Assembly (NCBI GenBank): GCA_903830285.1
Contig: CAIKTE010000153.1
Span: forward strand, 1 to 64,000
Reading direction: 5' to 3'
Length of the DNA stretch: 64,000 nt
DNA from: an uncultured Chitinophagaceae bacterium
GTDB taxonomy: Bacteria; Bacteroidota; Bacteroidia; Chitinophagales; Chitinophagaceae
Positions 1-64,000 of the stretch are shown here, piece by piece (within the stretch, counting starts at the first letter, position 1; every line of letters starts with the position of its first letter). The notes under the pieces are model-generated. The model worked only from the letters and a program-made list of their open reading frames with translations, was not told the DNA's origin and searched no databases. Position numbers and translations under genes: made by a program.

Positions 1-2
1 AA

Positions 3-305
3 GCCCAAGTTACAGAAGGGCTAGATATGAAAAAAGGGTATAAACTAACTCAAGTTCAACAAAGAACATTTCGACTAGGTTCAACTACAATTAATAAATT
101 AATTCGTACTGCAAATAATTCAATCGCAGCCTACATGGTTATTTACAAACCAAATAGCGGAGATGCACAATTTTTCTGTATTCCTAATCCAAATTCTCCT
201 TATGAAGTTATTCAAATGTATGAAAGCACTATTTCTGCGGATGAAGACTTCTTAAAACTAAAAATGATAACATTATCATTAACAGGTTTATTAAAATGGA
301 ATTAG
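3..305 (+). CDS. hypothetical protein, 5'-truncated by window edge
   Basis: The reading frame is open back to the first bases of the window: the codons before the first ATG (position 27) read AQVTEGLD without a stop. The gene therefore probably begins upstream and the visible part is its C-terminal ~100 residues. I do not recognise the family. The visible part is soluble, with no membrane segment, and has a mixed alpha/beta look with a Tyr/Asn/Pro-rich middle (MVIYKPNSGDAQFFCIPNPN). It ends 16 bp before the first 108-bp palindromic repeat. If the ATG at 27 is the true start, the protein is only 92 aa. Confidence that it is coding is moderate. Confidence 0.5.
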   Translation, partial: AQVTEGLDMKKGYKLTQVQQRTFRLGSTTINKLIRTANNSIAAYMVIYKPNSGDAQFFCIPNPNSPYEVIQMYESTISADEDFLKLKMITLSLTGLLKWN

Positions 306-320
306 GTAATTTATTGCCCA

Positions 321-428
321 GCTATCTGAAGAGTTAGCGCAGCGCTCTTCGGATGTATCATAAGAATCAGACTTAAGTCTGATTCTCATTAAAGATCCTG
401 AGACGCCCTTCGGAAGTCTCAGGATAGC
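321..428. repeat. 108-bp palindromic element, copy 1
   Basis: This is the first of two same-length elements (the other is 1877..1984) that bracket the gene at 667. It begins GCTATC and ends GATAGC, which are inverted repeats of each other. Inside are three hairpins: 323-352 (ATCTGAAGAG against CTCTTCGGAT), a perfect 24-bp palindrome centred on CTTAAG at 363-386, and a 10-bp stem ATCCTGAGAC/GTCTCAGGAT at 395-425. The length, terminal inverted repeats and lack of coding content fit a MITE-like or REP-like element. It also lies just downstream of the edge gene and could act as its terminator. Confidence 0.8.
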
Positions 429-666
429 GGGGGGCAGCGAAACTATAATCCATTGATACCGTGATATTTTAACTACCTCGAATAGATAATTGGGGAAATA
501 CCTAATAATTCCTAATTTTGAGTAGCGCTTCAAGCGGAAGCTCGCCACTCGTCTGTAGCAAAGCTGTATCAGCACCGTTTTCTTCTTAAACATTCATCCG
601 AAACAAATTTCCCGTTTCGAAAGATGATAGACGAGTGACTTCTTTCTTATGGGAGTTTGAAATAAG
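429..666. other. gene-free stretch with one hairpin
   Basis: I see no convincing gene between the first 108-bp element and the gene at 667. An imperfect inverted repeat lies at 520-550 (GAGTAGCGCTTC opposite GAAGCTCGCCACTC). The stretch must hold the promoter of the downstream gene, but no clear TTG/TAnnTTTG pair is visible. Confidence 0.4.
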
Positions 667-1689
667 ATGAATAACAAAGCCAATGGCCATAGTGCCGCAT
701 ACCTCAAACGTCAGGCAAAAAACTTAAAAAAACAGCTTGGCATCACCCACACAGAAGCATTAGACAAAGCTGCTATAAACGCTGGCTTTAAAGGATGGAA
801 AAATTTCCTGAATAACAGTGTTTCTAAAGTTGCAGTGAAACCAGTAATAAAAAAATCTTTGAAGGAAATGCCTAAGCCTTCAGTGATCAGTTACCACCTG
901 ATGTTTTCCCACACCAAGTATTACAGGCCTAATGCACAAATGTCTGTTGCTGCCCACCAGGAGTTGGGTGCCATACTGAAGGTTGTAAGAAGTGCAACAG
1001 AAAATAACAGGAGAGCATCTCGCGCGATAAAAGATGTTTGCTTCCAATTAGATGAATGGGCCCAAAAAGAACATACAGATCGCACAGAACTTCCTGATAA
1101 TATTTTCTTCGATCTCTATTATGGCGACAATAATACGCCTGTCGAAAATTCGCCTTCAACAGAGCGCAAAACTGAGCTGCAAAATCTTTGTCGAAAAGCA
1201 AAGTCGCTGCTTAAAATCAACTATCATGATTGCAAACCAGTAAGAGAATTGTTGTATAAGCTGGACCAAACTATTAAATGGATTAAAGATTGGACTGCTG
1301 CAAAAAAAGAACGTGTTCGCAATGACAAATCGATAGAACCTGGATCAATAATTTATTTTAAAAGCAATAAAAAGCCAGCCGTGTTAATTAGCCATAATCA
1401 ATACAATGGTGGTATTGTTTGTTATGCGGATAGTGGTCCCGTAACTATAGACCGGAAAAATATTACAGTTCCTAAAGATCAAGCTCGCTCAAAAGAGTTC
1501 AAGCCTATGCGATTGTGGTTGCCTTATGGAAAGAGCAACCTTACTAATGGTCAACAGGTACTCTTTAATCGTGATTATATTCCGCTTTGGACAAGATTGC
1601 AAAATGGGAAGGTAGTTCCGGCATCATCTGATAGCAGAAATGGGAAAAGTCAGGATGAATTTTTCTTCAACGATGGATCTGCACCCTGA
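667..1689 (+). CDS. hypothetical protein, probably C-terminally truncated by in-frame TGA
   Basis: A 340-aa soluble protein. Its N-terminus (residues ~8-48, with LKRQAKNLKKQLGITHTEAL and then AGFKGWKNFL) resembles the short helical module at the start of DUF5623 and glyoxalase-related proteins, where it reads roughly 'K-LAK-IK---GI-H--ALD-AA--AGF-NF'. This is recalled by eye and not certain. The middle is charged. Residues ~225-300 (GSIIYFKSNKKPAVLISHNQ onward) look like a small beta-barrel. The start is the ATG after GAAATAAG; no strong ribosome-binding site is visible. The frame continues for 56 protein-like codons after the TGA (see 1690..1860), so the annotated end is probably a nonsense mutation or a readthrough site. 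The gene sits alone between two 108-bp repeats, which suggests an acquired cassette. Function unknown. Confidence 0.6.
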   Translation: MNNKANGHSAAYLKRQAKNLKKQLGITHTEALDKAAINAGFKGWKNFLNNSVSKVAVKPVIKKSLKEMPKPSVISYHLMFSHTKYYRPNAQMSVAAHQELGAILKVVRSATENNRRASRAIKDVCFQLDEWAQKEHTDRTELPDNIFFDLYYGDNNTPVENSPSTERKTELQNLCRKAKSLLKINYHDCKPVRELLYKLDQTIKWIKDWTAAKKERVRNDKSIEPGSIIYFKSNKKPAVLISHNQYNGGIVCYADSGPVTIDRKNITVPKDQARSKEFKPMRLWLPYGKSNLTNGQQVLFNRDYIPLWTRLQNGKVVPASSDSRNGKSQDEFFFNDGSAP

Positions 1690-1860
1690 CATCGAAACAA
1701 AGACTCAGAAGCGAAATGCCTCAAAGCACTAAAAGACTGGGGTGTAGAACACCAAGTATCTGAACTCTTGGCTTTGCTGCCGCAGGCTATTGCTGCAAGG
1801 AATGTCTCATTATTGAATTCAGAACATCTAAAGAAACGGTCTATTGACAAATTTAATTGA
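1690..1860 (+). pseudogene. severed in-frame C-terminal segment of the 667 gene
   Basis: Directly after the TGA at 1687-1689 the same frame stays open for 56 codons to a TGA at 1858-1860, with no internal ATG near its beginning. The translation looks like real protein: it contains CLKALKDWGVEHQVSELLAL, then LPQAIAARNVSLLNSEHLKK. It has amphipathic Leu/Ala helices and a balanced composition, unlike random AT-rich sequence. The simplest reading is that the original gene ran 667-1860 (397 codons) and a point change, for example CGA to TGA, split it. Sequencing error and programmed readthrough are the alternatives. Confidence 0.55.
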
Positions 1861-1876
1861 TTTTAAATGGCTCCGC

Positions 1877-1984
1877 GCTATCGAACGAGTTAGCAAAGCG
1901 ATCTTTGGATATTTAATAAGAATCAGACTTAAGTCTGATTTTCATTTAAGATCCTGAGACACCCTTCGGAAGTCTCAGGATAGC
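1877..1984. repeat. 108-bp palindromic element, copy 2
   Basis: Same orientation and length as 321..428, again starting GCTATC and ending GATAGC. The central palindrome around CTTAAG and the CCTGAGAC/GTCTCAGG stem are kept almost unchanged. The first hairpin has diverged (ATCGAACGAG against ATCTTTGGAT no longer pairs well). The two copies flank the 667-1860 gene as direct repeats. Confidence 0.8.
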
Positions 1985-1987
1985 CAT

Positions 1988-2023
1988 ACAAAAAAGTCAA
2001 CCTTTTTGAGGTTGACTTTTTTG
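1988..2023. terminator. bidirectional intrinsic terminator
   Basis: The inverted repeat AAAAAAGTCAACC / GGTTGACTTTTTT has a 7-nt loop and a T-run on both strands. It lies between the + strand gene ending at 1689/1860 and the - strand gene ending at 2052, so it can serve both. Confidence 0.85.
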
Positions 2024-2051
2024 TAACTATTCAAATCATTTAAGATGATCT

Positions 2052-2564
2052 TTACTTAGAAGATTCCGGTTTTCTCTTTGGCATCACCAAACTATCAGCC
2101 GGGTATCTTGCTTTGATAGAATCTCTTACCGCAGTACACCAGTTGTTAAAAGTTTGCTTCTCTGAATCAGTCAGTATCGCATCTTTATGGATCCAGGTAT
2201 AAGAACTCAATGGCATTCCGCCTTCTTTTACTTCTTCCATACAATCATTCAATCTTTTGTATTGACGCGCAACGCGCATAGAAGTAAAGTCATTGAAATT
2301 CAAATGCTGTTTTCCCTCATTCACATGATTATTCAACCACCAGGCAACAGGCTGTATATTATTGTACCAGGGATACCTTGTATTGTTCGAGTGACAATCA
2401 TTACAAGCTTTAGCCAAAATTGTATTTACCTCTGTTGGCACTGCATAGGATTTACTGATATCACTTGCCAATACTTCTGTTGATTCATTTTTCTTGGGAT
2501 GAATTACCTGAATGATGATGAATACAGCAAAAAGAGCCCAGAGAATCCTTTTAAAAATTTTCAT
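2052..2564 (-). CDS. haem-binding domain protein (cytochrome c-like, periplasmic)
   Basis: A 170-aa protein with one N-terminal membrane segment (KRILWALFAVFIIIQVIHP) followed by a periplasmic domain. The domain carries a single haem c motif, CNDCH, at about residue 55, and a Trp/Tyr/Asn-rich stretch (RYPWYNNIQPVAWW) typical of the small 'Haem_bd' family. A plausible distal Met or His ligand lies further on. The family is common in Bacteroidota, probably an electron carrier or redox sensor; its exact partner is unknown. The gene starts 9 bp after the gpmI stop, so the two are probably co-transcribed, though no functional link is obvious. The terminator at 1988-2023 closes the unit. Confidence 0.8.
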   Translation of the reverse strand: MKIFKRILWALFAVFIIIQVIHPKKNESTEVLASDISKSYAVPTEVNTILAKACNDCHSNNTRYPWYNNIQPVAWWLNNHVNEGKQHLNFNDFTSMRVARQYKRLNDCMEEVKEGGMPLSSYTWIHKDAILTDSEKQTFNNWCTAVRDSIKARYPADSLVMPKRKPESSK

Positions 2565-2573
2565 GCGTGTAAT

Positions 2574-4094
2574 TTATGGATTGACTAATACCTCACCTGT
2601 CATTTCTTTCGGAATGGTTAATCCCATCACGTGCAGAATTGAAGGAGCAAGATCGCCTAATTTTCCGGGTTTCACCGTTCCGTGCCATTTATTATCAATT
2701 ACAAAGAAAGGAACCAGGTTCAATGAATGCTGTGTATTAGGTGTACCGTCTTCGTTCAGCATATAATCTGCATTGCCATGATCAGCTGTTAAGAAGATCG
2801 TATAGTCTTTTGCTAAAGCGGCAGTCACCACTTTTTCAACGCATTTGTCAACTGTTTCCACTGCTTTTTGAACGGCAGTAAATACGCCTGTATGTCCCAC
2901 CATATCTGCATTTGCAAAATTCAGACAAATAAAATCGGCATAATCTTTTTCAATTTCAGGAACCAATTTATCAGCCAGTTCATACGCACTCATTTCGGGC
3001 TGCAGATCGTAAGTGGCCACTTTGGGTGATTGTGCCATGATCCTCGTTTCGCCTTCAAATATTTTTTCACGGCCTCCGCTGAAGAAGAAAGTTACGTGCG
3101 GATATTTTTCTGTTTCTGCAATACGTATTTGTTTCTTTCCGTTGGCTTCCAGCACTTCACCTAAAGTATTGTTCAGGTTATCCGTTTCAAAGATCACGTG
3201 TACATTTTTAAAGGTCTTATCATACTCCGTCATGGTAGTATAATTCAGTTTCAAGGTATGCATGTTCAGATCCGGATGATCTTCCTGCGTTAATACATTT
3301 GTGATCTCTCTGCAACGGTCGGTGCGGAAATTGAAACAAATGGCAACATCACCATCTTTGATCCTTCCGGCAGCACCAACATTCGAATTGATGATAGGCT
3401 TAATAAATTCATCTGTAACATCCAGTGTATAAGAGTTTGCAATGGATCCTAAAATATCGGCAGATTGTTCTCCAATACCATTTACCAATGCATCATAAGC
3501 CAGTTTCACTCTTTCCCAACGTTTGTCTCTGTCCATCGCATAATATCTTCCTGTAACTGTTGCGATCTTTCCTACTGTTGTATCTAAATGCGCCTGCAAT
3601 TCATTTATAAAACCCAGTCCGCTTTTCGGATCACAATCTCTTCCATCTGTAAATGCATGCACATATACTTCGGTCAATCCTTCCTTCTTACAAACATCAG
3701 CAATGGCTTTTACATGGTTGATATGCGAATGCACACCACCATCACTTACCAATCCCAATAAATGCAAGGGCTTATTATTTTCTTTTGCAAAACGGATCGA
3801 TGCAAGCAGCTGTTCATTCTTTGCAAATTCTCCGTCGCGGATCGCAACATTAATGCGCTGCAATTCCTGATAAACGATCCGGCCTGCTCCTAAATTCAAA
3901 TGGCCTACTTCGCTGTTGCCCATTTGTCCGTCGGGTAAACCCACTGCTTCACCGCAGGTAACTAATGTTGTGTTGGGATATTTTTTGTACAATGATGATA
4001 CAAAAGGCGTGTTTGCATTCTGAATGGCATCGGCAGATTTTTTCTTGCCTAATCCCCAGCCATCCATAATGATTAATATTACTTTCTTGCTCAT
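2574..4094 (-). CDS. gpmI: 2,3-bisphosphoglycerate-independent phosphoglycerate mutase
   Basis: A 506-aa cytoplasmic enzyme interconverting 3- and 2-phosphoglycerate in glycolysis and gluconeogenesis. It belongs to the alkaline phosphatase superfamily and binds two Mn ions. The N-terminal metal site (IIMDGWGLG) and the phospho-acceptor serine Ser61 in GQMGNSEVGHLNLGAGR are present. So are the substrate-binding segment HAFTDGRDCDP and the second metal site FLTADHGNADYM near residue 445. The length is normal for the family. The ATG sits four bases after a TAATTTTG promoter element, so the mRNA is nearly leaderless. The haem-binding protein gene follows 9 bp downstream. The next glycolytic step, enolase, is in the same window at 25.2 kb. 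Confidence 0.97.
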   Translation of the reverse strand: MSKKVILIIMDGWGLGKKKSADAIQNANTPFVSSLYKKYPNTTLVTCGEAVGLPDGQMGNSEVGHLNLGAGRIVYQELQRINVAIRDGEFAKNEQLLASIRFAKENNKPLHLLGLVSDGGVHSHINHVKAIADVCKKEGLTEVYVHAFTDGRDCDPKSGLGFINELQAHLDTTVGKIATVTGRYYAMDRDKRWERVKLAYDALVNGIGEQSADILGSIANSYTLDVTDEFIKPIINSNVGAAGRIKDGDVAICFNFRTDRCREITNVLTQEDHPDLNMHTLKLNYTTMTEYDKTFKNVHVIFETDNLNNTLGEVLEANGKKQIRIAETEKYPHVTFFFSGGREKIFEGETRIMAQSPKVATYDLQPEMSAYELADKLVPEIEKDYADFICLNFANADMVGHTGVFTAVQKAVETVDKCVEKVVTAALAKDYTIFLTADHGNADYMLNEDGTPNTQHSLNLVPFFVIDNKWHGTVKPGKLGDLAPSILHVMGLTIPKEMTGEVLVNP

Positions 4095-4098
4095 GTCG

Positions 4099-4106
4099 CA
4101 AAATTA
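4099..4106 (-). promoter_or_regulatory. promoter -7 element of gpmI
   Basis: On the minus strand this reads TAATTTTG, an exact match to the Bacteroidota TAnnTTTG element, four bases upstream of the gpmI ATG. A TTG at the usual -33 distance is not evident. Confidence 0.5.
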
Positions 4107-4203
4107 CGGCATTTGCTAATTCATTATAAGGCATTAACTTTAACGTAGGCAATTATCGGCTTGGCATGTTTTTCGCAACCGGTTAGTTGTTTAAACTTTT
4201 AAT

Positions 4204-4584
4204 ATGAAGAAGATATTTTTATTGGCGGGGTTGGGAATGATGCTATTATCGTTTACGTTTCAGAAAGATACGGATGAGATCATCAATGCTTTAAAAGCAG
4301 GTAATGCTTCTTCTGTGGCTGCATATTTTGACAGTTATATCGATCTTACCCTTCCGGGAAAAGACGAGATCAAGAATATCGGTAAAAATCAGGCAGGCAT
4401 CACTTTAAAATCATTTTTCGAAGAAACGGGGGTAAAGGGTTTTGATCTGAGTTCACAACGCGAATCAGGCACTACCATGTATATTGCGGGTAAACTGCAA
4501 ACCAAGAGCAAGGGTTATAATATCACGATCTTATTGAAGAATAAAGACGGCAAACACGAGATCATTTCTGTGCGTATCAACTAA
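4204..4584 (+). CDS. DUF4783 family secreted protein
   Basis: A 126-aa protein with a signal peptide (MKKIFLLAGLGMMLLSFTFQ) and a single small NTF2-like alpha/beta domain. The pattern 'I--ALKAGNA-SVAAYFDS-IDLTLPG' followed by a GI-LKSFF helix is what DUF4783 proteins of Bacteroidota look like. The family's function is unknown; the NTF2-like fold suggests ligand binding in the periplasm. In Bacteroidota genomes DUF4783 genes often sit next to nadC, as here, but a role in NAD synthesis is not established. A terminator follows at 4605. Confidence 0.85.
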   Translation: MKKIFLLAGLGMMLLSFTFQKDTDEIINALKAGNASSVAAYFDSYIDLTLPGKDEIKNIGKNQAGITLKSFFEETGVKGFDLSSQRESGTTMYIAGKLQTKSKGYNITILLKNKDGKHEIISVRIN

Positions 4585-4604
4585 TTATTCCCTGCCAACA
4601 TATT

Positions 4605-4632
4605 GGATTCCTGATCGGAATCCTTTTGTTTT
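4605..4632 (+). terminator. intrinsic terminator after the DUF4783 gene
   Basis: Stem GGATTCC / GGAATCC with a 5-nt loop, followed by TTTTGTTTTTT. It separates the DUF4783 gene from nadC. Confidence 0.75.
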
Positions 4633-4657
4633 TTATAAACTGTAGTAACTTGCCCGC

Positions 4658-5548
4658 ATGAAATCCTTCGATGAACAATTAGCGCATTTAGTGGATGAAG
4701 CTTTGAAAGAAGATGTGGGTGACGGAGATCATTCTACTTTAAGTTGTATCCCGCCCGATCAAAAAGGAAAAGCAGTTTTAAAAATAAAACAGGATGGTGT
4801 ATTGGCAGGGGTTGCTGTTGCTGAAAAGATATTTCATATTGTTGAACCCTCTGCTCATTTTATCCGATTCATGAATGATGGCGATATGATGCTTTCGGGT
4901 GAAACTGCTTTTGAAGTATTTGCAAGTATCCATACTATTTTAAAATGCGAAAGACTTGTTTTGAATTGCATGCAACGCATGAGCGGCATTGCAACACTCA
5001 CACATCAATATATTAAAAAGACAGCAGGCTATCATACTAAATTATTAGACACGCGTAAAACAACGCCCAATTTTCGTTTACTCGAAAAAGAAGCCGTAAG
5101 AATTGGTGGCGGTACCAATCACCGTTTTGCTTTGTATGATATGATCATGCTGAAAGACAATCATATTGATTATGCCGGCGGCATAGAAAAAGCGATCCAT
5201 CAAGCTTATGATTATGTGCAAGCCAAAAACCTTGATCTGAAAATAGAAGTAGAAACAAGGTCGATCGATGATGTAAAAAAAGTTTGTGCCTGCGGAAAAG
5301 GAAAAGTGTTTCGGGTGATGCTGGATAATTTTTCTCCCGAAAAGATAACCGAAGCATTACAGATCATTGACGGCGCTTTTGAAACAGAAGCCAGTGGCGG
5401 CATTAATTTAGATACGATAGCAGCTTTTGCCGCAACAGGTGTGGATTATGTAAGTGTGGGTGGATTGATCCATCAGGCACAGAGTGTTGACCTGAGTTTG
5501 AAAGCCGTGATGTTACCCCCGGCCCCTGAAGGGGGGTATAACCATTGA
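4658..5548 (+). CDS. nadC: nicotinate-nucleotide diphosphorylase (carboxylating)
   Basis: A 296-aa enzyme that converts quinolinate and PRPP to nicotinate mononucleotide, CO2 and PPi in de novo NAD synthesis. Family signatures are visible: EDVGDGDHS at the N-terminus, LNCMQRMSGIAT, the DTRKTTPNFRLLEKEAVRIG phosphoribosyl/quinolinate site, HRFALYDMIMLKDNHI, and EVETRSIDDV. The last ~12 residues (LPPAPEGGYNH) are unusual. They are encoded by a C-rich/G-rich palindrome (5512-5542) and lie beyond the normal family end around ...DLSLKA. nadA and nadB are not in the window. TAACTTGC just before the ATG resembles a promoter -7 element. Confidence 0.96.
   Translation: MKSFDEQLAHLVDEALKEDVGDGDHSTLSCIPPDQKGKAVLKIKQDGVLAGVAVAEKIFHIVEPSAHFIRFMNDGDMMLSGETAFEVFASIHTILKCERLVLNCMQRMSGIATLTHQYIKKTAGYHTKLLDTRKTTPNFRLLEKEAVRIGGGTNHRFALYDMIMLKDNHIDYAGGIEKAIHQAYDYVQAKNLDLKIEVETRSIDDVKKVCACGKGKVFRVMLDNFSPEKITEALQIIDGAFETEASGGINLDTIAAFAATGVDYVSVGGLIHQAQSVDLSLKAVMLPPAPEGGYNH
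5512..5542. repeat. palindrome inside the 3' end of nadC
   Basis: GTTACCCCC at 5512-5520 pairs with GGGGGGTATAAC at 5531-5542 around a CCCCTGAAGGGG core. The repeat encodes the extra C-terminal residues of NadC. It could also act as a transcription terminator or mRNA-stabilising hairpin. C-rich/G-rich palindromes of the CCCCTGAAGGGG kind are scattered in many Bacteroidota genomes. Confidence 0.6.
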
Positions 5549-5585
5549 AGCTTTTAAACATCTTGAACTTCTTAAACTTTATCTC

Positions 5586-5930
5586 ATGTCAAAAAAGAAT
5601 AAGCCCGATACAAAAGGATTTGTTTTCAGTACCGATCCTAATTTTCGTTTTGAAGAAGAAGAAAATATTGCGCAGGAAACATTGATCCCTGCCAAACAAA
5701 AATTAAGGATACGTCTCGATACCAAACATCGCGCAGGTAAAGCCGTTACTTTAATTCTTGATTTTATTGGAACAGAAAATGGGCTTGATGAACTGGGTAA
5801 AAAATTAAAGAATTATTGCGGCACGGGCGGCAGTGTGAAAGATGGTGAGATCATCATTCAGGGCGACCAGCGCGATAAGGTATTGCAATGGTTGTTGAAA
5901 AACGGTTATAGTAATACTAAGAAAATATAA
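5586..5930 (+). CDS. SUI1/eIF1-family translation factor (YciH-like)
   Basis: A 114-aa protein with an unstructured N-terminus (residues 1-35) followed by a SUI1 domain. The recognisable parts are LRIRLDTKHRAGKAVTLI, FIGTENGLDELGKKLK, the CGTGGSVKDGEIIIQGD turn and DKVLQWLLKNGY. Bacterial SUI1 (YciH) proteins resemble eukaryotic eIF1 and are thought to discriminate against aberrant initiation complexes; their physiological role is poorly defined. The gene follows nadC after 37 bp and converges on the ferredoxin-like gene at 5935 with only 4 bp between the stops, so no terminator space exists between them. Confidence 0.9.
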   Translation: MSKKNKPDTKGFVFSTDPNFRFEEEENIAQETLIPAKQKLRIRLDTKHRAGKAVTLILDFIGTENGLDELGKKLKNYCGTGGSVKDGEIIIQGDQRDKVLQWLLKNGYSNTKKI

Positions 5931-5934
5931 AGGA

Positions 5935-6156
5935 TCACAGCTTTTTTTTCTCGTAACTCAAAGCACCACTGGGACATTGATTCACCTGTTCAATGATCCT
6001 TTCGGTGGTAGCACCGTCCATATGGATCCAGGGTTTCACAAAGGGGTCAAATACAGCACGAAGATGGGTCCAGCAAAGTTTTGAGTGGATGCAGACATTC
6101 GGTTTCCAGATCACCGTTATCTCATCATTGCTGTATGTAAATGTCTCTCTGGGCAT
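5935..6156 (-). CDS. mono-cluster [4Fe-4S] protein (Fer4_19 / YjdI-like)
   Basis: A 73-aa divergent ferredoxin. Cysteines at positions ~22 and 28 (PNVCIHSKLCW) and the later QCPSGAL segment form the single cluster site of the Fer4_19 family; spacing between the cysteines is wider than in classical ferredoxins. The Trp-Ile-His-Met-Asp segment is also family-typical. It is probably a small electron carrier or cluster donor; in other bacteria the domain is often beside or fused to CDGSH iron-sulfur or acetyltransferase domains, none of which is adjacent here. It lies 10 bp downstream of dnaX on the same strand and is probably co-transcribed with it. Confidence 0.85.
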   Translation of the reverse strand: MPRETFTYSNDEITVIWKPNVCIHSKLCWTHLRAVFDPFVKPWIHMDGATTERIIEQVNQCPSGALSYEKKKL

Positions 6157-6166
6157 GGCATAGATA

Positions 6167-8023
6167 TTAGTAGTCCAGCTCTAATTTCAATCTGTCTTTT
6201 AATTCTTTGATCAATGGATATTGTTCTGAAATTCTTTCAAACTTTTGTTTACTGTTCATGGTCATATGCTGCGGAACTTCTTCTTTCACGCCATCTTCTA
6301 CCAATACAGAAAATGTAATGCTTCTGTTGTTGAACTGATGATGGATATAATCGGTCAGTCCCATTTTCTCCTGCTCAATAAAACGTTGTGCTGTTAATGC
6401 AGATACGGTTGCGGTAAAACGGTTCCCGGATTCGATCTGCAGTTTTGCAATTTTAAAAGTAGCAGCGGAAGAATGTTTCTGCTCCTGTTCCAATTGTGTT
6501 GTATACGTATTCCAGCAGGATTGTAGTTTATCGATGATGAGTTCTTCGGATTCCTTTACTTCTTCAATGCTGTATTTATCGCCATACTTTTCGCGTAAAG
6601 CATCCAACAGATTTTTCTTGCTGCCCGAAGAAGAGACTGTGGACGATGGACGGTGGACGGTGGACGGTTGAGGGTGGAAGGTAGAAGGCTGAGGGCTTTC
6701 GGCAACAGACTCGCGACTAACGACTAACGACTCCCGACTCTTGACTCCAGACTCCCGACTCCCGACTCCTGACTCCTTACTCACGACTCCTGACTGAATC
6801 ATCAGTTTGGCTTCAGGAATCACTACAGACTTCACCTGAATCTGTTCAATAGGTTTTAATTGAAAGGCTATCCCAGAATCAATTCGTTTTTTTTTAACAA
6901 CGGAACCGTCGCTTACAGAAAGGTCGAGGGCTTGTTGCAGAAAATTCAGTTTGATCAATGTTAATTCAACATGCAATCTTTTATTACGTGCCATTTTAAA
7001 ATTGATCTCAGCTTCATTCAGGATATTCAAAGCGCTTACGAGATAAGCGGTGTTTGCTTTTTTAGATGCAGCAATATATTTTTCCTGCATGCCTTCCACC
7101 ACATCCAATAAGGATGCAGCTTTCTCATCCTTGCATACTAAAATGTTCCTGATGAATTCCGCAAAACCATTCAGCACCATATCACCTTCAAAACCTTTGC
7201 GGTTGATCTCATCATATAATAGCATGGCAGATGCAAGGTCCTGCTGCAATAAGGAATCGATGAGTTTAAAATAATAGTCCTCATCCAATATATTGAGGTT
7301 ATCAATGGTATTTTGATAAGTCACTTCACCATTGGTAAAACTCACGATCTTATCCAGTATACTCAATGCATCACGCATACAGCCTTCGCTCTTTTGAGCG
7401 ATCACCTGTAGTGATGCTTTATCAGCTTTCAGTTCTTCTTTATCAACTATTTCCTGTAAATGTTCAACGGTATCATTGGTAGTGATCCTTTTAAAATCGA
7501 AGATCTGGCAACGCGATAGTATCGTTGGCAGGATCTTATGCTTTTCCGTAGTAGCTAAAATAAAAATGGCATAAGAGGGAGGTTCTTCCAATGTTTTCAA
7601 AAATGCATTGAAGGCACTGGCGCTGAGCATGTGTACCTCATCCACAATATATACTTTGTATTTACCCGCCTGAGGAGCAAAACGAACCTGTTCTACCAGT
7701 GAGCGGATATCATCCACCGAATTATTGCTGGCGGCATCGAGCTCATGAATATTAAGTGAAGTACCTGCATCGAAAGAAATACAGCTGTTGCAAACATTAC
7801 AAGCTTCCCCATCAGCGGTAGGATTGGTACAATTGATGGTTTTTGCCAAAATTCTGGCACAAGTAGTCTTCCCTACACCACGCGGTCCGCAAAATAAAAA
7901 TGCGTGGGCCAGCTGATTATTCCTGATGGCATTCTTTAATGTTGTAGTGATATGCGACTGCCCCACCACAGTATTGAAATTCTGTGGTCTGTACTTTCTT
8001 GCCGATACGATGAATTTATCCAT
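6167..8023 (-). CDS. dnaX: DNA polymerase III subunit gamma/tau
   Basis: The clamp-loader ATPase of the replicative polymerase, 618 aa from the chosen start. Walker A is GPRGVGKTT (~residue 47). The zinc module is Cys65-x9-Cys-x2-Cys-x2-Cys. Walker B is VYIVDEVHML, the SRC motif is LSRCQIF, and domain III follows to about residue 370. A low-complexity linker (~residues 410-475) is built from Ser/Arg/Glu and Pro/Ser/Thr micro-repeats, and a tau-like C-terminal domain ends the protein. I prefer the ATG at 8023 (MDKFIVSARKYRPQ). The longer frame begins with a TTG at 8044 that is part of the TACATTTG promoter element. Lys377-379 are encoded by nine consecutive A residues, where slippage would give a gamma-sized product (see 6887-6895). 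The Fer4_19 gene follows after 10 bp. Confidence 0.96.
   Translation of the reverse strand: MDKFIVSARKYRPQNFNTVVGQSHITTTLKNAIRNNQLAHAFLFCGPRGVGKTTCARILAKTINCTNPTADGEACNVCNSCISFDAGTSLNIHELDAASNNSVDDIRSLVEQVRFAPQAGKYKVYIVDEVHMLSASAFNAFLKTLEEPPSYAIFILATTEKHKILPTILSRCQIFDFKRITTNDTVEHLQEIVDKEELKADKASLQVIAQKSEGCMRDALSILDKIVSFTNGEVTYQNTIDNLNILDEDYYFKLIDSLLQQDLASAMLLYDEINRKGFEGDMVLNGFAEFIRNILVCKDEKAASLLDVVEGMQEKYIAASKKANTAYLVSALNILNEAEINFKMARNKRLHVELTLIKLNFLQQALDLSVSDGSVVKKKRIDSGIAFQLKPIEQIQVKSVVIPEAKLMIQSGVVSKESGVGSRESGVKSRESLVVSRESVAESPQPSTFHPQPSTVHRPSSTVSSSGSKKNLLDALREKYGDKYSIEEVKESEELIIDKLQSCWNTYTTQLEQEQKHSSAATFKIAKLQIESGNRFTATVSALTAQRFIEQEKMGLTDYIHHQFNNRSITFSVLVEDGVKEEVPQHMTMNSKQKFERISEQYPLIKELKDRLKLELDY
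6635..6795 (-). repeat. micro-repeat tract inside the dnaX linker
   Basis: Two adjacent degenerate tracts. Positions 6635-6695 have GGACGGT-type units (coding TFHPQP, TVHRPSST). Positions 6708-6795 have about twelve units of the type CGACTCC/CGACTAA (coding SRESGV / SKESGV). Similar micro-repeat text occurs in intergenic DNA in this window (12960-13045 and 48516-48560), so this looks like spreading repeat DNA that happened to stay in frame in a tolerant linker. Confidence 0.75.
6887..6895 (-). promoter_or_regulatory. A9 slippery run in dnaX (candidate frameshift or transcript slippage site)
   Basis: On the coding strand the run reads GTT AAA AAA AAA CGA. One extra A (or a -1 shift) gives AAA AAA AAA ACG AAT TGA, ending after 381 residues. 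One A fewer gives AAA AAA AAC GAA TTG ATT CTG GGA TAG, ending after 384. Both truncate just after domain III, where gamma ends in other bacteria. Thermus thermophilus makes gamma by transcriptional slippage on an A9 run, and E. coli by -1 ribosomal frameshifting. Whether it happens here is inference. Confidence 0.5.
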
Positions 8024-8041
8024 AATGTTCCCGAAGAAATT

Positions 8042-8049
8042 CAAATGTA
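8042..8049 (-). promoter_or_regulatory. promoter -7 element of dnaX
   Basis: The minus strand reads TACATTTG, an exact TAnnTTTG match, ending 18 bases upstream of the ATG at 8023. It overlaps the TTG at 8044 that would otherwise extend the frame, which argues against that start. Confidence 0.55.
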
Positions 8050-8187
8050 AGCAATCGGAAAGTTTCAGCGAACGATAAGTTTGGCACTTTTTACTCCTGT
8101 CATATTAACAATTATTAATACGATAGTATCTTTACCTGTGCTTTTCCTTCATTAACCGCCATTATCATTCAAATAACCTAACTATAC

Positions 8188-8218
8188 TTGCTGAAACGGG
8201 CGGCGGAGGGTAGTTTTG
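8188..8218 (+). promoter_or_regulatory. promoter of the epimerase-like gene
   Basis: TTG (8188-8190), a 20-base spacer and TAGTTTTG (8211-8218) match the Bacteroidota primary-sigma consensus. Transcription would start near 8223, upstream of the ATG at 8246. The in-frame TTG at 8216 is part of this element and cannot be the translation start. Confidence 0.7.
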
Positions 8219-8245
8219 CTTCATCAAAAAATAAAAAATAAGATC

Positions 8246-9175
8246 ATGAGTTTACATACCATTCTTGGTGCCGGCGGATCGATCAGCAATTATCTGGTTC
8301 CTATTTTATTGGAAAATAATGAAGAGGTAAGATTGGTTTCCCGTACCATGAAAAATATTCCGGGAACTGAAAGTATGGCTGCTGATCTGAACGATGCTGC
8401 TCAAACAAAGAAAGCAGTAGCCGGATCGTCAATTGTGTATTTATTGGTGGGGTTGGACTATAATTTTAAATCATGGAAATCGCAATGGCCAAAGATCATT
8501 ACGAATGTGATTGAAGCATGTGCTGAATCAAATGCCAAACTGATCTTCTTCGATAATGTGTATATGTACGGAAAAGTGCATGGTGTTATGACCGAAGAGA
8601 CCGCATTCAATCCCTGCAGCAGAAAAGGAGAAATACGAGCTGCCATTGCAACTGAATTATTGCATGCCATAAAAGAAGGAAAACTGAAGGCATTAATAGC
8701 CAGAAGTGCAGATTTTTACGGACCGGGTTCTGATAAGACCGGAATGGCAAATATCATGGTGTTTGCGAATCTGGCTAAAAAGAAAAGTTCGCAATGTTTG
8801 GTGGATGCCAATAAACCGCATTCATTCACCTATGTACCGGATGCTGCAAAAGCATTGTATCTATTAGCAAAAGATGATACTGCATTCAATCAAACATGGC
8901 ATTTGCCCACAAGATCAAATCCATTAACGGCTAAAGAATTCATTGCATTGGCTTCGAAAGAATTCAATCTTCCGCCTAAATACACGGTATTTGCGCCATG
9001 GATGATCAAACTGTTGGGCTTATTCATTCCTGTTATGAATGAAATGTATGAAATGCTGTACCAAAATGATCTGCCTTATATATTTGATTCTTCAAAATTT
9101 GATAAGCATTTTCATTTCACACCCACTTCGTATGAAGAAGGCATTAAAGCAAGTGCTGCTTATTATTTGAAATAA
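8246..9175 (+). CDS. NAD(P)-dependent epimerase/dehydratase family protein
   Basis: A 309-aa short-chain dehydrogenase/reductase of the extended (atypical) type. The nucleotide-binding glycines lie at the very N-terminus (TILGAGGSISNYL), followed by RLVSRTMK, which suggests NADP preference. Later come YLLVGLDY, FFDNVYMYGKVHG (the family Tyr region), and ARSADFYGPGS and FTYVPDAAKALYLLA, as in sugar-nucleotide epimerase-like proteins. The substrate is unknown; related Bacteroidota proteins are annotated only as NAD-dependent epimerases. The ATG at 8246 is chosen because it lies downstream of a good promoter. The gene stands alone, with dnaX divergent upstream and a repeat block downstream. Confidence 0.88.
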   Translation: MSLHTILGAGGSISNYLVPILLENNEEVRLVSRTMKNIPGTESMAADLNDAAQTKKAVAGSSIVYLLVGLDYNFKSWKSQWPKIITNVIEACAESNAKLIFFDNVYMYGKVHGVMTEETAFNPCSRKGEIRAAIATELLHAIKEGKLKALIARSADFYGPGSDKTGMANIMVFANLAKKKSSQCLVDANKPHSFTYVPDAAKALYLLAKDDTAFNQTWHLPTRSNPLTAKEFIALASKEFNLPPKYTVFAPWMIKLLGLFIPVMNEMYEMLYQNDLPYIFDSSKFDKHFHFTPTSYEEGIKASAAYYLK

Positions 9176-9195
9176 TTCATTTAGATCCATATTGA

Positions 9196-9478
9196 ATTCA
9201 CCCTTCGAGAACCTCAGGGTGACATCTCGTTTAGTGATGTGTACATAAATTAAAAAGGTTTACTGTCATGGTGAGGCACTCGAACCATGAATTTGTGATA
9301 CGAGATTTATATTCACCCTTCGAGAACCTCTCCAACGGAGTCCTATGGACAGGGTGACATCTCGTTTAGTGATGTGTACATAAATTAAAAAGGTTTACTG
9401 TCATGGTGAGGCACTCGAACCATGAATTTGTGATACGAGATTAATATTCACCCTTTGTGAACCTCTGAGTAACAATCT
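9196..9478. repeat. tandem repeat of palindromic units in gene-free region
   Basis: The region 9176-9574 holds no gene. Unit A (9196-9311) and unit B (9312-9446) are nearly identical over ~90 bases, from AGGGTGACATCTCG to GATACGAGATT. Unit B carries a 20-bp insertion, TCCAACGGAGTCCTATGGAC. A decayed third unit begins at 9447 (ATTCACCCTTTGTGAACC). Each unit holds a TCACCCTTCGAGAACCTCAGGGTGA hairpin and a TCATGGT/ACCATGA hairpin. These are the CTCGAAGGGTGA-type repeats common in Bacteroidota genomes. A related pair occurs at 21330-21406. Confidence 0.85.
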
Positions 9479-9574
9479 TTAACTTAATGATATTAGCAGA
9501 GAAGGATTTAGTTAAATTTAGTTGTGATTTAAACTATTGCAAATACAATCCATCTTAATTGAAACCCCTTACGA

Positions 9575-11575
9575 ATGAATTTTAAGAGAATGAGTAAATG
9601 CTTTACGGTAGGCATTGTTCTTTTTGCATTATCCGGCTTTATTCAGAAAACGACCATTGAAAAAAACAGATTAAAGTTTCCCTATAAGAAAGCGGGCTTA
9701 ACTGAACGACAGGCTGCGGCACATTTGTTGAACCGATTCACATTTGGTCCAACTCCAGGGCAGATCGATGAAGTGATGCATAAGGGATTGGAAAAATGGT
9801 TCGCCGAACAATTAAATGAAAGTATTGATGACAGCGATATGCTGAAAAGATTGATCAGTTATGATGCATTGAATTTAACGAATGAAGAAATTGTAAATAC
9901 TTATCCCAATCCCGGACAGATCGTAGCATTAGCCAAGAAAAATAATATCATCCTTAAAAACACAGATACTTCTGCGGCGGGAAAACAGGAATACAAAGAA
10001 CAGCTAAAACAGTTAATGCAGCAATATGGTTATAAACCACCTGCCGAATTAGAACGTCAGCTCATCAATCAAAAGATCATTCGTGCAGCATACAGCAATA
10101 ATCAATTGCAGGAAGTGATGACAGATTTCTGGTTCAATCATTTCAATGTATCGCTCACAAAAAACCAGTGTCTACAATTTATATTACCCTACGAAAGAGA
10201 TGCCATTCGCGTGAATGCACTGGGAAGTTTCGATAAAATGTTGTTGGCCACTGCCAAGCATTCTGCCATGCTCGAGTATCTCGACAATGCAATTAGTGTA
10301 AGTACTAATAATCCTTTTGGAAAAAGACAATTAAATAATCAGGCTGCTAAACGTATACAGGAAAGCATGGGAGACATGAGTTCGGATACAGCACAAAAAA
10401 GGATGGCTTTTGTTCAGCAAATGCTGGATGCAAGAAAGAATCAGGGCCTGAATGAAAATTATGCGCGTGAGATCATGGAACTGCATACACTGGGTGTTGA
10501 TGGCGGATATACACAAAGCGATGTAACGCAACTGGCACGCGCATTGACCGGCTGGAGCATCATGCCCTTATTGAAAGATGGTGTTGGAAAGAATTTGATA
10601 GAAAAAGCAGGTGGTATTGATAAAATGAGAGAGAAAGGTTTTGTGATCGAAGGCGATTTTTTATACAGGGCCGATAAACATGATGAAGGAGAAAAAATAA
10701 TACTCAATCAAAAACTTCCTGCTAATGGAGGATATGAAGAAGGTGTACAAATGATCGAGTTCTTAGCGAATCATCCTTCTACTGCAAGATTTATATCAAA
10801 GAAGTTAGCCGTTCGTTTTGTAAGTGATCATCCGTCTGATGCATTGATCACTAAAATGTCTGAAGCATTTTTAAAGTCCAATGGTAATATCAAAACGGTA
10901 TTGACTGTGATGGTGAATAGTCCCGAGTTCTGGAACGCTGATGCATTTCGTGAAAAAATAAGGTCGCCATTCGAATTAGCGATGAGTGCGGTACGTGCCA
11001 CAAAAGCAGATGTACAGCAACCTTTTCAATTGTTCTTATGGTGTACTAAAATGGGACAAAAATTCTATTACTATCAAGCGCCTACCGGATTTCCGGATAA
11101 AGCTTCTTATTGGATCAATACGGGATCATTGTTGAATAGAATGAATTTCGGTTTAGCATTTGCAACAGAAAAGATACCAGGTATAAAATTAAACCTGACA
11201 TCACTCAATAACAATCACGAACCGGAAAGCATAGAAGCAGCATTAGGTATCTACAGCAATTTATTATTACCGGAAAGAGACAATGCAGCGAATATTAAAA
11301 GATTGATCCCGCTGATCACTGATAATAATCTGGAAAAGAAATTAAATGACGCAACTGTAAAAAATACCCATACAGAAATAATTCCAACGTCTGATGAATC
11401 AAACGGCATGATGAATGAAAGACAAACTAATCGTGCCATCAAACAAAGTGAGAGAGCGGCATTAAATAAGAATAATACAAAGCCAGTAACATTGGCTTAT
11501 GCAGTCGGAAACAATACAATGATCGCACAGGTTGCAGGCGTGATCATTGGTTCACCGGAATTTCAAAGAAAATAA
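9575..11575 (+). CDS. DUF1800 family exported protein
   Basis: A 666-aa protein with a signal-peptide-like N-terminus (CFTVGIVLFALSGFIQ). The DUF1800 opening motif AAHLLNRFTFGPTPGQIDEV follows, then LEKWFAEQLNES, VMTDFWFNHFNVS, MLEYLDNA, NENYAREIMELHTLGVDGGY, LARALTGW and FISKKLAVRFVSD. The family occurs almost always next to a DUF1501 gene, as here (126 bp downstream). The pair is thought to be secreted or periplasmic, and its biochemical function is unknown. The ~90-residue region after ~570 is Asn/Lys-rich and poorly conserved. Confidence 0.93.
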   Translation: MNFKRMSKCFTVGIVLFALSGFIQKTTIEKNRLKFPYKKAGLTERQAAAHLLNRFTFGPTPGQIDEVMHKGLEKWFAEQLNESIDDSDMLKRLISYDALNLTNEEIVNTYPNPGQIVALAKKNNIILKNTDTSAAGKQEYKEQLKQLMQQYGYKPPAELERQLINQKIIRAAYSNNQLQEVMTDFWFNHFNVSLTKNQCLQFILPYERDAIRVNALGSFDKMLLATAKHSAMLEYLDNAISVSTNNPFGKRQLNNQAAKRIQESMGDMSSDTAQKRMAFVQQMLDARKNQGLNENYAREIMELHTLGVDGGYTQSDVTQLARALTGWSIMPLLKDGVGKNLIEKAGGIDKMREKGFVIEGDFLYRADKHDEGEKIILNQKLPANGGYEEGVQMIEFLANHPSTARFISKKLAVRFVSDHPSDALITKMSEAFLKSNGNIKTVLTVMVNSPEFWNADAFREKIRSPFELAMSAVRATKADVQQPFQLFLWCTKMGQKFYYYQAPTGFPDKASYWINTGSLLNRMNFGLAFATEKIPGIKLNLTSLNNNHEPESIEAALGIYSNLLLPERDNAANIKRLIPLITDNNLEKKLNDATVKNTHTEIIPTSDESNGMMNERQTNRAIKQSERAALNKNNTKPVTLAYAVGNNTMIAQVAGVIIGSPEFQRK

Positions 11576-11701
11576 CTCTGAACGTGGATTTGGGAGGATT
11601 GGTTGGATTAATAGGATTGAATAAAGCGTACAAATAATTGAAACAACCTAGTTGATTGTAGAGATAAAGCGGCAAAAAAAATAGTGAATTAAACTTATTT
11701 T

Positions 11702-12958
11702 ATGGAAAGAAGACTCTTTATGCGTAACAGTGCATTGGCTTTATTTGCTGCCGGTTTTGGCGGCGTTCCGACCTTTATTGCCAACGCAGCAAATAATAAA
11801 AAGATACTGGCCCCTTATAAAAAAAATAAAGTGATGGTCTGCATTTTTCAACGCGGTGCGATGGATGGATTGATGGCTGTTAGCCCTTATGGGGATCCTT
11901 CATTAAAAACATTGCGACCTACTTTATATATGAGTCCGGCTGAAACAGAAGGAAAGATGTTCGATCTTGACGGATATTTTGGATTGCATCCTGCAATGGC
12001 ATCATTAGCGCCGATGTTCACTGAAAAAAGAATGGCGATAGTGCATGGTGTGGGAAGTCCGAATAATACAAGAAGTCATTTTGATGCACAGGATTATATG
12101 GAAAGCGGAACCCCTTTCAATAAAGGAACTGCCAGTGGTTGGCTGAACAGAGCTGTTGGTTTAATGGGACATGAAGCCTCTCCTTTTCGTGCAGTGAGTG
12201 TAACCAGTGCATTGCCCAGAAGTTTTTACGGCGATAATGAAGCTTTGGCCATCAATAACCTGCAGGACTTTGCCATTCAAATGAAGGGGAATCCTATGGC
12301 AGCCAATATTGCAGCCAAATCATTTGAAGAATTATACGATGCCACTTCATCAGATATATTGAACAAAACAGGTAAAGAAAGTTTTGATGCGATGAAGATG
12401 CTGAATGTAAATAATATTAAAAATTATAAGCCGGCCAATGATGTGTTGTATCCAAATTCGCCATTGGGAAATTCTTTAAAACAAATTGCCATCCTCATTA
12501 AAATGGATGTTGGACTGGAAGTGGCATTTGCAGAAAGCGGTGGATGGGATACGCATTTTAATCAGGGAACAACCAATGGTTTATTGGCAAGAAATTTAAA
12601 AGATTTCGCAGATAGCATTGCTGCATTCTGGAAAGACATGAGTGGGTATGAAGATGAAGTGACCTTGATGACGATGACCGAATTTGGAAGAACCGCACAT
12701 CAGAACGGAACTGGTGGAACAGATCACGGACGTGCCAGTTGTTTATTTGTTTTGGGTAATGATGTGCAGGGCGGAAAAGTATATCACAATATTAAAAGTT
12801 TGGCAAAAGAAGATCTTGAAGATGGAAGAGACTTGCCCGTATCAACAGATTTCAGATCGGTGTTCAGTGCCGTTGCAGATGGTCATCTTAATATTCACGA
12901 CACTAAAAAATTATTTCCCGAATGGGATGGCAATAGTTTGAAATTGATGAAGGGATGA
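11702..12958 (+). CDS. DUF1501 family exported protein
   Basis: A 418-aa protein. The N-terminus RRLFMRNSALALFAAGFGGV looks like a Tat-type or signal-anchor leader (RR followed by a hydrophobic stretch). Body motifs are CIFQRGAMDGLMAVSPYGD, FGLHPAMASL, MAIVHGVGSPNNTRSHFDAQ, ESGGWDTHFNQG and MTMTEFGRTAHQNGTGGTDH. The last has the His/Asp pattern of the alkaline-phosphatase/sulfatase superfamily to which DUF1501 proteins belong, so metal-dependent hydrolysis is plausible but the substrate is unknown. It forms a probable operon with the DUF1800 gene upstream. Confidence 0.93.
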   Translation: MERRLFMRNSALALFAAGFGGVPTFIANAANNKKILAPYKKNKVMVCIFQRGAMDGLMAVSPYGDPSLKTLRPTLYMSPAETEGKMFDLDGYFGLHPAMASLAPMFTEKRMAIVHGVGSPNNTRSHFDAQDYMESGTPFNKGTASGWLNRAVGLMGHEASPFRAVSVTSALPRSFYGDNEALAINNLQDFAIQMKGNPMAANIAAKSFEELYDATSSDILNKTGKESFDAMKMLNVNNIKNYKPANDVLYPNSPLGNSLKQIAILIKMDVGLEVAFAESGGWDTHFNQGTTNGLLARNLKDFADSIAAFWKDMSGYEDEVTLMTMTEFGRTAHQNGTGGTDHGRASCLFVLGNDVQGGKVYHNIKSLAKEDLEDGRDLPVSTDFRSVFSAVADGHLNIHDTKKLFPEWDGNSLKLMKG

Positions 12959-13047
12959 TAAGGTTGAAGGCAGAAGGCTTTTTGCAAGTTTCTGGTTAAC
13001 GGTTTTCAACTTGAATCTTGATTCTTGTTCCTTATCTCTTGTTTCTT

Positions 13048-14223
13048 TTATTTGTATTCCATCACAGGATGTCTCTCAAATGGGTTTTTGTTTTCGTTAA
13101 ATACAAAGCGGTAAGTGATCATATGTCGGCTTTCAATGCCACCTAAGCTTTTATAGATATTGATCATTTTAGGATTCCAGTCTCCCGCCCAGCCCATTTC
13201 ATAGGTTTTATACCAGCCTTTATTTTGAATGAACAATGCCACTGAATGAATGATATAGCTGTCAATGCCTAATGCCTGAAATTTTGGAACCACCCCAAAT
13301 GCTAATCCCGTTGCCTGTTTGTTTTGTCCGCTATACTTCATCCATAACAAATGCAGTTTTTGCAGTAATCCCATTTTACCGTTGAAATGTTTGAAGTATT
13401 GGTTTACATCGGGGATATTAATAAACATAGCGATGGGATCTTCTTTATAATAAGCAAACCAAACCAAGCGTTCATCCATAATGGGTTTCATGGTATTGAA
13501 CAATTTAAGGATCTGTTCCTTGGTCGTTTCTTTGGCTTCGCCATGCTGAGCCCATGCTGCATTGTAGACGGTTGCAAAATCAGCAGCATATTTTTCCAAA
13601 TGCTTCATATCCATATGCCTTGCAGAATAATCTTTCTTTGCCGCGAATTTCGCATGACGTTCTGCGATCTTTGGCTGAAAAGGATCATCCACATTCATCG
13701 AATAATAATATTGATCGTAATAATTTTTAAAGCCGTATCCTTCAAACAAAGCTTGATAATAGGAAGGATTAAATGCCATACCATACATCGGCTCTCTGTT
13801 AAATCCTTCTACCAGTAAACCCCATCCTTTATCTCGGTCGCCGAAATTGATGGGACCGTCCATTGCATCCATTCCTTTGTTTTGCAACCATAGTTTGCCT
13901 GTATCAAATAATGTTTTGGCAGCCTGCTGGTCGTTAATGCAATCAAAGAATCCTATGCCAGCTGTTAAATAGTCAGTGCCTTTATTAATGTATTTCGTAT
14001 TGGTAAAAGCAGCAATGCGGCCGATCAATTCACCGGCATCATTCTTTAAGATCCAGCGCTTTACTTCCCCATATTTGAATAACTTATTTTTCGCAGGATC
14101 AAATACATCATGCACTTCATTATCCAATGGGCGGATATAGGCCGGATTAGATCGATTCATCAACACATTTACTTCTATAAAGTCCTTTGACGTTGCCTTA
14201 TCTGTAACTTCTATCAATTCCAT
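13048..14223 (-). CDS. GNAT-fold acetyltransferase-like protein
   Basis: A 391-aa soluble protein. The N-terminal half has the pattern of uncharacterised 'N-acetyltransferase-like' proteins: a LIGRIAAFTN strand and FFDCINDQQAAKTLFDTGKL, followed by MDAMDGPINFGDRDKGWGLL and a Tyr-rich segment (FKNYYDQYYYSMN). The C-terminal half has GVVPKFQALGIDSYIIHSVA, which resembles the acetyl-CoA loop of GNAT enzymes, and YEMGWAGDWNPKMI. The substrate is unknown; proteins of this kind are annotated only as hypothetical or GNAT-like. A promoter-like TACATTCG lies at 14245-14252, within a 20-mer repeated upstream of the next gene. Confidence 0.7.
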   Translation of the reverse strand: MELIEVTDKATSKDFIEVNVLMNRSNPAYIRPLDNEVHDVFDPAKNKLFKYGEVKRWILKNDAGELIGRIAAFTNTKYINKGTDYLTAGIGFFDCINDQQAAKTLFDTGKLWLQNKGMDAMDGPINFGDRDKGWGLLVEGFNREPMYGMAFNPSYYQALFEGYGFKNYYDQYYYSMNVDDPFQPKIAERHAKFAAKKDYSARHMDMKHLEKYAADFATVYNAAWAQHGEAKETTKEQILKLFNTMKPIMDERLVWFAYYKEDPIAMFINIPDVNQYFKHFNGKMGLLQKLHLLWMKYSGQNKQATGLAFGVVPKFQALGIDSYIIHSVALFIQNKGWYKTYEMGWAGDWNPKMINIYKSLGGIESRHMITYRFVFNENKNPFERHPVMEYK

Positions 14224-14241
14224 AAACCAATTATTTAAACT

Positions 14242-14261
14242 AAGCGAATGTAAGAATTATG
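14242..14261 (-). promoter_or_regulatory. promoter-like 20-mer, copy 1
   Basis: The plus strand reads AAGCGAATGTAAGAATTATG, identical to 14913-14932. On the minus strand it contains TACATTCG, one base from the TAnnTTTG -7 element, 21 bases before the ATG of the acetyltransferase-like gene. Confidence 0.4.
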
Positions 14262-14886
14262 GGAGCTTCCTGAACAAGAGTGCTAATATTCTCGGGATGC
14301 TTTTTCTGTCATCATCATCAAAATATTCGATGATACTTTCTACTACAAATCCAAATTGTTTGGCTGCTAGTGCAAAATCGGAAACATGATGATCAAAGCA
14401 ATCTACAATTTGCAATCCCTCACTTGTTTCGAATCTGGCTTTGGTGCCGGTATATTGTTTGAAGGGATGCAATTCCCCAACATAAATATACCCGCCCGAA
14501 TTAAGTACAGTAGCAGCTTTTGCGAAAATGGCATTCAGGTCTTCGATATGTTCCAAGACCAAACTGAAACTGATCAGATCATATTGTTGTGATGCAAATG
14601 CCCATGGCTGAAGCATATCGGCTTGTATAAATTGAACCTTATCTGATTTGATCTTTTCTCTTGCCTTTGCAAGCATATTTTCTGAAAGATCAACAGCAGT
14701 AATTGTATTTGCTTTGGTGAGCAGCCATTCAGTATTTTTTCCAGTACCGCAACCGATCTCTAAGCAAGATGTAAAATTGATCTCTGATAACATTGCACGT
14801 AAAGCAATGGCTTCAAGGTCGCGTGTTTTATTATTATTACTGTCGTATTGCCCGGACCAGCTATTATAGGCTTGCTTTACATCCAT
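14257..14886 (-). CDS. class I SAM-dependent methyltransferase
   Basis: A 209-aa Rossmann-fold methyltransferase. Motif I is CLEIGCGTGKNTEWL, the acidic strand-2 end is ITAVDLSENMLAKAREK, motif II/post I is VQFIQADMLQPW, and then comes ISFSLVLEHIEDLNAIF. It resembles the UbiE/small-molecule methyltransferase group; the substrate cannot be read from the sequence. The start MDVKQAYNSWSGQYDSN is a typical family N-terminus. Its stop is 33 bp from the start of the acetyltransferase-like gene downstream, so the two could be co-transcribed. Confidence 0.88.
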   Translation of the reverse strand: MDVKQAYNSWSGQYDSNNNKTRDLEAIALRAMLSEINFTSCLEIGCGTGKNTEWLLTKANTITAVDLSENMLAKAREKIKSDKVQFIQADMLQPWAFASQQYDLISFSLVLEHIEDLNAIFAKAATVLNSGGYIYVGELHPFKQYTGTKARFETSEGLQIVDCFDHHVSDFALAAKQFGFVVESIIEYFDDDDRKSIPRILALLFRKLP

Positions 14887-14912
14887 GATCTTATTTTGGA
14901 AGGGTTGTATAA

Positions 14913-14932
14913 AAGCGAATGTAAGAATTATG
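14913..14932 (-). promoter_or_regulatory. promoter-like 20-mer, copy 2
   Basis: An exact copy of the 14242-14261 sequence, here 26 bases upstream of the methyltransferase ATG. The TACATTCG on the minus strand may be a -7 element. Two identical 20-mers in front of neighbouring genes suggest shared control or duplicated promoter DNA. Confidence 0.4.
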
Positions 14933-15022
14933 AAGCAAGCGCTGGTAGAGATGGGAATTGTTTATTCCATTAAAAACAAAAGCTTGCAGCAAAAGATCGT
15001 TTGTAAACAAATAATTTATCGC

Positions 15023-15400
15023 TCATTTTTTGAGTCCTGTTCTGAATCCCTTTCCTGCAACAACTGCAATTGAACCGAATACAGCATCTGCAATTATTAA
15101 AATGATCATTTCAAAAGGGGCCATATTATGATTGGTTGGATCAGCATTACAATCAATGATCATTTTTATGATAAATGCAACCTGGTGTGCACCCATTGTA
15201 TACAAGAGTATATATCGCTTTTTATCTTTTGTTTTAAAAGCAAGAATACCTGCAGTTACTGATGTAATTGCTATTGCATATACTGAAAACAAAGGATTGT
15301 TCAAATACTGTGTATAGGTAGAAAGCCACATGGGGATACCTGCAATAATGACTATTGCAATGAAAACAAGGGTCTTTTGTTTCCAATTCATCGTATTCAT
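15023..15400 (-). CDS. small hypothetical membrane protein
   Basis: 125 aa from the chosen start, MNTMNWKQKTLVF. Four hydrophobic stretches are visible: LVFIAIVIIAGIPMWLS, FSVYAIAITSVTAGILAF, ILLYTMGAHQVAFIIKMII and MIILIIADAVFGSIAVVAG. No recognised domain. The longer frame from 15427 would overlap the L,D-transpeptidase gene by 26 bp; the ATG at 15400 just clears that gene's stop. It follows the transpeptidase on the same strand and may be co-transcribed. Function unknown. Confidence 0.6.
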   Translation of the reverse strand: MNTMNWKQKTLVFIAIVIIAGIPMWLSTYTQYLNNPLFSVYAIAITSVTAGILAFKTKDKKRYILLYTMGAHQVAFIIKMIIDCNADPTNHNMAPFEMIILIIADAVFGSIAVVAGKGFRTGLKK

Positions 15401-15401
15401 A

Positions 15402-17012
15402 TTATTTTGAAACAAACAATTTCTCACTCATTTTTTCATCGTGCCCATAAATATCTTTCCTGAAATTGAGCAGCCCATTCTTGTCGACCCATGCCGTAAA
15501 ATACACAATAAAAACAGGGATCGTTTTTTTCATGGTTACCCAACGTTCTTTTGTCAAATGCATGGAACTGTCTATCACATTGCTTTTCCAGATGCTGGCA
15601 GTATCGTTTCGCAATAAATATTGTGCAAACTTCTTGGGTTCTGAAATACGAATACAACCATGGCTAAAACTGCGGCTAGACACATTGAACAGTTCATGGT
15701 TGGGTGTATCGTGCAGATATATATCGTAATTGTTGGGGAATAAAAATTTTACAAGGCCTAATGAATTATTTGGACCCGGCTTTTGGCGAACAACAGGCAA
15801 TCCGTTACTTGTTGCCGTTATTTCCATATTGTTCCGTTGAATATAATTTTTGTCTCTTCTCATGCCGGGAACCACTTCATTTTTAATGATGCTTGTGGGC
15901 ACATTCCAGTACGGGCTGAATACGATATACTTTAAATTGCCGGTAAAAATCACCGTGTTGTTGGAAGCTTTACCAACAATTACATTCATATCAAAAATTT
16001 GTTTACCGCTGTCGTACACATGCATCTTATATTCAGGGATATTCACCATGATATAGTTGGTATCTTTTTCAGCCGGCATCCAGCGCACGCGTTCCATATT
16101 CACCAACAATTGTTGAATACGCTGTTTAACCGGAACGTTTAATTCCTGGATCATCTTTGCCCCTATCACGCCGTCAATACTTAAACCCATTCTTTTTTGA
16201 AATCTTTTGGCAGCAACAAATAATGCGGTATCATATTTCTGTGAAGTATCTGCAACGGCCATATCGCCCAGCAAGTACAAACGGCTTTTTATTTGAGCGA
16301 TGATCTGTGCCGAGTCTCCTTTCTTCAATAATAATTTTGCAGCGGCAGGAATAGAATCCCAATTACCTGCTGTTTGTTTATCCAGTTCGAAAAACTTTGC
16401 CAGATTTTCCTGCAATAATTTGTACTGAGCATTCATGGGTTTGAATTGATCAGTTGTTGTTTTAGATCTTAAAGAAGATTCAAGCATTGCAGAAAGATCC
16501 ACTTTCTTTCGAGGAATGAACCAGCCTAACTCTTCGGCATCGATATCACTTCCTGCATAAACCTTGGCTGCGTATTTAAAAAATTGACCTGTAAATAATA
16601 ATTCTGTTTGTTCAATATCAATTTTCTTTTTGTGTTCCAGCGCATCTTTCTCCAACGCTTCATACAAGCCAAACAAAGGAGCGTTGTATAAGCTGCTGTC
16701 CTGCAGATCACTGATGGTGTTGTTCAATAAATTAATGAAATTATGCGATTGTTCTACCAATCCACTGCTGTCGAACCAGGCATATTCATAATTACGTTGT
16801 TTATAAAAATCGAGGAACTGGTCTTCAAATTTTTTGAACTCTGAATGTCCTGCCAAGAAATTTTCAACCTCGGCACTATCCACAAATAAATTATTGAAAG
16901 AAGTTTTTCCGTTGATGGTAGTATCTCTTTCTATTTTCCTTTTCTGCTTATTATTACAAGCAAATAAAATAGCGATCAGCGAAATAAAAATAAAGGTGTA
17001 TCTGTTTTTCAT
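15402..17012 (-). CDS. L,D-transpeptidase with peptidoglycan-binding domain (YcbB-like)
   Basis: A 536-aa predicted lipoprotein (YTFIFISLIAILFACNNK; Cys after ILFA). An N-terminal helical region is followed by a PG_binding_1-like domain (residues ~250-300: LYLLGDMAVADTSQKYD, then FQKRMGLSIDGVIG). A YkuD/L,D-transpeptidase domain follows, with IMVNIPEYKMHVYDSGKQIF, PYWNVPTSII and the catalytic SFSHGCIRISEPKKFAQYL (Cys nucleophile, preceding His). Such enzymes make 3-3 peptide crosslinks or attach proteins to the wall. The start at 17012 is supported by AAGGAG seven bases upstream, a rare clear Shine-Dalgarno here. The longer frame from 17039 would overlap rsmE. Confidence 0.93.
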   Translation of the reverse strand: MKNRYTFIFISLIAILFACNNKQKRKIERDTTINGKTSFNNLFVDSAEVENFLAGHSEFKKFEDQFLDFYKQRNYEYAWFDSSGLVEQSHNFINLLNNTISDLQDSSLYNAPLFGLYEALEKDALEHKKKIDIEQTELLFTGQFFKYAAKVYAGSDIDAEELGWFIPRKKVDLSAMLESSLRSKTTTDQFKPMNAQYKLLQENLAKFFELDKQTAGNWDSIPAAAKLLLKKGDSAQIIAQIKSRLYLLGDMAVADTSQKYDTALFVAAKRFQKRMGLSIDGVIGAKMIQELNVPVKQRIQQLLVNMERVRWMPAEKDTNYIMVNIPEYKMHVYDSGKQIFDMNVIVGKASNNTVIFTGNLKYIVFSPYWNVPTSIIKNEVVPGMRRDKNYIQRNNMEITATSNGLPVVRQKPGPNNSLGLVKFLFPNNYDIYLHDTPNHELFNVSSRSFSHGCIRISEPKKFAQYLLRNDTASIWKSNVIDSSMHLTKERWVTMKKTIPVFIVYFTAWVDKNGLLNFRKDIYGHDEKMSEKLFVSK

Positions 17013-17019
17013 GTAATGT

Positions 17020-17025
17020 CTCCTT
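17020..17025 (-). promoter_or_regulatory. Shine-Dalgarno site of the L,D-transpeptidase gene
   Basis: The minus strand reads AAGGAG, seven bases before the ATG at 17012. It decides the start codon and is notable because most genes in the window lack such a site. Confidence 0.65.
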
Positions 17026-17038
17026 ACGTGAATATACA

Positions 17039-17740
17039 TTATAAATTGGCTAACAGCACAGCAGCAGCAATGCCGGCAGTTTCAGTACGTAAACGGGTAT
17101 TTCCCAAAGAGATCGGGAGATAATTCTTTTGAATGGCTGAATTGATCTCATCTACAGTAAAATCACCCTCAGGACCAATTAGTATTTGTACGCTGTTTTC
17201 GACTTTTATCTGACCTATAACATTTTTTTGATCTTCTTCGCAATGTGCGATGAGTTTTTGGGTATAAGAAGTCTGATCGACAATTGTTTGAAATGCTGTT
17301 GGCGAATGCAATACAGGCAACCATGTTTGCTGGCTTTGCAGCATGGCGGAGATCAAAATATGATTCATTCTGTCGAAACGAAAATGCTGCCGTTCCGTTC
17401 TGCTGCATAATAAGGGAATGATCTCTGTTACACCTATTTCAGTGGCTTTTTCCAGAAACCATTCGAAACGGCTTGCATTTTTTACCAATGAAATGGCAAT
17501 GCAGATCTGTTTATTTTGTGATTTCGAGAAATTAAATGATTCAATTTTTACAGAACAAGATCTCTTATCGGCTTCAGTAATGGATGCAACAAATAAATAC
17601 CCTTTTCCATCGGTTATATGTATCTGTTCACCGATCTTCATGCGTAAAACCTGAACACAATGCCTGCTCGTTTCTTCACTCAGTGTAAAATGAGAATTAT
17701 TATGTGAAATATCCTTTTCGTAGAAATAAGGAATGGACAT
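17039..17740 (-). CDS. rsmE: 16S rRNA (uracil-1498-N3)-methyltransferase
   Basis: A 233-aa SPOUT-class methyltransferase acting on the small ribosomal subunit. It has an N-terminal PUA-like region (HCVQVLRMKIGEQIHITDGK) and then a trefoil-knot domain with EKATEIGVTEIIPLLCSRTE, LIGPEGDFTVDEI and LGNTRLRTETAGIAA, the SAM-binding knot. The length is normal for the family. The ATG follows four bases after a promoter -7 element (17745-17752), so translation is probably leaderless or nearly so. The L,D-transpeptidase gene follows immediately. Confidence 0.96.
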   Translation of the reverse strand: MSIPYFYEKDISHNNSHFTLSEETSRHCVQVLRMKIGEQIHITDGKGYLFVASITEADKRSCSVKIESFNFSKSQNKQICIAISLVKNASRFEWFLEKATEIGVTEIIPLLCSRTERQHFRFDRMNHILISAMLQSQQTWLPVLHSPTAFQTIVDQTSYTQKLIAHCEEDQKNVIGQIKVENSVQILIGPEGDFTVDEINSAIQKNYLPISLGNTRLRTETAGIAAAVLLANL

Positions 17741-17744
17741 AAAA

Positions 17745-17775
17745 CAAAAGTATTCTTTTGACAGAAATATTACAA
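17745..17775 (-). promoter_or_regulatory. promoter of rsmE
   Basis: Minus strand: TTG (17773-17775), a 20-base spacer and TACTTTTG (17745-17752), a full match to the Bacteroidota consensus. Transcription would begin at about the start codon. Confidence 0.7.
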
Positions 17776-17874
17776 TGAATTTTAAAGGTTAAAAAAAACA
17801 CAGTTAACATTTTTTTATTCTTTTCACCGCAGCATTTTGTTTTTCTTTGCGCTCATTACTAATAAAAATCTGCT

Positions 17875-18537
17875 ATGAAAAAGTGTTTGTTGATCATTCT
17901 ATGTTTTGTTTCCCTTTCTTCTTTCGCTCAATTAAGATTAGGTGTTAAGGGCAGTTATCAAATGGCAAGCCTGTTTGACAAAGGCAGCAATCAGCAATAT
18001 TATGAGTTATCCAATATCAATACTATTGCCCTAGGACTTGACGTTGAGAAGGATCTAGGTAAATATTTCTTTATTCAATCAGGCATCAAGTATGATCAAA
18101 AAGGGGGCTATAAAAAATATACGAACTTAGCAACCAGTGGTTCTACAACTACGCTTAAGGTCAATTATATCGAAGTGCCTGTTAATCTTGTTTACAAGGA
18201 AAAACTCAACAAATCCTTAAAACTCATATTAGCTGCCGGGTTTTATGGTGCGGCAGGAATATCCGGGACCGAAAAAGGATATGATCAATCTGTATCCGGT
18301 ACAAATAATATTGACAGAAAAGTGGTTTTCACAACCAATACAACTTATGTAAACAATCAGACTTCTGTTAAACCAGTTGATTTTGGTTATAATTTATCTG
18401 CAGGTATCGAATGGAATAAATTCCAGTTTACTGTAGATTTCAGCCGTGGTTTCAATAGTATTCTCCCTGTAGGGTCTACCAATTTTGCCAATCAAACATT
18501 GGGTATTTCGGTAGCATATTTAATGCCCTGGAAATAA
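17875..18537 (+). CDS. outer-membrane beta-barrel protein (PorT-like)
   Basis: A 220-aa protein with a signal peptide (CLLIILCFVSLSSFAQ). Its body of alternating aromatic/polar strands has the pattern RLGVKGSYQMASLFD, FFIQSGIKYDQKGGY, YIEVPVNLVYK, LILAAGFYGAAGISG and FGYNLSAGIEWNKFQFTVDF, ending in a C-terminal strand (LGISVAYLMPWK). This is the 8-stranded 'outer membrane protein beta-barrel' domain abundant in Bacteroidota. No ligand is known. It converges on dnaB across a strong terminator. Confidence 0.88.
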   Translation: MKKCLLIILCFVSLSSFAQLRLGVKGSYQMASLFDKGSNQQYYELSNINTIALGLDVEKDLGKYFFIQSGIKYDQKGGYKKYTNLATSGSTTTLKVNYIEVPVNLVYKEKLNKSLKLILAAGFYGAAGISGTEKGYDQSVSGTNNIDRKVVFTTNTTYVNNQTSVKPVDFGYNLSAGIEWNKFQFTVDFSRGFNSILPVGSTNFANQTLGISVAYLMPWK

Positions 18538-18551
18538 TAAATTCATTCTCT

Positions 18552-18597
18552 GATAAATAGAAAAGGTTCACATAACTGTGAACCTTTTCTATTTATC
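18552..18597. terminator. bidirectional terminator between the beta-barrel gene and dnaB
   Basis: A perfect 21-bp stem (starting GATAAATAGAAAAGGTTCAC) with a 4-nt TAAC loop lies between two converging genes. The outer part of the stem is A/T-rich, so it provides U-rich ends in both directions. Confidence 0.85.
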
Positions 18598-18609
18598 GGT
18601 AATTATATT

Positions 18610-20175
18610 TTAAAAAGGAGCATCGCCTTCAAAGCCTTCATCAAAATCTCCGCCATTCATCTTACTTCCTTTTTGGATAAAGAATTTAGCTCCTTCGCCG
18701 CCTCCTGCATTAGGCACAGGAGAAGGACCAACAGGTTTCCAACTGCCACCAGGCAATCCGGGTTCATTCAACTCTTCAAATTTTTGTATATGCAGCAAGG
18801 CTTTCAGCTTAATCGTATCTAGGGCTCCATTACGATGTTTTGCTATTTTAATATGCGTTTCACCACGGGTATCTTCTCCCATTTCGTTAGTGAAATTCTC
18901 ATAATATTCAGGACGATATATGAACATCACCATATCGGCATCCTGCTCAATAGCACCCGATTCACGCAGATCACTTAATTGCGGCATTTTACTTTCCTTT
19001 CTTGTTTCAACCGCACGACTTAACTGTGATAAGGCAATGATCGGAATATTCAATTCTTTTGCCAATGCTTTTAAATTACGCGAGATATTGCTGATCTCCT
19101 GTTCACGGTTACTGCCTCTGTCACCTGTTCCGCTCATCAATTGCAGATAATCTATGATGATCAATTTTACATGGTGCTTGTTCACCATTCTTCTTGCTTT
19201 AGCACGGAACTCAAATATGTTCAATGCAGCTGTATCATCAATAAACAGGGGAGCAGTTTCCAGTTTCTTAATACCCTTGGTATGCAGTTGTTGATATTCG
19301 TGGTCTTCTAATTTACCGCGTGAAATCTTTTCCATATGAATTTCACTTTCGGCACTTAAGATACGTTGCACCAATTGAGATGCGCTCATTTCCAAACTGA
19401 AGAAACCAACAGCGGTTGGCTTAACAGGATGTAATGCTGCATTACGTGCCAGATTCAATGCGAATGCGGTCTTACCAACTGATGGACGTGCGGCCAAAAT
19501 GATCAGATCGGTGGGTTGCCATCCGTAAGTGATTCGATCCAATGAAGCAAAACCACTGGTTACACCGGATATATCGTCTTCCTGTGTTCTTAACTGATCG
19601 ATACGGTTAATTGTCTTCGCCAAAACATTACCGATATCTTCAAAATTTTTCTTCAGATAATTGTTGGTAATGTTGAACATCTTTGTTTCACTGTCATCGA
19701 GCAGATCAAAAACATCGGTACTATCTTCATATGCATCGCCAATAATTTCGCCGCTGATGCGGATCAATTCACGCTGAATGAATTTTTGCAGAATAATTCT
19801 TGCATGTGCTTCAATATTTGCAGTACTTACAACAGCATTGGTTAATTTGGTAACATAATACGGACCACCAACAACATCTAATTGTTCCTTTCTTTTTAAT
19901 TCTTCAACAACAGTCAAAATATCAATGGGCACACCACGTTGCTGCATGTCCATCATCGCCTTGAAAATGGTTTGATGCGCTTCTACATAAAAACATTCGG
20001 GTTTTAGATTGGTGTCTACCAAACTATCAAATGCACTTTTTTCCAGCATGATGGCCCCCAACACTGCTTCTTCTAATTCTTTAGCCTGCGGAGGCACTTT
20101 TCCGTACACCATTGTGCTTAGATCAATGCTTCCTTTTCTTCTTTTTTTATCTCGATTTGTGTTAGTGATTTCCAT
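18610..20175 (-). CDS. dnaB: replicative DNA helicase
   Basis: A 521-aa hexameric helicase. The N-terminal domain runs PPQAKELEEAVLGAIMLE onward to a linker helix at ~180. The RecA-like domain has Walker A ARPSVGKTAF, then FFSLEMSASQL, Walker B IIIDYLQLM, the arginine-finger region LSQLSRAVETR and SDLRESGAIEQDADM. The C-terminal tail is Gly/Asp-rich, typical for the phylum. There is no sign of an intein. The upstream 506 bp are gene-free. AAGTTTTG near the ATG resembles a -7 element but is not an exact match. Confidence 0.97.
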   Translation of the reverse strand: MEITNTNRDKKRRKGSIDLSTMVYGKVPPQAKELEEAVLGAIMLEKSAFDSLVDTNLKPECFYVEAHQTIFKAMMDMQQRGVPIDILTVVEELKRKEQLDVVGGPYYVTKLTNAVVSTANIEAHARIILQKFIQRELIRISGEIIGDAYEDSTDVFDLLDDSETKMFNITNNYLKKNFEDIGNVLAKTINRIDQLRTQEDDISGVTSGFASLDRITYGWQPTDLIILAARPSVGKTAFALNLARNAALHPVKPTAVGFFSLEMSASQLVQRILSAESEIHMEKISRGKLEDHEYQQLHTKGIKKLETAPLFIDDTAALNIFEFRAKARRMVNKHHVKLIIIDYLQLMSGTGDRGSNREQEISNISRNLKALAKELNIPIIALSQLSRAVETRKESKMPQLSDLRESGAIEQDADMVMFIYRPEYYENFTNEMGEDTRGETHIKIAKHRNGALDTIKLKALLHIQKFEELNEPGLPGGSWKPVGPSPVPNAGGGEGAKFFIQKGSKMNGGDFDEGFEGDAPF

Positions 20176-20681
20176 CCTGTCTCAAAACTTAATAGGGTTA
20201 ATAAACTTGTAACAATTCTTATTTTTCTTTTGCTTTTTCTGTATTAAGAAATTGTTACCGGAACAAATAAGGAGAACGAATATAGTCTCTTGATGATTCT
20301 AAAAAGCTCTTTTTTTTCTTAAATTTTATTCTTCCATAATGCACATATTTCGCTTCTGTCAACATTTCATTCACAGTAAAACCAGGCTTATTAACAGCTT
20401 ATTCCTGTAAAAATGCGGCTTTTACACAATTTATAAAATTATCCTGATGTTCTCAACAAGTAGCTGTGCGGAAAGAAAATCTACTGAAAATTTTAATATA
20501 ACGGCATTATTACGTAACTGGTTAATGTAATTTTTGGGCTTTTTATCAGATTATGATCTGCAAAATCAAGCTCAGTAATGATTGCGTCATATTAAGCCGA
20601 TCATGCAGGTATTGCTGTTTTTGCGGTCTGTGTTTTCTGAAAATTATTCAGCTGAAAAAAGAAAGAGAGCCGATAAGATCT
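20176..20681. other. 506-bp gene-free region upstream of dnaB
   Basis: I find no supported gene here. Close to dnaB there is an imperfect inverted repeat, GTAACAATTCTTA (20209-20221) against TAAGAAATTGTTAC (20245-20258), which could be a regulatory hairpin in the dnaB leader. The rest is AT-rich with long T-runs and no coding signal. A small RNA cannot be excluded. Confidence 0.4.
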
Positions 20682-21317
20682 TTATTGTTTTGAATAATAT
20701 TTGCAGGCCTCTTTCAATCCGCAAATATCACATTTAGGTTGACGGGCCACACAAACATATCGGCCGTGCAATATGAGCCAATGGTGTGCTTTATGAATCA
20801 ATTCCTTTGGGATATTTTTTATTAATTGTTTTTCGGTTGCCAAGGGTGTTGTTGCATTGGTTGTTAATCCTATTCTTGCACTAACCCGAAACACATGCGT
20901 ATCAACCGCCATATTCGGTTGCTGATCGATCACGCTGGTAATTACATTTGCAGTTTTCCTTCCAACACCGGGCAGTTGAACTAATTCACCAACAGTCATC
21001 GGCACCCTTGCATTGAATTTTTCCAAGAGCATATTTGACATGCCTATCAGGTGTTTTGTTTTGTTATTGGGATAGGAAATACTTTTTATGAGTGGAAATA
21101 ATTCATCGAATTCCGCCTTCGCCATGGTATGTGCCGTAGGATATTTTTGAAAGATCTTCGGTGTGGTCATATTCACGCGAACATCGGTGCATTGCGCAGA
21201 AAGTATAACGGCTACCAATAATTGAAACGGATCATCATAGATCAATTCCGTTTCAGCATTGGGTGCATGTTGCTGAAAATAATTTAATACAAATTCGTAG
21301 CGTTGTTTCTTCGTCAT
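20682..21317 (-). CDS. nth: endonuclease III
   Basis: A 211-aa DNA glycosylase/AP lyase for oxidised pyrimidines in base-excision repair. The helix-hairpin-helix LPGVGRKTANVI carries catalytic Lys121, and AVDTHVFRVSARIG carries Asp139. The C-terminal [4Fe-4S] loop is Cys-x6-Cys-x2-Cys-x5-Cys (CVARQPKCDICGLKEAC). The length matches E. coli Nth. It stands between gene-free DNA and a repeat pair; a second, AlkA-like glycosylase lies at 63.3 kb. Confidence 0.97.
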   Translation of the reverse strand: MTKKQRYEFVLNYFQQHAPNAETELIYDDPFQLLVAVILSAQCTDVRVNMTTPKIFQKYPTAHTMAKAEFDELFPLIKSISYPNNKTKHLIGMSNMLLEKFNARVPMTVGELVQLPGVGRKTANVITSVIDQQPNMAVDTHVFRVSARIGLTTNATTPLATEKQLIKNIPKELIHKAHHWLILHGRYVCVARQPKCDICGLKEACKYYSKQ

Positions 21318-21329
21318 TTAAAAATTTAT

Positions 21330-21406
21330 TGTCACCCTGAGGTACTCGAATGGTGATAAACAGAATTTCGTTTTTTAATTCATGCTTCGAGAGCCTCAGC
21401 ATGACA
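21330..21406. repeat. pair of palindromic repeats between nth and esterase gene
   Basis: Two hairpins of the CTCGAAGGGTGA family: 21330-21356 (TGTCACCCTGAG ... CGAATGGTGA) and 21380-21406 (TCATGCTTCGAG ... CTCAGCATGACA). They are in opposite arrangement and related to the tandem repeat at 9196. Confidence 0.75.
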
Positions 21407-21433
21407 GCAATCTCATTCACTGAGTCGGTCAAT

Positions 21434-22327
21434 TTAGTATTGATGAAAGCTATCACCTATAAATTTCAATGCATCGGTGATGCCTGTTCTCCAGTAAGTC
21501 CAGCTATGCGCACCATCTCTTACGCGATATTCATGCGGCACTTTTTTTTCTGACAATGCAATATGCAATAAACAATTCCCTTTGGTCAAGAAATCATCAT
21601 CACCGCAATCGATCCAGTAACGAACTTTCTTCAATTCATCCAATGATTTTGATTCAACAATTTTTAAAGGAGAATTTTTATACCATGTTTCATTTAGTCT
21701 GTCCTTTCCTTTCAAATCTCTGCCGTATAAAGGACCAAAAGTTACATCCCAACTTTTTTCAGGCATGTTCAATAATGCGTCATCATCAAAAACTGCAGCA
21801 CTTAAAGGAGCACATGCTGCAAATAATTCTGGATACTTTAATGCATAGATCAATGTTCCGTAACCGCCCATTGATAAACCGGCAATGCCTCTGAATTTTC
21901 TTTCTGCTTTGATGCGATAAGTTTTTTCAACAGCAGGCATGAATTCTTTGATAAAAAAGTCTTCGTATTTTTCTTTACCATCATAAGAGTTGATATAAAA
22001 ACTGGAATCGCCATTCGGCATTACAATGATCATCGGCGGAATGGTTCCTTCAGCGATCGCTTTATCTGCATAACGATTGATCTCTCCAAACTGCAACCAG
22101 CCTGAATTATCATCACCATATCCATGTAATAAATAAACAACGGGATAATTTCTTTCAGAAGTCTCATAATCTGCGGGTAAGTAAACCGTGTAACGCACAT
22201 CTCTATTTAAGATCGCACTCTTTACTTTTCTGGTTTCCAATACTTTCCCATTTGTTTGTGCATAGGAAAAAAGAGCACTTGTTATCAGCAAAAGAACAAT
22301 CAGGATTTGCTTGGTCATATTTTTCAT
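21434..22327 (-). CDS. exported esterase (esterase D / PF00756-type alpha/beta hydrolase)
   Basis: 297 aa with a signal peptide (MTKQILIVLLLITSALFSYAQ; either Met1 or Met4 could be used). Hydrolase motifs are YPVVYLLHGYGDDNSGW, PMIIVMPNGD, the nucleophile elbow GLSMGGYGTLIYAL (Ser), YWIDCGDDDFL (Asp) and GAHSWTYWR (His). The family includes feruloyl/acetyl-xylan esterases and enterochelin esterase-like enzymes; the substrate cannot be told. It is probably periplasmic. It runs with the S9 peptidase upstream (63 bp gap) and may share its transcript. Confidence 0.9.
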   Translation of the reverse strand: MKNMTKQILIVLLLITSALFSYAQTNGKVLETRKVKSAILNRDVRYTVYLPADYETSERNYPVVYLLHGYGDDNSGWLQFGEINRYADKAIAEGTIPPMIIVMPNGDSSFYINSYDGKEKYEDFFIKEFMPAVEKTYRIKAERKFRGIAGLSMGGYGTLIYALKYPELFAACAPLSAAVFDDDALLNMPEKSWDVTFGPLYGRDLKGKDRLNETWYKNSPLKIVESKSLDELKKVRYWIDCGDDDFLTKGNCLLHIALSEKKVPHEYRVRDGAHSWTYWRTGITDALKFIGDSFHQY

Positions 22328-22390
22328 ATCAAAATCTTTAATCGCATAAAATTAATACCCAATCAATGTAAGATTGAAAACTTGTGAATT

Positions 22391-24379
22391 TTAGTTTAGA
22401 TATTTTTTCATCCACTCTACATTTGTCTGCTGTACTTTCAAAATCATTCTCGGTTCTGTAGGCCCATGTGGCTGACGTGGTAACACAAGAAAGCGTACAG
22501 GCACTCCTCTTCTTTTCAATGCTTGATAAAATTCCATCCCCTGTGAAAAAGGCACACGTATATCAGCTTCTCCCTGTTCTAATAATACAGGTGTTTGAAC
22601 ATTACCAACATAATATAAAGGAGAATGTTTCAGGTATACATCATAATCTTCCCAAAAATATTTATGATAATAAGAAGGTAAAAATCCGGGTATATCGCTT
22701 GTGCCATCCTGACCAACCAGATCAACAACCGGTGCCCCTATCGAAGCTACTTTAAACCGATTGGTATGCCCAACAATCCAACTGCTCATAAAGCCACCAT
22801 AGCTCCATCCGGCAACTCCCATTCTGGTTGTATCAATAATACCTTTTGCAATTACGGCATCTACACCTGACATCAGATCCTGGTAATCTGCACCACCCCA
22901 ATCTCTTTCATTCGCTCTTCTGAAATCATTGCCGTATCCGGACGAACCTCTCGGGTTACTTCGTAAAACAACATACCCCATTTCTGCCCATGCTGCAAGA
23001 GGATATGCCGCCGAATTGGAAGCAATAAAAGTTTGTGAAAATACCCCTGCAGGGCCACCATGCACATTAAGAATAAACGGATACTTTTTATTGCTGCTGT
23101 AGTTTAGCGGATAGGTAATTAATCCTTCCATTTCCTTTCCGTCAACGCTTTTCCATCTGATAATTTCTGTATGCGGTATTGATGAAGATATGATCGCAGA
23201 ATTGATAGAAGATATTTTTGAAGGATGGTATTGCTCTGCTTTACTAATAAATGCTTCTGCAGGTGTTTGTGCATTTTGTAATAAAAATCCAAGATATCCT
23301 GACTTACTGTTATAATCGATAACACTTATAAAATCTGCAGCATCTTTATTCCAATCGATAATGCCCTTAGTGTCAATATTCAATTTATAAATGCGTGCCA
23401 GTGTTTTATCGGCATCGGTAACCCAAACATCTTTATTATCTAAACTCCATCCAATTATTCCCGAAATATCTGCATTAGGTGTTTCAGCTAATGTTTTTTG
23501 TTCGCCGCCATTAACAGAAATTATTTTTACCAGGTTTTTTCCGGACCAAATAACAGGATTTTCTGAACAGATATAAGCAATCCATTTCCCATCGTTACTG
23601 AATTTTGGGGCAGCTTCATTAGCAGCTGTTGAGAGAAAAAGTTTTGTTTCTGAGCTAGAAATATCCGCAATTGAAATGTCACTGTAATTACTAGCATTGG
23701 CTAAAGAAGACTTGCCATGACTAAAAACAATAAACTTGCTATCGGGGCTCCAGTTAAAGGAAATTACATTGTAATTTTCTTTTGTAATTAACTGTACCGC
23801 TTTTTTGCCGGTGCTGTCATTTTTGATGAGTGAAATAACAAACAACCGGTTTTGCTTATAGTTCTCATCAACAAAATACCAATCATTTTTTGCCTTTGTA
23901 TTTTTTTCTTCAATGACGGAACCCCCATCAACCTGTATATAAGCAATTGAATGCCCGTCGGGCGCCCATTCAAAATCTGATATATTTGTTTGGGCATCAG
24001 TTATTTTCTCGGCTTCACCGCCCGATGGATCAATAATATACAAATTGTTTTTCCCTTCTCTGTTAGACTGAAAAGCGATCCGGGAGCCATCCGGGCTCCA
24101 CTTTGGGTTCGATGAATTTTTTTCCCCTTTAGTTAACTCAATGGCATTGCTGCCACTGATCGAGGAAAGAAATATATGGTTAATAAACTCACTTTTATCT
24201 TCCGTCATCAAAGCCTGGCGTACAGCATACAAAACCTGTTTTCCATCGGGAGATACACGAACAGCAGTTATATTTTTTAACTGTAACATTTGTTCGGGAG
24301 ACCAAAATGTTTTTGTTTGAGAATAGCTATCAACAAAGAAGCATAATAATAGAAGACCGGTTGTGAATACTTTTTTCAT
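22391..24379 (-). CDS. S9 family exported peptidase (acylaminoacyl/dipeptidyl peptidase type)
   Basis: 662 aa with a signal peptide (VFTTGLLLLCFFVDSYSQ). The beta-propeller has repeated 'S-DGK-I-Y-S' blades (SPDGKQVLYAVRQ, SPDGSRIAFQSNREGKNNLY, APDGHSIAYIQVDGG, SNDGKWIAYICSEN). The C-terminal catalytic domain has LNVHGGPAG, the nucleophile GWSYGGFMSSW, the Asp region LEQGEADIRVPFSQG and His in PRQPHGPTEPRM. It probably removes short peptides or acyl-amino acids in the periplasm, in line with the peptide transporters at 43.5-47 kb. Confidence 0.94.
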   Translation of the reverse strand: MKKVFTTGLLLLCFFVDSYSQTKTFWSPEQMLQLKNITAVRVSPDGKQVLYAVRQALMTEDKSEFINHIFLSSISGSNAIELTKGEKNSSNPKWSPDGSRIAFQSNREGKNNLYIIDPSGGEAEKITDAQTNISDFEWAPDGHSIAYIQVDGGSVIEEKNTKAKNDWYFVDENYKQNRLFVISLIKNDSTGKKAVQLITKENYNVISFNWSPDSKFIVFSHGKSSLANASNYSDISIADISSSETKLFLSTAANEAAPKFSNDGKWIAYICSENPVIWSGKNLVKIISVNGGEQKTLAETPNADISGIIGWSLDNKDVWVTDADKTLARIYKLNIDTKGIIDWNKDAADFISVIDYNSKSGYLGFLLQNAQTPAEAFISKAEQYHPSKISSINSAIISSSIPHTEIIRWKSVDGKEMEGLITYPLNYSSNKKYPFILNVHGGPAGVFSQTFIASNSAAYPLAAWAEMGYVVLRSNPRGSSGYGNDFRRANERDWGGADYQDLMSGVDAVIAKGIIDTTRMGVAGWSYGGFMSSWIVGHTNRFKVASIGAPVVDLVGQDGTSDIPGFLPSYYHKYFWEDYDVYLKHSPLYYVGNVQTPVLLEQGEADIRVPFSQGMEFYQALKRRGVPVRFLVLPRQPHGPTEPRMILKVQQTNVEWMKKYLN

Positions 24380-24463
24380 GAGATCAATTTTAAATTAAAA
24401 ATCGAGCATGTAAAGTAATCCATGAAGGCGAGAAATGCAATGGCAGGGTACAAAAAGTGAATC

Positions 24464-24700
24464 TTATTTTTTCTTAGAAGTATTTTTTGAATAGCTTAAA
24501 ATAGCATCAATGGATCTCTGACTTGGAGAAACGCCTTTTTTCTTCAGTTCGTCCATTTGCTTTTTGGTACGCTTCAGCATATTCATCTCTTTTTGAAGTT
24601 CGGAGTCGTCCTTCAAAGCATTATCAATAGCCAGTTTCAAAATAGGTGATGCTTCTCCATAGAGGTACAGCATCAGTTGTTCCTGATTAAATTTCTCCAT
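24464..24700 (-). CDS. small hypothetical protein, anti-sigma-like N-terminus
   Basis: 78 aa. The start MEKFNQEQLMLYLYGEAS and the following helix (LKLAIDNALKDDSELQKEM) resemble the N-terminal 'ELLLLYLYGEL--EE---IE-ALA-DP-L' pattern of short anti-sigma-like proteins in Bacteroidota. It lacks the zinc-binding His/Cys motif and any membrane segment. The C-terminus is Lys-rich. No sigma-factor gene is adjacent. Function unknown. Confidence 0.6.
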   Translation of the reverse strand: MEKFNQEQLMLYLYGEASPILKLAIDNALKDDSELQKEMNMLKRTKKQMDELKKKGVSPSQRSIDAILSYSKNTSKKK

Positions 24701-24795
24701 AAAATATTTGAAAGTGCAATAGTAAATATACTGCTTTCGGAGGGTAATGACGGAGGTCCTAATAGAAACGGTTACTCTTCAATTTTATTGTTACA

Positions 24796-25104
24796 CTATT
24801 GTTTTTTTGTATCGGCTACAGGTTGTTCAATGATAAAAACATCTTCCCCGTCTTTTTTCATCATATAATGTTCTCGAGCAAATTTTTCAAGTGCAGCGGG
24901 GTTATTCTGCAGATCGGTCAGGTCTTTTTTGGCTTTTTCGATCTCCTGCTGGTAGTAATGCTTTTTATTTTCCAGTTCTTTTAACTTTTGTTTTTGTTCC
25001 CGCACATAAAACAGATCACGTTGATCGAAGAATAACATCCACACAATAAAAAAGCATATCGCGAGCAGATATTTATTGGTAAGAATGGAAAATGTTCGCT
25101 TCAT
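24796..25104 (-). CDS. septum formation initiator family protein (DivIC/FtsB-like)
   Basis: A 102-aa bitopic membrane protein: short cytoplasmic tail, one membrane segment (YLLAICFFIVWMLFFDQRDL) and a coiled coil (EQKQKLKELENKKHYYQQEI onward). The conserved end NPAALEKFAREHYMMKKDGEDVFII is the FtsB/DivIC signature. It acts in the divisome FtsQLB complex. In Bacteroidota this gene is commonly next to eno, as it is here (121 bp downstream of eno). Confidence 0.92.
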   Translation of the reverse strand: MKRTFSILTNKYLLAICFFIVWMLFFDQRDLFYVREQKQKLKELENKKHYYQQEIEKAKKDLTDLQNNPAALEKFAREHYMMKKDGEDVFIIEQPVADTKKQ

Positions 25105-25118
25105 GGTTCAAAAATAAA

Positions 25119-25202
25119 GTTCATGGTTCAAAGCGCATAGGAATTGGTTTACACAGGTGTTAGTAACCTGCAAACAAAAACGATACGCATGAACCATGAA
25201 CT
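25119..25202. repeat. inverted repeat between eno and divIC
   Basis: AGTTCATGGTTCA (25119-25131) and TGAACCATGAACT (25190-25202) are perfect inverted copies. A further copy of TTCATGGTTCAAA covers the divIC start codon at 25100, so the motif is present three times. It may be an operator or decayed repeat DNA. Confidence 0.55.
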
Positions 25203-25225
25203 ATAACGAAAACGTTGTAATTAAA

Positions 25226-26560
<1,335 letters not shown>

Positions 26561-26582
26561 TTATCATTAATAATTTTCGCTG

Positions 26583-26611
26583 CAAAATTAATACAGACTG
26601 AATTTTTACAA
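26583..26611 (-). promoter_or_regulatory. promoter of eno
   Basis: Minus strand: TTG (26609-26611), an 18-base spacer and TAATTTTG (26583-26590), an exact -7 element. It lies between the stop of gldA and the eno start. Confidence 0.65.
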
Positions 26612-26622
26612 GATGACTATTA

Positions 26623-27534
26623 TCATTGTTTGAAAGTAAGTTCTCTGAAAACCTCTTCCAGACTCTGTGTTTCGGTTTGCAAAGAAACGATATTCAGGTT
26701 GTGTTGCAAAGAAAGCAGCAAGAGTTGTTTACGAACCATTTCGGGGTTATTGTTTTGGATACTGAACCGGAAAGGCTGTATCTCGCTTATTTTCTGCACA
26801 TGATCCAATGTTTCCAACCAACCTAACTGAATAGCAGCATCAAATTGTACTGTAACGGTTTGAGCAGCTTTATTGACCATTTGCAGATGGGCAACTGTAT
26901 CATCGGCAACAATTCTTCCTTTATTGATGATGATCACTCTGTCGCAAACAGCCTGCACTTCCTGTAAAATATGCGATGAAAATAAAACCGTTTTGGTCTG
27001 ACCCTGACTTTTAATGACGTTTCTTATTTCAATGATCTGATTGGGGTCTAAACCACTGGTAGGTTCATCCAGGATCAATACTTCGGGATCATGTATCAAA
27101 GCTGCAGCCAAACCAACACGTTGTTTGTATCCTTTTGACAGCTGCGAGATCTTTTTCTTTTGTTCAATTTGCAATCCGGTCAATTCAATAACCCTTGCGA
27201 TTGCAGATTCACGATTAACGATTGCATGAACCCCTGCTATGAATTGCAAATATTCCTTCACATACATATCGGAATACAAGGGATTTGATTCGGGCAAGTA
27301 GCCGATCTTCTTTTTTATTCCAACAGGGTATTCTTGTACATCCATTCCGCAAACCTTTACGGTACCTGCATCCTGCGCCAAATAGCCGGTAATGATCTTC
27401 ATCGTAGTGCTTTTACCTGCCCCATTAGGACCAAGAAAGCCTACGATCTCGCCTTTATTGATCGTGAAAGAAATATCATTCACTGCTTTCTGTTCGCCAT
27501 ATTGTTTTAATAACCCCCGAACTTCAATAGACAT
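26623..27534 (-). CDS. gldA: gliding-motility-type ABC transporter ATPase GldA
   Basis: A 303-aa ABC ATPase. Walker A is FLGPNGAGKSTTM, followed by the Q-loop region IGYLPESNPLYSDMYVKEYL, signature QLSKGYKQRVGLAAALIHDP, Walker B EVLILDEPTSGLDPNQI, and H-loop LFSSHILQEVQ. The length and the N-terminal MSIEVRGLLKQYGEQKAVN match Bacteroidota GldA, which with the membrane partners GldF and GldG supports gliding. The partners are not adjacent here, so the protein may serve a different ABC-2 exporter. Confidence 0.88.
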   Translation of the reverse strand: MSIEVRGLLKQYGEQKAVNDISFTINKGEIVGFLGPNGAGKSTTMKIITGYLAQDAGTVKVCGMDVQEYPVGIKKKIGYLPESNPLYSDMYVKEYLQFIAGVHAIVNRESAIARVIELTGLQIEQKKKISQLSKGYKQRVGLAAALIHDPEVLILDEPTSGLDPNQIIEIRNVIKSQGQTKTVLFSSHILQEVQAVCDRVIIINKGRIVADDTVAHLQMVNKAAQTVTVQFDAAIQLGWLETLDHVQKISEIQPFRFSIQNNNPEMVRKQLLLLSLQHNLNIVSLQTETQSLEEVFRELTFKQ

Positions 27535-27623
27535 GCTACTTTTATTTGTGCGAAAATAGCATTAAAAACAAAGAAGGCTTTGTTTCTGCTATTAAACAAA
27601 ATACAAAACCTTCCTTTCAAAAA

Positions 27624-27637
27624 AACCGGTACCGGTT
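27624..27637 (-). terminator. terminator of the ApbE/DUF3570 operon
   Basis: The palindrome AACCGGTACCGGTT overlaps the stop codon of the last DUF3570 gene and is followed on the minus strand by a T-run (TTTTTTTGAAAGG). It is short but well placed at the end of the five-gene operon. Confidence 0.55.
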
Positions 27638-28877
27638 ATCGTTTAAACGAAAAGTTGAATGAAATAATGTTAGAGTTTAAGTCAGTTGTTTGGGTATAAT
27701 GTCCATACCTTATTTCCAAAGAACTTATGGCAGATTTCCAAACACCTCCTGGTGGAGCTGTTCGAATTCCTACGCCAAAATAATTACTGCTAAATGCAGA
27801 ATACGCATAGTTGCTTGTGTAATAAGTGTCTTTTGCCGTATGCCCTTCATAAGGTGAGAAGTATTTTGCAGCTGTTTGCGTATAATATCTGTAGAACGGT
27901 GAAACAGAAAGGAATGGCGTTATTTTAATTGGGACTTCTATACTTGCCGTATGTGCAGTTATTCCCCAATCATCCGTATAATATCTGTAATAAGTTCTCA
28001 AAATAACATTCTCGCTTAGGAAAAAATTCAACCGAAATCCAACAGGTAGTTTAAACCGCAGGTTGGGTAAATTTTCTACATGAACAGTTCCATCAGCAAA
28101 ATAGACCCTGTGAAAAGGCAATGATAATAAACCATTTTGAGCTACAGCATCCAGCAATAAACTTCCCTGAATACTCTTATTCACGATTTGAGAATATGCA
28201 AGAGAGCCTGTGTAGGTATATCTTGGTGACGAAGGAATAGAACTGCTACCACCACCACTACTGGCTGATGTAACTGCCTGTGCTGTTACCGGTCTTAATT
28301 CTGAAGGATATATCAATTTCACTTTATCGAAGTAGGCTGTTATTTTAGTACTTAGTTCACCCCCATGTCCAATTTTATGAGAATAGTTGGCATCTATTCC
28401 AAATGAATGATAATTAAATTCTGAAGAATAATATAGTCCGATCCCTTTTATTGTCCCTTTCTTATTTTCTTCAGAATAATTGATGTAAGGGTATACTCTT
28501 GTTCCACCGGTATTGGATGCTCCGCTTTTATTTACATAAGCTGATGATGCGGCGGTGTGATAATCAATCCCCAACCCTGCAGTAAGTGTGTACTTATACC
28601 CATCTAAATCGCTTCCAGTAAACTTGAGATCGATGCCATTGGATATATCAGTAACCTTCTCTGTACCTATGCCTCCGGTCACGGCCGAGTGATCACCATT
28701 TTGATGATAATAACTCGAAACAAGATTTATTTCATCCAGACTCAAAGGTTTTTCTATGTATGTCGGTGCCTCATCTTTTACAACCGCTTTTGTTGAATCC
28801 TTTTTAACAGCGGACTGAGAAAAAGCATGAAGTAACAATAGATAAAGTCCTATAACTGTTAAGCAAATTCTTTTCAT
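27636..28877 (-). CDS. DUF3570 outer-membrane-type protein, paralogue 2
   Basis: 413 aa with a signal peptide (ICLTVIGLYLLLLHAFSQ) and a long series of amphipathic beta-strands (KYTLTAGLGIDYHTA, FRLNFFLSENVILRTYYRYY, TASIEVPIKITPFLSVSPFY), ending in a barrel-type strand (IISFNFSFKR). The family-typical segment near the N-terminus is HSAVTGGIGTEKVTD. It is a close paralogue of the next upstream gene (84 bp away), clearly a tandem duplication. DUF3570 genes recur beside DUF4266 and ApbE genes, and their function is unknown. Last gene of the operon 31882-27636. Confidence 0.88.
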   Translation of the reverse strand: MKRICLTVIGLYLLLLHAFSQSAVKKDSTKAVVKDEAPTYIEKPLSLDEINLVSSYYHQNGDHSAVTGGIGTEKVTDISNGIDLKFTGSDLDGYKYTLTAGLGIDYHTAASSAYVNKSGASNTGGTRVYPYINYSEENKKGTIKGIGLYYSSEFNYHSFGIDANYSHKIGHGGELSTKITAYFDKVKLIYPSELRPVTAQAVTSASSGGGSSSIPSSPRYTYTGSLAYSQIVNKSIQGSLLLDAVAQNGLLSLPFHRVYFADGTVHVENLPNLRFKLPVGFRLNFFLSENVILRTYYRYYTDDWGITAHTASIEVPIKITPFLSVSPFYRYYTQTAAKYFSPYEGHTAKDTYYTSNYAYSAFSSNYFGVGIRTAPPGGVWKSAISSLEIRYGHYTQTTDLNSNIISFNFSFKR

Positions 28878-28961
28878 GTTGATGATGCTTTATATCCAAT
28901 ACTATTTGCCCATATCATGTTTATTTGATGCACAAAACATGAATTGCAAAAAGTAAATCAA

Positions 28962-30239
28962 TTATTTAAATTTTAGTTCAAAGGAGATCACATCCGAAAC
29001 GAGATCTGTTGTTTGCGAATAATGTCCGTATCTCATTTCTAATGAATTCAGGTTCTGCCAGCCAAATACTCCTTTGGGCGGTGCGATCCTGAACCCCATA
29101 CCAAAGAAATTGCTTTGAAAAGCCGCTAATGAATAATTGCTGGTATAATACTGTTCATTGGCATTATGCATTCCATAAGGCGCAAAATATTTTGCTGCTG
29201 TTTGCTGATAATACCGGTAAAATGGAGAGATCGAAAAGAAGGGTGTTATTTTAATCGGGACCTCCAGACTTGCAGTATGCGAGGTTATTCCCCAATCATC
29301 CATATAGTATCTGTAATAGGTTCTGACAATAATTTTATCCCCCATAAAATAATTCAAGCGAAAGCCAATGGGTATTTTAAATCTTGATGAGGGAAGGTTT
29401 TCGATGGTATCTTTTCCGTTAGAAAAATATACGCGGTGAAAGGGTAAGCCCAGATATCCGTTCTGTCCAACTACATCCAACATGAATGCCAACTGCAAAC
29501 GCTTATTCACTATCTGAGAATAAGATAATGAACCCGTAAAAGTATTTCTCGGGCTGGTAGGAAGATGTTTTTCACCACCCTTGCTAGTTGTTGTACCTCC
29601 GGTTGTCAAAGTTGTTGTTCTGCCGCTTGCAGTAGTTACTATGATCGTTCCGCTGGGTGTTACGGTAGTTACAGAAGGAGGAATAAATTCTGAAGGATAG
29701 ATCATTGTTACTTTATCAAAATAGGCTTGTGCTTTTGCACTGAATTCGCCGTTCCTGTTTTTTGTTTTTTGTGAGAAATGAATATCTGCCCCAATTGATT
29801 TGTAATTATATTCAGTTGAATAATATGAACCGATCCCAAAACTGCTTCCTTTCTTTTCATTCTCAACTGTCCAGTCAAGTGATGGATAAATTCTGCTGCC
29901 GTCGGTTTTTGAAGCACCTGTTTTAGAAACATATGCTGCTGAAGCTGAAGTATGATGATCCAAACCCAAACCTGCCAGCAAAGTATGTTTATGCTGGGTC
30001 TTGTCCCATGCAACAAATTTCAATTCAATCCCATTAGACAGATCGGTCACTTTTTCGGTACCGATCCCGCCGGTTACTGCAGAATGGTTCCCGTCCTGCT
30101 TATAATAACTGGAAACAATATCCACTTCATCCAAACGCAATGGTTTGGATTTATATGTGCTGCTGTCATTTGAAGACTGCGAAAAAGCATTGAGGAATAA
30201 AATGTATAATCCTATGACCGTTAAACAGATTTTTTTCAT
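28962..30239 (-). CDS. DUF3570 outer-membrane-type protein, paralogue 1
   Basis: 425 aa, signal peptide (ICLTVIGLYILFLNAFSQ). Same layout and motifs as the downstream paralogue: HSAVTGGIGTEKVTDLSNGI, TLLAGLGLDHHTSASAAYVS, FRLNYFMGDKIIVRTYYRYY and a C-terminal strand (VISFELKFK). An inserted Thr/Ser/Gly-rich loop (PSGTIIVTTASGRTTTLTTG, residues ~208-227) is not matched in the paralogue. It is probably a beta-barrel. It lies 29 bp downstream of the DUF4266 gene. Confidence 0.88.
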   Translation of the reverse strand: MKKICLTVIGLYILFLNAFSQSSNDSSTYKSKPLRLDEVDIVSSYYKQDGNHSAVTGGIGTEKVTDLSNGIELKFVAWDKTQHKHTLLAGLGLDHHTSASAAYVSKTGASKTDGSRIYPSLDWTVENEKKGSSFGIGSYYSTEYNYKSIGADIHFSQKTKNRNGEFSAKAQAYFDKVTMIYPSEFIPPSVTTVTPSGTIIVTTASGRTTTLTTGGTTTSKGGEKHLPTSPRNTFTGSLSYSQIVNKRLQLAFMLDVVGQNGYLGLPFHRVYFSNGKDTIENLPSSRFKIPIGFRLNYFMGDKIIVRTYYRYYMDDWGITSHTASLEVPIKITPFFSISPFYRYYQQTAAKYFAPYGMHNANEQYYTSNYSLAAFQSNFFGMGFRIAPPKGVFGWQNLNSLEMRYGHYSQTTDLVSDVISFELKFK

Positions 30240-30268
30240 GTTGATCTGATTCTGATAGTTCGAATAAA

Positions 30269-30493
30269 TTAGTTACAACCGCAACCGCCGCCGGTCTTAC
30301 CACCATTGGCTCCGGAAGCACCTTCACGGTAAGATTGAAAATTCAATTCGTTCTTTTCAACCTTTCTGTTTGACAATGCCATTTCAGAATCATTCAATTT
30401 GTTCTTTTGATACTCTTTTACGTTTACGCAGGAAGTAAGTGAAGCAATAAATAATATTGCTGATACCGTTTTAATCAAGGGTTGCTTTTTCAT
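30269..30493 (-). CDS. DUF4266 small lipoprotein with C-terminal GGGCGCN
   Basis: 74 aa from the ATG at 30493 (MKKQPLIKTVSAILFIASLTSC: a lipoprotein signal with Cys at residue 22). The mature part is only ~53 residues and ends EGASGANGGKTGGGCGCN. From memory, an EGASGG-x-G-GGGCGCN tail is the hallmark of DUF4266 proteins in other phyla too. The two terminal cysteines could bind a metal or be a substrate for the neighbouring thioredoxin-like protein. The SGA in the tail recalls the flavinylation context of ApbE clients, but that is speculation. The longer frame starting at 30553 overlaps apbE and is not preferred. Confidence 0.85.
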   Translation of the reverse strand: MKKQPLIKTVSAILFIASLTSCVNVKEYQKNKLNDSEMALSNRKVEKNELNFQSYREGASGANGGKTGGGCGCN

Positions 30494-30500
30494 GATAGTT

Positions 30501-31445
30501 CTATTTATTGATACGAATATTTTTTGAAGTGAACATTTTATTATCATCATCAATGATGATCACTTCTATATCTTTTATCTGATTGATCATATCTAATCCT
30601 GCCTGTACTCCCATGATCGTAACAGGCGTTGCCATTGCATCTGCTATCTCTGCATTTTTAGTGATGACCGTAACACTTTTTATTCCTGTTACGGGAAGTC
30701 CCGTTCTTGGATTTATAGTGTGCGAATATTTTTTCCCATCTATAAGGATATACTTTTCATAGTTGCCCGATGTTGCAACAGCCAGACCAGTTATTTTCAT
30801 AAAAGAAAATACCTGGTCTTTTATATTCGGATTGGCAATACCAATGGTCCACTCTTCGCCATTCGGCTGAAATCCCCATGCAGTAAGATCTCCGGATGCA
30901 TTCACAATGCCACTTTCAACACCCATTTCCTGCATGACCTTCTTTGCCATTTCTGCTGCATACCCTTTACCGATTCCTCCAAAACCAATACGCATTCCTT
31001 TTTCTTTCAGCAAAACTGTTTTCCTTTCATTATCTAATATGATATTCCTGTAATTGATCAAACGAACCATTGCTTTCGCCGTTTCTTTATCAGGTAAAGC
31101 CTTCATATTCGTATCAAAATTCCAGAGGCTTTTATCGATCGAACCATAACTGATATCAAAAGCGCCTTGTGTAATATTTGAAATTCTGATGGAACGTTCT
31201 ATTAATTGAAATGTTTCATCACATACTTCAACTGCTTCGATCCCAGCATTCCGATTGATCAGGTTTGTTTCGCTATTATCGTTGTAAGTCGTTAATAGTT
31301 TTTCAATTCTTTTTATTTCATTGACAGCTGCATCGATTCTTGTGTTAGCCCAACTCTCCTCCTCAGCTACGGCGCTGATCTCAAAATGGTTGCCCATTAA
31401 TTTTGTGCCTATCTTAAATACTTGCTTTGGTTTCATGCAAATCAT
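30501..31445 (-). CDS. apbE: FAD:protein FMN transferase (ApbE family)
   Basis: A 314-aa enzyme of the family that transfers FMN from FAD to Ser/Thr of target proteins. Family segments are GTKLMGNHFEIS, GAFDISYGSIDKSLW, IGFGGIGKGYAAEMAKKVM, SGIVNASGDLTAWG, LAVATSGNYEKY, YSHTINPRTGLPVTG and ADAMATPVTIMG. The ATG overlaps the thioredoxin stop (ATGA), so translation is coupled. No signal peptide is visible (MICMKPKQVFKIGTKLM), whereas ApbE proteins are usually exported lipoproteins, so the reaction may be cytoplasmic here. Confidence 0.93.
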   Translation of the reverse strand: MICMKPKQVFKIGTKLMGNHFEISAVAEEESWANTRIDAAVNEIKRIEKLLTTYNDNSETNLINRNAGIEAVEVCDETFQLIERSIRISNITQGAFDISYGSIDKSLWNFDTNMKALPDKETAKAMVRLINYRNIILDNERKTVLLKEKGMRIGFGGIGKGYAAEMAKKVMQEMGVESGIVNASGDLTAWGFQPNGEEWTIGIANPNIKDQVFSFMKITGLAVATSGNYEKYILIDGKKYSHTINPRTGLPVTGIKSVTVITKNAEIADAMATPVTIMGVQAGLDMINQIKDIEVIIIDDDNKMFTSKNIRINK

Positions 31446-31882
31446 TTATCGGCATCAATGACAGATCTCATTTCTTCCACAAACTGATCAGCTGTTATTT
31501 TAGGAAAGCCTTCCCACTGTTTCAATACTTTGCCATTTTCATTTAGTAAAACCGTAAATGGAAAACTGCCTTTAGAATTATATTGGTCTGCAATGGCATC
31601 ATTTATTTTTTGCTGGTTTGCAGGCAATTGATTTTTCTTAAGCCTTGGAAAATCTGCATTTACCAAAACAAGGCTGGTTTCAGCAAATTGCTGAAACTGT
31701 TCGCTGTCAAAAATCTCTTTGTGCAATCTGATGCAAGGACCACACCAATCCGAGCCCGAAAAATTAAGAAGGATATGTTTATGCTCTTTTTGAGCAAGTG
31801 TTTTTGCCTCATCCAACGTTTTATGCCAACCCGTGAAAGACATAAAAAAAAGCGATATACATAATAAAAGGCTTGTTCTCAT
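31442..31882 (-). CDS. exported thioredoxin-fold protein
   Basis: 146 aa with a signal peptide (SLLLCISLFFMSFTGWHK) and a thioredoxin fold. The active site is SGSDWCGPCIRLHKEIF (CGPC), and the cis-Pro region is SFPFTVLLNENGKVLKQWEG. It belongs to the 'thioredoxin family / DUF255-like' group that acts as periplasmic reductases. First gene of the operon with apbE, DUF4266 and two DUF3570 genes, overlapping apbE by 4 bp. Its likely targets are the two cysteines of the DUF4266 lipoprotein, which is an inference from co-location. Confidence 0.9.
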   Translation of the reverse strand: MRTSLLLCISLFFMSFTGWHKTLDEAKTLAQKEHKHILLNFSGSDWCGPCIRLHKEIFDSEQFQQFAETSLVLVNADFPRLKKNQLPANQQKINDAIADQYNSKGSFPFTVLLNENGKVLKQWEGFPKITADQFVEEMRSVIDADK

Positions 31883-32201
31883 AATAGAGATATTTTAATA
31901 ACTATACAAGTTTAAACATTAAAGAGTTAAAATAAACCCAACCCGTTGCATATAAAGGCTCGATTAACAAGTAATTAACGCAGAAATTGTTAATATTATA
32001 AAAGGATATTATCTGACATAGGGCATTAGTTCCACTAGTTGTTTATATAGCCCTGCAAGCAGCAAACTATAATTAAGTACAATTACAGATCCTGGATCTC
32101 CACTATTACTCATAGTAAGATCCCTTCGTTGAGTAACGAAAGATGAACGAAGGATGGACGAATCATCCCTGTACATATACCGAAGGTATCCTTTACCTGA
32201 A
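31883..32201. other. gene-free region between two minus-strand operons
   Basis: No supported gene. An inverted repeat ATCCCTTCGTT / AACGAAGGAT lies at 32120-32155. The region must contain the promoter of the thioredoxin operon (near 31890-31950) and the 3' end of the receiver/acyl-CoA synthetase transcript. A 68-codon frame across 32009-32215 covers the repeat and looks like chance. Confidence 0.4.
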
Positions 32202-34493
32202 TTACTGAAAGGCAATACCCACTTTTCGTTCTGTAAGTCTGTCTTTTATCTCATCCAGAATTGCCGGATCATCAATGGTTGAAGGAACAGTGAATGGTGC
32301 TCCATCTGCCATCATACGCATGGTCTTACGCAAGATCTTACCACTTCTTGTTTTCGGTAATCGTTTCACCAATAATGCATTTCTGAAGTATGCAACCGCA
32401 CCGATCTGATCTCTTACCAATTGCACCAATTCATTTTCCAGTTCCAATTCTTCATTATGGTGATTATCCTTCATCACTAATAAACCAATGGGTCTTTGTC
32501 CGCGTAACTCATCCGCAATACCGATCACTGCACATTCTGCAATGGCAGGGTGGCGGGCTATAATTTCTTCCATTTCGCCGGTGCTTAAACGATGACCGGC
32601 AACATTGATCACATCATCGATCCTTCCCATGATAAAGAAATAACCTTCTTTATCTAAATGACCGCCATCACCTGTTAAATAGTATCCCGGAAAATGATAG
32701 AGATAAGATTCCTTGAACCATTCGTCATTTTTCCATAAAGTAGGTAAGCATCCCGGAGGTAATGGTAATTTAACGGCAACAAAACCTTCTTCATTATCTA
32801 CCGTGATCACTGATCCGTCATCTTCCAATATTCTCACATCGAATCCGCAAATAGGTTTACCGGCGCTTCCTGCTTTTGCAGGCATTTGTTCAATGCCTGT
32901 CATGATGCCCAACATCGGCCAGCCGCTTTCTGTTTGCCACCAATGATCGATAACCGGGATTTGCAAAAGATCATTCACCCAGTGATAGGTTGCGGGATCG
33001 CAGCGCTCTCCTGCAAGGAATAATGTTTTAAGATGTGAGAGATCTTTATTCTTCATCAATAAGCCATCGGCATCTTCTTTTTTAATGGCACGAATAGCAG
33101 TGGGTGCCGTGAACATGGCTTTTACTTTATGTTCAGCTGCCACACGCCAGAATTCGCCTGCATCAGGCGTTCTTACCGGTTTCCCTTCAAATAAGATAGT
33201 ACTGCATCCCTGGATCAACGGTGCATAAACAATATAACTATGACCAACAACCCAGCCCACATCACTGGCTGCCCAGAACACATCACCTGCTTCAACATTG
33301 TAAATATTTTTCATGCTGTATTTTAATGCAACAGCATAACCACCCGTATCTCTAACAATGCCTTTAGGTTTACCCGTTGTACCGGAAGTATATAATACAT
33401 ACAGTGGATCGGTTGATAGTAATGATACATAATCCGCCGGAGCTGATCTTTGCATGAGTTCCTGCATATCAATATCTCTTTCATTGCTCATCTCCGATGA
33501 TAATCCTTCTCGCTGATAAATGATCACATGTGCAGGTTTATGAAATGCTTCCATGATAGCATGATCCACCAATGGTTTATACGCAATGCGTTTATCAAAT
33601 TCGATCCCATAAGATGCGGAAATGATCGCCTTTGGTTCGGCATCATCAATTCGGATGGATAATTCATGAGGTGCAAATCCGCCAAATACCACAGAATGAA
33701 TGGCACCGATCCTTGCACATGCCAGCATTGAAATAACAGCCTGTGGGATCATGGGCATATAAACAACTACGGTATCGCCTTTACCGATCCCCAATTCCTG
33801 TAAACCTCCGGCAAGTTTGGCCACTTCATCACGCAGCTCAATGAAATTATATTTGCGGATAGTTTTTGTTACGGGTGAATCATAGATCAATGCCGTTTGT
33901 TCGCCCCTGCCTTCTTCAATATGATAATCCAGGCATAAATATGAAATATTCAATTTCCCATCTTCATACCATCTATATAAACCTTGGTCGTTTTTATTTA
34001 AGATGGTTTTAGGGAATTCGAACCATTTAATATGTCTTGCCTGTTCTGTCCAGAATTCAACCGGCTTTGCAATACTTTTTTTATACTCTGTTTCATAAGC
34101 CAGCTTTACAACAAGTTCAGATTTATTGAGCAGGTCATTTACCTGTTGCATTAAATTCTTTGTGCTGAATGGTTTGCTGATATATAATTCCGCCCCGAGA
34201 TCATATCCCTTTTTAATATCTGCTTCTTTTGTTTTGGCAGAGAGGAAAACAACTTTGCAATGTTCTAAAGACGGGGTACGTTTGATGTACTCACAAATGG
34301 CATATCCATCCACATCGGGCATCATGATATCGAGCAATATCAGATCAGGCATATATTGATTCACTGCACTGAGAGCTTCGGATCCATTGCGTGCGATCAT
34401 GACCTGGTAGCCGCTTTTCTTCATTAAAAACTCGAGCGACATTAATATATACGGATCATCGTCTACCACTAAAACTTTGTGTTGTGAGTTCAT
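32202..34493 (-). CDS. response-regulator receiver domain fused to propionyl-CoA synthetase-type enzyme
   Basis: 763 aa in one uninterrupted frame. Residues 1-125 are a complete receiver: acidic pair Asp11/Asp12 (VLVVDDDPY), phospho-acceptor Asp55 (LILLDIMMPDVDGY), Ser85 and Lys107 (YISKPFS). After a short linker, residues ~133-763 are a full-length AMP-forming acyl-CoA synthetase. Its N-domain begins FWTEQARHIKWF; the P-loop is YVLYTSGTTGKPKGIV; then come GDVFWAASDVGWVVGHSYIV, HWWQTESGWP, YLTGDGGHLDKEGYF, RIDDVINVAGHRLS and the catalytic-Lys end RLPKTRSGKILRK. VRDTGGYAVALKYSMKNIY is typical of PrpE/ACSS3 rather than Acs. There is no DNA-binding domain. It starts 11 bp after the sensor-kinase stop. 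I infer phosphorylation-controlled acyl-CoA synthesis. Confidence 0.93.
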   Translation of the reverse strand: MNSQHKVLVVDDDPYILMSLEFLMKKSGYQVMIARNGSEALSAVNQYMPDLILLDIMMPDVDGYAICEYIKRTPSLEHCKVVFLSAKTKEADIKKGYDLGAELYISKPFSTKNLMQQVNDLLNKSELVVKLAYETEYKKSIAKPVEFWTEQARHIKWFEFPKTILNKNDQGLYRWYEDGKLNISYLCLDYHIEEGRGEQTALIYDSPVTKTIRKYNFIELRDEVAKLAGGLQELGIGKGDTVVVYMPMIPQAVISMLACARIGAIHSVVFGGFAPHELSIRIDDAEPKAIISASYGIEFDKRIAYKPLVDHAIMEAFHKPAHVIIYQREGLSSEMSNERDIDMQELMQRSAPADYVSLLSTDPLYVLYTSGTTGKPKGIVRDTGGYAVALKYSMKNIYNVEAGDVFWAASDVGWVVGHSYIVYAPLIQGCSTILFEGKPVRTPDAGEFWRVAAEHKVKAMFTAPTAIRAIKKEDADGLLMKNKDLSHLKTLFLAGERCDPATYHWVNDLLQIPVIDHWWQTESGWPMLGIMTGIEQMPAKAGSAGKPICGFDVRILEDDGSVITVDNEEGFVAVKLPLPPGCLPTLWKNDEWFKESYLYHFPGYYLTGDGGHLDKEGYFFIMGRIDDVINVAGHRLSTGEMEEIIARHPAIAECAVIGIADELRGQRPIGLLVMKDNHHNEELELENELVQLVRDQIGAVAYFRNALLVKRLPKTRSGKILRKTMRMMADGAPFTVPSTIDDPAILDEIKDRLTERKVGIAFQ

Positions 34494-34504
34494 AGTTCTA
34501 TGCT

Positions 34505-37231
34505 TTAAGAGTTTGGATATGTTGTTTGATGCGGTATTTCTACAATAAAATTGGCCCCCTTACCTTCTACACTTTCCACCCATATTTTTCCCTGATGCAT
34601 TTCTACAATTCTTTTACAGATCGCTAATCCCAGTCCGCTGCCTTCGGGTTTTTTCAATGTTTGATTTTTGGCCTGAAAGAATTTATCGAAAATGAGTTCA
34701 TGTAATTCGGCAGGGATCCCTAAACCATCATCCTTCACAGAAATGCGATAGATATTGTTATGATAAAATGCATCTATCTCAATATTTTTCTTGGCATGTT
34801 TAATGGCATTGGAAGTTAAATTATAAAACACCTGTGAGATGAGATCGATATCGCCTTCCATCAAAGGCATTAATGTTTGCAGATTAAAATGTAAATGCAA
34901 TTGTTTTTCTTTCAATAATTGCTTGGCGCTATCTTCAATTTCGTACAATACTTCTGCAATATCGATGGCAGTTAGATTCAATTTCGATCTGCCGCTTTCA
35001 TAACGTTCCAGATTCAATACCTGTGTGATCAAGTGGCTCAATCTTTCTGTTTCTTTGATGATGGCACCCAGATATTCATTCTTTTGTTGATCAGGTATAT
35101 CGGGATTATCATGAACAATTTCACTTAATGCACGGATAGAAGTTAAAGGTGTACGTAACTCATGCGTAACAGTATACAGGAATTCATCCTTCATTTCATC
35201 GATCTGTTTCAATTGCTGATTCGCGATGCGTAATTCTTCTGTGGCTTTGCTTAATTCGATCGATTTTCTGCGCAGTTCTTTATTTGTTTCTTTCACGATC
35301 TGGCTTTCACGCAAAATATTCAGCACTTCATCGATACTCAATTCTTCTTCTTTCACAACACTCTTTACCATGATACGCGCAGAAGCAGAGCCGATAGCAC
35401 CTGCGAGCATTCGTTCTGCAAAATTCACTAAAGCCGGTTCGGCTTTTCCAGATTCATTCAAATTAATATTATGTCTTCGGGCATACCCCTGTAATAATTG
35501 ATTGGTCCTTTCAGTGCCGATAAAATTATATAGCAATGTTTTCAGATCGGGTATATAAGCTGTTCCTTTCCAGATCACCGAACCTTCTGAAGCCTGTGTT
35601 GAATGTTTATACACATCTACAAACATTTCTGCCTGATACACTTCCTGCGATCTTCTTTCTGTGAATAAAGAAATCCCGATAAAAAAAATGGTATTGAGAA
35701 AAAGGCTCCAGAAGAAACCATGTGTCACAGCATCAAAACCATTCATGCCAAACAGTGCCAATGGTTTTAAAAAGTGAAGATGAAATAATCCATCATTTAA
35801 AATAGAATCACCAATGATGCCCGCGCCTACTATGTAGGGAATGACCAATGTATAGAACCAGACAACAAAGCCGATCAAAATAGCCGTGAGTGCTGCATTC
35901 TTATTGGCCTGTTTCCAATATATCCCGCCAATGATGGCCGGTGCAAATTGTGCCACTGCAGTAAATGATACCAATCCGATCGACACAAGTGAATATTTTT
36001 CTGCGATCGTTCTGTCATACACATACGCCAATAAAATAATTACTATGATGCTCAGTCGTCTGCTGTTGATGATGAAGCTTCGTATATTTTTATCTAAATT
36101 TTTCTTGAATGATGATGAAAGTGACAATAAAGTGGGCATCACTATATTGTTACTGATCATGGTACTTAATGCGATCGTTTCAACAATGATCATACTGCTT
36201 GCTGCAGAAAATCCGCCGATATACACCATCACCGTTAACCAGGTTTTATGTGCCTGCAGTGGTAATGCCAAGACATACGTATCGGCATTTACGGGTTGTC
36301 CGCTGAAAATAATCGAACCGCCAAAAGCAATGGGGATCACGAATATATTGATCACAAATAAATACAAAGGAAACAACCACATGGCTTTATTTAAATCCTG
36401 TTCCTGCACATTTTCAACAACAGATATCTGAAATTGTCTGGGAAGAAACAATACGGCCAGCATAGATAGAAGCATCATGGCGAACATCTGGACATACATA
36501 TTGCTATCATGTACAGTGAACAGTTTTTGAAGAGATGGAATTTGTTCAGCTCTGTGCATCACGTCTCCGAAACCATTGAATAAAAAATAAGTAACGAATA
36601 TTCCTGCCACTATGAAAGCAACAATTTTAATGATAGATTCAAATGCAATGGCGGCAACCATTCCTTCATGCTTCTCTGTTGCATCCACACTTCTTGTCCC
36701 GAAAAATATTACGAATACCGAAAGGCCGATCGCGATATATAATGTATTGTCTTTTAAAATATTTGCCCCTGTTTGCAAAGCACGTGCATTGCCTGTTACT
36801 ATTTCAATACTGCTGCTGATGGCTTTTAATTGAATGGCGATATAGGGTATGATCCCGATCACACATAACAATGTGACCACAATACCGAGTGAAATGTTTT
36901 TTCCATACCGTGTAGAAATAAAATCTGCAATGCTTGTAATACGTTGCATTTTGGAAATGCGGATGATCTTTCGCAATAAAAGCCAGAACAATGGGGCCAT
37001 TAGGGTTGGACCCAGATAAATAAATAAAAACTCAATGCCTGTAGCAGTGGCGCGTCCTACACTTCCAAAAAAAGTCCATGCCGTGCAGTATACAGCCAAT
37101 GACAATGCATAGATGTATGGGTTATTGATGATGCTCTTTTTTCGGGTTGCTCGGTATTCGGCATAATACCCTACTCCAAATAGAAGCAAGAGGTATAATA
37201 CAGAAAATATGATCACCAGATAGTTACTCAT
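34505..37231 (-). CDS. solute:sodium symporter-STAC-histidine kinase (CbrA/CrbS type)
   Basis: 908 aa. Residues 1-~520 form an SLC5/SSS-type symporter with about 13 membrane segments (AVYCTAWTFFGSVGRATATG, TSIADFISTRYGKNISLG, QFQISVVENVQEQDLNKAMW). Residues ~555-640 are a STAC domain (WKGTAYIPDLKTLLYNFIG ... FAERMLAGAIGSASARIM). A coiled coil follows, then HisKA with His690 (THELRTPLTSIRALSEI). HATPase_c has N-box NLTSNAIKHA (~804), DDGLGIP (~834) and GSGLGLAI (~864). CbrA and CrbS proteins have this layout; CrbS controls acs in Vibrio and Pseudomonas. The substrate is probably a small organic acid. Its N-terminus overlaps the small membrane gene upstream and its cognate partner is probably the receiver of the next gene. 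Confidence 0.94.
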   Translation of the reverse strand: MSNYLVIIFSVLYLLLLFGVGYYAEYRATRKKSIINNPYIYALSLAVYCTAWTFFGSVGRATATGIEFLFIYLGPTLMAPLFWLLLRKIIRISKMQRITSIADFISTRYGKNISLGIVVTLLCVIGIIPYIAIQLKAISSSIEIVTGNARALQTGANILKDNTLYIAIGLSVFVIFFGTRSVDATEKHEGMVAAIAFESIIKIVAFIVAGIFVTYFLFNGFGDVMHRAEQIPSLQKLFTVHDSNMYVQMFAMMLLSMLAVLFLPRQFQISVVENVQEQDLNKAMWLFPLYLFVINIFVIPIAFGGSIIFSGQPVNADTYVLALPLQAHKTWLTVMVYIGGFSAASSMIIVETIALSTMISNNIVMPTLLSLSSSFKKNLDKNIRSFIINSRRLSIIVIILLAYVYDRTIAEKYSLVSIGLVSFTAVAQFAPAIIGGIYWKQANKNAALTAILIGFVVWFYTLVIPYIVGAGIIGDSILNDGLFHLHFLKPLALFGMNGFDAVTHGFFWSLFLNTIFFIGISLFTERRSQEVYQAEMFVDVYKHSTQASEGSVIWKGTAYIPDLKTLLYNFIGTERTNQLLQGYARRHNINLNESGKAEPALVNFAERMLAGAIGSASARIMVKSVVKEEELSIDEVLNILRESQIVKETNKELRRKSIELSKATEELRIANQQLKQIDEMKDEFLYTVTHELRTPLTSIRALSEIVHDNPDIPDQQKNEYLGAIIKETERLSHLITQVLNLERYESGRSKLNLTAIDIAEVLYEIEDSAKQLLKEKQLHLHFNLQTLMPLMEGDIDLISQVFYNLTSNAIKHAKKNIEIDAFYHNNIYRISVKDDGLGIPAELHELIFDKFFQAKNQTLKKPEGSGLGLAICKRIVEMHQGKIWVESVEGKGANFIVEIPHQTTYPNS

Positions 37232-37445
37232 CTTTATTGGATCTTGTTTTTTTTCTGTTGGTATCGGCTACCAGCCAAGTAAGAAAAATAGCTGCAAACC
37301 AAAAAATAAAAATGTAAAAATAGAATTGAGGGATGCCTGCAATAAGATCAGAGCCATTGGCCATTTTTAAAAATGGGAAACTGAACAAGAGCATAAAAAG
37401 AATGCTGATAAAAAATAATTTCTGTTCTTTCAGTTTCTCTTTCAT
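37224..37445 (-). CDS. small two-helix membrane protein, partner of the symporter-kinase
   Basis: 73 aa with two membrane helices (FFISILFMLLFSFPFLKM and FYFYIFIFWFAAIFLTWLVA) and a charged Lys/Arg/Asp C-terminus. It overlaps the symporter-kinase start by 8 bp, indicating translational coupling. Many SSS transporters have small partner subunits encoded just upstream (DUF485, DUF3311, DUF4212 types); this one has the same size and topology, though I cannot assign it to one family. First gene of the three-gene signalling operon. TAGATTTTG upstream (~37470) resembles a -7 element. Confidence 0.75.
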   Translation of the reverse strand: MKEKLKEQKLFFISILFMLLFSFPFLKMANGSDLIAGIPQFYFYIFIFWFAAIFLTWLVADTNRKKTRSNKDE

Positions 37446-37531
37446 ATGACGAGTTTACTGCTTTACATGCAAAATCTAATTGTTAGTCTTTTATTGGGAA
37501 TCGAAAAATAATAGACTGACTCATTTCATCC

Positions 37532-37602
37532 AAAAAAGGTAATACTGATCAAGACCAACATCAATGATAATTATCATCTTTATTGGCTCGACCAGTATTA
37601 CC
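37532..37602 (-). terminator. intrinsic terminator separating uptake and signalling operons
   Basis: GGTAATACTG (37538-37547) pairs with CAGTATTACC (37593-37602). Inside is a further palindrome, ATGATAATTATCAT. On the minus strand the stem is followed by six T residues. It ends the porin/MHS/small-protein transcript, so the sensor operon must have its own promoter between 37446 and 37531. Confidence 0.75.
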
Positions 37603-37616
37603 GGCTGTTCTAAGGG

Positions 37617-37880
37617 TTACAATGGTTTTGCATCATAATCATCGAGCTCTTCGCTCACTTCAGGAAGATGATCATAATTTCCTTCCAATGCGTATAAGCC
37701 AAAAAGTATGAATCCTATAGCGATCGGATAAAAGACTCCGATAAAAACTCCCCATTGGATCTGTGTATCGATACCGGGTTTATCATGAATTTGGGAAGTT
37801 GCAGTCTGCAACAGGTAATGAATTGCCAAAGGCCCTAAAATAACCCAAACTAAACCCATGTATTTTTTTAATGCATTCAT
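37617..37880 (-). CDS. small membrane protein beside an MHS transporter (DUF6814-like)
   Basis: 87 aa with two membrane helices (YMGLVWVILGPLAIHYLL and WGVFIGVFYPIAIGFILFGL), a periplasmic loop (QTATSQIHDKPGIDTQIQ) and an acidic C-terminus (PEVSEELDDYDAKP). It resembles a family of small proteins encoded next to MFS transporters in Bacteroidota (I believe DUF6814). It follows the transporter by 32 bp and is probably its accessory subunit. Last gene before the terminator at 37532. Confidence 0.75.
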   Translation of the reverse strand: MNALKKYMGLVWVILGPLAIHYLLQTATSQIHDKPGIDTQIQWGVFIGVFYPIAIGFILFGLYALEGNYDHLPEVSEELDDYDAKPL

Positions 37881-37912
37881 ATTATTTATTTTTTATTGTA
37901 AGAATAATTTGT

Positions 37913-39451
37913 TTAACGGTTTACTTCCGGATCAATTTTATTATTGATATAGATCGCTCCGATAATCATACAAACTGTTGCAACAATTATTGGATACATT
38001 AACCCTGCAACTTTATTATCTGTATAGATCAATGCAAGTAATGTTGCAATGAACGGAGTTAATCCTCCAAATACACCGTTACCAATATGATAAGGCAATG
38101 ACATGGATGTATAACGGATCTTTGTTGGGAACAATTCAACAAGGAATGCCGCAATAGGACCGTACACCATTGTTACATACAGGATCAGGATAAATACAAC
38201 ACCCACCATTTTCCAGTAATCACTGCTACTGATCGTTTTTGAGATCGCTACAATTGGTTTCTTGGTAGTTTTACCCGGAGTTGAATAGGCAGTATCTGTT
38301 TTTGTTAGTATCTGACTCATTCCATCAGTATAAAATGTTTTCGTAACAACTTTACGAATAGAGTCGGTTGTGGATGCAATTAAAGTAACTGTTGTTTTTA
38401 CTTCTTTCTTCTCAACGATCTCTGTTTTATTTTTAATATCAACAGTATCATACAAATTAGTGAAGAGATAATTATAAGACAGCACTGCGAGCAACATACC
38501 GATGATCATGATCCATTTACGTCCGATCTTATCGCTCAATGACGCAAATACAACAAAGAAAGGTGTTGCAAATAAGATAGCCCATATAATAACAGTACGT
38601 GATTGATCAAACTCGACTTTACATACATTCTCAATGAATGATTGTGCGTAGAATTGGCCGGTATACCAAACAACACCTTGTCCCATGGTAGCACCAAACA
38701 AAGCCAGTAAAACCATTTTTAAATTGGCTTTGTGACCAAAACTTTCTTTCAAAGGATTGATGGAAGTTTTCCCTTCAGATTTCAGTTTTGCATATAAGGG
38801 AGATTCCTTCATTTTCAATCTGATATAGATAGATACCACTACCAAAATAATGGAGATCAGGAAGGGAATTCTCCATCCCCAATCATTGAATTTGGCAATT
38901 GATTTAGCAGGATCAGCATCCAGCATGTGACGAGTTAATAATATCACACCTAATGAAATAAACAGGCCCAATGTTGCCGTAGTTTGAATCCATGAAGTAA
39001 AAAATCCTCTTCTGTGAGCCGGTGAATGTTCTGCAACATAAGTAGCAGCACCGCCATATTCTCCACCCAATGCCAAACCTTGTATCAAACGAAGGACTAA
39101 TACGAGTATGGGTGCTAAAAACCCAATATGGTCATAATTAGGGATACAACCAATCGCAAAAGTTGAACCGCCCATTAATACCAGTGTTAAGAGAAATGTG
39201 TATTTACGTCCCACCAGATCTCCTAATCTTCCAAACACCAAAGCGCCGAAGGGTCGAACGATGAAACCTGCAGCGAATGTTGCCAAGGTAGACAGCAAAG
39301 CTGCTGTAGGATTGGTTTTTGGGAAAAATTGATTTGCAATTACAACGGCAAGACTTCCGAAAATATAGAAATCATACCATTCGATTAAGGTTCCTAAAGA
39401 TGATGCTCCGATCACCTTCCAGATACCTTTTGTTTCGTTGTTGTTATCCAT
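37913..39451 (-). CDS. MFS transporter, metabolite:H+ symporter (MHS) subfamily
   Basis: A 512-aa transporter with 12 predicted helices. Signatures are SLGTLIEWYDFYIFG, FGRLGDLVGRKYTF (loop 2-3), RLIQGLALGGEYGGAATYVA, EHSPAHRRGFFTSW and SLSDKIGRKW. The MHS subfamily takes up organic acids such as alpha-ketoglutarate, citrate or shikimate, and proline/betaine. An unusual ~78-residue Thr/Lys-rich insertion (residues ~333-410, e.g. KKEVKTTVTLIASTTDSIRK) sits in the loop after helix 8, probably in the periplasm. It lies between a porin gene and a small membrane protein gene and next to two acyl-CoA synthetase genes, so uptake of a short organic acid is likely. Confidence 0.9.
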   Translation of the reverse strand: MDNNNETKGIWKVIGASSLGTLIEWYDFYIFGSLAVVIANQFFPKTNPTAALLSTLATFAAGFIVRPFGALVFGRLGDLVGRKYTFLLTLVLMGGSTFAIGCIPNYDHIGFLAPILVLVLRLIQGLALGGEYGGAATYVAEHSPAHRRGFFTSWIQTTATLGLFISLGVILLTRHMLDADPAKSIAKFNDWGWRIPFLISIILVVVSIYIRLKMKESPLYAKLKSEGKTSINPLKESFGHKANLKMVLLALFGATMGQGVVWYTGQFYAQSFIENVCKVEFDQSRTVIIWAILFATPFFVVFASLSDKIGRKWIMIIGMLLAVLSYNYLFTNLYDTVDIKNKTEIVEKKEVKTTVTLIASTTDSIRKVVTKTFYTDGMSQILTKTDTAYSTPGKTTKKPIVAISKTISSSDYWKMVGVVFILILYVTMVYGPIAAFLVELFPTKIRYTSMSLPYHIGNGVFGGLTPFIATLLALIYTDNKVAGLMYPIIVATVCMIIGAIYINNKIDPEVNR

Positions 39452-39488
39452 GTGGCAAGTTTTGGTTTTGAATGATTAAGATAAGGTT

Positions 39489-40817
39489 TTAGAATGAGTA
39501 TACTGTTATAAACAAGAATCTTGTATTGGTAACAGAAGTCGTGGTGCCAGCAACTTTTCCGTCACTGCCGGCAGTGCCATAGGTAGCATTGGTTATTTCT
39601 ACTTCTGTGCCGAATCTGAATTTACCTGCAACAAAATCCATTCTCGGAGATACACGCAATACATTGTCGATAGATGCTGCACCCGCAGCTACTGATCTTG
39701 CATAGGATGCAACAGCACCGGTAGCAGAAGCGCCCTCATTTTTTGCATAGCCAAAGAATAAACCAGGAATTACTTTCTTTCCTGTTCCTGCAAGTTCAAA
39801 CCAATAAGAAGTAACGCCCATGGGTTTATAAGTTACGTTTAAAGCCGTACCATATGCCAGATAACCGCCAAACATTAATTGATCATACAAATTTTGACCT
39901 GCAACAAATTCAGCTTTTACAATCACATCTTTTGTTGACAGTTTTGCGTAAGCTTCAAATGTTGTACTATTTACTTTTTCATCGGTAGCTACAGTAGTTG
40001 TACCTGATACGGCTTTTAATGCAGGGCGTAATGATTTATAATCAATTGCTGCACCTGCTAAAAATGTTTTGCTCTTAAATTGCAATTGTGCATGCAGGTT
40101 TGGGATCACTGCGTCATTGATAAATGTTTGGGATGCGGCGGCAGCACCTAATGCGATACCTGTGCTGGAGCCCGGGCTTGTAAATGCTTCTATTTGTGAA
40201 ACTGCAGCTAGTATCAAACTAAGTTGACTGCTCAATTTTTGTGTTAATCGAATCTGCGGATTACGGGCAAATGGCTGAAAGGGCATACCCGTATTAAAAC
40301 TCACTGTTCCCGGAAAGCAATCAGTAACAAACAAGGGGTGCCAGTATTGTCCAAAACCTAATTGTGTAGTTTTCCAATCTAATTTGGCATACGCATGGCG
40401 TAAACGAAATACGTTCTCATTACCATTGGCATTACCAAAAAATTCACCTTCAAATATCCCAGATGTTTTAGCTCCGAATGCATCCGGCCCTGTAATATTT
40501 CCAGTCAAACGAGTGCTGATCGAACTCATCGTAAAAGATGGTGCCGCATTAATGTCTTTGCCGTTGGCATCCAAAGAAACATTCGTAGGATATAAAAGCA
40601 ATTCACCCTGATTGGCGGGCCTTGCTGAAGTTACCTGTCGAGTATCATAGTATACATCGTTGCGTAAAAAGCCGGAAAATTTAATTCCCCATGTTGATGA
40701 GGGGTCAGGTTTTTTTTCAGCGGGTTTGGTTTCAGTGGGTCCTGATGCAGTTTGTGCATTTACTAAACCCACAGCCAGCATCGTGAATACAGGGAAGAAA
40801 AGAGAAATTTTTTTCAT
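39489..40817 (-). CDS. DcaP-like outer-membrane porin
   Basis: 442 aa from the Met at 40817 (MKKISLFFPVFTMLAVGLVNAQ signal peptide; the frame opens three codons earlier). After a Pro/Glu/Lys-rich spacer, a beta-barrel begins: GIKFSGFLRNDVYYDTRQ, FTMSSISTRLTGNITGPDAF, VFRLRHAYAKLDWKTTQLG, FGQYWHPLFVTDCFPGTVSF and QIRLTQKL. It ends in a typical last strand (TRFLFITVYSF). This is the layout of DcaP-type porins that pass dicarboxylates and aromatic acids. It lies 37 bp upstream of the MHS transporter, giving an outer-plus-inner-membrane uptake pair. TATACTAAA ~100 bp upstream (40918-40926) matches part of the direct repeat at 41405. Confidence 0.82.
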   Translation of the reverse strand: MKKISLFFPVFTMLAVGLVNAQTASGPTETKPAEKKPDPSSTWGIKFSGFLRNDVYYDTRQVTSARPANQGELLLYPTNVSLDANGKDINAAPSFTMSSISTRLTGNITGPDAFGAKTSGIFEGEFFGNANGNENVFRLRHAYAKLDWKTTQLGFGQYWHPLFVTDCFPGTVSFNTGMPFQPFARNPQIRLTQKLSSQLSLILAAVSQIEAFTSPGSSTGIALGAAAASQTFINDAVIPNLHAQLQFKSKTFLAGAAIDYKSLRPALKAVSGTTTVATDEKVNSTTFEAYAKLSTKDVIVKAEFVAGQNLYDQLMFGGYLAYGTALNVTYKPMGVTSYWFELAGTGKKVIPGLFFGYAKNEGASATGAVASYARSVAAGAASIDNVLRVSPRMDFVAGKFRFGTEVEITNATYGTAGSDGKVAGTTTSVTNTRFLFITVYSF

Positions 40818-40961
40818 GGCAAGCAATTTTAGTTGTAATAAGGGTTAAGAAATCGTTCACCGAACCTAAAGAGTTTGGCGATGATTACTTGCTTGCCAGG
40901 TATAGATACGGTAATTGTATACTAAAAACCTGCTTTTGAAAGGGGCTAATTATGAGAAGTG

Positions 40962-41384
40962 CTATATATTTTTTAATCTTTCCCACTTTATCATCATGTA
41001 TTTATCTCCCAACTCTGTTATCATCATTCCAGAGTTCCTTAAATTGAGTGGATTAGCCATAAACGTTGACAATTCTGTTAGGGTAAGCACTTTATAGGTA
41101 GGATGATAATCATAGTTTTCCGGTGCTTTTATTTTATACTTTTTCACCCAATTCATTACACTCACATGGCTAACACCGAGAATTCGTTCGATCTCCCTAT
41201 AAGTTACCCCTTCAATGTGCAGTTGCAATGCCTTGATCACATAATACGGGTCGATGCTTTTGCCCTCTTTTTCAACCGAAAAATGATACATACATTTTTT
41301 GCAATGATAGCGCTGTCTCTCTTTCACAATACCACTTTTAGTGATCTCATCGCTTTTACAACGTGGGCAAAATCGCATCTTCAT
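40962..41384 (-). CDS. InsA-like zinc-ribbon/HTH DNA-binding protein (probable domesticated regulator)
   Basis: 140 aa. The N-terminal zinc ribbon is FCPRCKSDEI and RQRYHCKKCMYHF (Cys-x2-Cys ... Cys-x2-Cys). A helix-turn-helix follows (VTYREIERILGVSHVSVMNW), then a basic segment. This is the layout of InsA, the DNA-binding protein of IS1. No catalytic DDE partner or terminal inverted repeats are present, and the last ~45 residues (VLTLTELSTFMANPL ... YMMIKWERL) are not InsA-like. It is divergent from acs, with an 18-bp tandem direct repeat between them. I infer a transposase-derived regulator of acs and perhaps itself. Confidence 0.75.
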   Translation of the reverse strand: MKMRFCPRCKSDEITKSGIVKERQRYHCKKCMYHFSVEKEGKSIDPYYVIKALQLHIEGVTYREIERILGVSHVSVMNWVKKYKIKAPENYDYHPTYKVLTLTELSTFMANPLNLRNSGMMITELGDKYMMIKWERLKNI

Positions 41385-41404
41385 AAGGGCAAGTTATAAG
41401 GGTT

Positions 41405-41441
41405 AATATACTAAATTAGCAAGAATATACTAAATTAGCAA
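41405..41441. promoter_or_regulatory. tandem 18-bp direct repeat (candidate operator) upstream of acs
   Basis: AATATACTAAATTAGCAA occurs twice, at 41405-41422 and 41424-41441, identical and separated by one base (period 19, nearly two helical turns). It lies 20 bp from the InsA-like gene start and 70 bp from the acs ATG, in the shared divergent promoter region. Confidence 0.7.
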
Positions 41442-41511
41442 ATTATAGTTTTTAAATAATTGCTGTAATAAATTTTCTGCTTTACTTAGAGTGTCCTTAA
41501 AAATGATTGCT

Positions 41512-43440
41512 ATGTCATACCCTTATCAAATCACTAACATTGAACAGTACCATCGTGATTACAAACGCAGTATTGAAGATCCTGCTGAGTTTTGGTCAAC
41601 TATTGCTGAACATTTTACATGGAAGAAAAAGTGGCATACCACACTTAATTGGAATTTCTCCGAACCCAAAATAGAGTGGTTCAAAGGTGCCAAACTGAAT
41701 ATCACAGAAAATTGTCTGGACCGACATCTGGAAAAATTCGGAGATACCCCAGCCTTAATATGGGAACCCAATGATCCTGATGAACATCATCGCATTCTCA
41801 CTTACAGAAAATTATATGAAAAAGTTTGTCAATTCTCGCATGTTCTTAAAAACAATGGCGTAAAAAAAGGTGATCGCGTTTGTATTTATATGGGGATGAT
41901 CCCTGAATTGGCAATCGCTGTTTTAGCCTGCGCAAGAGTTGGAGCCATTCATTCTGTAGTGTTCGGTGGTTTCTCTGCACAAAGTATCGCAGATCGTTTA
42001 TACGATGCACAAGCAGAGTATATTGTTACCTGCGATGGTGCTTATCGCGGACAAAAAGACATTCCGCTCAAAAGCGTAATAGATGATGCGTTGATCGGAA
42101 ACAGGATCGTTAAAAAAGTGATCGTTACTACCAGAACAAGAACGCCGGTTTCCATGATAAAAGGAAGAGATCTGTGGTGGGAAGATGAAATAAAAAAAGT
42201 AGAAACCTTAGGATTAACCGATTTCCCTGCAGAAGAAATGGATGCAGAAGATCCACTATTTATTTTATATACATCCGGATCTACAGGAAAACCAAAAGGA
42301 GTTGTGCATTCCTGTGCGGGTTACATGCTGTTTACCACTTACACTTTTGTAAACGTGTTTCAATATCAGCAGGGAGATATTCATTTTTGCACTGCCGATA
42401 TTGGCTGGATCACCGGGCATAGTTATATATTATACGGTCCCCTGAGTGCAGGCGCAACAACCTTAATGTTTGAGGGCGTTCCTACCTGGCCTGATGCCGG
42501 AAGATTCTGGAACATCATTGATAAATTCAAAGTGAATATCTTATATACTGCACCAACTGCCATTAGAAGTCTGATGGGCTTTGGTTTGGGGCCTGTTCAC
42601 GGTCATGATCTCAGCAGCCTGAAAGTTTTAGGGACTGTTGGTGAACCCATCAATGAAGAAGCATGGCATTGGTATGATGAACATATCGGCAAGAAAAAAT
42701 GCCCGATCGTTGATACCTGGTGGCAAACAGAAACAGGTGGTATTTTAATTTCAAATCTTGCAGGCATCACTCCTTCAAAACCATCTTTTGCAACATTGCC
42801 ATTACCCGGTGTTCATCCGATATTAGTAGATGAAAACGGTAAAGAAGTGGAAGGAAATAATGTAAGCGGAAACCTTTGTATCAAATCGCCATGGCCATCA
42901 ACCATCCGCACAACATATGGTGATCATGAAAGATGCAAAACAAATTATTTCGCAACTTATCCTAATTTATATTTTACAGGTGATGGCGCATTAAGAGATG
43001 AAAATGGTTTTTACAGAATAACAGGACGTGTGGATGATGTATTAAATGTAAGTGGTCACCGTATTGGAACTGCTGAAGTTGAAAATGCAATTAATATGCA
43101 CGCCAATGTGGTGGAAAGCGCTGTAGTAGGCTACCCGCATGATATTAAAGGGCAGGGTATTTATGCATTTGTTATTTATCAGGGTTCTCATGCACAAAAC
43201 ACACATGGTACGGCTGAAATGATCAGAAAAGATATTCATCAGACTGTTTCAAGGATCATTGGTGCTATAGCAAAGCCCGATAAAATTCAATTCGTAAGCG
43301 GTTTACCTAAAACCAGAAGCGGAAAGATCATGCGAAGGATCTTGAGAAAGATAGCCGAAGGGGAAACAGAAAATCTAGGTGATATTTCTACATTATTGGA
43401 TCCGGGTGTAGTGGAAGAAATTAAAAATGGAAAATTATAA
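41512..43440 (+). CDS. acs: acetyl-CoA synthetase
   Basis: A 642-aa AMP-forming enzyme activating acetate to acetyl-CoA. The P-loop is FILYTSGSTGKPKGVVH. Other Acs landmarks are FCTADIGWITGHSYILYGPL, FEGVPTWPDAGRFW, GTVGEPINEEAWHWY, DTWWQTETGG, YFTGDGALRDENGFY, GRVDDVLNVSGHRIGTAEVE and the Lys-containing end LPKTRSGKIMRRILRK (the lysine that is acetylated in other bacteria). The start MSYPYQITNIEQYHRDY at 41512 is typical; the frame extends to a GTG at 41491. A second, receiver-linked synthetase of PrpE type is at 32.2 kb, so the two may divide acetate and propionate work. Confidence 0.97.
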   Translation: MSYPYQITNIEQYHRDYKRSIEDPAEFWSTIAEHFTWKKKWHTTLNWNFSEPKIEWFKGAKLNITENCLDRHLEKFGDTPALIWEPNDPDEHHRILTYRKLYEKVCQFSHVLKNNGVKKGDRVCIYMGMIPELAIAVLACARVGAIHSVVFGGFSAQSIADRLYDAQAEYIVTCDGAYRGQKDIPLKSVIDDALIGNRIVKKVIVTTRTRTPVSMIKGRDLWWEDEIKKVETLGLTDFPAEEMDAEDPLFILYTSGSTGKPKGVVHSCAGYMLFTTYTFVNVFQYQQGDIHFCTADIGWITGHSYILYGPLSAGATTLMFEGVPTWPDAGRFWNIIDKFKVNILYTAPTAIRSLMGFGLGPVHGHDLSSLKVLGTVGEPINEEAWHWYDEHIGKKKCPIVDTWWQTETGGILISNLAGITPSKPSFATLPLPGVHPILVDENGKEVEGNNVSGNLCIKSPWPSTIRTTYGDHERCKTNYFATYPNLYFTGDGALRDENGFYRITGRVDDVLNVSGHRIGTAEVENAINMHANVVESAVVGYPHDIKGQGIYAFVIYQGSHAQNTHGTAEMIRKDIHQTVSRIIGAIAKPDKIQFVSGLPKTRSGKIMRRILRKIAEGETENLGDISTLLDPGVVEEIKNGKL

Positions 43441-43453
43441 TTGGTCAAAAAAT

Positions 43454-43485
43454 AAAAGGCGATGAAAAATTTCATCGCCTTTTTT
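43454..43485. terminator. bidirectional terminator between acs and OPT gene
   Basis: AAAAGGCGATGAAA (43454-43467) pairs with TTTCATCGCCTTTT (43470-43483), with A- and T-runs on either side. It lies between converging genes. Confidence 0.88.
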
Positions 43486-43502
43486 ATTATTAAAACTGCT
43501 TC

Positions 43503-45536
43503 TTATTTTTTCAAAGCAACTCTGTATAAGGTTGATCCCATCAGTGCAAAAAAAGCAACGCCCAGAACAAAGAATCCTGTTTCGCCCAATGCGGCTTTCA
43601 TGCCATGTTCTACACTTAATCTTTCAACCACTGCGCTTACTGCAGGGACTGCGAATAGTATAGCAACAATTACACCGCCTACTGCACCACCTGCAACCAA
43701 TCCGGTTGCAAATAAATTCCCTTTTCCAAGATCTTCTTCTTCCTCAACAATACCCTTCTTTTTCTTTCTTGCTTCAGCAATGCCTCGAATGGCACCACCA
43801 GCAAAAATGGGAAGTGTGGTACTTAAAGGCAAATAAATTCCAATGGCAAAACTCAATGCTTTAATACCACATAATTCCATCACGAAAGCTATGGCAACAC
43901 CTACTAAAACAAATTGCCAATCGAGATTGAAAGATAAAATACCTTTTATCAATGTTGCCATTAAAGTGCCTTGTGGAGCGGGATACAGGTCAGTACCAAT
44001 TGCATGATGAATACCCTGTGCAAGCATTGCCTGTGTTGGCGTATCTAAAATTTTTACGGTTCCGCCGATCGCAAAAGCCGAAACGATCACCCCAATAAAT
44101 AATGCGATCTGTTGATATTTTGGTGTAGCTCCTACAATATAGCCCGTCTTCAGATCCTGTGAAGTTGCACCTGCATTCGCTGCCGCTATACAGATCATTC
44201 CACCCACGACCAATGCCATTGGCTCATATACTTTTCCTGTCCAGCCTACAGCAATAAAAACCAAACAGGTTCCCATCAATGTTGCGATGGTCATACCGCT
44301 GATCGGATTATTGGAACTACCGATCAATCCAACTATGCGTGAAGAAACGGTAACAAAGAATGCACCGAATACGATCACTAAAATGCCCAATAATAATTTA
44401 CTGAAAATACTATCGCCGGGCACTTGAGGCAGAATCGTCATTAACAATATCAATACAACGGATCCAATACCAACAATTTTTATGGAAAGATCTCTTTCAG
44501 TTCTCAATACTTCAGTTACTGTTTCTCCATCTTTTTTTAATGATCCGATACTTCCTTTGAAAGAAGAAATGATGGTTGGAATGGTTTTAAACAAAGTGAT
44601 GAAACCACCAGCAGTTACAGCACCAGCGCCGATCTGCCTGATGTATGCACGATAGATGGCAACACTATAATCATTGAATGTATGTGTTAATGCATTCCAA
44701 CCGCCCGGACCACCATTTTTATCCAAGCCACCTAAATAACCCAGTTTCACTAATTGCAATGCGATCACATCAGAAGGAACCAATGTTGCCAATAATGGAG
44801 TGAACACGAACCAACTTAATACACCTCCTGCCACTAATACGCCAGATATTTTTGGGCCAATGATATAACCCACACCCATATATTCAGGAGTGATCTCACC
44901 ACTGATCTTTGCAGAAGGATAAAACCGGTTTGCCTGTTTGGTCATGAAGGAAGGTGTTTCGGCAATGATATTAAACACCTTTTGCATCAAAGCATAAACC
45001 AAAGCAAATCCAACTCCTTGTAATGCAGTGAGGGCAAGGCTTCCACCCTTTTCTCCCGCTTTCAAAACGCTGGCACAAGCTGTTCCTTCAGGATAAGGCA
45101 AAGTATCATGTTCTTTTACGATCAATGATTTTCGTAAAGGGATCATCATCAGTGTACCCAATATTCCACCAAAGATGGCCAGGGTTAAAATGGTCATGTA
45201 GTTGAAAAAATTCGCGCTGGAGGGTTCTGTTAGAAATAAAAATCCCGGCAACGTGAATACAACACCAGCTGCGATACTTTCACTGGCCGATCCTGTTGTT
45301 TGAATGATATTATTTTCAAGAATTGTTGTCTTCAAAAAAAGTTTGCCTAACAATATAGACATCACAGCAATGGGGATAGATGCCGATACAGTCAGCCCTG
45401 CTTTCAATGCAAGATAAACCGTGGCCGCGCCAAAAATAATTCCGAATATGCATCCTGTGATGATCGCTTTAACAGTAAACTCCTTCATATTCGTTTCAGG
45501 AGCCACAAAGGGTTTGAAGATTTTTTTTTCAGACAT
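43503..45536 (-). CDS. OPT family oligopeptide transporter
   Basis: A 677-aa transporter from the Met at 45536 (MSEKKIFKPFVAPETNMKEF; the frame opens 17 codons earlier without a better start). It has about 15 hydrophobic segments. OPT signatures are FTVKAIITGCIFGIIFGAAT, the NxxQTTGSAxES-type segment ENNIIQTTGSASESIAAGVV, and KEHDTLPYPEGTACASVLKA. The bacterial members move short peptides or metal chelates. Its location directly after a POT peptide transporter (72 bp) suggests a peptide-uptake unit, complementing the S9 and S46 peptidases elsewhere in the window. Confidence 0.93.
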   Translation of the reverse strand: MSEKKIFKPFVAPETNMKEFTVKAIITGCIFGIIFGAATVYLALKAGLTVSASIPIAVMSILLGKLFLKTTILENNIIQTTGSASESIAAGVVFTLPGFLFLTEPSSANFFNYMTILTLAIFGGILGTLMMIPLRKSLIVKEHDTLPYPEGTACASVLKAGEKGGSLALTALQGVGFALVYALMQKVFNIIAETPSFMTKQANRFYPSAKISGEITPEYMGVGYIIGPKISGVLVAGGVLSWFVFTPLLATLVPSDVIALQLVKLGYLGGLDKNGGPGGWNALTHTFNDYSVAIYRAYIRQIGAGAVTAGGFITLFKTIPTIISSFKGSIGSLKKDGETVTEVLRTERDLSIKIVGIGSVVLILLMTILPQVPGDSIFSKLLLGILVIVFGAFFVTVSSRIVGLIGSSNNPISGMTIATLMGTCLVFIAVGWTGKVYEPMALVVGGMICIAAANAGATSQDLKTGYIVGATPKYQQIALFIGVIVSAFAIGGTVKILDTPTQAMLAQGIHHAIGTDLYPAPQGTLMATLIKGILSFNLDWQFVLVGVAIAFVMELCGIKALSFAIGIYLPLSTTLPIFAGGAIRGIAEARKKKKGIVEEEEDLGKGNLFATGLVAGGAVGGVIVAILFAVPAVSAVVERLSVEHGMKAALGETGFFVLGVAFFALMGSTLYRVALKK

Positions 45537-45608
45537 AGCAGCAATTTTTCTTAAGAATAAAATTAATAAAAAAGCGATGCTATGCACCGCTGTATGATTA
45601 TTAAATAA

Positions 45609-47111
45609 TTATACCATCATCTTTTTTAATTTACCGGAAATCAAAAATAATATCAGAGAAGCAATGCCGGCCATAAAAACAAACAGCATAAAGAAGTCGT
45701 ATTTATTGCTCATGTGGTAAATAAGAAATGATGTCGTTTTGCCATTTTCGGGATATAATGCACTTAATATACCTGCTAATTTATTGGCTATTGCATTTGC
45801 TGTAAACCATACTGCCATTAATAAAGAGGCAAATTTTGCAGGTGCTAATTTATTTACAAGGGAGAGACCAATTGGAGATAAGGATAATTCACCACAGGTA
45901 TGCAGTGCATACATTCCTGTTAACCAAACCATGCTTACTTTAATGCCGGGCTGTACATTTTTTACGCCAAATGCGATCCACAAATAACCCATTGCCAGTA
46001 AGAATAAACCCATCGCCATTTTGAAAGGAGAAGAAGGCTCGTACTTTCCAAGCTTCACCCAAAGCCATGCAAACAAGGGCGCCAAAGAAACAACAAATAT
46101 TGAATTGAGTGATTGAAACCAACTAGCAGGAACTACATAAAATCCAAGATCGCGTTGTGTTTGTTCATCAGCAAAATAAGTTAAGGATGCACCTGCCTGT
46201 TCAAATGCGCTCCAAAAAAAGATCACAAAAAAAGAAACTACGAATATAACAGCCACTTTAAGTTTTTCGTGATACACTAATGTCTTATCGGAAAAAATCA
46301 CAAAAGCAATGAACAATATTGAACCCACTAATAAATAACTTAAGTAATTAACCACTTTTACCTCAATATATAATAACCCGATCGTTGATGTAGACAGCAG
46401 CAATAAACCAATCACCATATTTACCGGATTTATCCATTTGGCCGTTGTAGTTTTTGGTGTTAAACCCAATACATTATTATCAGGATCAACAACATATTTA
46501 TGATGAAATACCTGCTGCACAACAACACTGATCAACATACCAATTCCGCCTGCAAGAAAAGCCCATTTAAAATCGGCAGGATTGCCAGTATCTCCTACTA
46601 ATCCACAAATGAAAGGGCCCAAAGCACCACCCACATTGATTCCCATATAGAAAATAGTATAAGCAGCATCAATTCTTCGATCACTCTTTTTATAAAGCTG
46701 CCCCACCATTGAGGAAATATTGGGTTTAAAAAAACCATTGCCTGCGATCATAAATCCTAATCCCGAGAAAAACAAGATGGAAGATAATTGTGGCGCTGAA
46801 TGGTAAAAATTTCCACAGAAGAATAGAATGAATTCGCCAATGGCCATTACCAAACCACCTGCAATAATAGAACGATGATTGCCCCAATATCTGTCGGCAA
46901 TATATCCACCGAGTAATGGAGTTAAATAGACCAACCCTGTATAACTCCCGTATAAATTAGATGCAAATGCATGATCGAATAATAATGCCTTGGTCATGAA
47001 TAAAATAAGAATGGCACGCATGCCATAATAGTTGAAACGCTCCCACATTTCAGTTGCAAATAAAACATACAAACCTTTGGGATGACCTTTTTTATTGGCT
47101 TCTTCACTCAT
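45609..47111 (-). CDS. POT/PTR family peptide:H+ symporter
   Basis: A 500-aa MFS-type transporter of di- and tripeptides. Family motifs are FATEMWERFNYYGMRAILIL (the ExxERFxYY motif), TPLLGGYIADRYWGNHRSI, GNGFFKPNISSMVGQLY and DAAYTIFYMGINVGGALGPF (the PTR2 signature FYxxIN); FWSAFEQAGASL is in the second half. It has 13-14 membrane segments and normal length. A weak promoter (TTG at 47176-47178 and TATTTTG near 47151, minus strand, 18-bp spacer) lies upstream. OPT is downstream on the same strand. Confidence 0.95.
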   Translation of the reverse strand: MSEEANKKGHPKGLYVLFATEMWERFNYYGMRAILILFMTKALLFDHAFASNLYGSYTGLVYLTPLLGGYIADRYWGNHRSIIAGGLVMAIGEFILFFCGNFYHSAPQLSSILFFSGLGFMIAGNGFFKPNISSMVGQLYKKSDRRIDAAYTIFYMGINVGGALGPFICGLVGDTGNPADFKWAFLAGGIGMLISVVVQQVFHHKYVVDPDNNVLGLTPKTTTAKWINPVNMVIGLLLLSTSTIGLLYIEVKVVNYLSYLLVGSILFIAFVIFSDKTLVYHEKLKVAVIFVVSFFVIFFWSAFEQAGASLTYFADEQTQRDLGFYVVPASWFQSLNSIFVVSLAPLFAWLWVKLGKYEPSSPFKMAMGLFLLAMGYLWIAFGVKNVQPGIKVSMVWLTGMYALHTCGELSLSPIGLSLVNKLAPAKFASLLMAVWFTANAIANKLAGILSALYPENGKTTSFLIYHMSNKYDFFMLFVFMAGIASLILFLISGKLKKMMV

Positions 47112-47150
47112 AAAATTTCGTTTCGGTGTTGGAAGTTATTGTAAAGTGCC

Positions 47151-47178
47151 CAAAATAGGAATTAATTAGTAAATACAA
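47151..47178 (-). promoter_or_regulatory. possible promoter of the POT gene
   Basis: Minus strand TTG, 18-base spacer and TATTTTG (one base short of TAnnTTTG). It is 40 bp upstream of the ATG. Confidence 0.35.
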
Positions 47179-47231
47179 ACTGCCATAAATCAGGCATGGG
47201 GTAAATTAAGTATTGTTATACTTTCGCAGGC

Positions 47232-48515
47232 ATGAATATACTTCTATTGGGTTCGGGTGGAAGAGAACATGCGCTGGCATGGAAAATGGCAAAAAGTCAT
47301 CATTGCGATCAATTGTTCATTGCCCCGGGGAATGCAGGTACAGCTCAGTTCGGAACAAATGTTGCTATTGGCATCAACGATTTTGAAGCACAGAAAAGTT
47401 TCTGCATCGAAAATAAAATAAACATGTTAGTGGTTGGCCCGGAAGAGCCATTGGTAAATGGAGTGTATGACTTTTTCAAGAATGAAGAAGCTTTGGAAAA
47501 TATTGTTGTTGTTGGGCCATCCAAAGAAGCAGCGCAATTAGAAGGCAGCAAGGCTTTCTCGAAAAAATTCATGCAACGGCATAAAATTCCGACTGCGGGT
47601 TATGCCGAGTTCACCAAAGAAAATTATGAAGAAGGAAAAAAACATTTATCGAAACATACTTTACCCATCGTTTTAAAAGCAGATGGATTGGCCGCTGGAA
47701 AAGGTGTGGTCATTTGTAATGATCATGCAGAAGCATTACAAGTGTTTGAAGACATGATCATCAATAAACAATTTGGCAATGCATCCAATAAGGTTGTAGT
47801 AGAAGAATTTTTGGATGGCATTGAAGTAAGTGTGTTTGTTTTAACAGATGGAAAAGATTATCAGATCATCGGTCATGCAAAAGATTATAAAAGGATCGGC
47901 GAAGCTGACAGCGGTCCAAACACAGGTGGAATGGGCTGTGTAAGTCCAGTACCATTTGTGGATGAGGCGTTCATGCAAAAAGTGGAAGAACAAATTATCA
48001 AACCAACTGTTTCAGGATTACAAAAAGAAAATTTATCGTACAATGGTTTTATATTTTTCGGTTTGATAAAGATCAATGATGAACCTTTTGTGATCGAATA
48101 CAATTGCAGGATGGGCGACCCTGAAACAGAAGTGGTAATTCCAAGATTACAAACAGATCTGGTTGCCATGTTTGCGGCAATGGATAACGGAACATTAGTC
48201 GATGTAAATATTTACACCGATGAAAAAAAATATGCAACAGTTGTTGCGGTTAGTGGTGGATATCCGGGTGATTATAAAAAGAATTTGAAAATAAGTGGTT
48301 TTGAAGATTTGAAAATGCTGCAAGACAGCATTATTTTTCATGCAGGTACCAAGCAAACAGATAATGGAATTGTAACAAATGGCGGAAGAGTTTTAACTGT
48401 TACTTCAGTTGCCGAAACAATCAATGATGCTGCAAAAAAATCAATGAAAGTATTAGAACAAATACATTTTGACGGGATGTATTATCGAAGGGATATTGGT
48501 TACGAATTTGATTAA
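47232..48515 (+). CDS. purD: phosphoribosylamine-glycine ligase
   Basis: A 427-aa ATP-grasp enzyme of purine synthesis: phosphoribosylamine + glycine + ATP to GAR. Landmarks are MNILLLGSGGREHALAWKMA, LFIAPGNAGTAQFG, VVGPEEPLVNGVYDF, AFSKKFMQRHKIPTAGY, VLKADGLAAGKGVVIC, VEEFLDGIEVSVFVLTDG, DSGPNTGGMGCVSPVPF and EYNCRMGDPETEVVIPRL (metal ligands). The length is normal. TACTTTCG at 47219-47226, five bases before the ATG, resembles a -7 element, so the transcript may be almost leaderless. No other pur gene is near. Confidence 0.97.
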   Translation: MNILLLGSGGREHALAWKMAKSHHCDQLFIAPGNAGTAQFGTNVAIGINDFEAQKSFCIENKINMLVVGPEEPLVNGVYDFFKNEEALENIVVVGPSKEAAQLEGSKAFSKKFMQRHKIPTAGYAEFTKENYEEGKKHLSKHTLPIVLKADGLAAGKGVVICNDHAEALQVFEDMIINKQFGNASNKVVVEEFLDGIEVSVFVLTDGKDYQIIGHAKDYKRIGEADSGPNTGGMGCVSPVPFVDEAFMQKVEEQIIKPTVSGLQKENLSYNGFIFFGLIKINDEPFVIEYNCRMGDPETEVVIPRLQTDLVAMFAAMDNGTLVDVNIYTDEKKYATVVAVSGGYPGDYKKNLKISGFEDLKMLQDSIIFHAGTKQTDNGIVTNGGRVLTVTSVAETINDAAKKSMKVLEQIHFDGMYYRRDIGYEFD

Positions 48516-48832
48516 AGAACGTGAATCGTAAGACGTTAATCGCCAGTTGAAGAACCTCTTATACTTGCGATCCACCATTAACGATTTGAATTGTAAAATA
48601 GCCAAAACAAACGTTGAAGAGTGCGATTCTAGCACTGGAAGAATCGAAGGCAACAACAGCTGAATAAAGAAATATTTGACGGCATCCAAATAAAATTATT
48701 CTTAATATAACCACATTCCTTGTTAAATCGGCCTAAAACCCTGAAAAATCAACTTTTTAAACCTTGTTATTTCCATTATTTTCGTTCACCTTTGCAAACA
48801 TTCATTCACGAACTGAGATTATTTAATAATAC
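48516..48832. other. gene-free region between purD and mreB
   Basis: No gene is seen. The first ~50 bases (GTGAATCGTAAGACGTTAAT and similar) are micro-repeat text like that in dnaX and at 12960-13045. The downstream end holds the mreB promoter. Confidence 0.5.
48764..48794 (+). promoter_or_regulatory. promoter of the mre/rod cluster
   Basis: TTG (48764-48766), a 20-base spacer and CACCTTTG (48787-48794), one base from TAnnTTTG. It is 38 bp upstream of the mreB ATG. Confidence 0.55.
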
Positions 48833-49858
48833 ATGGCACTTTTTAATTTTTTTACACAGGAAATAGCAATGGATTTGGGTACAGCCAATACCCTTATTAT
48901 TCATAACGATGAAATAGTGGTGAACGAACCAAGTATCATTGCATTAAATCGTAATAACCCTAAAGAAGTTTTGGCCGTTGGCAAAAAGGCCTTATTGATG
49001 CACGAAAAAACTCATGAAAGCATTAGGACGGTGCGCCCATTGAAAGATGGCGTAATTGCCGACTTTAACGCTGCAGAGCTGATGATTCGTGAATTGATGA
49101 AGTTGATCTATCCGAAAAAGCCATTATTCCCTCCAAGTTGGAGAATGGTGATCTGTATCCCTTCTTCCATTACCGAAGTAGAAAAACGTGCGGTTCGCGA
49201 TAGTGCTGAACAGGCAGGGGCAAAAGAAGTATACATGATCCATGAACCGATGGCTGCAGCCTTAGGTATCGGTATAGATGTGGAAGAGCCAGTTGGTAAT
49301 ATGATCATCGATATTGGTGGTGGTACCACAGGTATTACTGTCATTGCTTTGGCAGGTATTGTTTGCGATCAGTCCATCCGAATCGCGGGAGATGAGTTTA
49401 CTGCAGATATCATGGAAGCATTGCGTCGTTATCATAGTTTATTAATCGGCGAACGTACTGCCGAACAAATAAAGATCAATGTGGGTGCTGCAATGAAAGA
49501 TCTGGACAATCCTCCGGACGATCTTCCCGTAAATGGTCGTGATCTTGTAACCGGTATCCCAAAACAGATCATGGTTAGTTATCAGGAAATTGCAGAAGCT
49601 TTAGATAAAAGTATTTTTAAAATAGAAGAAGCAATATTAAAAGCACTGGAAACAACACCTCCTGAACTTGCTTCAGATATATACAGAAGAGGTTTGTATT
49701 TAACCGGTGGTGGTGCTTTACTTCGCGGATTGGACAAACGCTTAAGTGCTAAAATAAAATTACCTGTTCATGTTGCTGATGATCCTTTAAAGAGTGTGGT
49801 TAGAGGTACAGGCTTAGCATTGAAGAACTATCAGCATTTTCCTTTCATCATGAGATAA
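48833..49858 (+). CDS. mreB: rod-shape-determining protein MreB
   Basis: A 341-aa bacterial actin that organises sidewall synthesis along the inner membrane. Actin-fold motifs are IAMDLGTANTLI (phosphate 1), GVIADFNAAELMIREL, MVICIPSSITEVEKRAVRDS, EPMAAALGIGIDVEEP, NMIIDIGGGTTGITVIAL (phosphate 2) and LYLTGGGALLRGLDKRL (adenosine). The N-terminal LFNFFTQ could be the membrane-binding amphipathic segment. First gene of mreB-mreC-mreD-mrdA-rodA; an intrinsic terminator follows it. Confidence 0.98.
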   Translation: MALFNFFTQEIAMDLGTANTLIIHNDEIVVNEPSIIALNRNNPKEVLAVGKKALLMHEKTHESIRTVRPLKDGVIADFNAAELMIRELMKLIYPKKPLFPPSWRMVICIPSSITEVEKRAVRDSAEQAGAKEVYMIHEPMAAALGIGIDVEEPVGNMIIDIGGGTTGITVIALAGIVCDQSIRIAGDEFTADIMEALRRYHSLLIGERTAEQIKINVGAAMKDLDNPPDDLPVNGRDLVTGIPKQIMVSYQEIAEALDKSIFKIEEAILKALETTPPELASDIYRRGLYLTGGGALLRGLDKRLSAKIKLPVHVADDPLKSVVRGTGLALKNYQHFPFIMR

Positions 49859-49872
49859 AAAATGAAAAGCTG

Positions 49873-49924
49873 AAAAACTAAAAACTAAAACAAGAAAATC
49901 GTCTTTTAGTTTTTAGTTTTTTTT
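49873..49924 (+). terminator. intrinsic terminator/attenuator between mreB and mreC
   Basis: AAAAACTAAAAACTAAAA (49873-49890) pairs with TTTTAGTTTTTAGTTTTT (49904-49921), followed by more T. All pairs are A-T-rich, so termination may be partial, leaving mreB more abundant than mreCD. Confidence 0.6.
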
Positions 49925-49936
49925 ATTATAGTTTTA

Positions 49937-50791
49937 ATGAAGAATATTTTCCTTTTCATACGCAATTACATCAATCTTATCTGCTTCCTTGCGCTGCAGA
50001 TCACATGTATTGTAATGTTAAGCCGAAACAGTCAAACACATGAAGCTTTCTTCGCTTCAGCTTCAAATGAGATCACCGGAAAAGTAAATAAGCAATTCGA
50101 TAATTTTTATTCCTATTTCCGTTTGCAGGAGATCAACCGTCAATTAACAGCAGAAAATGTAAGGCTAAGAAACGATCTACAATCAAATTTCATAGTACCA
50201 GATAGCAGCAGAAAAATTGTAACAGATTCTCTGAACAAAGACTCGCTGAACCGTTATCGCAAATTCTATTATTTACCGGCAAAAGTTGTCGGCAGCACTG
50301 TTACATTACAAACAAATTTTCTCACTTTAGAAAGAGGAAGTTTACAAGGTGTGAAAAAAGGGATGAGTGTTATTAGTCCGGAAGGCATTGTAGGCGTAGT
50401 AACTGAGGTGAGTGACAATTATAGTCGGGTAATGAGTTTATTGCACCGCAATAGTAAAGTAAGTGCGATGCTAAAGAAAGATAACAATGCAGGAAGCATT
50501 GAATGGGATGGTGTTGATCCCGCTTATCTTACTTTAAAAAATATTTCAAAGGGCGCACAGGTAAAGAAGGGTGATTCGATCGTTACCAGTAATTATTCTG
50601 CCAATTTCCCATCACGTATCATGATCGGAACGGTTGCAGATTTTACGGTTGATCCCACTACCAACTTTTATAATTTAAAAGTAAAGACCGCTGCTAATTT
50701 TTTTACATTACAATATGTATATGTTGTTGAAAATGTACGTTATGCTGAGCAGGCAAAATTAGAAAACACGAAGCCAAAAGGAAATGAGTAG
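49937..50791 (+). CDS. mreC: rod-shape-determining protein MreC
   Basis: 284 aa: one N-terminal membrane segment (YINLICFLALQITCIVMLS), a coiled coil (~residues 45-85, LQEINRQLTAENVRLRNDLQ) and the beta-barrel periplasmic domain, with VVGSTVTLQTNFLTLERGSL, GMSVISPEGIVGVVTEVSDN, VMSLLHRNSKVSAML and GDSIVTSNYSANFPSRIMIG. It links MreB to the wall-synthesis enzymes. It overlaps mreD by 8 bp. Confidence 0.95.
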   Translation: MKNIFLFIRNYINLICFLALQITCIVMLSRNSQTHEAFFASASNEITGKVNKQFDNFYSYFRLQEINRQLTAENVRLRNDLQSNFIVPDSSRKIVTDSLNKDSLNRYRKFYYLPAKVVGSTVTLQTNFLTLERGSLQGVKKGMSVISPEGIVGVVTEVSDNYSRVMSLLHRNSKVSAMLKKDNNAGSIEWDGVDPAYLTLKNISKGAQVKKGDSIVTSNYSANFPSRIMIGTVADFTVDPTTNFYNLKVKTAANFFTLQYVYVVENVRYAEQAKLENTKPKGNE

Positions 50792-51314
50792 TATTCTTAA
50801 AAATATCATTCGATTCATTCTCTTCATCGCAGTACAGGTGTTTGTGCTCAATAATGTACCACCCTTACATCAGTTCATTGTTCCGTATTTATACTTCTTA
50901 TATATTTTATGGTTACCCTTTAACATCAACAGGTTTTTTTTGCTGATCCTGAGTTTTGCTTTTGGCTTAACACTGGATTATTTTACTGGTACACCAGGCC
51001 TACATGCAGCTCCTTGCGTACTAATTGCATTCATCAGGCCTTTTTTATTAAACTTACTGATCCCCCAGGAGACAACAGAACAAAGTTATCTTGAACCTTC
51101 CATTAAAAGCATGGGATGGGCTCCTTATAGTTTATATGCGTTCCTGCTGACCTTTTTACATCATTTTTATTTGGTATTGATAGAATGGTTGCAGTTTGGA
51201 AACTTCCTTTATTTTATCGGAAAAATACTCGGCACTACTGCTGTTAGTTTACTGCTGATCTTTATTTCAGAAATGCTTTTCTTCCGTAAAGCAAGATTTA
51301 GAACCAATGCCTAA
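50784..51314 (+). CDS. mreD: rod-shape-determining protein MreD-like
   Basis: A 176-aa membrane protein with about five helices (IRFILFIAVQVFVLNNV, FIVPYLYFLYILWLPFNI, LLILSFAFGLTLDYF and others). Sequence conservation of MreD is low; the call rests on size, topology, the FGLTLDYFTGTPGLHA motif and position between mreC and the PBP2 gene. It overlaps mreC by 8 bp. Confidence 0.88.
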   Translation: MSSILKNIIRFILFIAVQVFVLNNVPPLHQFIVPYLYFLYILWLPFNINRFFLLILSFAFGLTLDYFTGTPGLHAAPCVLIAFIRPFLLNLLIPQETTEQSYLEPSIKSMGWAPYSLYAFLLTFLHHFYLVLIEWLQFGNFLYFIGKILGTTAVSLLLIFISEMLFFRKARFRTNA

Positions 51315-51481
51315 GTATGTTTCTATTTTACACCCCATGCATCACTTCATTCAGCAAGAGTTGCAAATTCTGGTCGGCAAAAGCAGGTTGCTCAAAGTAG
51401 CATCGAATTTCAGGGGAACACGATTTTTACCAGCCCATTTAGCCAATGCACATTGTTGAATAACTTTTTTGCAAAACAATA

Positions 51482-51512
51482 TTGCATTATCAATTTGTAA
51501 TCATCAACTTTG
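51482..51512 (+). promoter_or_regulatory. possible internal promoter for mrdA-rodA
   Basis: TTG (51482-51484), a 20-base spacer and CAACTTTG (51505-51512), one base from TAnnTTTG, lie in the 235-bp gap between mreD and mrdA. The gap otherwise holds nothing recognisable. Confidence 0.45.
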
Positions 51513-51549
51513 TGCAACTTCATCTCATAAATAATCTTCTAAACTTTAT

Positions 51550-53649
51550 ATGTCGGTATTTAATCAAAGCAGAAGCAGAGTAATACAGATCATATTCGCA
51601 GCTGTATTCATAGTGATCGTTGCCCAATTGATCAATCTGCAGGCTTTTTCGCCGAAATACAGGCTGGCAGCAGAAAATAATGCCATTTACAGAAAAGTGA
51701 TCTATCCAGACAGGGGAATCATTTTTGACAGAAAAAAAAGAAGTCTACTTGAGAATACCATCATGTTCGATCTTGTTGTTACCCCTGCCGAATCCAGAGG
51801 AACGGATACATTAACCTTATGCAATCTCTTAAACATCGATACTACGGACTATAAAAAAAGGATGCGAGAAATTATTTTCAAGAACACATCTGTTCGTCCC
51901 AGTGTTTTTGAACCATTGCTTACTCCCGAATTATATGCCAAGCTGAACGAGAACATGTATAAATTCCCCGGCTTTATATTAAGTGAACGTTCGGCCAGAA
52001 CCTACCCTTACAGCATTGCCGGAAATGTACTCGGATATATTGCTGAAGTTGATACGGGGTTTTTAAGAAGACATGCAGATGAACATTATGAAATGGGCGA
52101 TTATGCCGGCATGACAGGTCTTGAAAGGGTCTATGAAAAAGTATTAATGGGGCAGCGTGGAATTAAAAGATTGATCAGGGACAATAAAAGCAGGTTGCAA
52201 GGGTCATTTGAAAACGGGCTATTTGATACTGCACAAATTGCAGGTAAGAATTTGTATTTAAGCCTTGATGTAGAATTGCAACAAATGGCAGAGAAATTAA
52301 TGACCAATAAAGTGGGAAGTGTTGTTGCCATTGATCCCAAGACCGGGGGGATCTTGTGTATGGTAAGTGCCCCGACCTATAACCCCAATTACTTAACAGG
52401 TAATCAAAGAAAAAAACATTACGGAGAGTTATTACTCGATCCCCGGTTGCCCTTTAACAACAGAGCACTGGGCAATAAATATGCCCCGGGGTCAACATTT
52501 AAAACAGTTTCAGGTATTATCGGTTTAACAGAAGGTGTGATAAATGAGCATACCACTGTTACCTGTAACGGTGCTTTTGAAGGCTGCGGAACAGGCAAAC
52601 CTAAATGCTTGGATAAAGGCGTTTTTAATTTTAAAGAAGCTGTTGCGCATAGCGATAATACTTACTTTTCTACCGTATATAAAAGGATATTAGATCAATC
52701 AAGATATGGCGGTGCAGACAGTGCATTAAAAGTATTTAATAAATATGCTACTACTTTTGGATTGGGACATAAATTAGGTGTTGACCTGCCTTCAGAAAAA
52801 AATGGCAACTTGCCTCTATCTTCCGACTACGAAAAAAAATATGGCAAGAAATGGTATTCCTGCAATATTATTTCCAATGCCATTGGTCAAGGCGAGGTAG
52901 AAACAACCATGGTGCAATTAGCCAATGTTATGGCAATCATAGCAAACAAGGGATGGTATTATACTCCCCACTTAGTAGATTCGATCGAAGGTGGTGATGA
53001 ATACAATATGCTGGATACATTTAAAATAAAACATTATACCGACAAGAATATCCCCGACAGTATTTTCGATGCTGTGCAGGATGGTATGCAGGCGGTAGTT
53101 GATTATGGAACGGCTGCCGCTTCCAGGATTCCGGATATTGTTATGTGTGGTAAAACGGGAACCGCTGAAAATTATTCGCATGGCATTAAACAACAAGATC
53201 ACTCTTTCTTTGGCGCATTTGCTCCGAGAAATAATCCCAGAATTGCAATAGCGGTTATCTGTGAAAATGCCGGACAGGGTGCTTGGGCCGCTGCTCCAAT
53301 CGCCAGCTTACTAGTTGAGAAATATTTAAGAGATTCCATCAAAGGAAAAGAAAGGCAAGATAAAGTGGAAGAATTTGCAAAGAAGAACCTGATCCCACGT
53401 TTGATGCGTTTAGCAATGAATAAAATGGATTCGTTAAAACAAATCAAAGAAAATCAATTGTTGCTGCAGCAAAGAATTGATAAGGAAGCAAACGATACTA
53501 TAGACAATGAAGATGGTACTGAACAGGAAAATGCAAAACCTGCTGCACCCAAATCATCAAAAGATGCGGCCCCTAAAACAAAGAACACCGCAGCTGCCAT
53601 TTTAGTGAATGAAGAAAGAAAGAATAAAAAAACATTTAGAACAATATAA
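51550..53649 (+). CDS. mrdA: penicillin-binding protein 2 (class B transpeptidase)
   Basis: A 699-aa elongation-specific transpeptidase. One N-terminal membrane segment (VIQIIFAAVFIVIVAQLINL) is followed by the dimerisation domain with YPDRGIIFDRKKRSLLENT, ERSARTYPYSIAGNVLGYI and YAGMTGLERVYEKVLMGQRG. The catalytic domain has SxxK at Ser315 (YAPGSTFKTVSG), SDN (VAHSDNTYF) and KTGTAEN. The ~70-residue C-terminal tail is Lys/Ala-rich (PAAPKSSKDAAPKTKNTAAA), an ornament often seen in this phylum. It partners with RodA, encoded 3 bp downstream. Confidence 0.97.
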   Translation: MSVFNQSRSRVIQIIFAAVFIVIVAQLINLQAFSPKYRLAAENNAIYRKVIYPDRGIIFDRKKRSLLENTIMFDLVVTPAESRGTDTLTLCNLLNIDTTDYKKRMREIIFKNTSVRPSVFEPLLTPELYAKLNENMYKFPGFILSERSARTYPYSIAGNVLGYIAEVDTGFLRRHADEHYEMGDYAGMTGLERVYEKVLMGQRGIKRLIRDNKSRLQGSFENGLFDTAQIAGKNLYLSLDVELQQMAEKLMTNKVGSVVAIDPKTGGILCMVSAPTYNPNYLTGNQRKKHYGELLLDPRLPFNNRALGNKYAPGSTFKTVSGIIGLTEGVINEHTTVTCNGAFEGCGTGKPKCLDKGVFNFKEAVAHSDNTYFSTVYKRILDQSRYGGADSALKVFNKYATTFGLGHKLGVDLPSEKNGNLPLSSDYEKKYGKKWYSCNIISNAIGQGEVETTMVQLANVMAIIANKGWYYTPHLVDSIEGGDEYNMLDTFKIKHYTDKNIPDSIFDAVQDGMQAVVDYGTAAASRIPDIVMCGKTGTAENYSHGIKQQDHSFFGAFAPRNNPRIAIAVICENAGQGAWAAAPIASLLVEKYLRDSIKGKERQDKVEEFAKKNLIPRLMRLAMNKMDSLKQIKENQLLLQQRIDKEANDTIDNEDGTEQENAKPAAPKSSKDAAPKTKNTAAAILVNEERKNKKTFRTI

Positions 53650-53652
53650 TTA

Positions 53653-54990
53653 ATGAATAATAGAAATACATCTATTTCACAAGGTATCGATTGGGTTGTA
53701 GTATGGCTCTATGCTGTTCTAGTAGCTATTGGCATCCTATGCATTTTTATGGTGGAGTATAAACCGGGCACGGATTGGATGCAAACTTTTATAGGTGGTA
53801 AAACCAACTACAGTAAACAATTGATATTTACCGGGGTTTGCGCTGTTGCCGCCATATTTATTTTACTGGCCGACAGTAAATTGTTTACTGCATTTGCCAA
53901 CCTTCTTTATGCTTTTGGGATTTTGTTGATGTTTGCCACATTTGTGATCGGCAAAAGCATCAATGGTTCTAAAAGCTGGATACCTTTGGGGGGCGGATTT
54001 AACTTACAACCTGCAGAATTATGTAAAATATTTACAGCATTGGCATTGGCCAAATTCTTCTCAAGGCAGGAAACAGATTTCAGCAAATTAAAATCACAGA
54101 TCATAGGAGTTAGCATTGCTTTGGCTCCGGCTGTTCTTTCGCATTTTCAACACGAAGATGGATTAGCACTGGCTTATCTTTCCTTTTTCCTTGTCCTGTA
54201 TCGCGAAGGCCTTCCTCCGCAAATTTTGATCATCGGAACCACATTCGGCATTTTGGTTGTAGCCACACTTATTTTGGAACCCAATACTTTAGCGATCATT
54301 CTTACGGTAATTGCGTCTATAACCATCTATTTTTTACGTAAATCGATCAAACGAAAAAAAAATATTTTACTTCTGATCATTTCTTTATGGATCCTTGCAG
54401 TTGGCATACAAAGATTCGCAGTGCCTTATATTTTTAATAATGTCTTTGAATGTTACCAGAGTACCCGTATCTACAGCATGGTGGGCAAGGATTATGATTG
54501 CAATATGAATCATCATAAAAGTAAAGGCAATGAAAAGCCGGCAAGAAAACCTGATGATTATAATGTGCGACAAAGCAAAATCGCTATCGGCTCCGGTGAA
54601 TTATTTGGTAAAGGGTTTTTAAAAGGAACACAGACCAGAGGAAAATATGTACCGGAACAGCATACCGATTTTATTTTTACATCACTGGCTGAAGCATTTG
54701 GATTATTAGGCTGTGTGATCTTTCTAGGTATTTATTTAATTCTGCTAAACAGGATCATCCGAATTGCAGAAAGACAGAGAAGTACATTCAGCAGGGTGTA
54801 TGGCTATAGTGTGGCCAGTATTATCTTTTTTCATATCACTGTGAACGTATGTATGACGATCGGGCTGTTCCCTATCATTGGCATTCCATTACCGTTGGTC
54901 AGTTACGGAGGGTCATCCTTACTTACTTTTTCAATTCTTATTTTTATTTTAATCCGATTGGATGCCGACAGGCAAATGGTATTGAGATAA
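53653..54990 (+). CDS. rodA: rod-shape-determining glycosyltransferase RodA
   Basis: A 445-aa SEDS-family peptidoglycan polymerase with ~10 membrane helices. SEDS motifs are GGGFNLQPAELCKIFTALAL, LSHFQHEDGLALAYLSFFLV (catalytic Asp region; many homologues have QPDLG/QPDLGTA here, while this protein has QHEDGLA), RQSKIAIGSGELFGKGF, YVPEQHTDFIFTSLAEAFG and PLVSYGGSSLLTFSI. The large extracellular loop (~residues 270-305, CNMNHHKSKGNEKPARKPDD) is longer and more charged than usual. It lies 3 bp after mrdA, so the two are coupled. Confidence 0.96.
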   Translation: MNNRNTSISQGIDWVVVWLYAVLVAIGILCIFMVEYKPGTDWMQTFIGGKTNYSKQLIFTGVCAVAAIFILLADSKLFTAFANLLYAFGILLMFATFVIGKSINGSKSWIPLGGGFNLQPAELCKIFTALALAKFFSRQETDFSKLKSQIIGVSIALAPAVLSHFQHEDGLALAYLSFFLVLYREGLPPQILIIGTTFGILVVATLILEPNTLAIILTVIASITIYFLRKSIKRKKNILLLIISLWILAVGIQRFAVPYIFNNVFECYQSTRIYSMVGKDYDCNMNHHKSKGNEKPARKPDDYNVRQSKIAIGSGELFGKGFLKGTQTRGKYVPEQHTDFIFTSLAEAFGLLGCVIFLGIYLILLNRIIRIAERQRSTFSRVYGYSVASIIFFHITVNVCMTIGLFPIIGIPLPLVSYGGSSLLTFSILIFILIRLDADRQMVLR

Positions 54991-55034
54991 TATTTTCAAT
55001 AACAGAATGGAAGAAAATTAATCAGTAATTATTT

Positions 55035-55808
55035 ATGATTGAAAATGATTTTCAAAATCAAAACACATTTACAATAATCCCGCTTTCAGAAGGAAGTTTT
55101 ACTGTTGACAAAACAAAAATATTTCAGCCTTTTGAAATAAATAAAGATCATCTGCAACAAAGGCCAGTGGGAAGTTTGTTGGTAGAAGTGCAGCCTTTTG
55201 TCATTATCACTTCAAAAGATATTTTATTAATTGATACCGGTTTGGGTTTTAGTAAAAATGGTGAATTACAAATTCATTCTAACTTAAAAGCAAATGGGAT
55301 TCAGCCCGATCAAATAACAAAAGTATTGATGAGTCATTTACACAAAGATCATGCAGGCGGGATCAGTAAAATGGATAAGTTAGGCAACTACCATTTATCG
55401 TTCCCAAATGCCAGATATTATGTGCAGCAAAAAGAGTTTGAATTTGCCATGGAAACAGGCTTTCCTTCTTTTATGAGTGAAGAGATCTCAGTGCTGCAAA
55501 ATCATCCACAGGTTGAATGGTTGAATGGTGATGGAATGATCGATAACAGCATTCAATACCATATCACTTCAGCACACAGTCCCTTTCATCAGGTTTTTTG
55601 GATAAATGAAGGGAACCATAAATTATTTTTTGGCGGTGATGATGCCCCACAATTACAGCAGATGAAAAATAAATTCATTGCCAAGTATGATTTTGACGGG
55701 AAGAAATGTATGGAACTGCGGCAGCAATGGTGGCAGCAAGGAAAAGCAGAAGGATGGACATTTTTATTTTATCACGACACCAAAACACCCATATTTGAAG
55801 CTCAATAA
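55035..55808 (+). CDS. metallo-beta-lactamase-fold hydrolase
   Basis: 257 aa. The metal site is MSHLHKDHAGG (HxHxDH), preceded by ILLIDTGLGF (first Asp). A later His occurs in ITSAHSPFHQVFWI, and an Asp in FFGGDDAPQLQQM. It has no signal peptide. The family covers lactonases, glyoxalase II and many others, so the substrate cannot be assigned. It follows rodA by 44 bp on the same strand but is probably unrelated to cell shape. Confidence 0.88.
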   Translation: MIENDFQNQNTFTIIPLSEGSFTVDKTKIFQPFEINKDHLQQRPVGSLLVEVQPFVIITSKDILLIDTGLGFSKNGELQIHSNLKANGIQPDQITKVLMSHLHKDHAGGISKMDKLGNYHLSFPNARYYVQQKEFEFAMETGFPSFMSEEISVLQNHPQVEWLNGDGMIDNSIQYHITSAHSPFHQVFWINEGNHKLFFGGDDAPQLQQMKNKFIAKYDFDGKKCMELRQQWWQQGKAEGWTFLFYHDTKTPIFEAQ

Positions 55809-55827
55809 TTACTAATTTATAAATGTT

Positions 55828-56250
55828 CTATTGAGTTGGTTTGATATTATTTTGCAGACGCTGGGCTTTTGCTTTTTGCCTATTCTCAAACTCCTGCTTA
55901 ATATAATTTCCAAATTCACGCTCAGACGCAAATACTTTATTGGCTCTTGCCTGACTACCTAGTATATTCTTAAACTCGTTAAGGTATTTTTTTCTTACGG
56001 TCAATGCCTTCTCGTCATACAAAATAACATCATCGTTACTTTCTTTTTTAACAAGCCTTAATTCATCAGTATATGAAAAATATGATGGCCAAAATTTTTG
56101 CGCATCTTCAGAACTTAAACTGAGTTCTTTTGTCATGTACGCTATTTTAAGCCCTTGCAGATTAGGCTGAGTATTATTATTATTATGCTGTTGTTGTGCA
56201 ATTGAGAATGCACTAACAAATAGCAGCAAAATGAATATTAATTTTTTCAT
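55828..56250 (-). CDS. small periplasmic helical protein (Spy/CpxP-like), sigma-factor locus
   Basis: 140 aa with a signal peptide (LIFILLLFVSAFSIAQ), then Gln/Asn-rich residues and a helical body: LKIAYMTKELSLSSEDAQKFWPSYFSYTDEL, with a long charged helix at the end. The 'I--MT--L-LS--EAQKFWPVY--Y' pattern is seen in small proteins encoded with ECF sigma factors in Bacteroidota (often annotated as sensors of ECF-type sigma factor). Third gene of the sigma / anti-sigma / sensor set. Confidence 0.75.
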   Translation of the reverse strand: MKKLIFILLLFVSAFSIAQQQHNNNNTQPNLQGLKIAYMTKELSLSSEDAQKFWPSYFSYTDELRLVKKESNDDVILYDEKALTVRKKYLNEFKNILGSQARANKVFASEREFGNYIKQEFENRQKAKAQRLQNNIKPTQ

Positions 56251-56279
56251 CGTGGGGTTTTATTTAAGGGTATTATATA

Positions 56280-56945
56280 TTATTCTGCATCTTTCAAATA
56301 TTGTTGCAGATCGTCCTCACTGATTATTTTAAGATTTTGCTTTATGTCGTTTTTCTCGAACTCAAGAAGATTGTTATCCTCACTTGATTCCATCCCCCCA
56401 TTTTCTACATAAGCATTCAATTCCGTATCACTCACTTTATTCAGCTCATTGGTTACATCTAATGTGTTTCTATGCTGATCGTATAAAAAACCACCAGTAA
56501 ATAAGAGCCCCCCAATAATAGCAGCAGCTGCATAGCTGATCCATTTTCTTGGGTTGCTGAAAGAAACGACTTTTGTGACAGTTTTTTGATCTTTTGTGAC
56601 CGTAAAGTTTTCAAAATAATTGGAAGGAATGCAGTAAACGTTTTTTTTGCTGATGCTATTCAATGAAGGGGCAATGTTCTCCAGCTCAGCAAATACTTCA
56701 TTTTTTTTTGTTTCAATTCTGGAAATAACGGCATCAGATAATGTTTCAAAATATCCATCGGGTATTTGAAAAACGTTTGAACTTGATGTTACAAATAGTT
56801 TATCCTCATTGATGCGTGCTTGAATTTCAAAAACCAAATGTTCAAAATAACCGCTTGGCACGGTATAAACATCCAGCTGTTGTAGCGATGCAAGAATGGG
56901 GGTATTTGCTTTCAACTCTTCCTGTATAAATCCTGTCTTTGCCAT
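56280..56945 (-). CDS. probable anti-sigma factor with three (V/I)P-x2-YFE repeats
   Basis: 221 aa. The cytoplasmic N-terminal half holds three spaced copies of a short motif: VPSGYFEHL (~32), IPDGYFETL (~66) and IPSNYFENF (~105). One membrane segment follows (WISYAAAAIIGGLLFTGGFL, ~135-154), then a ~65-residue acidic periplasmic tail. The layout (sigma-binding cytoplasmic part, single helix, periplasmic tail) and the position directly downstream of an ECF sigma gene (36 bp) indicate the anti-sigma. No zinc-binding anti-sigma motif is visible. Confidence 0.75.
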   Translation of the reverse strand: MAKTGFIQEELKANTPILASLQQLDVYTVPSGYFEHLVFEIQARINEDKLFVTSSSNVFQIPDGYFETLSDAVISRIETKKNEVFAELENIAPSLNSISKKNVYCIPSNYFENFTVTKDQKTVTKVVSFSNPRKWISYAAAAIIGGLLFTGGFLYDQHRNTLDVTNELNKVSDTELNAYVENGGMESSEDNNLLEFEKNDIKQNLKIISEDDLQQYLKDAE

Positions 56946-56981
56946 TTCAGTGTCTCTAAGACTATATGAATACCTGTTTGT

Positions 56982-57527
56982 TTAATGATTCAGGATAAAA
57001 TCCTCTATTTTCTTTGCCGCATGATGATAACTTGCCTTTAAAGCGCCTTCACTGGTATCCAATATACGACTCATTTCTTCATAAGGCATTTCATCATAAT
57101 ATCGAAGGTTAAACACTAATCTTTGCTTTTCCGGTAATTTTTGAATGGCTAACTGCAGTTTCCATTCTAATTTATTGGCATCAAAGCCCTCATCGGCCTT
57201 TATTTTATTGCTTAACCCGCTTTCTACCCCATTGATACTAACTACAGACTTTTTTTTCTGTTGTTCCAAAAAAGTTAGGCTTTCATTCGTAGCGATCCGA
57301 TATAACCAGGTAAACAATTGACTGTCTTCTCTGAAATTTTCCAATCCTTTCCAAACCTTGATAAACATATTCTGTAACACATCATTGGTATCATCATGGT
57401 CCACCAGCATTCTTCTGATATGCCAATATAATTTTTCCTGATATTTCTTGATAATAGCAGTAAACGCCTTCTCTTTTAACAGCGGCTGGCTGAACTCGTA
57501 CAACAGTTCTTTGTCGTCCATATGCAT
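56982..57527 (-). CDS. ECF-type RNA polymerase sigma factor
   Basis: 181 aa. Region 2 is HIRRMLVDHDDTNDVLQNMFIKVWKGLENF ... LFTWLYRIATNESLTFL, and region 4 is AIQKLPEKQRLVFNLRYYDEMPYEEMSRIL ... GALKASYHHAAKKI, with a linker in between. No region 1 or 3. It directs polymerase to an unknown regulon, probably an envelope stress response given its anti-sigma and Spy-like neighbours. Met1 or Met3 (57521) could be the start. Confidence 0.95.
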   Translation of the reverse strand: MHMDDKELLYEFSQPLLKEKAFTAIIKKYQEKLYWHIRRMLVDHDDTNDVLQNMFIKVWKGLENFREDSQLFTWLYRIATNESLTFLEQQKKKSVVSINGVESGLSNKIKADEGFDANKLEWKLQLAIQKLPEKQRLVFNLRYYDEMPYEEMSRILDTSEGALKASYHHAAKKIEDFILNH

Positions 57528-57747
57528 GCAGGGAAATTAGAAAAATAAATTGATAAGCCGCTCAAAGACTTGTTTTTTACAGGAAAGTTTAATTTATGAC
57601 ATGAAGAAAATGAAATACAGATGACCTGCTTGCAATTCTTCCTGTGCTAAAATCGAACATAATATTAATGCCCTGAAATACTTCGGCAGGTATTCACATC
57701 TGATTAACAGAATAAGTAGCTTTGCATTCCTTAAAACACGAAATAAT

Positions 57748-59907
57748 ATGAAAAAATTTCTTCTATCGATTGCTTTAGTGCTTTTCATTTTTCGCACATA
57801 TGCGGACGAAGGCATGTGGATCCCGCTTTTATTAGGCGAACAAGTTTACAAAGACATGGTGAAAAAAGGTTTGAAGCTGAAACCGGAACAATTGTACAGC
57901 ATCAACCAATCATCCATTAAAGATGCAATCATCATTTTTGGTGGTGGTTGTACCGGCGAAATTGTAAGTGACAAAGGTTTAATCTTTACCAATCACCATT
58001 GCGGTTATGATGCCATTGCCAACGCATCAACTGTTGAACATAACTATTTAAAAGATGGATTCTTTGCTGCTGACATGAGCAAAGAGATCCAGTCAAAAAT
58101 ATCCGTTCGATTCTTGAACAGGATCGAAGATGTTACTCAAAAAGTTATGGATGCTTTAGGAAAGACTGAAGGTATGGAACGCGCACAAAAATTAATTGCT
58201 GCACAATCTTCTATTGTAAAAGAAGTTGTTGGTTCTGATGAATTCAAGGCTGCGGTTGTAGTAAGTTTATTTAAAGGCAACCAATACTTTTTATATGTGT
58301 ATGATGTTTTTAAAGATGTTCGTTTAGTGGGTAATCCTCCTGAAAGCATCGGTAAATTCGGTGGTGATACTGATAATTGGGAATGGCCAAGACATACCGG
58401 AGATTTTTCCGTTTTCCGTGTGTACATGAGTAAAGATGGCAAGCCTGCAAATTACAGTGCCGAGAATGTTCCATTGAAACCAAAACATTTTTTACCTGTA
58501 AGCATCAAAGGTTTTAAAGATGGTGACTATAGTATGATATTCGGTTATCCGGGCAGCACCAACCGTTATGAAACCTCATACGGCGTTAAGTTAAGTACCG
58601 ATATCAATAATCCTACGCTTGTGAAACTGCGTGACATGCGTTTGAAATATATGTTCTCTGAAATGATGAAAGATCCTGCCATTAAATTGCAGCTCGCTTC
58701 TTCTTACGCTTCCATCGCCAACTACTGGAAATTCTATGATGGCGAAACAAAGCAATTATTGAAATATGATATCTACGGTCAAAAACAAAAAACAGAAACC
58801 GACTTTGTTTCTTGGGCAAAAGGAAAAGCGGAATACGAAAATATCTTTACTGATTATCAGAAAAATTATGAAGCATGGAGACCTTATGCAACTCAGGCCA
58901 TGTACATGAGAGAAGGTATCATGGGTTCTCCTTTATTGGCCTATACGGCAAGTTGGAGCGGACTAGAACAAGTACTCAGTAAAAAGGATGCAAGCAAAGA
59001 AGACATTGCTAAAGCCATCAGCAATGCGAAAGCTGCAAGAGAGAATTTTCTGAAAGATGAAAACAAAAAAAGCGATCAGAATATTCTGGCTTCTGTGCTG
59101 ATGATGTACAATACCGATATACCTAAAGAACAACAACCTGCAGGTTTTTATGAAGGCCTTTTCAAAAACTTCAATAGCATTGATGAAAGCCCTTATAAAA
59201 GATATACTGCCGATGTTTTCGAGAACACTATGGCATTCGATGGCAATAAATGGAATGATTTTATTGCAAATCCTACAGTTGCTGCATTACAAACCGACCC
59301 TGCTTATAAAACAACAATGGCTTTTCTGAAAAACTGGAACAGCGGTTATTCTGCAAAAAATCAGGCTTTCGTAAATAAGAATAATGATCTTGGCAGGGAA
59401 TACATGAAAGGTTTATTTGAAAAAGAGCCTGCAAAAATGAAAGGCACTTATCCTGATGCAAACTTTACCATGCGTGTCTCTTACGGCAATGTAAAAAGCT
59501 ACCAGCCAAAAGATGCCGTGAAATACGATTTTGTTTGTACACTTAGCGGCGTTGCAGCTAAATACGTAGCAGGTGATTATGAATTTGATCTGCCGGCTAA
59601 ATTCCTAGACCTATACAAGGCAAAGGACTTTGGCGAATACGTTGATGCAAAATACAAGGACATCATTGTTACTTTCATTACCACCAACGATATCACCGGC
59701 GGCAATTCAGGTTCTCCTGTTTTAAATGCAAACGGCGAATTAATTGGCTTGGCCTTTGACGGCAATTATGAAGCCCTGAGCCATAAACTTGCATTCGACA
59801 AAGATCTCAACCGCACTATTTGTGTAGATGTTCGTTATGTGTTGTGGTGCATTGATAAATTGGGTGGTGCCAAACATATTGTGGATGAACTGAAATTAGT
59901 GAAGTAA
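57748..59907 (+). CDS. S46 family dipeptidyl peptidase, DPP7-like
   Basis: 719 aa with a signal peptide (KFLLSIALVLFIFRTYA) and the mature-start motif DEGMWIPLLL. The catalytic His is in FTNHHCGYDAI (His84), the Asp in NWEWPRHTGDF, and the nucleophile in GGNSGSPVLN (Ser654). The residue 18 positions after the Ser, which decides P1 preference in this family, is Gly (AFDGNYEA). From what I recall, Gly is the DPP7 state (hydrophobic P1) and Arg the DPP11 state (acidic P1). The enzyme acts in the periplasm to release dipeptides, which the POT transporter could import. Confidence 0.95.
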   Translation: MKKFLLSIALVLFIFRTYADEGMWIPLLLGEQVYKDMVKKGLKLKPEQLYSINQSSIKDAIIIFGGGCTGEIVSDKGLIFTNHHCGYDAIANASTVEHNYLKDGFFAADMSKEIQSKISVRFLNRIEDVTQKVMDALGKTEGMERAQKLIAAQSSIVKEVVGSDEFKAAVVVSLFKGNQYFLYVYDVFKDVRLVGNPPESIGKFGGDTDNWEWPRHTGDFSVFRVYMSKDGKPANYSAENVPLKPKHFLPVSIKGFKDGDYSMIFGYPGSTNRYETSYGVKLSTDINNPTLVKLRDMRLKYMFSEMMKDPAIKLQLASSYASIANYWKFYDGETKQLLKYDIYGQKQKTETDFVSWAKGKAEYENIFTDYQKNYEAWRPYATQAMYMREGIMGSPLLAYTASWSGLEQVLSKKDASKEDIAKAISNAKAARENFLKDENKKSDQNILASVLMMYNTDIPKEQQPAGFYEGLFKNFNSIDESPYKRYTADVFENTMAFDGNKWNDFIANPTVAALQTDPAYKTTMAFLKNWNSGYSAKNQAFVNKNNDLGREYMKGLFEKEPAKMKGTYPDANFTMRVSYGNVKSYQPKDAVKYDFVCTLSGVAAKYVAGDYEFDLPAKFLDLYKAKDFGEYVDAKYKDIIVTFITTNDITGGNSGSPVLNANGELIGLAFDGNYEALSHKLAFDKDLNRTICVDVRYVLWCIDKLGGAKHIVDELKLVK

Positions 59908-59928
59908 AACATCAGCCTTAAAATATAG

Positions 59929-59965
59929 ATCAGCGTAAGAATAAATTCTTACGCTGATTTTTTTT
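59929..59965. terminator. terminator after the S46 peptidase gene
   Basis: ATCAGCGTAAGAAT (59929-59942) pairs with ATTCTTACGCTGAT (59945-59958) around a 2-nt loop, followed by eight T. It lies between converging genes. Confidence 0.85.
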
Positions 59966-60069
59966 GAGTAAACTGTAGCAAATCTGTGCAGCTTCTTCTC
60001 GCCATGACAACTAATGTCGGCATCCAGACTCATCTGGACCTGAGTATCTTTTCTTTCTTGAATACTAAT

Positions 60070-63000
60070 TTAAATATTCCAATCACCTACATAATTTGCG
60101 GGATCTGTCAGCAGCCATTTCTTCACCATTGCTTCAATTGAGGCAATTACAAATGGTTTGGAAACATAATCGTTCATGCCGGCCTGCAAACATTTTTCTT
60201 TCTCATCTTTCAGAGTCCCGGCAGTTAAAGCAATAATGGGAATCCGTCGATCTATTTCTGTTTTACGAATTTGTATAGTAGCATCGTAACCATTCATTTC
60301 GGGCATTTGAATGTCCATGAATACAATATCTGGCTGCTCATTGTTGTATTGCTCAATTGCTTCTCTTCCGTCTGCTGCTTCTATTATTTTTGCGTTGGGA
60401 AGGATATTGCCTATGATGGTTTTTATCAAAAGAATATTAAACGTATTATCATCTACTACTAAGACTTTATAATATTCGAATTTTGAATTTATTTTGTCTT
60501 TTTTCCCAATACTATTTTCGCTACTTATTTTGTGATGCTTGTTTTTGAGTTTCAGTTTAGATAATGCATCAAACAAATATTTCATTTTTATAGGCTTCAC
60601 CAACCGAAGGTTTACCTTTAAATTTTTGCAGGCTGCATTGATGCTTTCATCATCGGAAGAACTATGCAATAACATGATCGGCAACTCTGTTAAATTCAGG
60701 TCCTTTCGTATATTTCTGATCGTTTCAATACCATCCATTACCGGCATGTGATAATCCATCAATATTGCATCATATGCCTTTCCGGCTTTTAATTTTTGAA
60801 TCGCTTCTACCCCATTTTCCGCCTCTTCCACCTCTATTTGTTTCAGGGCAAGCATATCCTTTAAAATAAGACGGTTATTGGCATTATCATCCACGATCAA
60901 TATATTCTTATAATTAAAAGTGTTTGTCCATTCTAGGGCATCCCCATCCAATGTTTTCACATCTAACGTAAAAAAGAAAGTGCTTCCTTGCTGGGGTGTG
61001 CTTTGCAATTGTAATTCGCTTCCCATTAAGCCTAATAATTTTTTGGAAATTGCAAGTCCCAAGCCAGTACCGCCGAACTTCCTGGTGATAGAAGCATCTT
61101 CTTGAGAAAATGCTTCAAATATTTTTTCTTGTTGAGAAGGGTCTATTCCAATACCCGTATCCCTTACTGAGAATTTGAAAGTCGTTCTTGCATTTGAATC
61201 ATTTTTCAGTGTTTCAATTTTAAGTTCAACTTCTCCTGCAGCAGTAAATTTAACGGCATTGCCCATCAAGTTCACTAATACCTGTCTTAACCTTATTGTA
61301 TCTGTCCAAATAAAACGCGGAACATCCAATGATATATTTAAAAGCACTTCCAGGTTCTTTTTGTTTGCCTGAAAACTTATCACATCTACCACCTGATAAC
61401 CTAGTTCAAAAACATCAGTCTTATCAATATCTATTTCCAATTTTCCAGCTTCAATTTTTGAGAAGTCAAGGATCTCGTTAATAATATCCAGTAATGAATT
61501 GGCTGACTGATACACAGCTGAAACGTATTGATGTTGCGTATCGCCTAATTTGGTTTTTAACAAAAGGTCAGAAAATCCAACAACGCTATTTAGTGGTGTC
61601 CGAATCTCGTGACTCATATTAGCAAGAAATTCCGATTTGGCTTTACTGCCGGCTTCGGCTTTCTCTTTTGCTTTTATCAATTCCTGTTCCATTTGTTTAC
61701 GCTCCGAAATATCGCGTTTAATAGCTATCCAATGCGTGTATTTTCCTTCATTGTTTGCCACAGGTGTAATGGAAAGTACAGACCAAAATGCTTCTCCATT
61801 TTTTCTGTAATCATTAATTTCCATCTCACATGATTCATGTTTTAGTATGGCTTCGTTAATAAGTTTCAGTTTGCTGTCACCGGATTTACTGTCTCGTAAG
61901 ATCCTTGGCGATTTTCCAATAAAGTCCTCCTTCGCGTAGCCGGTCATTTTACAACAGCCTTCATTTACATAAATAACTTTGGATACCGATAAATCGTCCT
62001 GGTCTATTTCTACGATCTGAATAGCATCTATAGAATGGTCAATAGCAGTTTCTAATAATTTTCGTTGTGTTTCTTCTTCTTTTCTCTCTGTAATATCTTT
62101 TCCTATCCCAACCAATCCAATGATCTTTCCCTGGTCATCTCTTATCGGAACTTTTGAATTCAACATCCAATGTTTCTGGTTCTGATTATCTACAAAAAAG
62201 TCTTCTTTGTTCAATTGGGGTAATCCCGATTGAAAAACATATTGATCATCTGCAAAACTGCTGTCAGCTATTTCTTTGGGATAAATATCATAATCATTTT
62301 TACCGAGTACATCTTCTTCAGATCCTAATCCCATATACTTCACATCAACAGGATTAGCAATTACTTTTCTACTCTGATTGTCTTTTACATAAACCGAATC
62401 GGGTAGATTATCGATCAAGGCCCTTAAAAGATTCCGTTCATATTTAATATCGATTTCTGCTTTTTTAAGATCAGAAATGTCGCGAAATATTGCCAAAGTC
62501 CCTACAACCTTTGCATCCTGATATTGAGGATTTGCCGTAATTAAAATACTTTTTTTACTCCCATCTTTCAACAATATTTCAGATTCGTACACACTGGCTT
62601 TCCCTTCTTTACGAACCCCGGTTTGGTTAATGATAAAATCGAAATTTTCTTTTGTGAAATACTGTTCCAGGCTTGTATCGATCAACTCTCCTTTATTAGC
62701 TCCGAATATTTTTTCTGCGGCCGTATTTGCAAAGACAAATTTTTCATGAACATCACATATTGCAATTCCCTCTCCAATGCTTTCTATGATATTACTATAG
62801 CTTTCTTCCTTTTTTTTCCGTTCATTGATATTCTTTTTTAACGGCAAGAATAAAAAAACATAAATAACAGGGAAAATAATAATAGCCAGTATGGAAGAGT
62901 CCAAGAAAGCATCTGCCCAGAAAGAAAGCTGAGGAAGACTTTTAAGCAAAAGCGTCACTAATATCTCGCTAATAAAAACAGAGGCTAATAAGAAAATAAA

Positions 63001-63117
63001 TGCATTGGCTTCTGCTTTATTTGTAAAGCCTAATTTGATTTGCATTTTTTTCATTGCAGAACTATTGGAAAGCTTTTCCTGCAAATCTTTTTTTGAAGAT
63101 ATATTTCCTTCTTTCAT
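60070..63117 (-). CDS. hybrid histidine kinase with PAS domains and two receivers
   Basis: 1015 aa. Two membrane helices (~37-58 and 69-92) have almost no periplasmic loop. Three PAS domains follow: ~103-215 (ESIGEGIAICDVHEKFVFAN), ~230-345 (LIDNLPDSVYVKDNQSRKVI) and ~350-470 (SIDAIQIVEIDQDDL), with PAC tails (VGIGKDITERKEEE, IAIKRDISERKQME). HisKA is EFLANMSHEIRTPLNSVVGF and HATPase_c has LMGNAVKFT and FGGTGLGLAISK. Receiver 1 is ILIVDDNANNRLILKDML with acceptor Asp in AILMDYHMPVMDG. Receiver 2 is VLVVDDNTFN with Asp in IVFMDIQMPEMNGYDA. It has no His-transfer domain or DNA-binding output, so phosphate must go to a partner encoded elsewhere. Confidence 0.95.
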   Translation of the reverse strand: MKEGNISSKKDLQEKLSNSSAMKKMQIKLGFTNKAEANAFIFLLASVFISEILVTLLLKSLPQLSFWADAFLDSSILAIIIFPVIYVFLFLPLKKNINERKKKEESYSNIIESIGEGIAICDVHEKFVFANTAAEKIFGANKGELIDTSLEQYFTKENFDFIINQTGVRKEGKASVYESEILLKDGSKKSILITANPQYQDAKVVGTLAIFRDISDLKKAEIDIKYERNLLRALIDNLPDSVYVKDNQSRKVIANPVDVKYMGLGSEEDVLGKNDYDIYPKEIADSSFADDQYVFQSGLPQLNKEDFFVDNQNQKHWMLNSKVPIRDDQGKIIGLVGIGKDITERKEEETQRKLLETAIDHSIDAIQIVEIDQDDLSVSKVIYVNEGCCKMTGYAKEDFIGKSPRILRDSKSGDSKLKLINEAILKHESCEMEINDYRKNGEAFWSVLSITPVANNEGKYTHWIAIKRDISERKQMEQELIKAKEKAEAGSKAKSEFLANMSHEIRTPLNSVVGFSDLLLKTKLGDTQHQYVSAVYQSANSLLDIINEILDFSKIEAGKLEIDIDKTDVFELGYQVVDVISFQANKKNLEVLLNISLDVPRFIWTDTIRLRQVLVNLMGNAVKFTAAGEVELKIETLKNDSNARTTFKFSVRDTGIGIDPSQQEKIFEAFSQEDASITRKFGGTGLGLAISKKLLGLMGSELQLQSTPQQGSTFFFTLDVKTLDGDALEWTNTFNYKNILIVDDNANNRLILKDMLALKQIEVEEAENGVEAIQKLKAGKAYDAILMDYHMPVMDGIETIRNIRKDLNLTELPIMLLHSSSDDESINAACKNLKVNLRLVKPIKMKYLFDALSKLKLKNKHHKISSENSIGKKDKINSKFEYYKVLVVDDNTFNILLIKTIIGNILPNAKIIEAADGREAIEQYNNEQPDIVFMDIQMPEMNGYDATIQIRKTEIDRRIPIIALTAGTLKDEKEKCLQAGMNDYVSKPFVIASIEAMVKKWLLTDPANYVGDWNI

Positions 63118-63327
63118 TTTTTTTCTTTCACAAAAATTATCGATGCCTTTAAAAGGACTTATTCATTCGCTTGTAGTCCTAAATATTACAGCAATTACAC
63201 TGCTTTCTAAGGCTATTGTTGAAAGATACAAAAAATTGAGTTTGTGCAACCCCTGAAAAAAATGTGCATGGTCTTATGAATAGTTATTCCAACATTTTTC
63301 GGCAAGATTTAATGCAAAAACAGTTTG

Positions 63328-63939
63328 CTAATTAGGGGAATTATCTTTCCATCCCCACAAATGAAGGCAAGCATAGGTTCTAAACGGGCTCCACTTTTCT
63401 GAGATCTTGAGCATTTGCTCTTTCAGTTTCTTTTTATCATCAAGAGGCAGTTTATAGGCCTTTATCATGGCTTGTTGAATACCCAGATCATCCACTGCAA
63501 AAATATCTTCTCTTCCCAAACTAAACATCAATAACATTTCAACCGTCCATTTGCCAACACCCTTTATTTGTGTAAGCAGATCTACAATTTCATCATTCTG
63601 CATCTTCAATAATTTTTTATCGGTTATTTTATGGTCTATGCAGAACGCAGCCACATTTTTTACATAATTCACTTTTGCATTTGATAAACCAACAGCTCGT
63701 AGTTTTTCAAAAGGCATATCCAACACCTGTTGTGGTTTAGGCTCTTTGCCATTAAACAATTCCAGAAATCGATGAAAGATCACTTTGGCGACTTTTGTAC
63801 TTAATTGCTGACTCATGATACTGGCCATTAAGCGCAAGGGAATATTCTGATGCAGCTTTAATTCATGTAATTCATCTCCGATGATCTTTGCTAATTTCTT
63901 ATCCTTTTGTAAATGTGTTGCATAACTCATGGCAATCAT
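63328..63939 (-). CDS. DNA-3-methyladenine glycosylase-type (AlkA-like HhH-GPD) protein
   Basis: 203 aa. Helical HhH-GPD fold: RLMASIMSQQLSTKVAKVIF, the hairpin LTQIKGVGKWTVEMLLMFSL, and the catalytic Asp in FAVDDLGIQQAM. The length and lack of an FeS loop fit the short AlkA2-like glycosylases that remove alkylated purines. Either Met1 or Met4 (MSYATHLQK) may be the start. It lies alone between the hybrid kinase and the window edge. Confidence 0.93.
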   Translation of the reverse strand: MIAMSYATHLQKDKKLAKIIGDELHELKLHQNIPLRLMASIMSQQLSTKVAKVIFHRFLELFNGKEPKPQQVLDMPFEKLRAVGLSNAKVNYVKNVAAFCIDHKITDKKLLKMQNDEIVDLLTQIKGVGKWTVEMLLMFSLGREDIFAVDDLGIQQAMIKAYKLPLDDKKKLKEQMLKISEKWSPFRTYACLHLWGWKDNSPN

Positions 63940-63973
63940 TTAATTTTTTAAATTTGATGATTAAAGATAGTTG

Positions 63974-64000
63974 ATGAAAAGAGAAATCATCATAACAAAA
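63974..64000 (+). CDS. possible start of a gene cut by the window edge
   Basis: An ATG at 63974 opens a frame MKREIIITK to the last base. TAAATTTG at 63949-63956, an exact -7 element, lies 17 bases upstream, and the upstream gene is divergent, which favours a real gene start. Too short to identify. Confidence 0.35.

Follow-up and report, generated by a model that had tools for sequence, protein, structure and literature searches.

Covalently bound FMN, installed by ApbE transferases, serves as an envelope electron carrier in the NQR, RNF and FMN_bind systems. The closest described relatives of the locus analyzed here are clusters that combine genes for ApbE, DUF3570, thioredoxin-like and DUF4266 proteins (Meheust et al., 2021; PMC8238504). 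In the available portions of that report, the Chlorobium luteolum DUF3570 protein is flavinylated by its own ApbE at two motifs when expressed in E. coli, most of the protein being found in the pellet, and the CXC tail of DUF4266 is proposed to form a redox pair. In Gram-negative bacteria, ApbE itself is usually an exported lipoprotein, and according to a review, in the portion available, growth in a thiamine-free assay required ApbE to be periplasmic (PMC12052999).

Here we analyze a related locus within a window of 64,000 nucleotides from an uncultured Chitinophagaceae bacterium. We propose, with a probability of about 0.55, that the product of its operon is an outer-membrane redox protein that carries covalent flavin and is fed by thiols. 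What is new relative to the published clusters is that ApbE seems to act inside the cell, before the barrel is exported.

Results

A conserved gene set with a tandem pair of DUF3570 genes

Open reading frames and Pfam matches place five genes on the minus strand, in the order thioredoxin, ApbE, DUF4266 lipoprotein, DUF3570a and DUF3570b (Table 1). This is the set that the initial annotation had recognized, and all five products exceed the curated Pfam cut-offs; none of them reached the cut-off of an NCBIfam model. The ATGA coupling claimed for thioredoxin and ApbE is also present, as an overlap at 31442-31445. DUF4266 alone lies between ApbE and DUF3570a. A promoter scan returned a chance level of hits (17 found, 16.3 expected).

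Table 1. Coordinates of the cluster and of its sequence motifs in the window.
Feature	Position	Strand	Support or remark
Thioredoxin-like (Thioredoxin_7), 146 aa, hydrophobic N-terminus	31442..31882	-	PF13899 3.3e-12; CGPC at 31733-31744
ApbE FAD:protein FMN transferase, 314 aa, no signal peptide	30501..31445	-	PF02424 1.9e-81
DUF4266 lipoprotein, 74 aa	30269..30493	-	PF14086 4.1e-19; lipobox LTSC, C-terminal CGCN
DUF3570a, 425 aa, predicted 16-stranded outer-membrane barrel	28962..30239	-	PF12094 9.7e-31
DUF3570a motif 1 DHHTSAS, residues 94-100	29940..29960	-	sequence
DUF3570a motif 2 TGAS, residues 107-110	29910..29921	-	sequence
DUF3570a candidate motif 3 TTAS, residues 202-205	29625..29636	-	in insertion between residues 182 and 231
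DUF3570b, 413 aa, second predicted 16-stranded barrel	27636..28877	-	PF12094 5.7e-24
DUF3570b motif 1 DYHTAAS, residues 105-111	28545..28565	-	sequence
DUF3570b motif 2 SGAS, residues 118-121	28515..28526	-	sequence
DUF3570b candidate motif 3 TSAS, residues 203-206	28260..28271	-	sequence
Terminator-like hairpin and T run at DUF3570b stop	27624..27637	-	weak: 5 found in region, 3.0 expected

The locus shares the features of the published type, namely an ApbE gene adjoining DUF3570, a PF13899 protein and a DUF4266 protein with a C-terminal CXC. As far as the available text of Meheust et al. (2021) describes the DsbD-type clusters, the four families are the same, the cluster lacks DsbD here, as do 316 published four-gene clusters, and DUF3570 carries two flavinylation motifs; unlike that description, the present locus has two DUF3570 genes in tandem, a candidate third site and an ApbE without a signal peptide. 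The initial annotation had presented the operon as an uncharacterised system with no known function, which stands for its physiological function; the gene set, however, is already in print, so that the system cannot be called undescribed.

The gene set is not a chance array. Among 136 loci whose DUF3570 product measures 300 aa or more, all four gene types form one same-strand cluster at 98 and DUF4266 immediately precedes a DUF3570 at 130, in counts that omit loci L117, L132, L138 and L181 and that include 30 loci fetched through DUF4266, which biases them toward the DUF4266-DUF3570 pair. Thioredoxin and ApbE are fused at two loci. DUF4266 and DUF3570 did not show the independent occurrence that had been named at the outset as a finding against a common system: of 99 genomes, one shared set of 29 has both and the other 70 have neither; ApbE was found in all 29 of the former and also in 27 of the latter. 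Across the phylum, DUF3570 occurs in 86 of 296 sampled genomes (22 of 140 genera).

The cluster ApbE lacks an export signal

The window ApbE matches 7esa and other solved FMN transferases. Its N-terminus reads MICMKPKQVFKIGTK and then LMGN, with no hydrophobic stretch among the 15 residues that precede the LMGN strand, and an in-frame TAA lies immediately 5' of its ATG. The signal peptide or lipobox that marks the usual exported enzyme is thus missing by the hydropathy rule that we used for signal-peptide scoring in place of SignalP. The initial annotation did not register this absence; it counts the flavin transferase as part of an envelope pathway, but the enzyme bears no export signal.

By the same rule, a hydrophobic N-terminus is lacking in 105 of 121 cluster ApbEs (119 different sequences), the window's included, of which 104 is the safe number, since L144 is cut by the contig start. 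The L074 enzyme, re-read individually, has no signal peptide; the second open reading frame of L113, the partial L089 and L117, a copy of L034, were left out before the tree was built. Stand-alone ApbEs, in contrast, have a hydrophobic N-terminus in 49 of 50 cases, the remaining one (L220) being cut by the contig end; these controls derive from 51 of the 52 ApbE matches outside clusters, one under the cut-off having been left out, and exclude L232, in which the profile found no ApbE frame. In 13 of the 29 DUF3570 genomes, moreover, the sole ApbE is the signal-less one of the cluster. Together these observations indicate that flavinylation probably precedes DUF3570 export. Cytosolic action would not be universal, because a hydrophobic N-terminus does occur in the other 16 of the 121 cluster enzymes; two of these are fusions in which ApbE follows a thioredoxin that has a signal peptide.

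Export of ApbE through a frameshifted thioredoxin-ApbE fusion was considered and rejected, since signal-less ApbEs occur at loci where ApbE does not follow thioredoxin, whether ApbE comes before it (L051, L074, L078) or thioredoxin stands last (L068, L070, L082, L084, L093, L106, L108).

The two DUF3570 proteins are the only ApbE targets of known type that we found, since the assembly, 98.9% complete in 384 contigs, yielded a single ApbE match, two DUF3570 matches and, by profile search, no FMN_bind, NqrB/RnfD or DUF2271 match. The FMN_bind and NqrB/RnfD profiles each matched 4 of 14 control genomes. The locus differs from the NQR, RNF and FMN_bind systems in its carrier, a beta-barrel, in its ApbE without an export signal, and in the lack of an FMN_bind or NqrB/RnfD match.

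DUF3570 retains candidate flavinylation sites

Judged by the strict letters of [S/T]GA[S/T], motif 2 is exact in both paralogues and motif 1 is not, so that one of the two fits. Motif 1 of the window proteins reads T[SA]AS, preceded by an aspartate at -6. Most of the family shares this form: the final A-S is found in 140 of 142 members and the D in 134 of 142, and A99 and S100 are invariant across 57 aligned rows. The consensus G position is mostly occupied by S or A; in another flavinylated protein, a G to A change left about 50% flavinylation. Motif 2 is present in 116 of the 142, and the consensus aspartate at -6 is mostly absent from motifs 2 and 3.

Candidate motif 3, mostly TTAS, lies in a variable insertion and appears in 59 of 90 long insertions against a shuffle average of 8. 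It is present in each of the 22 long-insertion proteins that lack site 2; the other 4 of the 26 proteins that lack motif 2 have a short insertion and no motif 3. The exchange of site 2 for site 3 gives a Fisher value of 1e-6 over all 142 proteins and 5e-4 over the 101 rows under 75% identity. On the tree, the group that lost site 2 corresponds to five changes, at least three of them forced by starred branches, and an independent-pairs test, which had too few pairs, returned a median p of 1 for all rows and of 0.5 within long insertions. In these alignments the exchange is strong as a count but is not proof of selection, given that the relatives are non-independent, that four exceptions exist and that independent pairs are too few.

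A signal-less ApbE might instead modify an unrecognised cytosolic protein, which would leave the DUF3570 proteins of this lineage unflavinylated and the barrel and lipoprotein as a separate thiol or transport pair. The departure of motif 1 from the consensus glycine fits such a reading, as does the existence of cytosolic ApbEs with cytosolic targets: the Klebsiella pneumoniae enzyme is signal-less like that of the window, although its target is a soluble fumarate reductase, whereas the only target of known type found here bears a signal peptide (PMC12052999, from the portion available). We nonetheless judge this explanation very improbable, as ApbE accompanies DUF3570 in all 29 genomes of the sample that have it, in the same cluster at most loci, and as the conservation of A99/S100, the presence of site 3 wherever a long-insertion protein lacks site 2, and the lack of any further known target family in the genome search all speak against it. 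The covalently flavinylated envelope redox pathway that the initial annotation had suggested is well supported, by the C. luteolum precedent and by the sites kept in both window paralogues.

The flavin sites are predicted to face the cell exterior

AlphaFold2 models of both paralogues, first described as beta-barrels from sequence, have 16 strands (pLDDT 86.8 and pTM 0.77 for DUF3570a; 85.8 and 0.79 for DUF3570b). Structure matches of DUF3570a cover about residues 30-425, and the 50 matches listed are outer-membrane barrels with Z of at least 15.2; the top match of the DUF3570 model (VIA-align) is an integrative model of BamA. The DUF3570 profile found no match among solved sequences up to E 1. 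A hydrophobic N-terminus is present in 148 of 154 DUF3570 proteins by the hydropathy rule, and models and hydropathy together give the even-stranded closed barrel with a signal peptide that characterizes outer-membrane beta-barrels.

In both models the sites fall in loops after strands 3 and 7. The long loops lie on the side that bears them, together with a few short loops; of the seven turns on the opposite side, all span 2-5 residues except one of 10 or 11. BAM-inserted barrels keep their N- and C-termini on the periplasmic side, and standard barrel topology would place all three sites on extracellular loops. If the flavins faced the periplasm, the barrel would act as an electron sink or a reductase on the periplasmic side, with no transfer across the outer membrane. 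AlphaFold models carry no membrane orientation, and both the periplasmic location of the thiol donors and the lipoprotein nature of DUF4266 would suit this arrangement, but the position of the sites on the long-loop side and the periplasmic termini of BAM-inserted barrels make it unlikely. We also considered a metal site made of three conserved histidines in the outer loops, and dropped it because its first histidine is not among the columns conserved at 90%.

A proposed periplasmic thiol route

The nearest solved sequence to the thioredoxin is 2ju5 (E 2e-15), and 106 of the 111 family members carry WCxPC. The one DsbD_TM match of the genome lies on another contig and belongs to a DsbD that combines an N-terminal, a membrane and a Thioredoxin_7 domain. 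For DUF4266, the likely start is the internal ATG at 30493, an alternative frame of 94 aa running from an upstream TTG; with this start and the lipobox cysteine (codon 30428-30430), the mature lipoprotein has the 53 residues and the GGGCGCN ending first read from the sequence. The Gly-rich tail closes with CGCN (30272-30283), as do 123 of 128 DUF4266 sequences with distinct last 50 residues. The known flavinylation motif is absent from DUF4266, and a conserved YREG[AS] (RE[GSA] in 113 of 128), considered as a third ApbE target, was set aside because it has no S/T at the first place of [ST]GA[ST].

In sulfur oxidation, SoxY likewise has a Gly-rich C-terminal arm ending near a cysteine, and a DsbD-like protein and a thioredoxin (SoxV-SoxW) act on it. 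The resemblance to DUF4266, DsbD and thioredoxin is one of general layout, and DUF4266 differs in being a lipoprotein with a terminal cysteine pair.

Alternatively, the CGC tail could bind metal instead of carrying electrons, in a system for handling iron or another metal whose flavins reduce ferric iron for uptake. A C-terminal CXC is a plausible ligand pair, and a VIT1-family transporter is a same-strand neighbour at 11 of about 136 loci and is present in 25 published clusters (PMC8238504, from the portion available). We regard this as distinctly unlikely, however, since VIT1 is absent from most examined loci, no VIT1 or other metal gene was noted among the window's open reading frames at 24-36 kb (some of them searched by profile), and a CXC beside a thioredoxin equally fits a thiol pair.

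Discussion

In the mechanism that we propose, the signal-less ApbE would use cytosolic FAD to place FMN on serines of unfolded DUF3570 before Sec export, and BAM would then insert the FMN-bearing barrel into the outer membrane. Unfolded DUF3570 can probably be an ApbE substrate, given that the C. luteolum protein was flavinylated though found mostly in the pellet (PMC8238504, available portion). The proposal presumes that SecYEG passes an FMN-bearing chain. In the periplasm, DsbD would reduce the CGPC thioredoxin, which in turn would reduce the CXC pair on the flexible DUF4266 tail; the tail would hand electrons to the DUF3570 FMNs, and these would pass them on to an acceptor located either at the outer membrane or outside it, for which ferric iron is the leading guess. 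The thiol relay follows the published proposal, and cytosolic flavinylation and the loop placement are new here. How a periplasmic thiol would reach loops on the outer face is the difficulty of the scheme.

A fuller version, which we offer tentatively and hold to be possible but doubtful, is a flavin relay at the cell surface that is assembled in the cytosol: FMN would be attached before export, two to three FMNs would sit on extracellular loops, the CGC tail would reach into the barrel from the periplasm, electrons would cross the outer membrane without a cytochrome, and selection would keep at least two flavins, site 3 replacing a lost site 2. The literature searched, in the portions available, holds no mention that we could find of a signal-less cluster ApbE, a third site or an extracellular loop placement, and a search on flavinylated barrels and on extracellular electron transfer in Bacteroidetes found nothing on topic.

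The well-known electron conduits of the outer membrane are multi-heme cytochromes. If the proposal is true, a thiol-fed, covalently flavinylated barrel would be a second chemistry for electron transfer across this membrane. Signal-less enzymes can escape surveys that begin by selecting ApbE and FMN-binding genes for a signal peptide, as is done in one step in the available portion of PMC8238504. Attachment of the cofactor before Sec export, if true, would also overturn the assumption that exported proteins can be flavinylated only with an exported ApbE and exported FAD.

The operon is of a published kind

The initial annotation had placed five genes on the minus strand, and all five are found there at the same positions, each encoding a protein that scores above its Pfam cut-off. 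For the DUF4266 gene, the open reading frame list gives a 94-aa product from an upstream TTG; because a signal peptide and the lipobox LTSC are kept from an internal ATG, the latter is the predicted start, giving a 74-aa protein with the 53-residue mature form, ending in GGGCGCN, that had been described. Near the operon, a protein with a response-regulator receiver ahead of an acetyl/propionyl-CoA synthetase joins a two-component receiver directly to an acyl-CoA synthetase, which looks unusual.

Coordinates of the operon, nearby genes and additional features
Feature	Positions	Strand	Remarks
Thioredoxin-like gene	31882-31442	minus	Pfam, above cut-off
ApbE gene	31445-30501	minus	Pfam, above cut-off
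DUF4266 gene	30493-30269	minus	Pfam, above cut-off
YREG[AS] of DUF4266	30314-30331	minus	conserved, upstream of CGC tail
DUF3570a gene	30239-28962	minus	Pfam, above cut-off
DUF3570b gene	28877-27636	minus	Pfam, above cut-off
Receiver-acyl-CoA synthetase fusion, 763 aa	32202-34493	minus	Response_reg 3e-29, ACAS_N 8e-17, AMP-binding 5e-71
Histidine kinase, 908 aa	34505-37231		long hydrophobic N-terminal part; adjoins fusion
Additional DUF3570 copy, locus L078	9709-10971	plus	fragmented
Additional DUF3570 copy, locus L033	424-1667	minus	fragmented

Beyond Meheust et al. (2021; PMC8238504), we found no treatment of DUF3570 or DUF4266 in the open-licence papers searched; the word DUF3570 was not found in the consulted sections of the 2025 ApbE review (PMC12052999, section 8 included), nor in the 2024 flavinylation paper (PMC11334425), whose outline and section 5 were consulted and which was searched for the term. 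The consulted sections of the 2021 paper report 285 clusters with DsbD, typically accompanied by ApbE, DUF3570 (227), thioredoxin-like (183) and DUF4266 (221) genes, and 316 clusters of these four families without DsbD. The window operon holds the same four families with no DsbD in the cluster; it is of the published kind, and the initial annotation therefore rediscovered a described system. Its label 'uncharacterised' fails for the operon type and stands for the acceptor and physiological role, which those sections do not give.

DUF4266 and DUF3570 are present in the same 29 of 99 genomes (window genome included) and missing from the same 70; each of the 29 also has ApbE, as do 27 of the 70. 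In a phylum sample, DUF3570 was found in 86/296 genomes and 22/140 genera. A DUF3570 of 300 aa or longer is present at 136 loci. In 98 of these the four gene types sit together in a single same-strand cluster, and 78 of the 98 keep the window order (thioredoxin, ApbE, DUF4266, one DUF3570). Four loci of one phylum-sample family (f37: L153, L154, L156, L180) have the order DUF4266, DUF3570, ApbE, the last without a hydrophobic N-terminus; the genomes of this family, of ~2-3 Mb, hold 1 to 9 DUF3570 matches each, some single proteins giving two. Judged by that size and by the published Chlorobium case, they are probably green sulfur bacteria.

Named organisms among the best 80 of 576 DUF3570 relatives include Ferruginibacter, Mucilaginibacter, Chitinophaga, Puia, Pedobacter, Flavihumibacter and Flavobacterium, and in the ApbE tree the window protein's nearest relatives lie in its own genus, followed by Ferruginibacter. 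The path from DUF3570b to Ferruginibacter DUF3570 is 0.35-0.37, versus 0.64 to DUF3570a; the pair therefore does not stem from a recent duplication. The fragmented copies in L078 and L033, downstream of an intact operon, may be pseudogenes or assembly errors.

Predicted DUF3570 barrels mostly carry two or three potential flavin sites

Two [S/T]GA[S/T] motifs of the Chlorobium luteolum DUF3570 are flavinylated by the organism's own ApbE, according to the sections consulted (PMC8238504). The ApbE consensus is given as D-x-x-[S/T]-G-A-[S/T], with about half efficiency after G to A and a minor effect of D to A (PMC12052999, in part). Across 142 distinct DUF3570 proteins, motif 1 (D-x-x-[ST]-x-A-S) retains A-S in 140 and D in 134, and motif 2 ([ST][GSAT]A[ST]) is present in 116. 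A further motif, mostly TTASG, lies in a variable Thr/Ser/Gly-rich insertion, occurring in 59 of 90 insertions of at least 25 residues and in none of 52 short ones, versus a mean of 7.7 and a maximum of 18 over 2000 rounds of within-sequence shuffling. This motif 3 is newly proposed here as a candidate flavin site. It is present in each of the 22 long-insertion proteins that lack motif 2, and four short-insertion proteins lack both. On the tree, a minimum of three changes is forced for the site-2-lost group, a number too small for a test to reach significance. By a slightly looser pattern, 94 proteins carry two sites, 42 three and six one; DUF3570a and DUF3570b have three apiece, the candidate included.

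In the AlphaFold2 models, each of the two paralogues forms a barrel of 16 strands (pLDDT 86.8 and 85.8; pTM 0.77 and 0.79). The 50 Foldseek matches listed for DUF3570a are outer-membrane barrels with low TM-scores (0.26-0.42), and VIA-align ranks an integrative BamA model first (Z 21.4, rmsd 3.5, 274 residues), followed by BcsC and 4y25 barrels (Z 19.1); on these models, the likeness points to a common fold, not to kinship. Motifs 1 and 2 map to the end of strand 3 and the following loop, and candidate motif 3 to the loop after strand 7, in both paralogues. Barrels inserted by BAM have both termini in the periplasm; because the same would hold here, the flavin-site loops are predicted to be extracellular. 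These loops are modeled at low confidence, with 10-residue means of 54 (residues 101-110) and 63 (residues 201-210).

Most cluster ApbE proteins lack an export signal

The window ApbE has 15 residues, MICMKPKQVFKIGTK, ahead of its first conserved strand (LMGN). By a hydropathy rule (10-residue window mean at least 1.9), a hydrophobic N-terminus is present in 110/111 thioredoxins, 134/136 DUF4266 and 148/154 DUF3570 proteins, and in only 17/124 cluster ApbE frames. Removal of one copy, one partial and one unrelated frame leaves 121, of which 105 lack it (104 minus one contig-cut row) and 16 have it. The 16 include two (L036, L059) in which thioredoxin and ApbE form a single protein behind the thioredoxin signal peptide, fusions that tie the thiol side of the system to its flavin side. 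The signal label takes three changes on the ApbE tree, where 96 signal-less rows share one starred clade. As a control, 51 of 52 ApbE matches outside clusters in the 99 genomes were taken, 50 being recognized as ApbE; the N-terminus is hydrophobic in 49, and the remaining one is cut at a contig end.

In 13 of the 29 genomes, the sole ApbE is signal-less and lies inside or near the cluster; one, G008, is a 100% complete single-contig assembly, and in G034 the enzyme sits ~1.9 kb upstream. The window genome, assembled in 384 contigs and 98.9% complete, yields one ApbE match, and none to FMN_bind, NqrB/RnfD or DUF2271, each search being positive in some of 14 control genomes. Either a cytosolic enzyme flavinylates DUF3570 before export, or DUF3570 is unflavinylated in these genomes. 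We prefer the former, since A99 and S100, the last residues of motif 1 (DUF3570a residues 94-100), are invariant in 57/57 aligned rows, since DUF3570 in E. coli was reported as flavinylated although mostly in the pellet (PMC8238504, in part), and since a seven-residue tag is described as enough for ApbE in co-expression (PMC12052999, in part); the unflavinylated alternative appears less probable.

A CXC tail and possible electron source

CGCN follows a Gly-rich stretch at the DUF4266 end in 123/128 sequences, among which RE[GSA] occurs in 113 and YREG[ASTV] in 80. The consulted sections of Meheust et al. suggest DsbD as electron donor to the thioredoxin-like/flavin system and possible redox cycling at the DUF4266 CXC, and count VIT1 in 25 clusters (PMC8238504). 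The single DsbD of the window genome combines an N-terminal, a membrane and a Thioredoxin_7 domain and lies on a different contig from the operon. Recurrent neighbors across ~136 loci, each family named from a single representative, include cytochrome b561 (13 loci), the VIT1 transporter (11 loci, on the same strand in each), Rieske proteins (8) and Haem_bd proteins (6); none was noted among the frames read, and in part profile-searched, around the window operon. The largest neighbor group (45 loci, both strands; sensor kinases by eye), like ABC ATPases and similar groups, gives no functional pointer.

We put the mechanism as a whole, a thiol-fed, covalently flavinylated outer-membrane redox protein, at slightly better than even (about 0.55). 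The boldest combination, a cytosol-built surface flavin relay passing electrons across the outer membrane via the DUF4266 tail, is doubtful. To the published system this analysis adds probable flavinylation before export, a candidate third site and a predicted extracellular placement, all of them testable.
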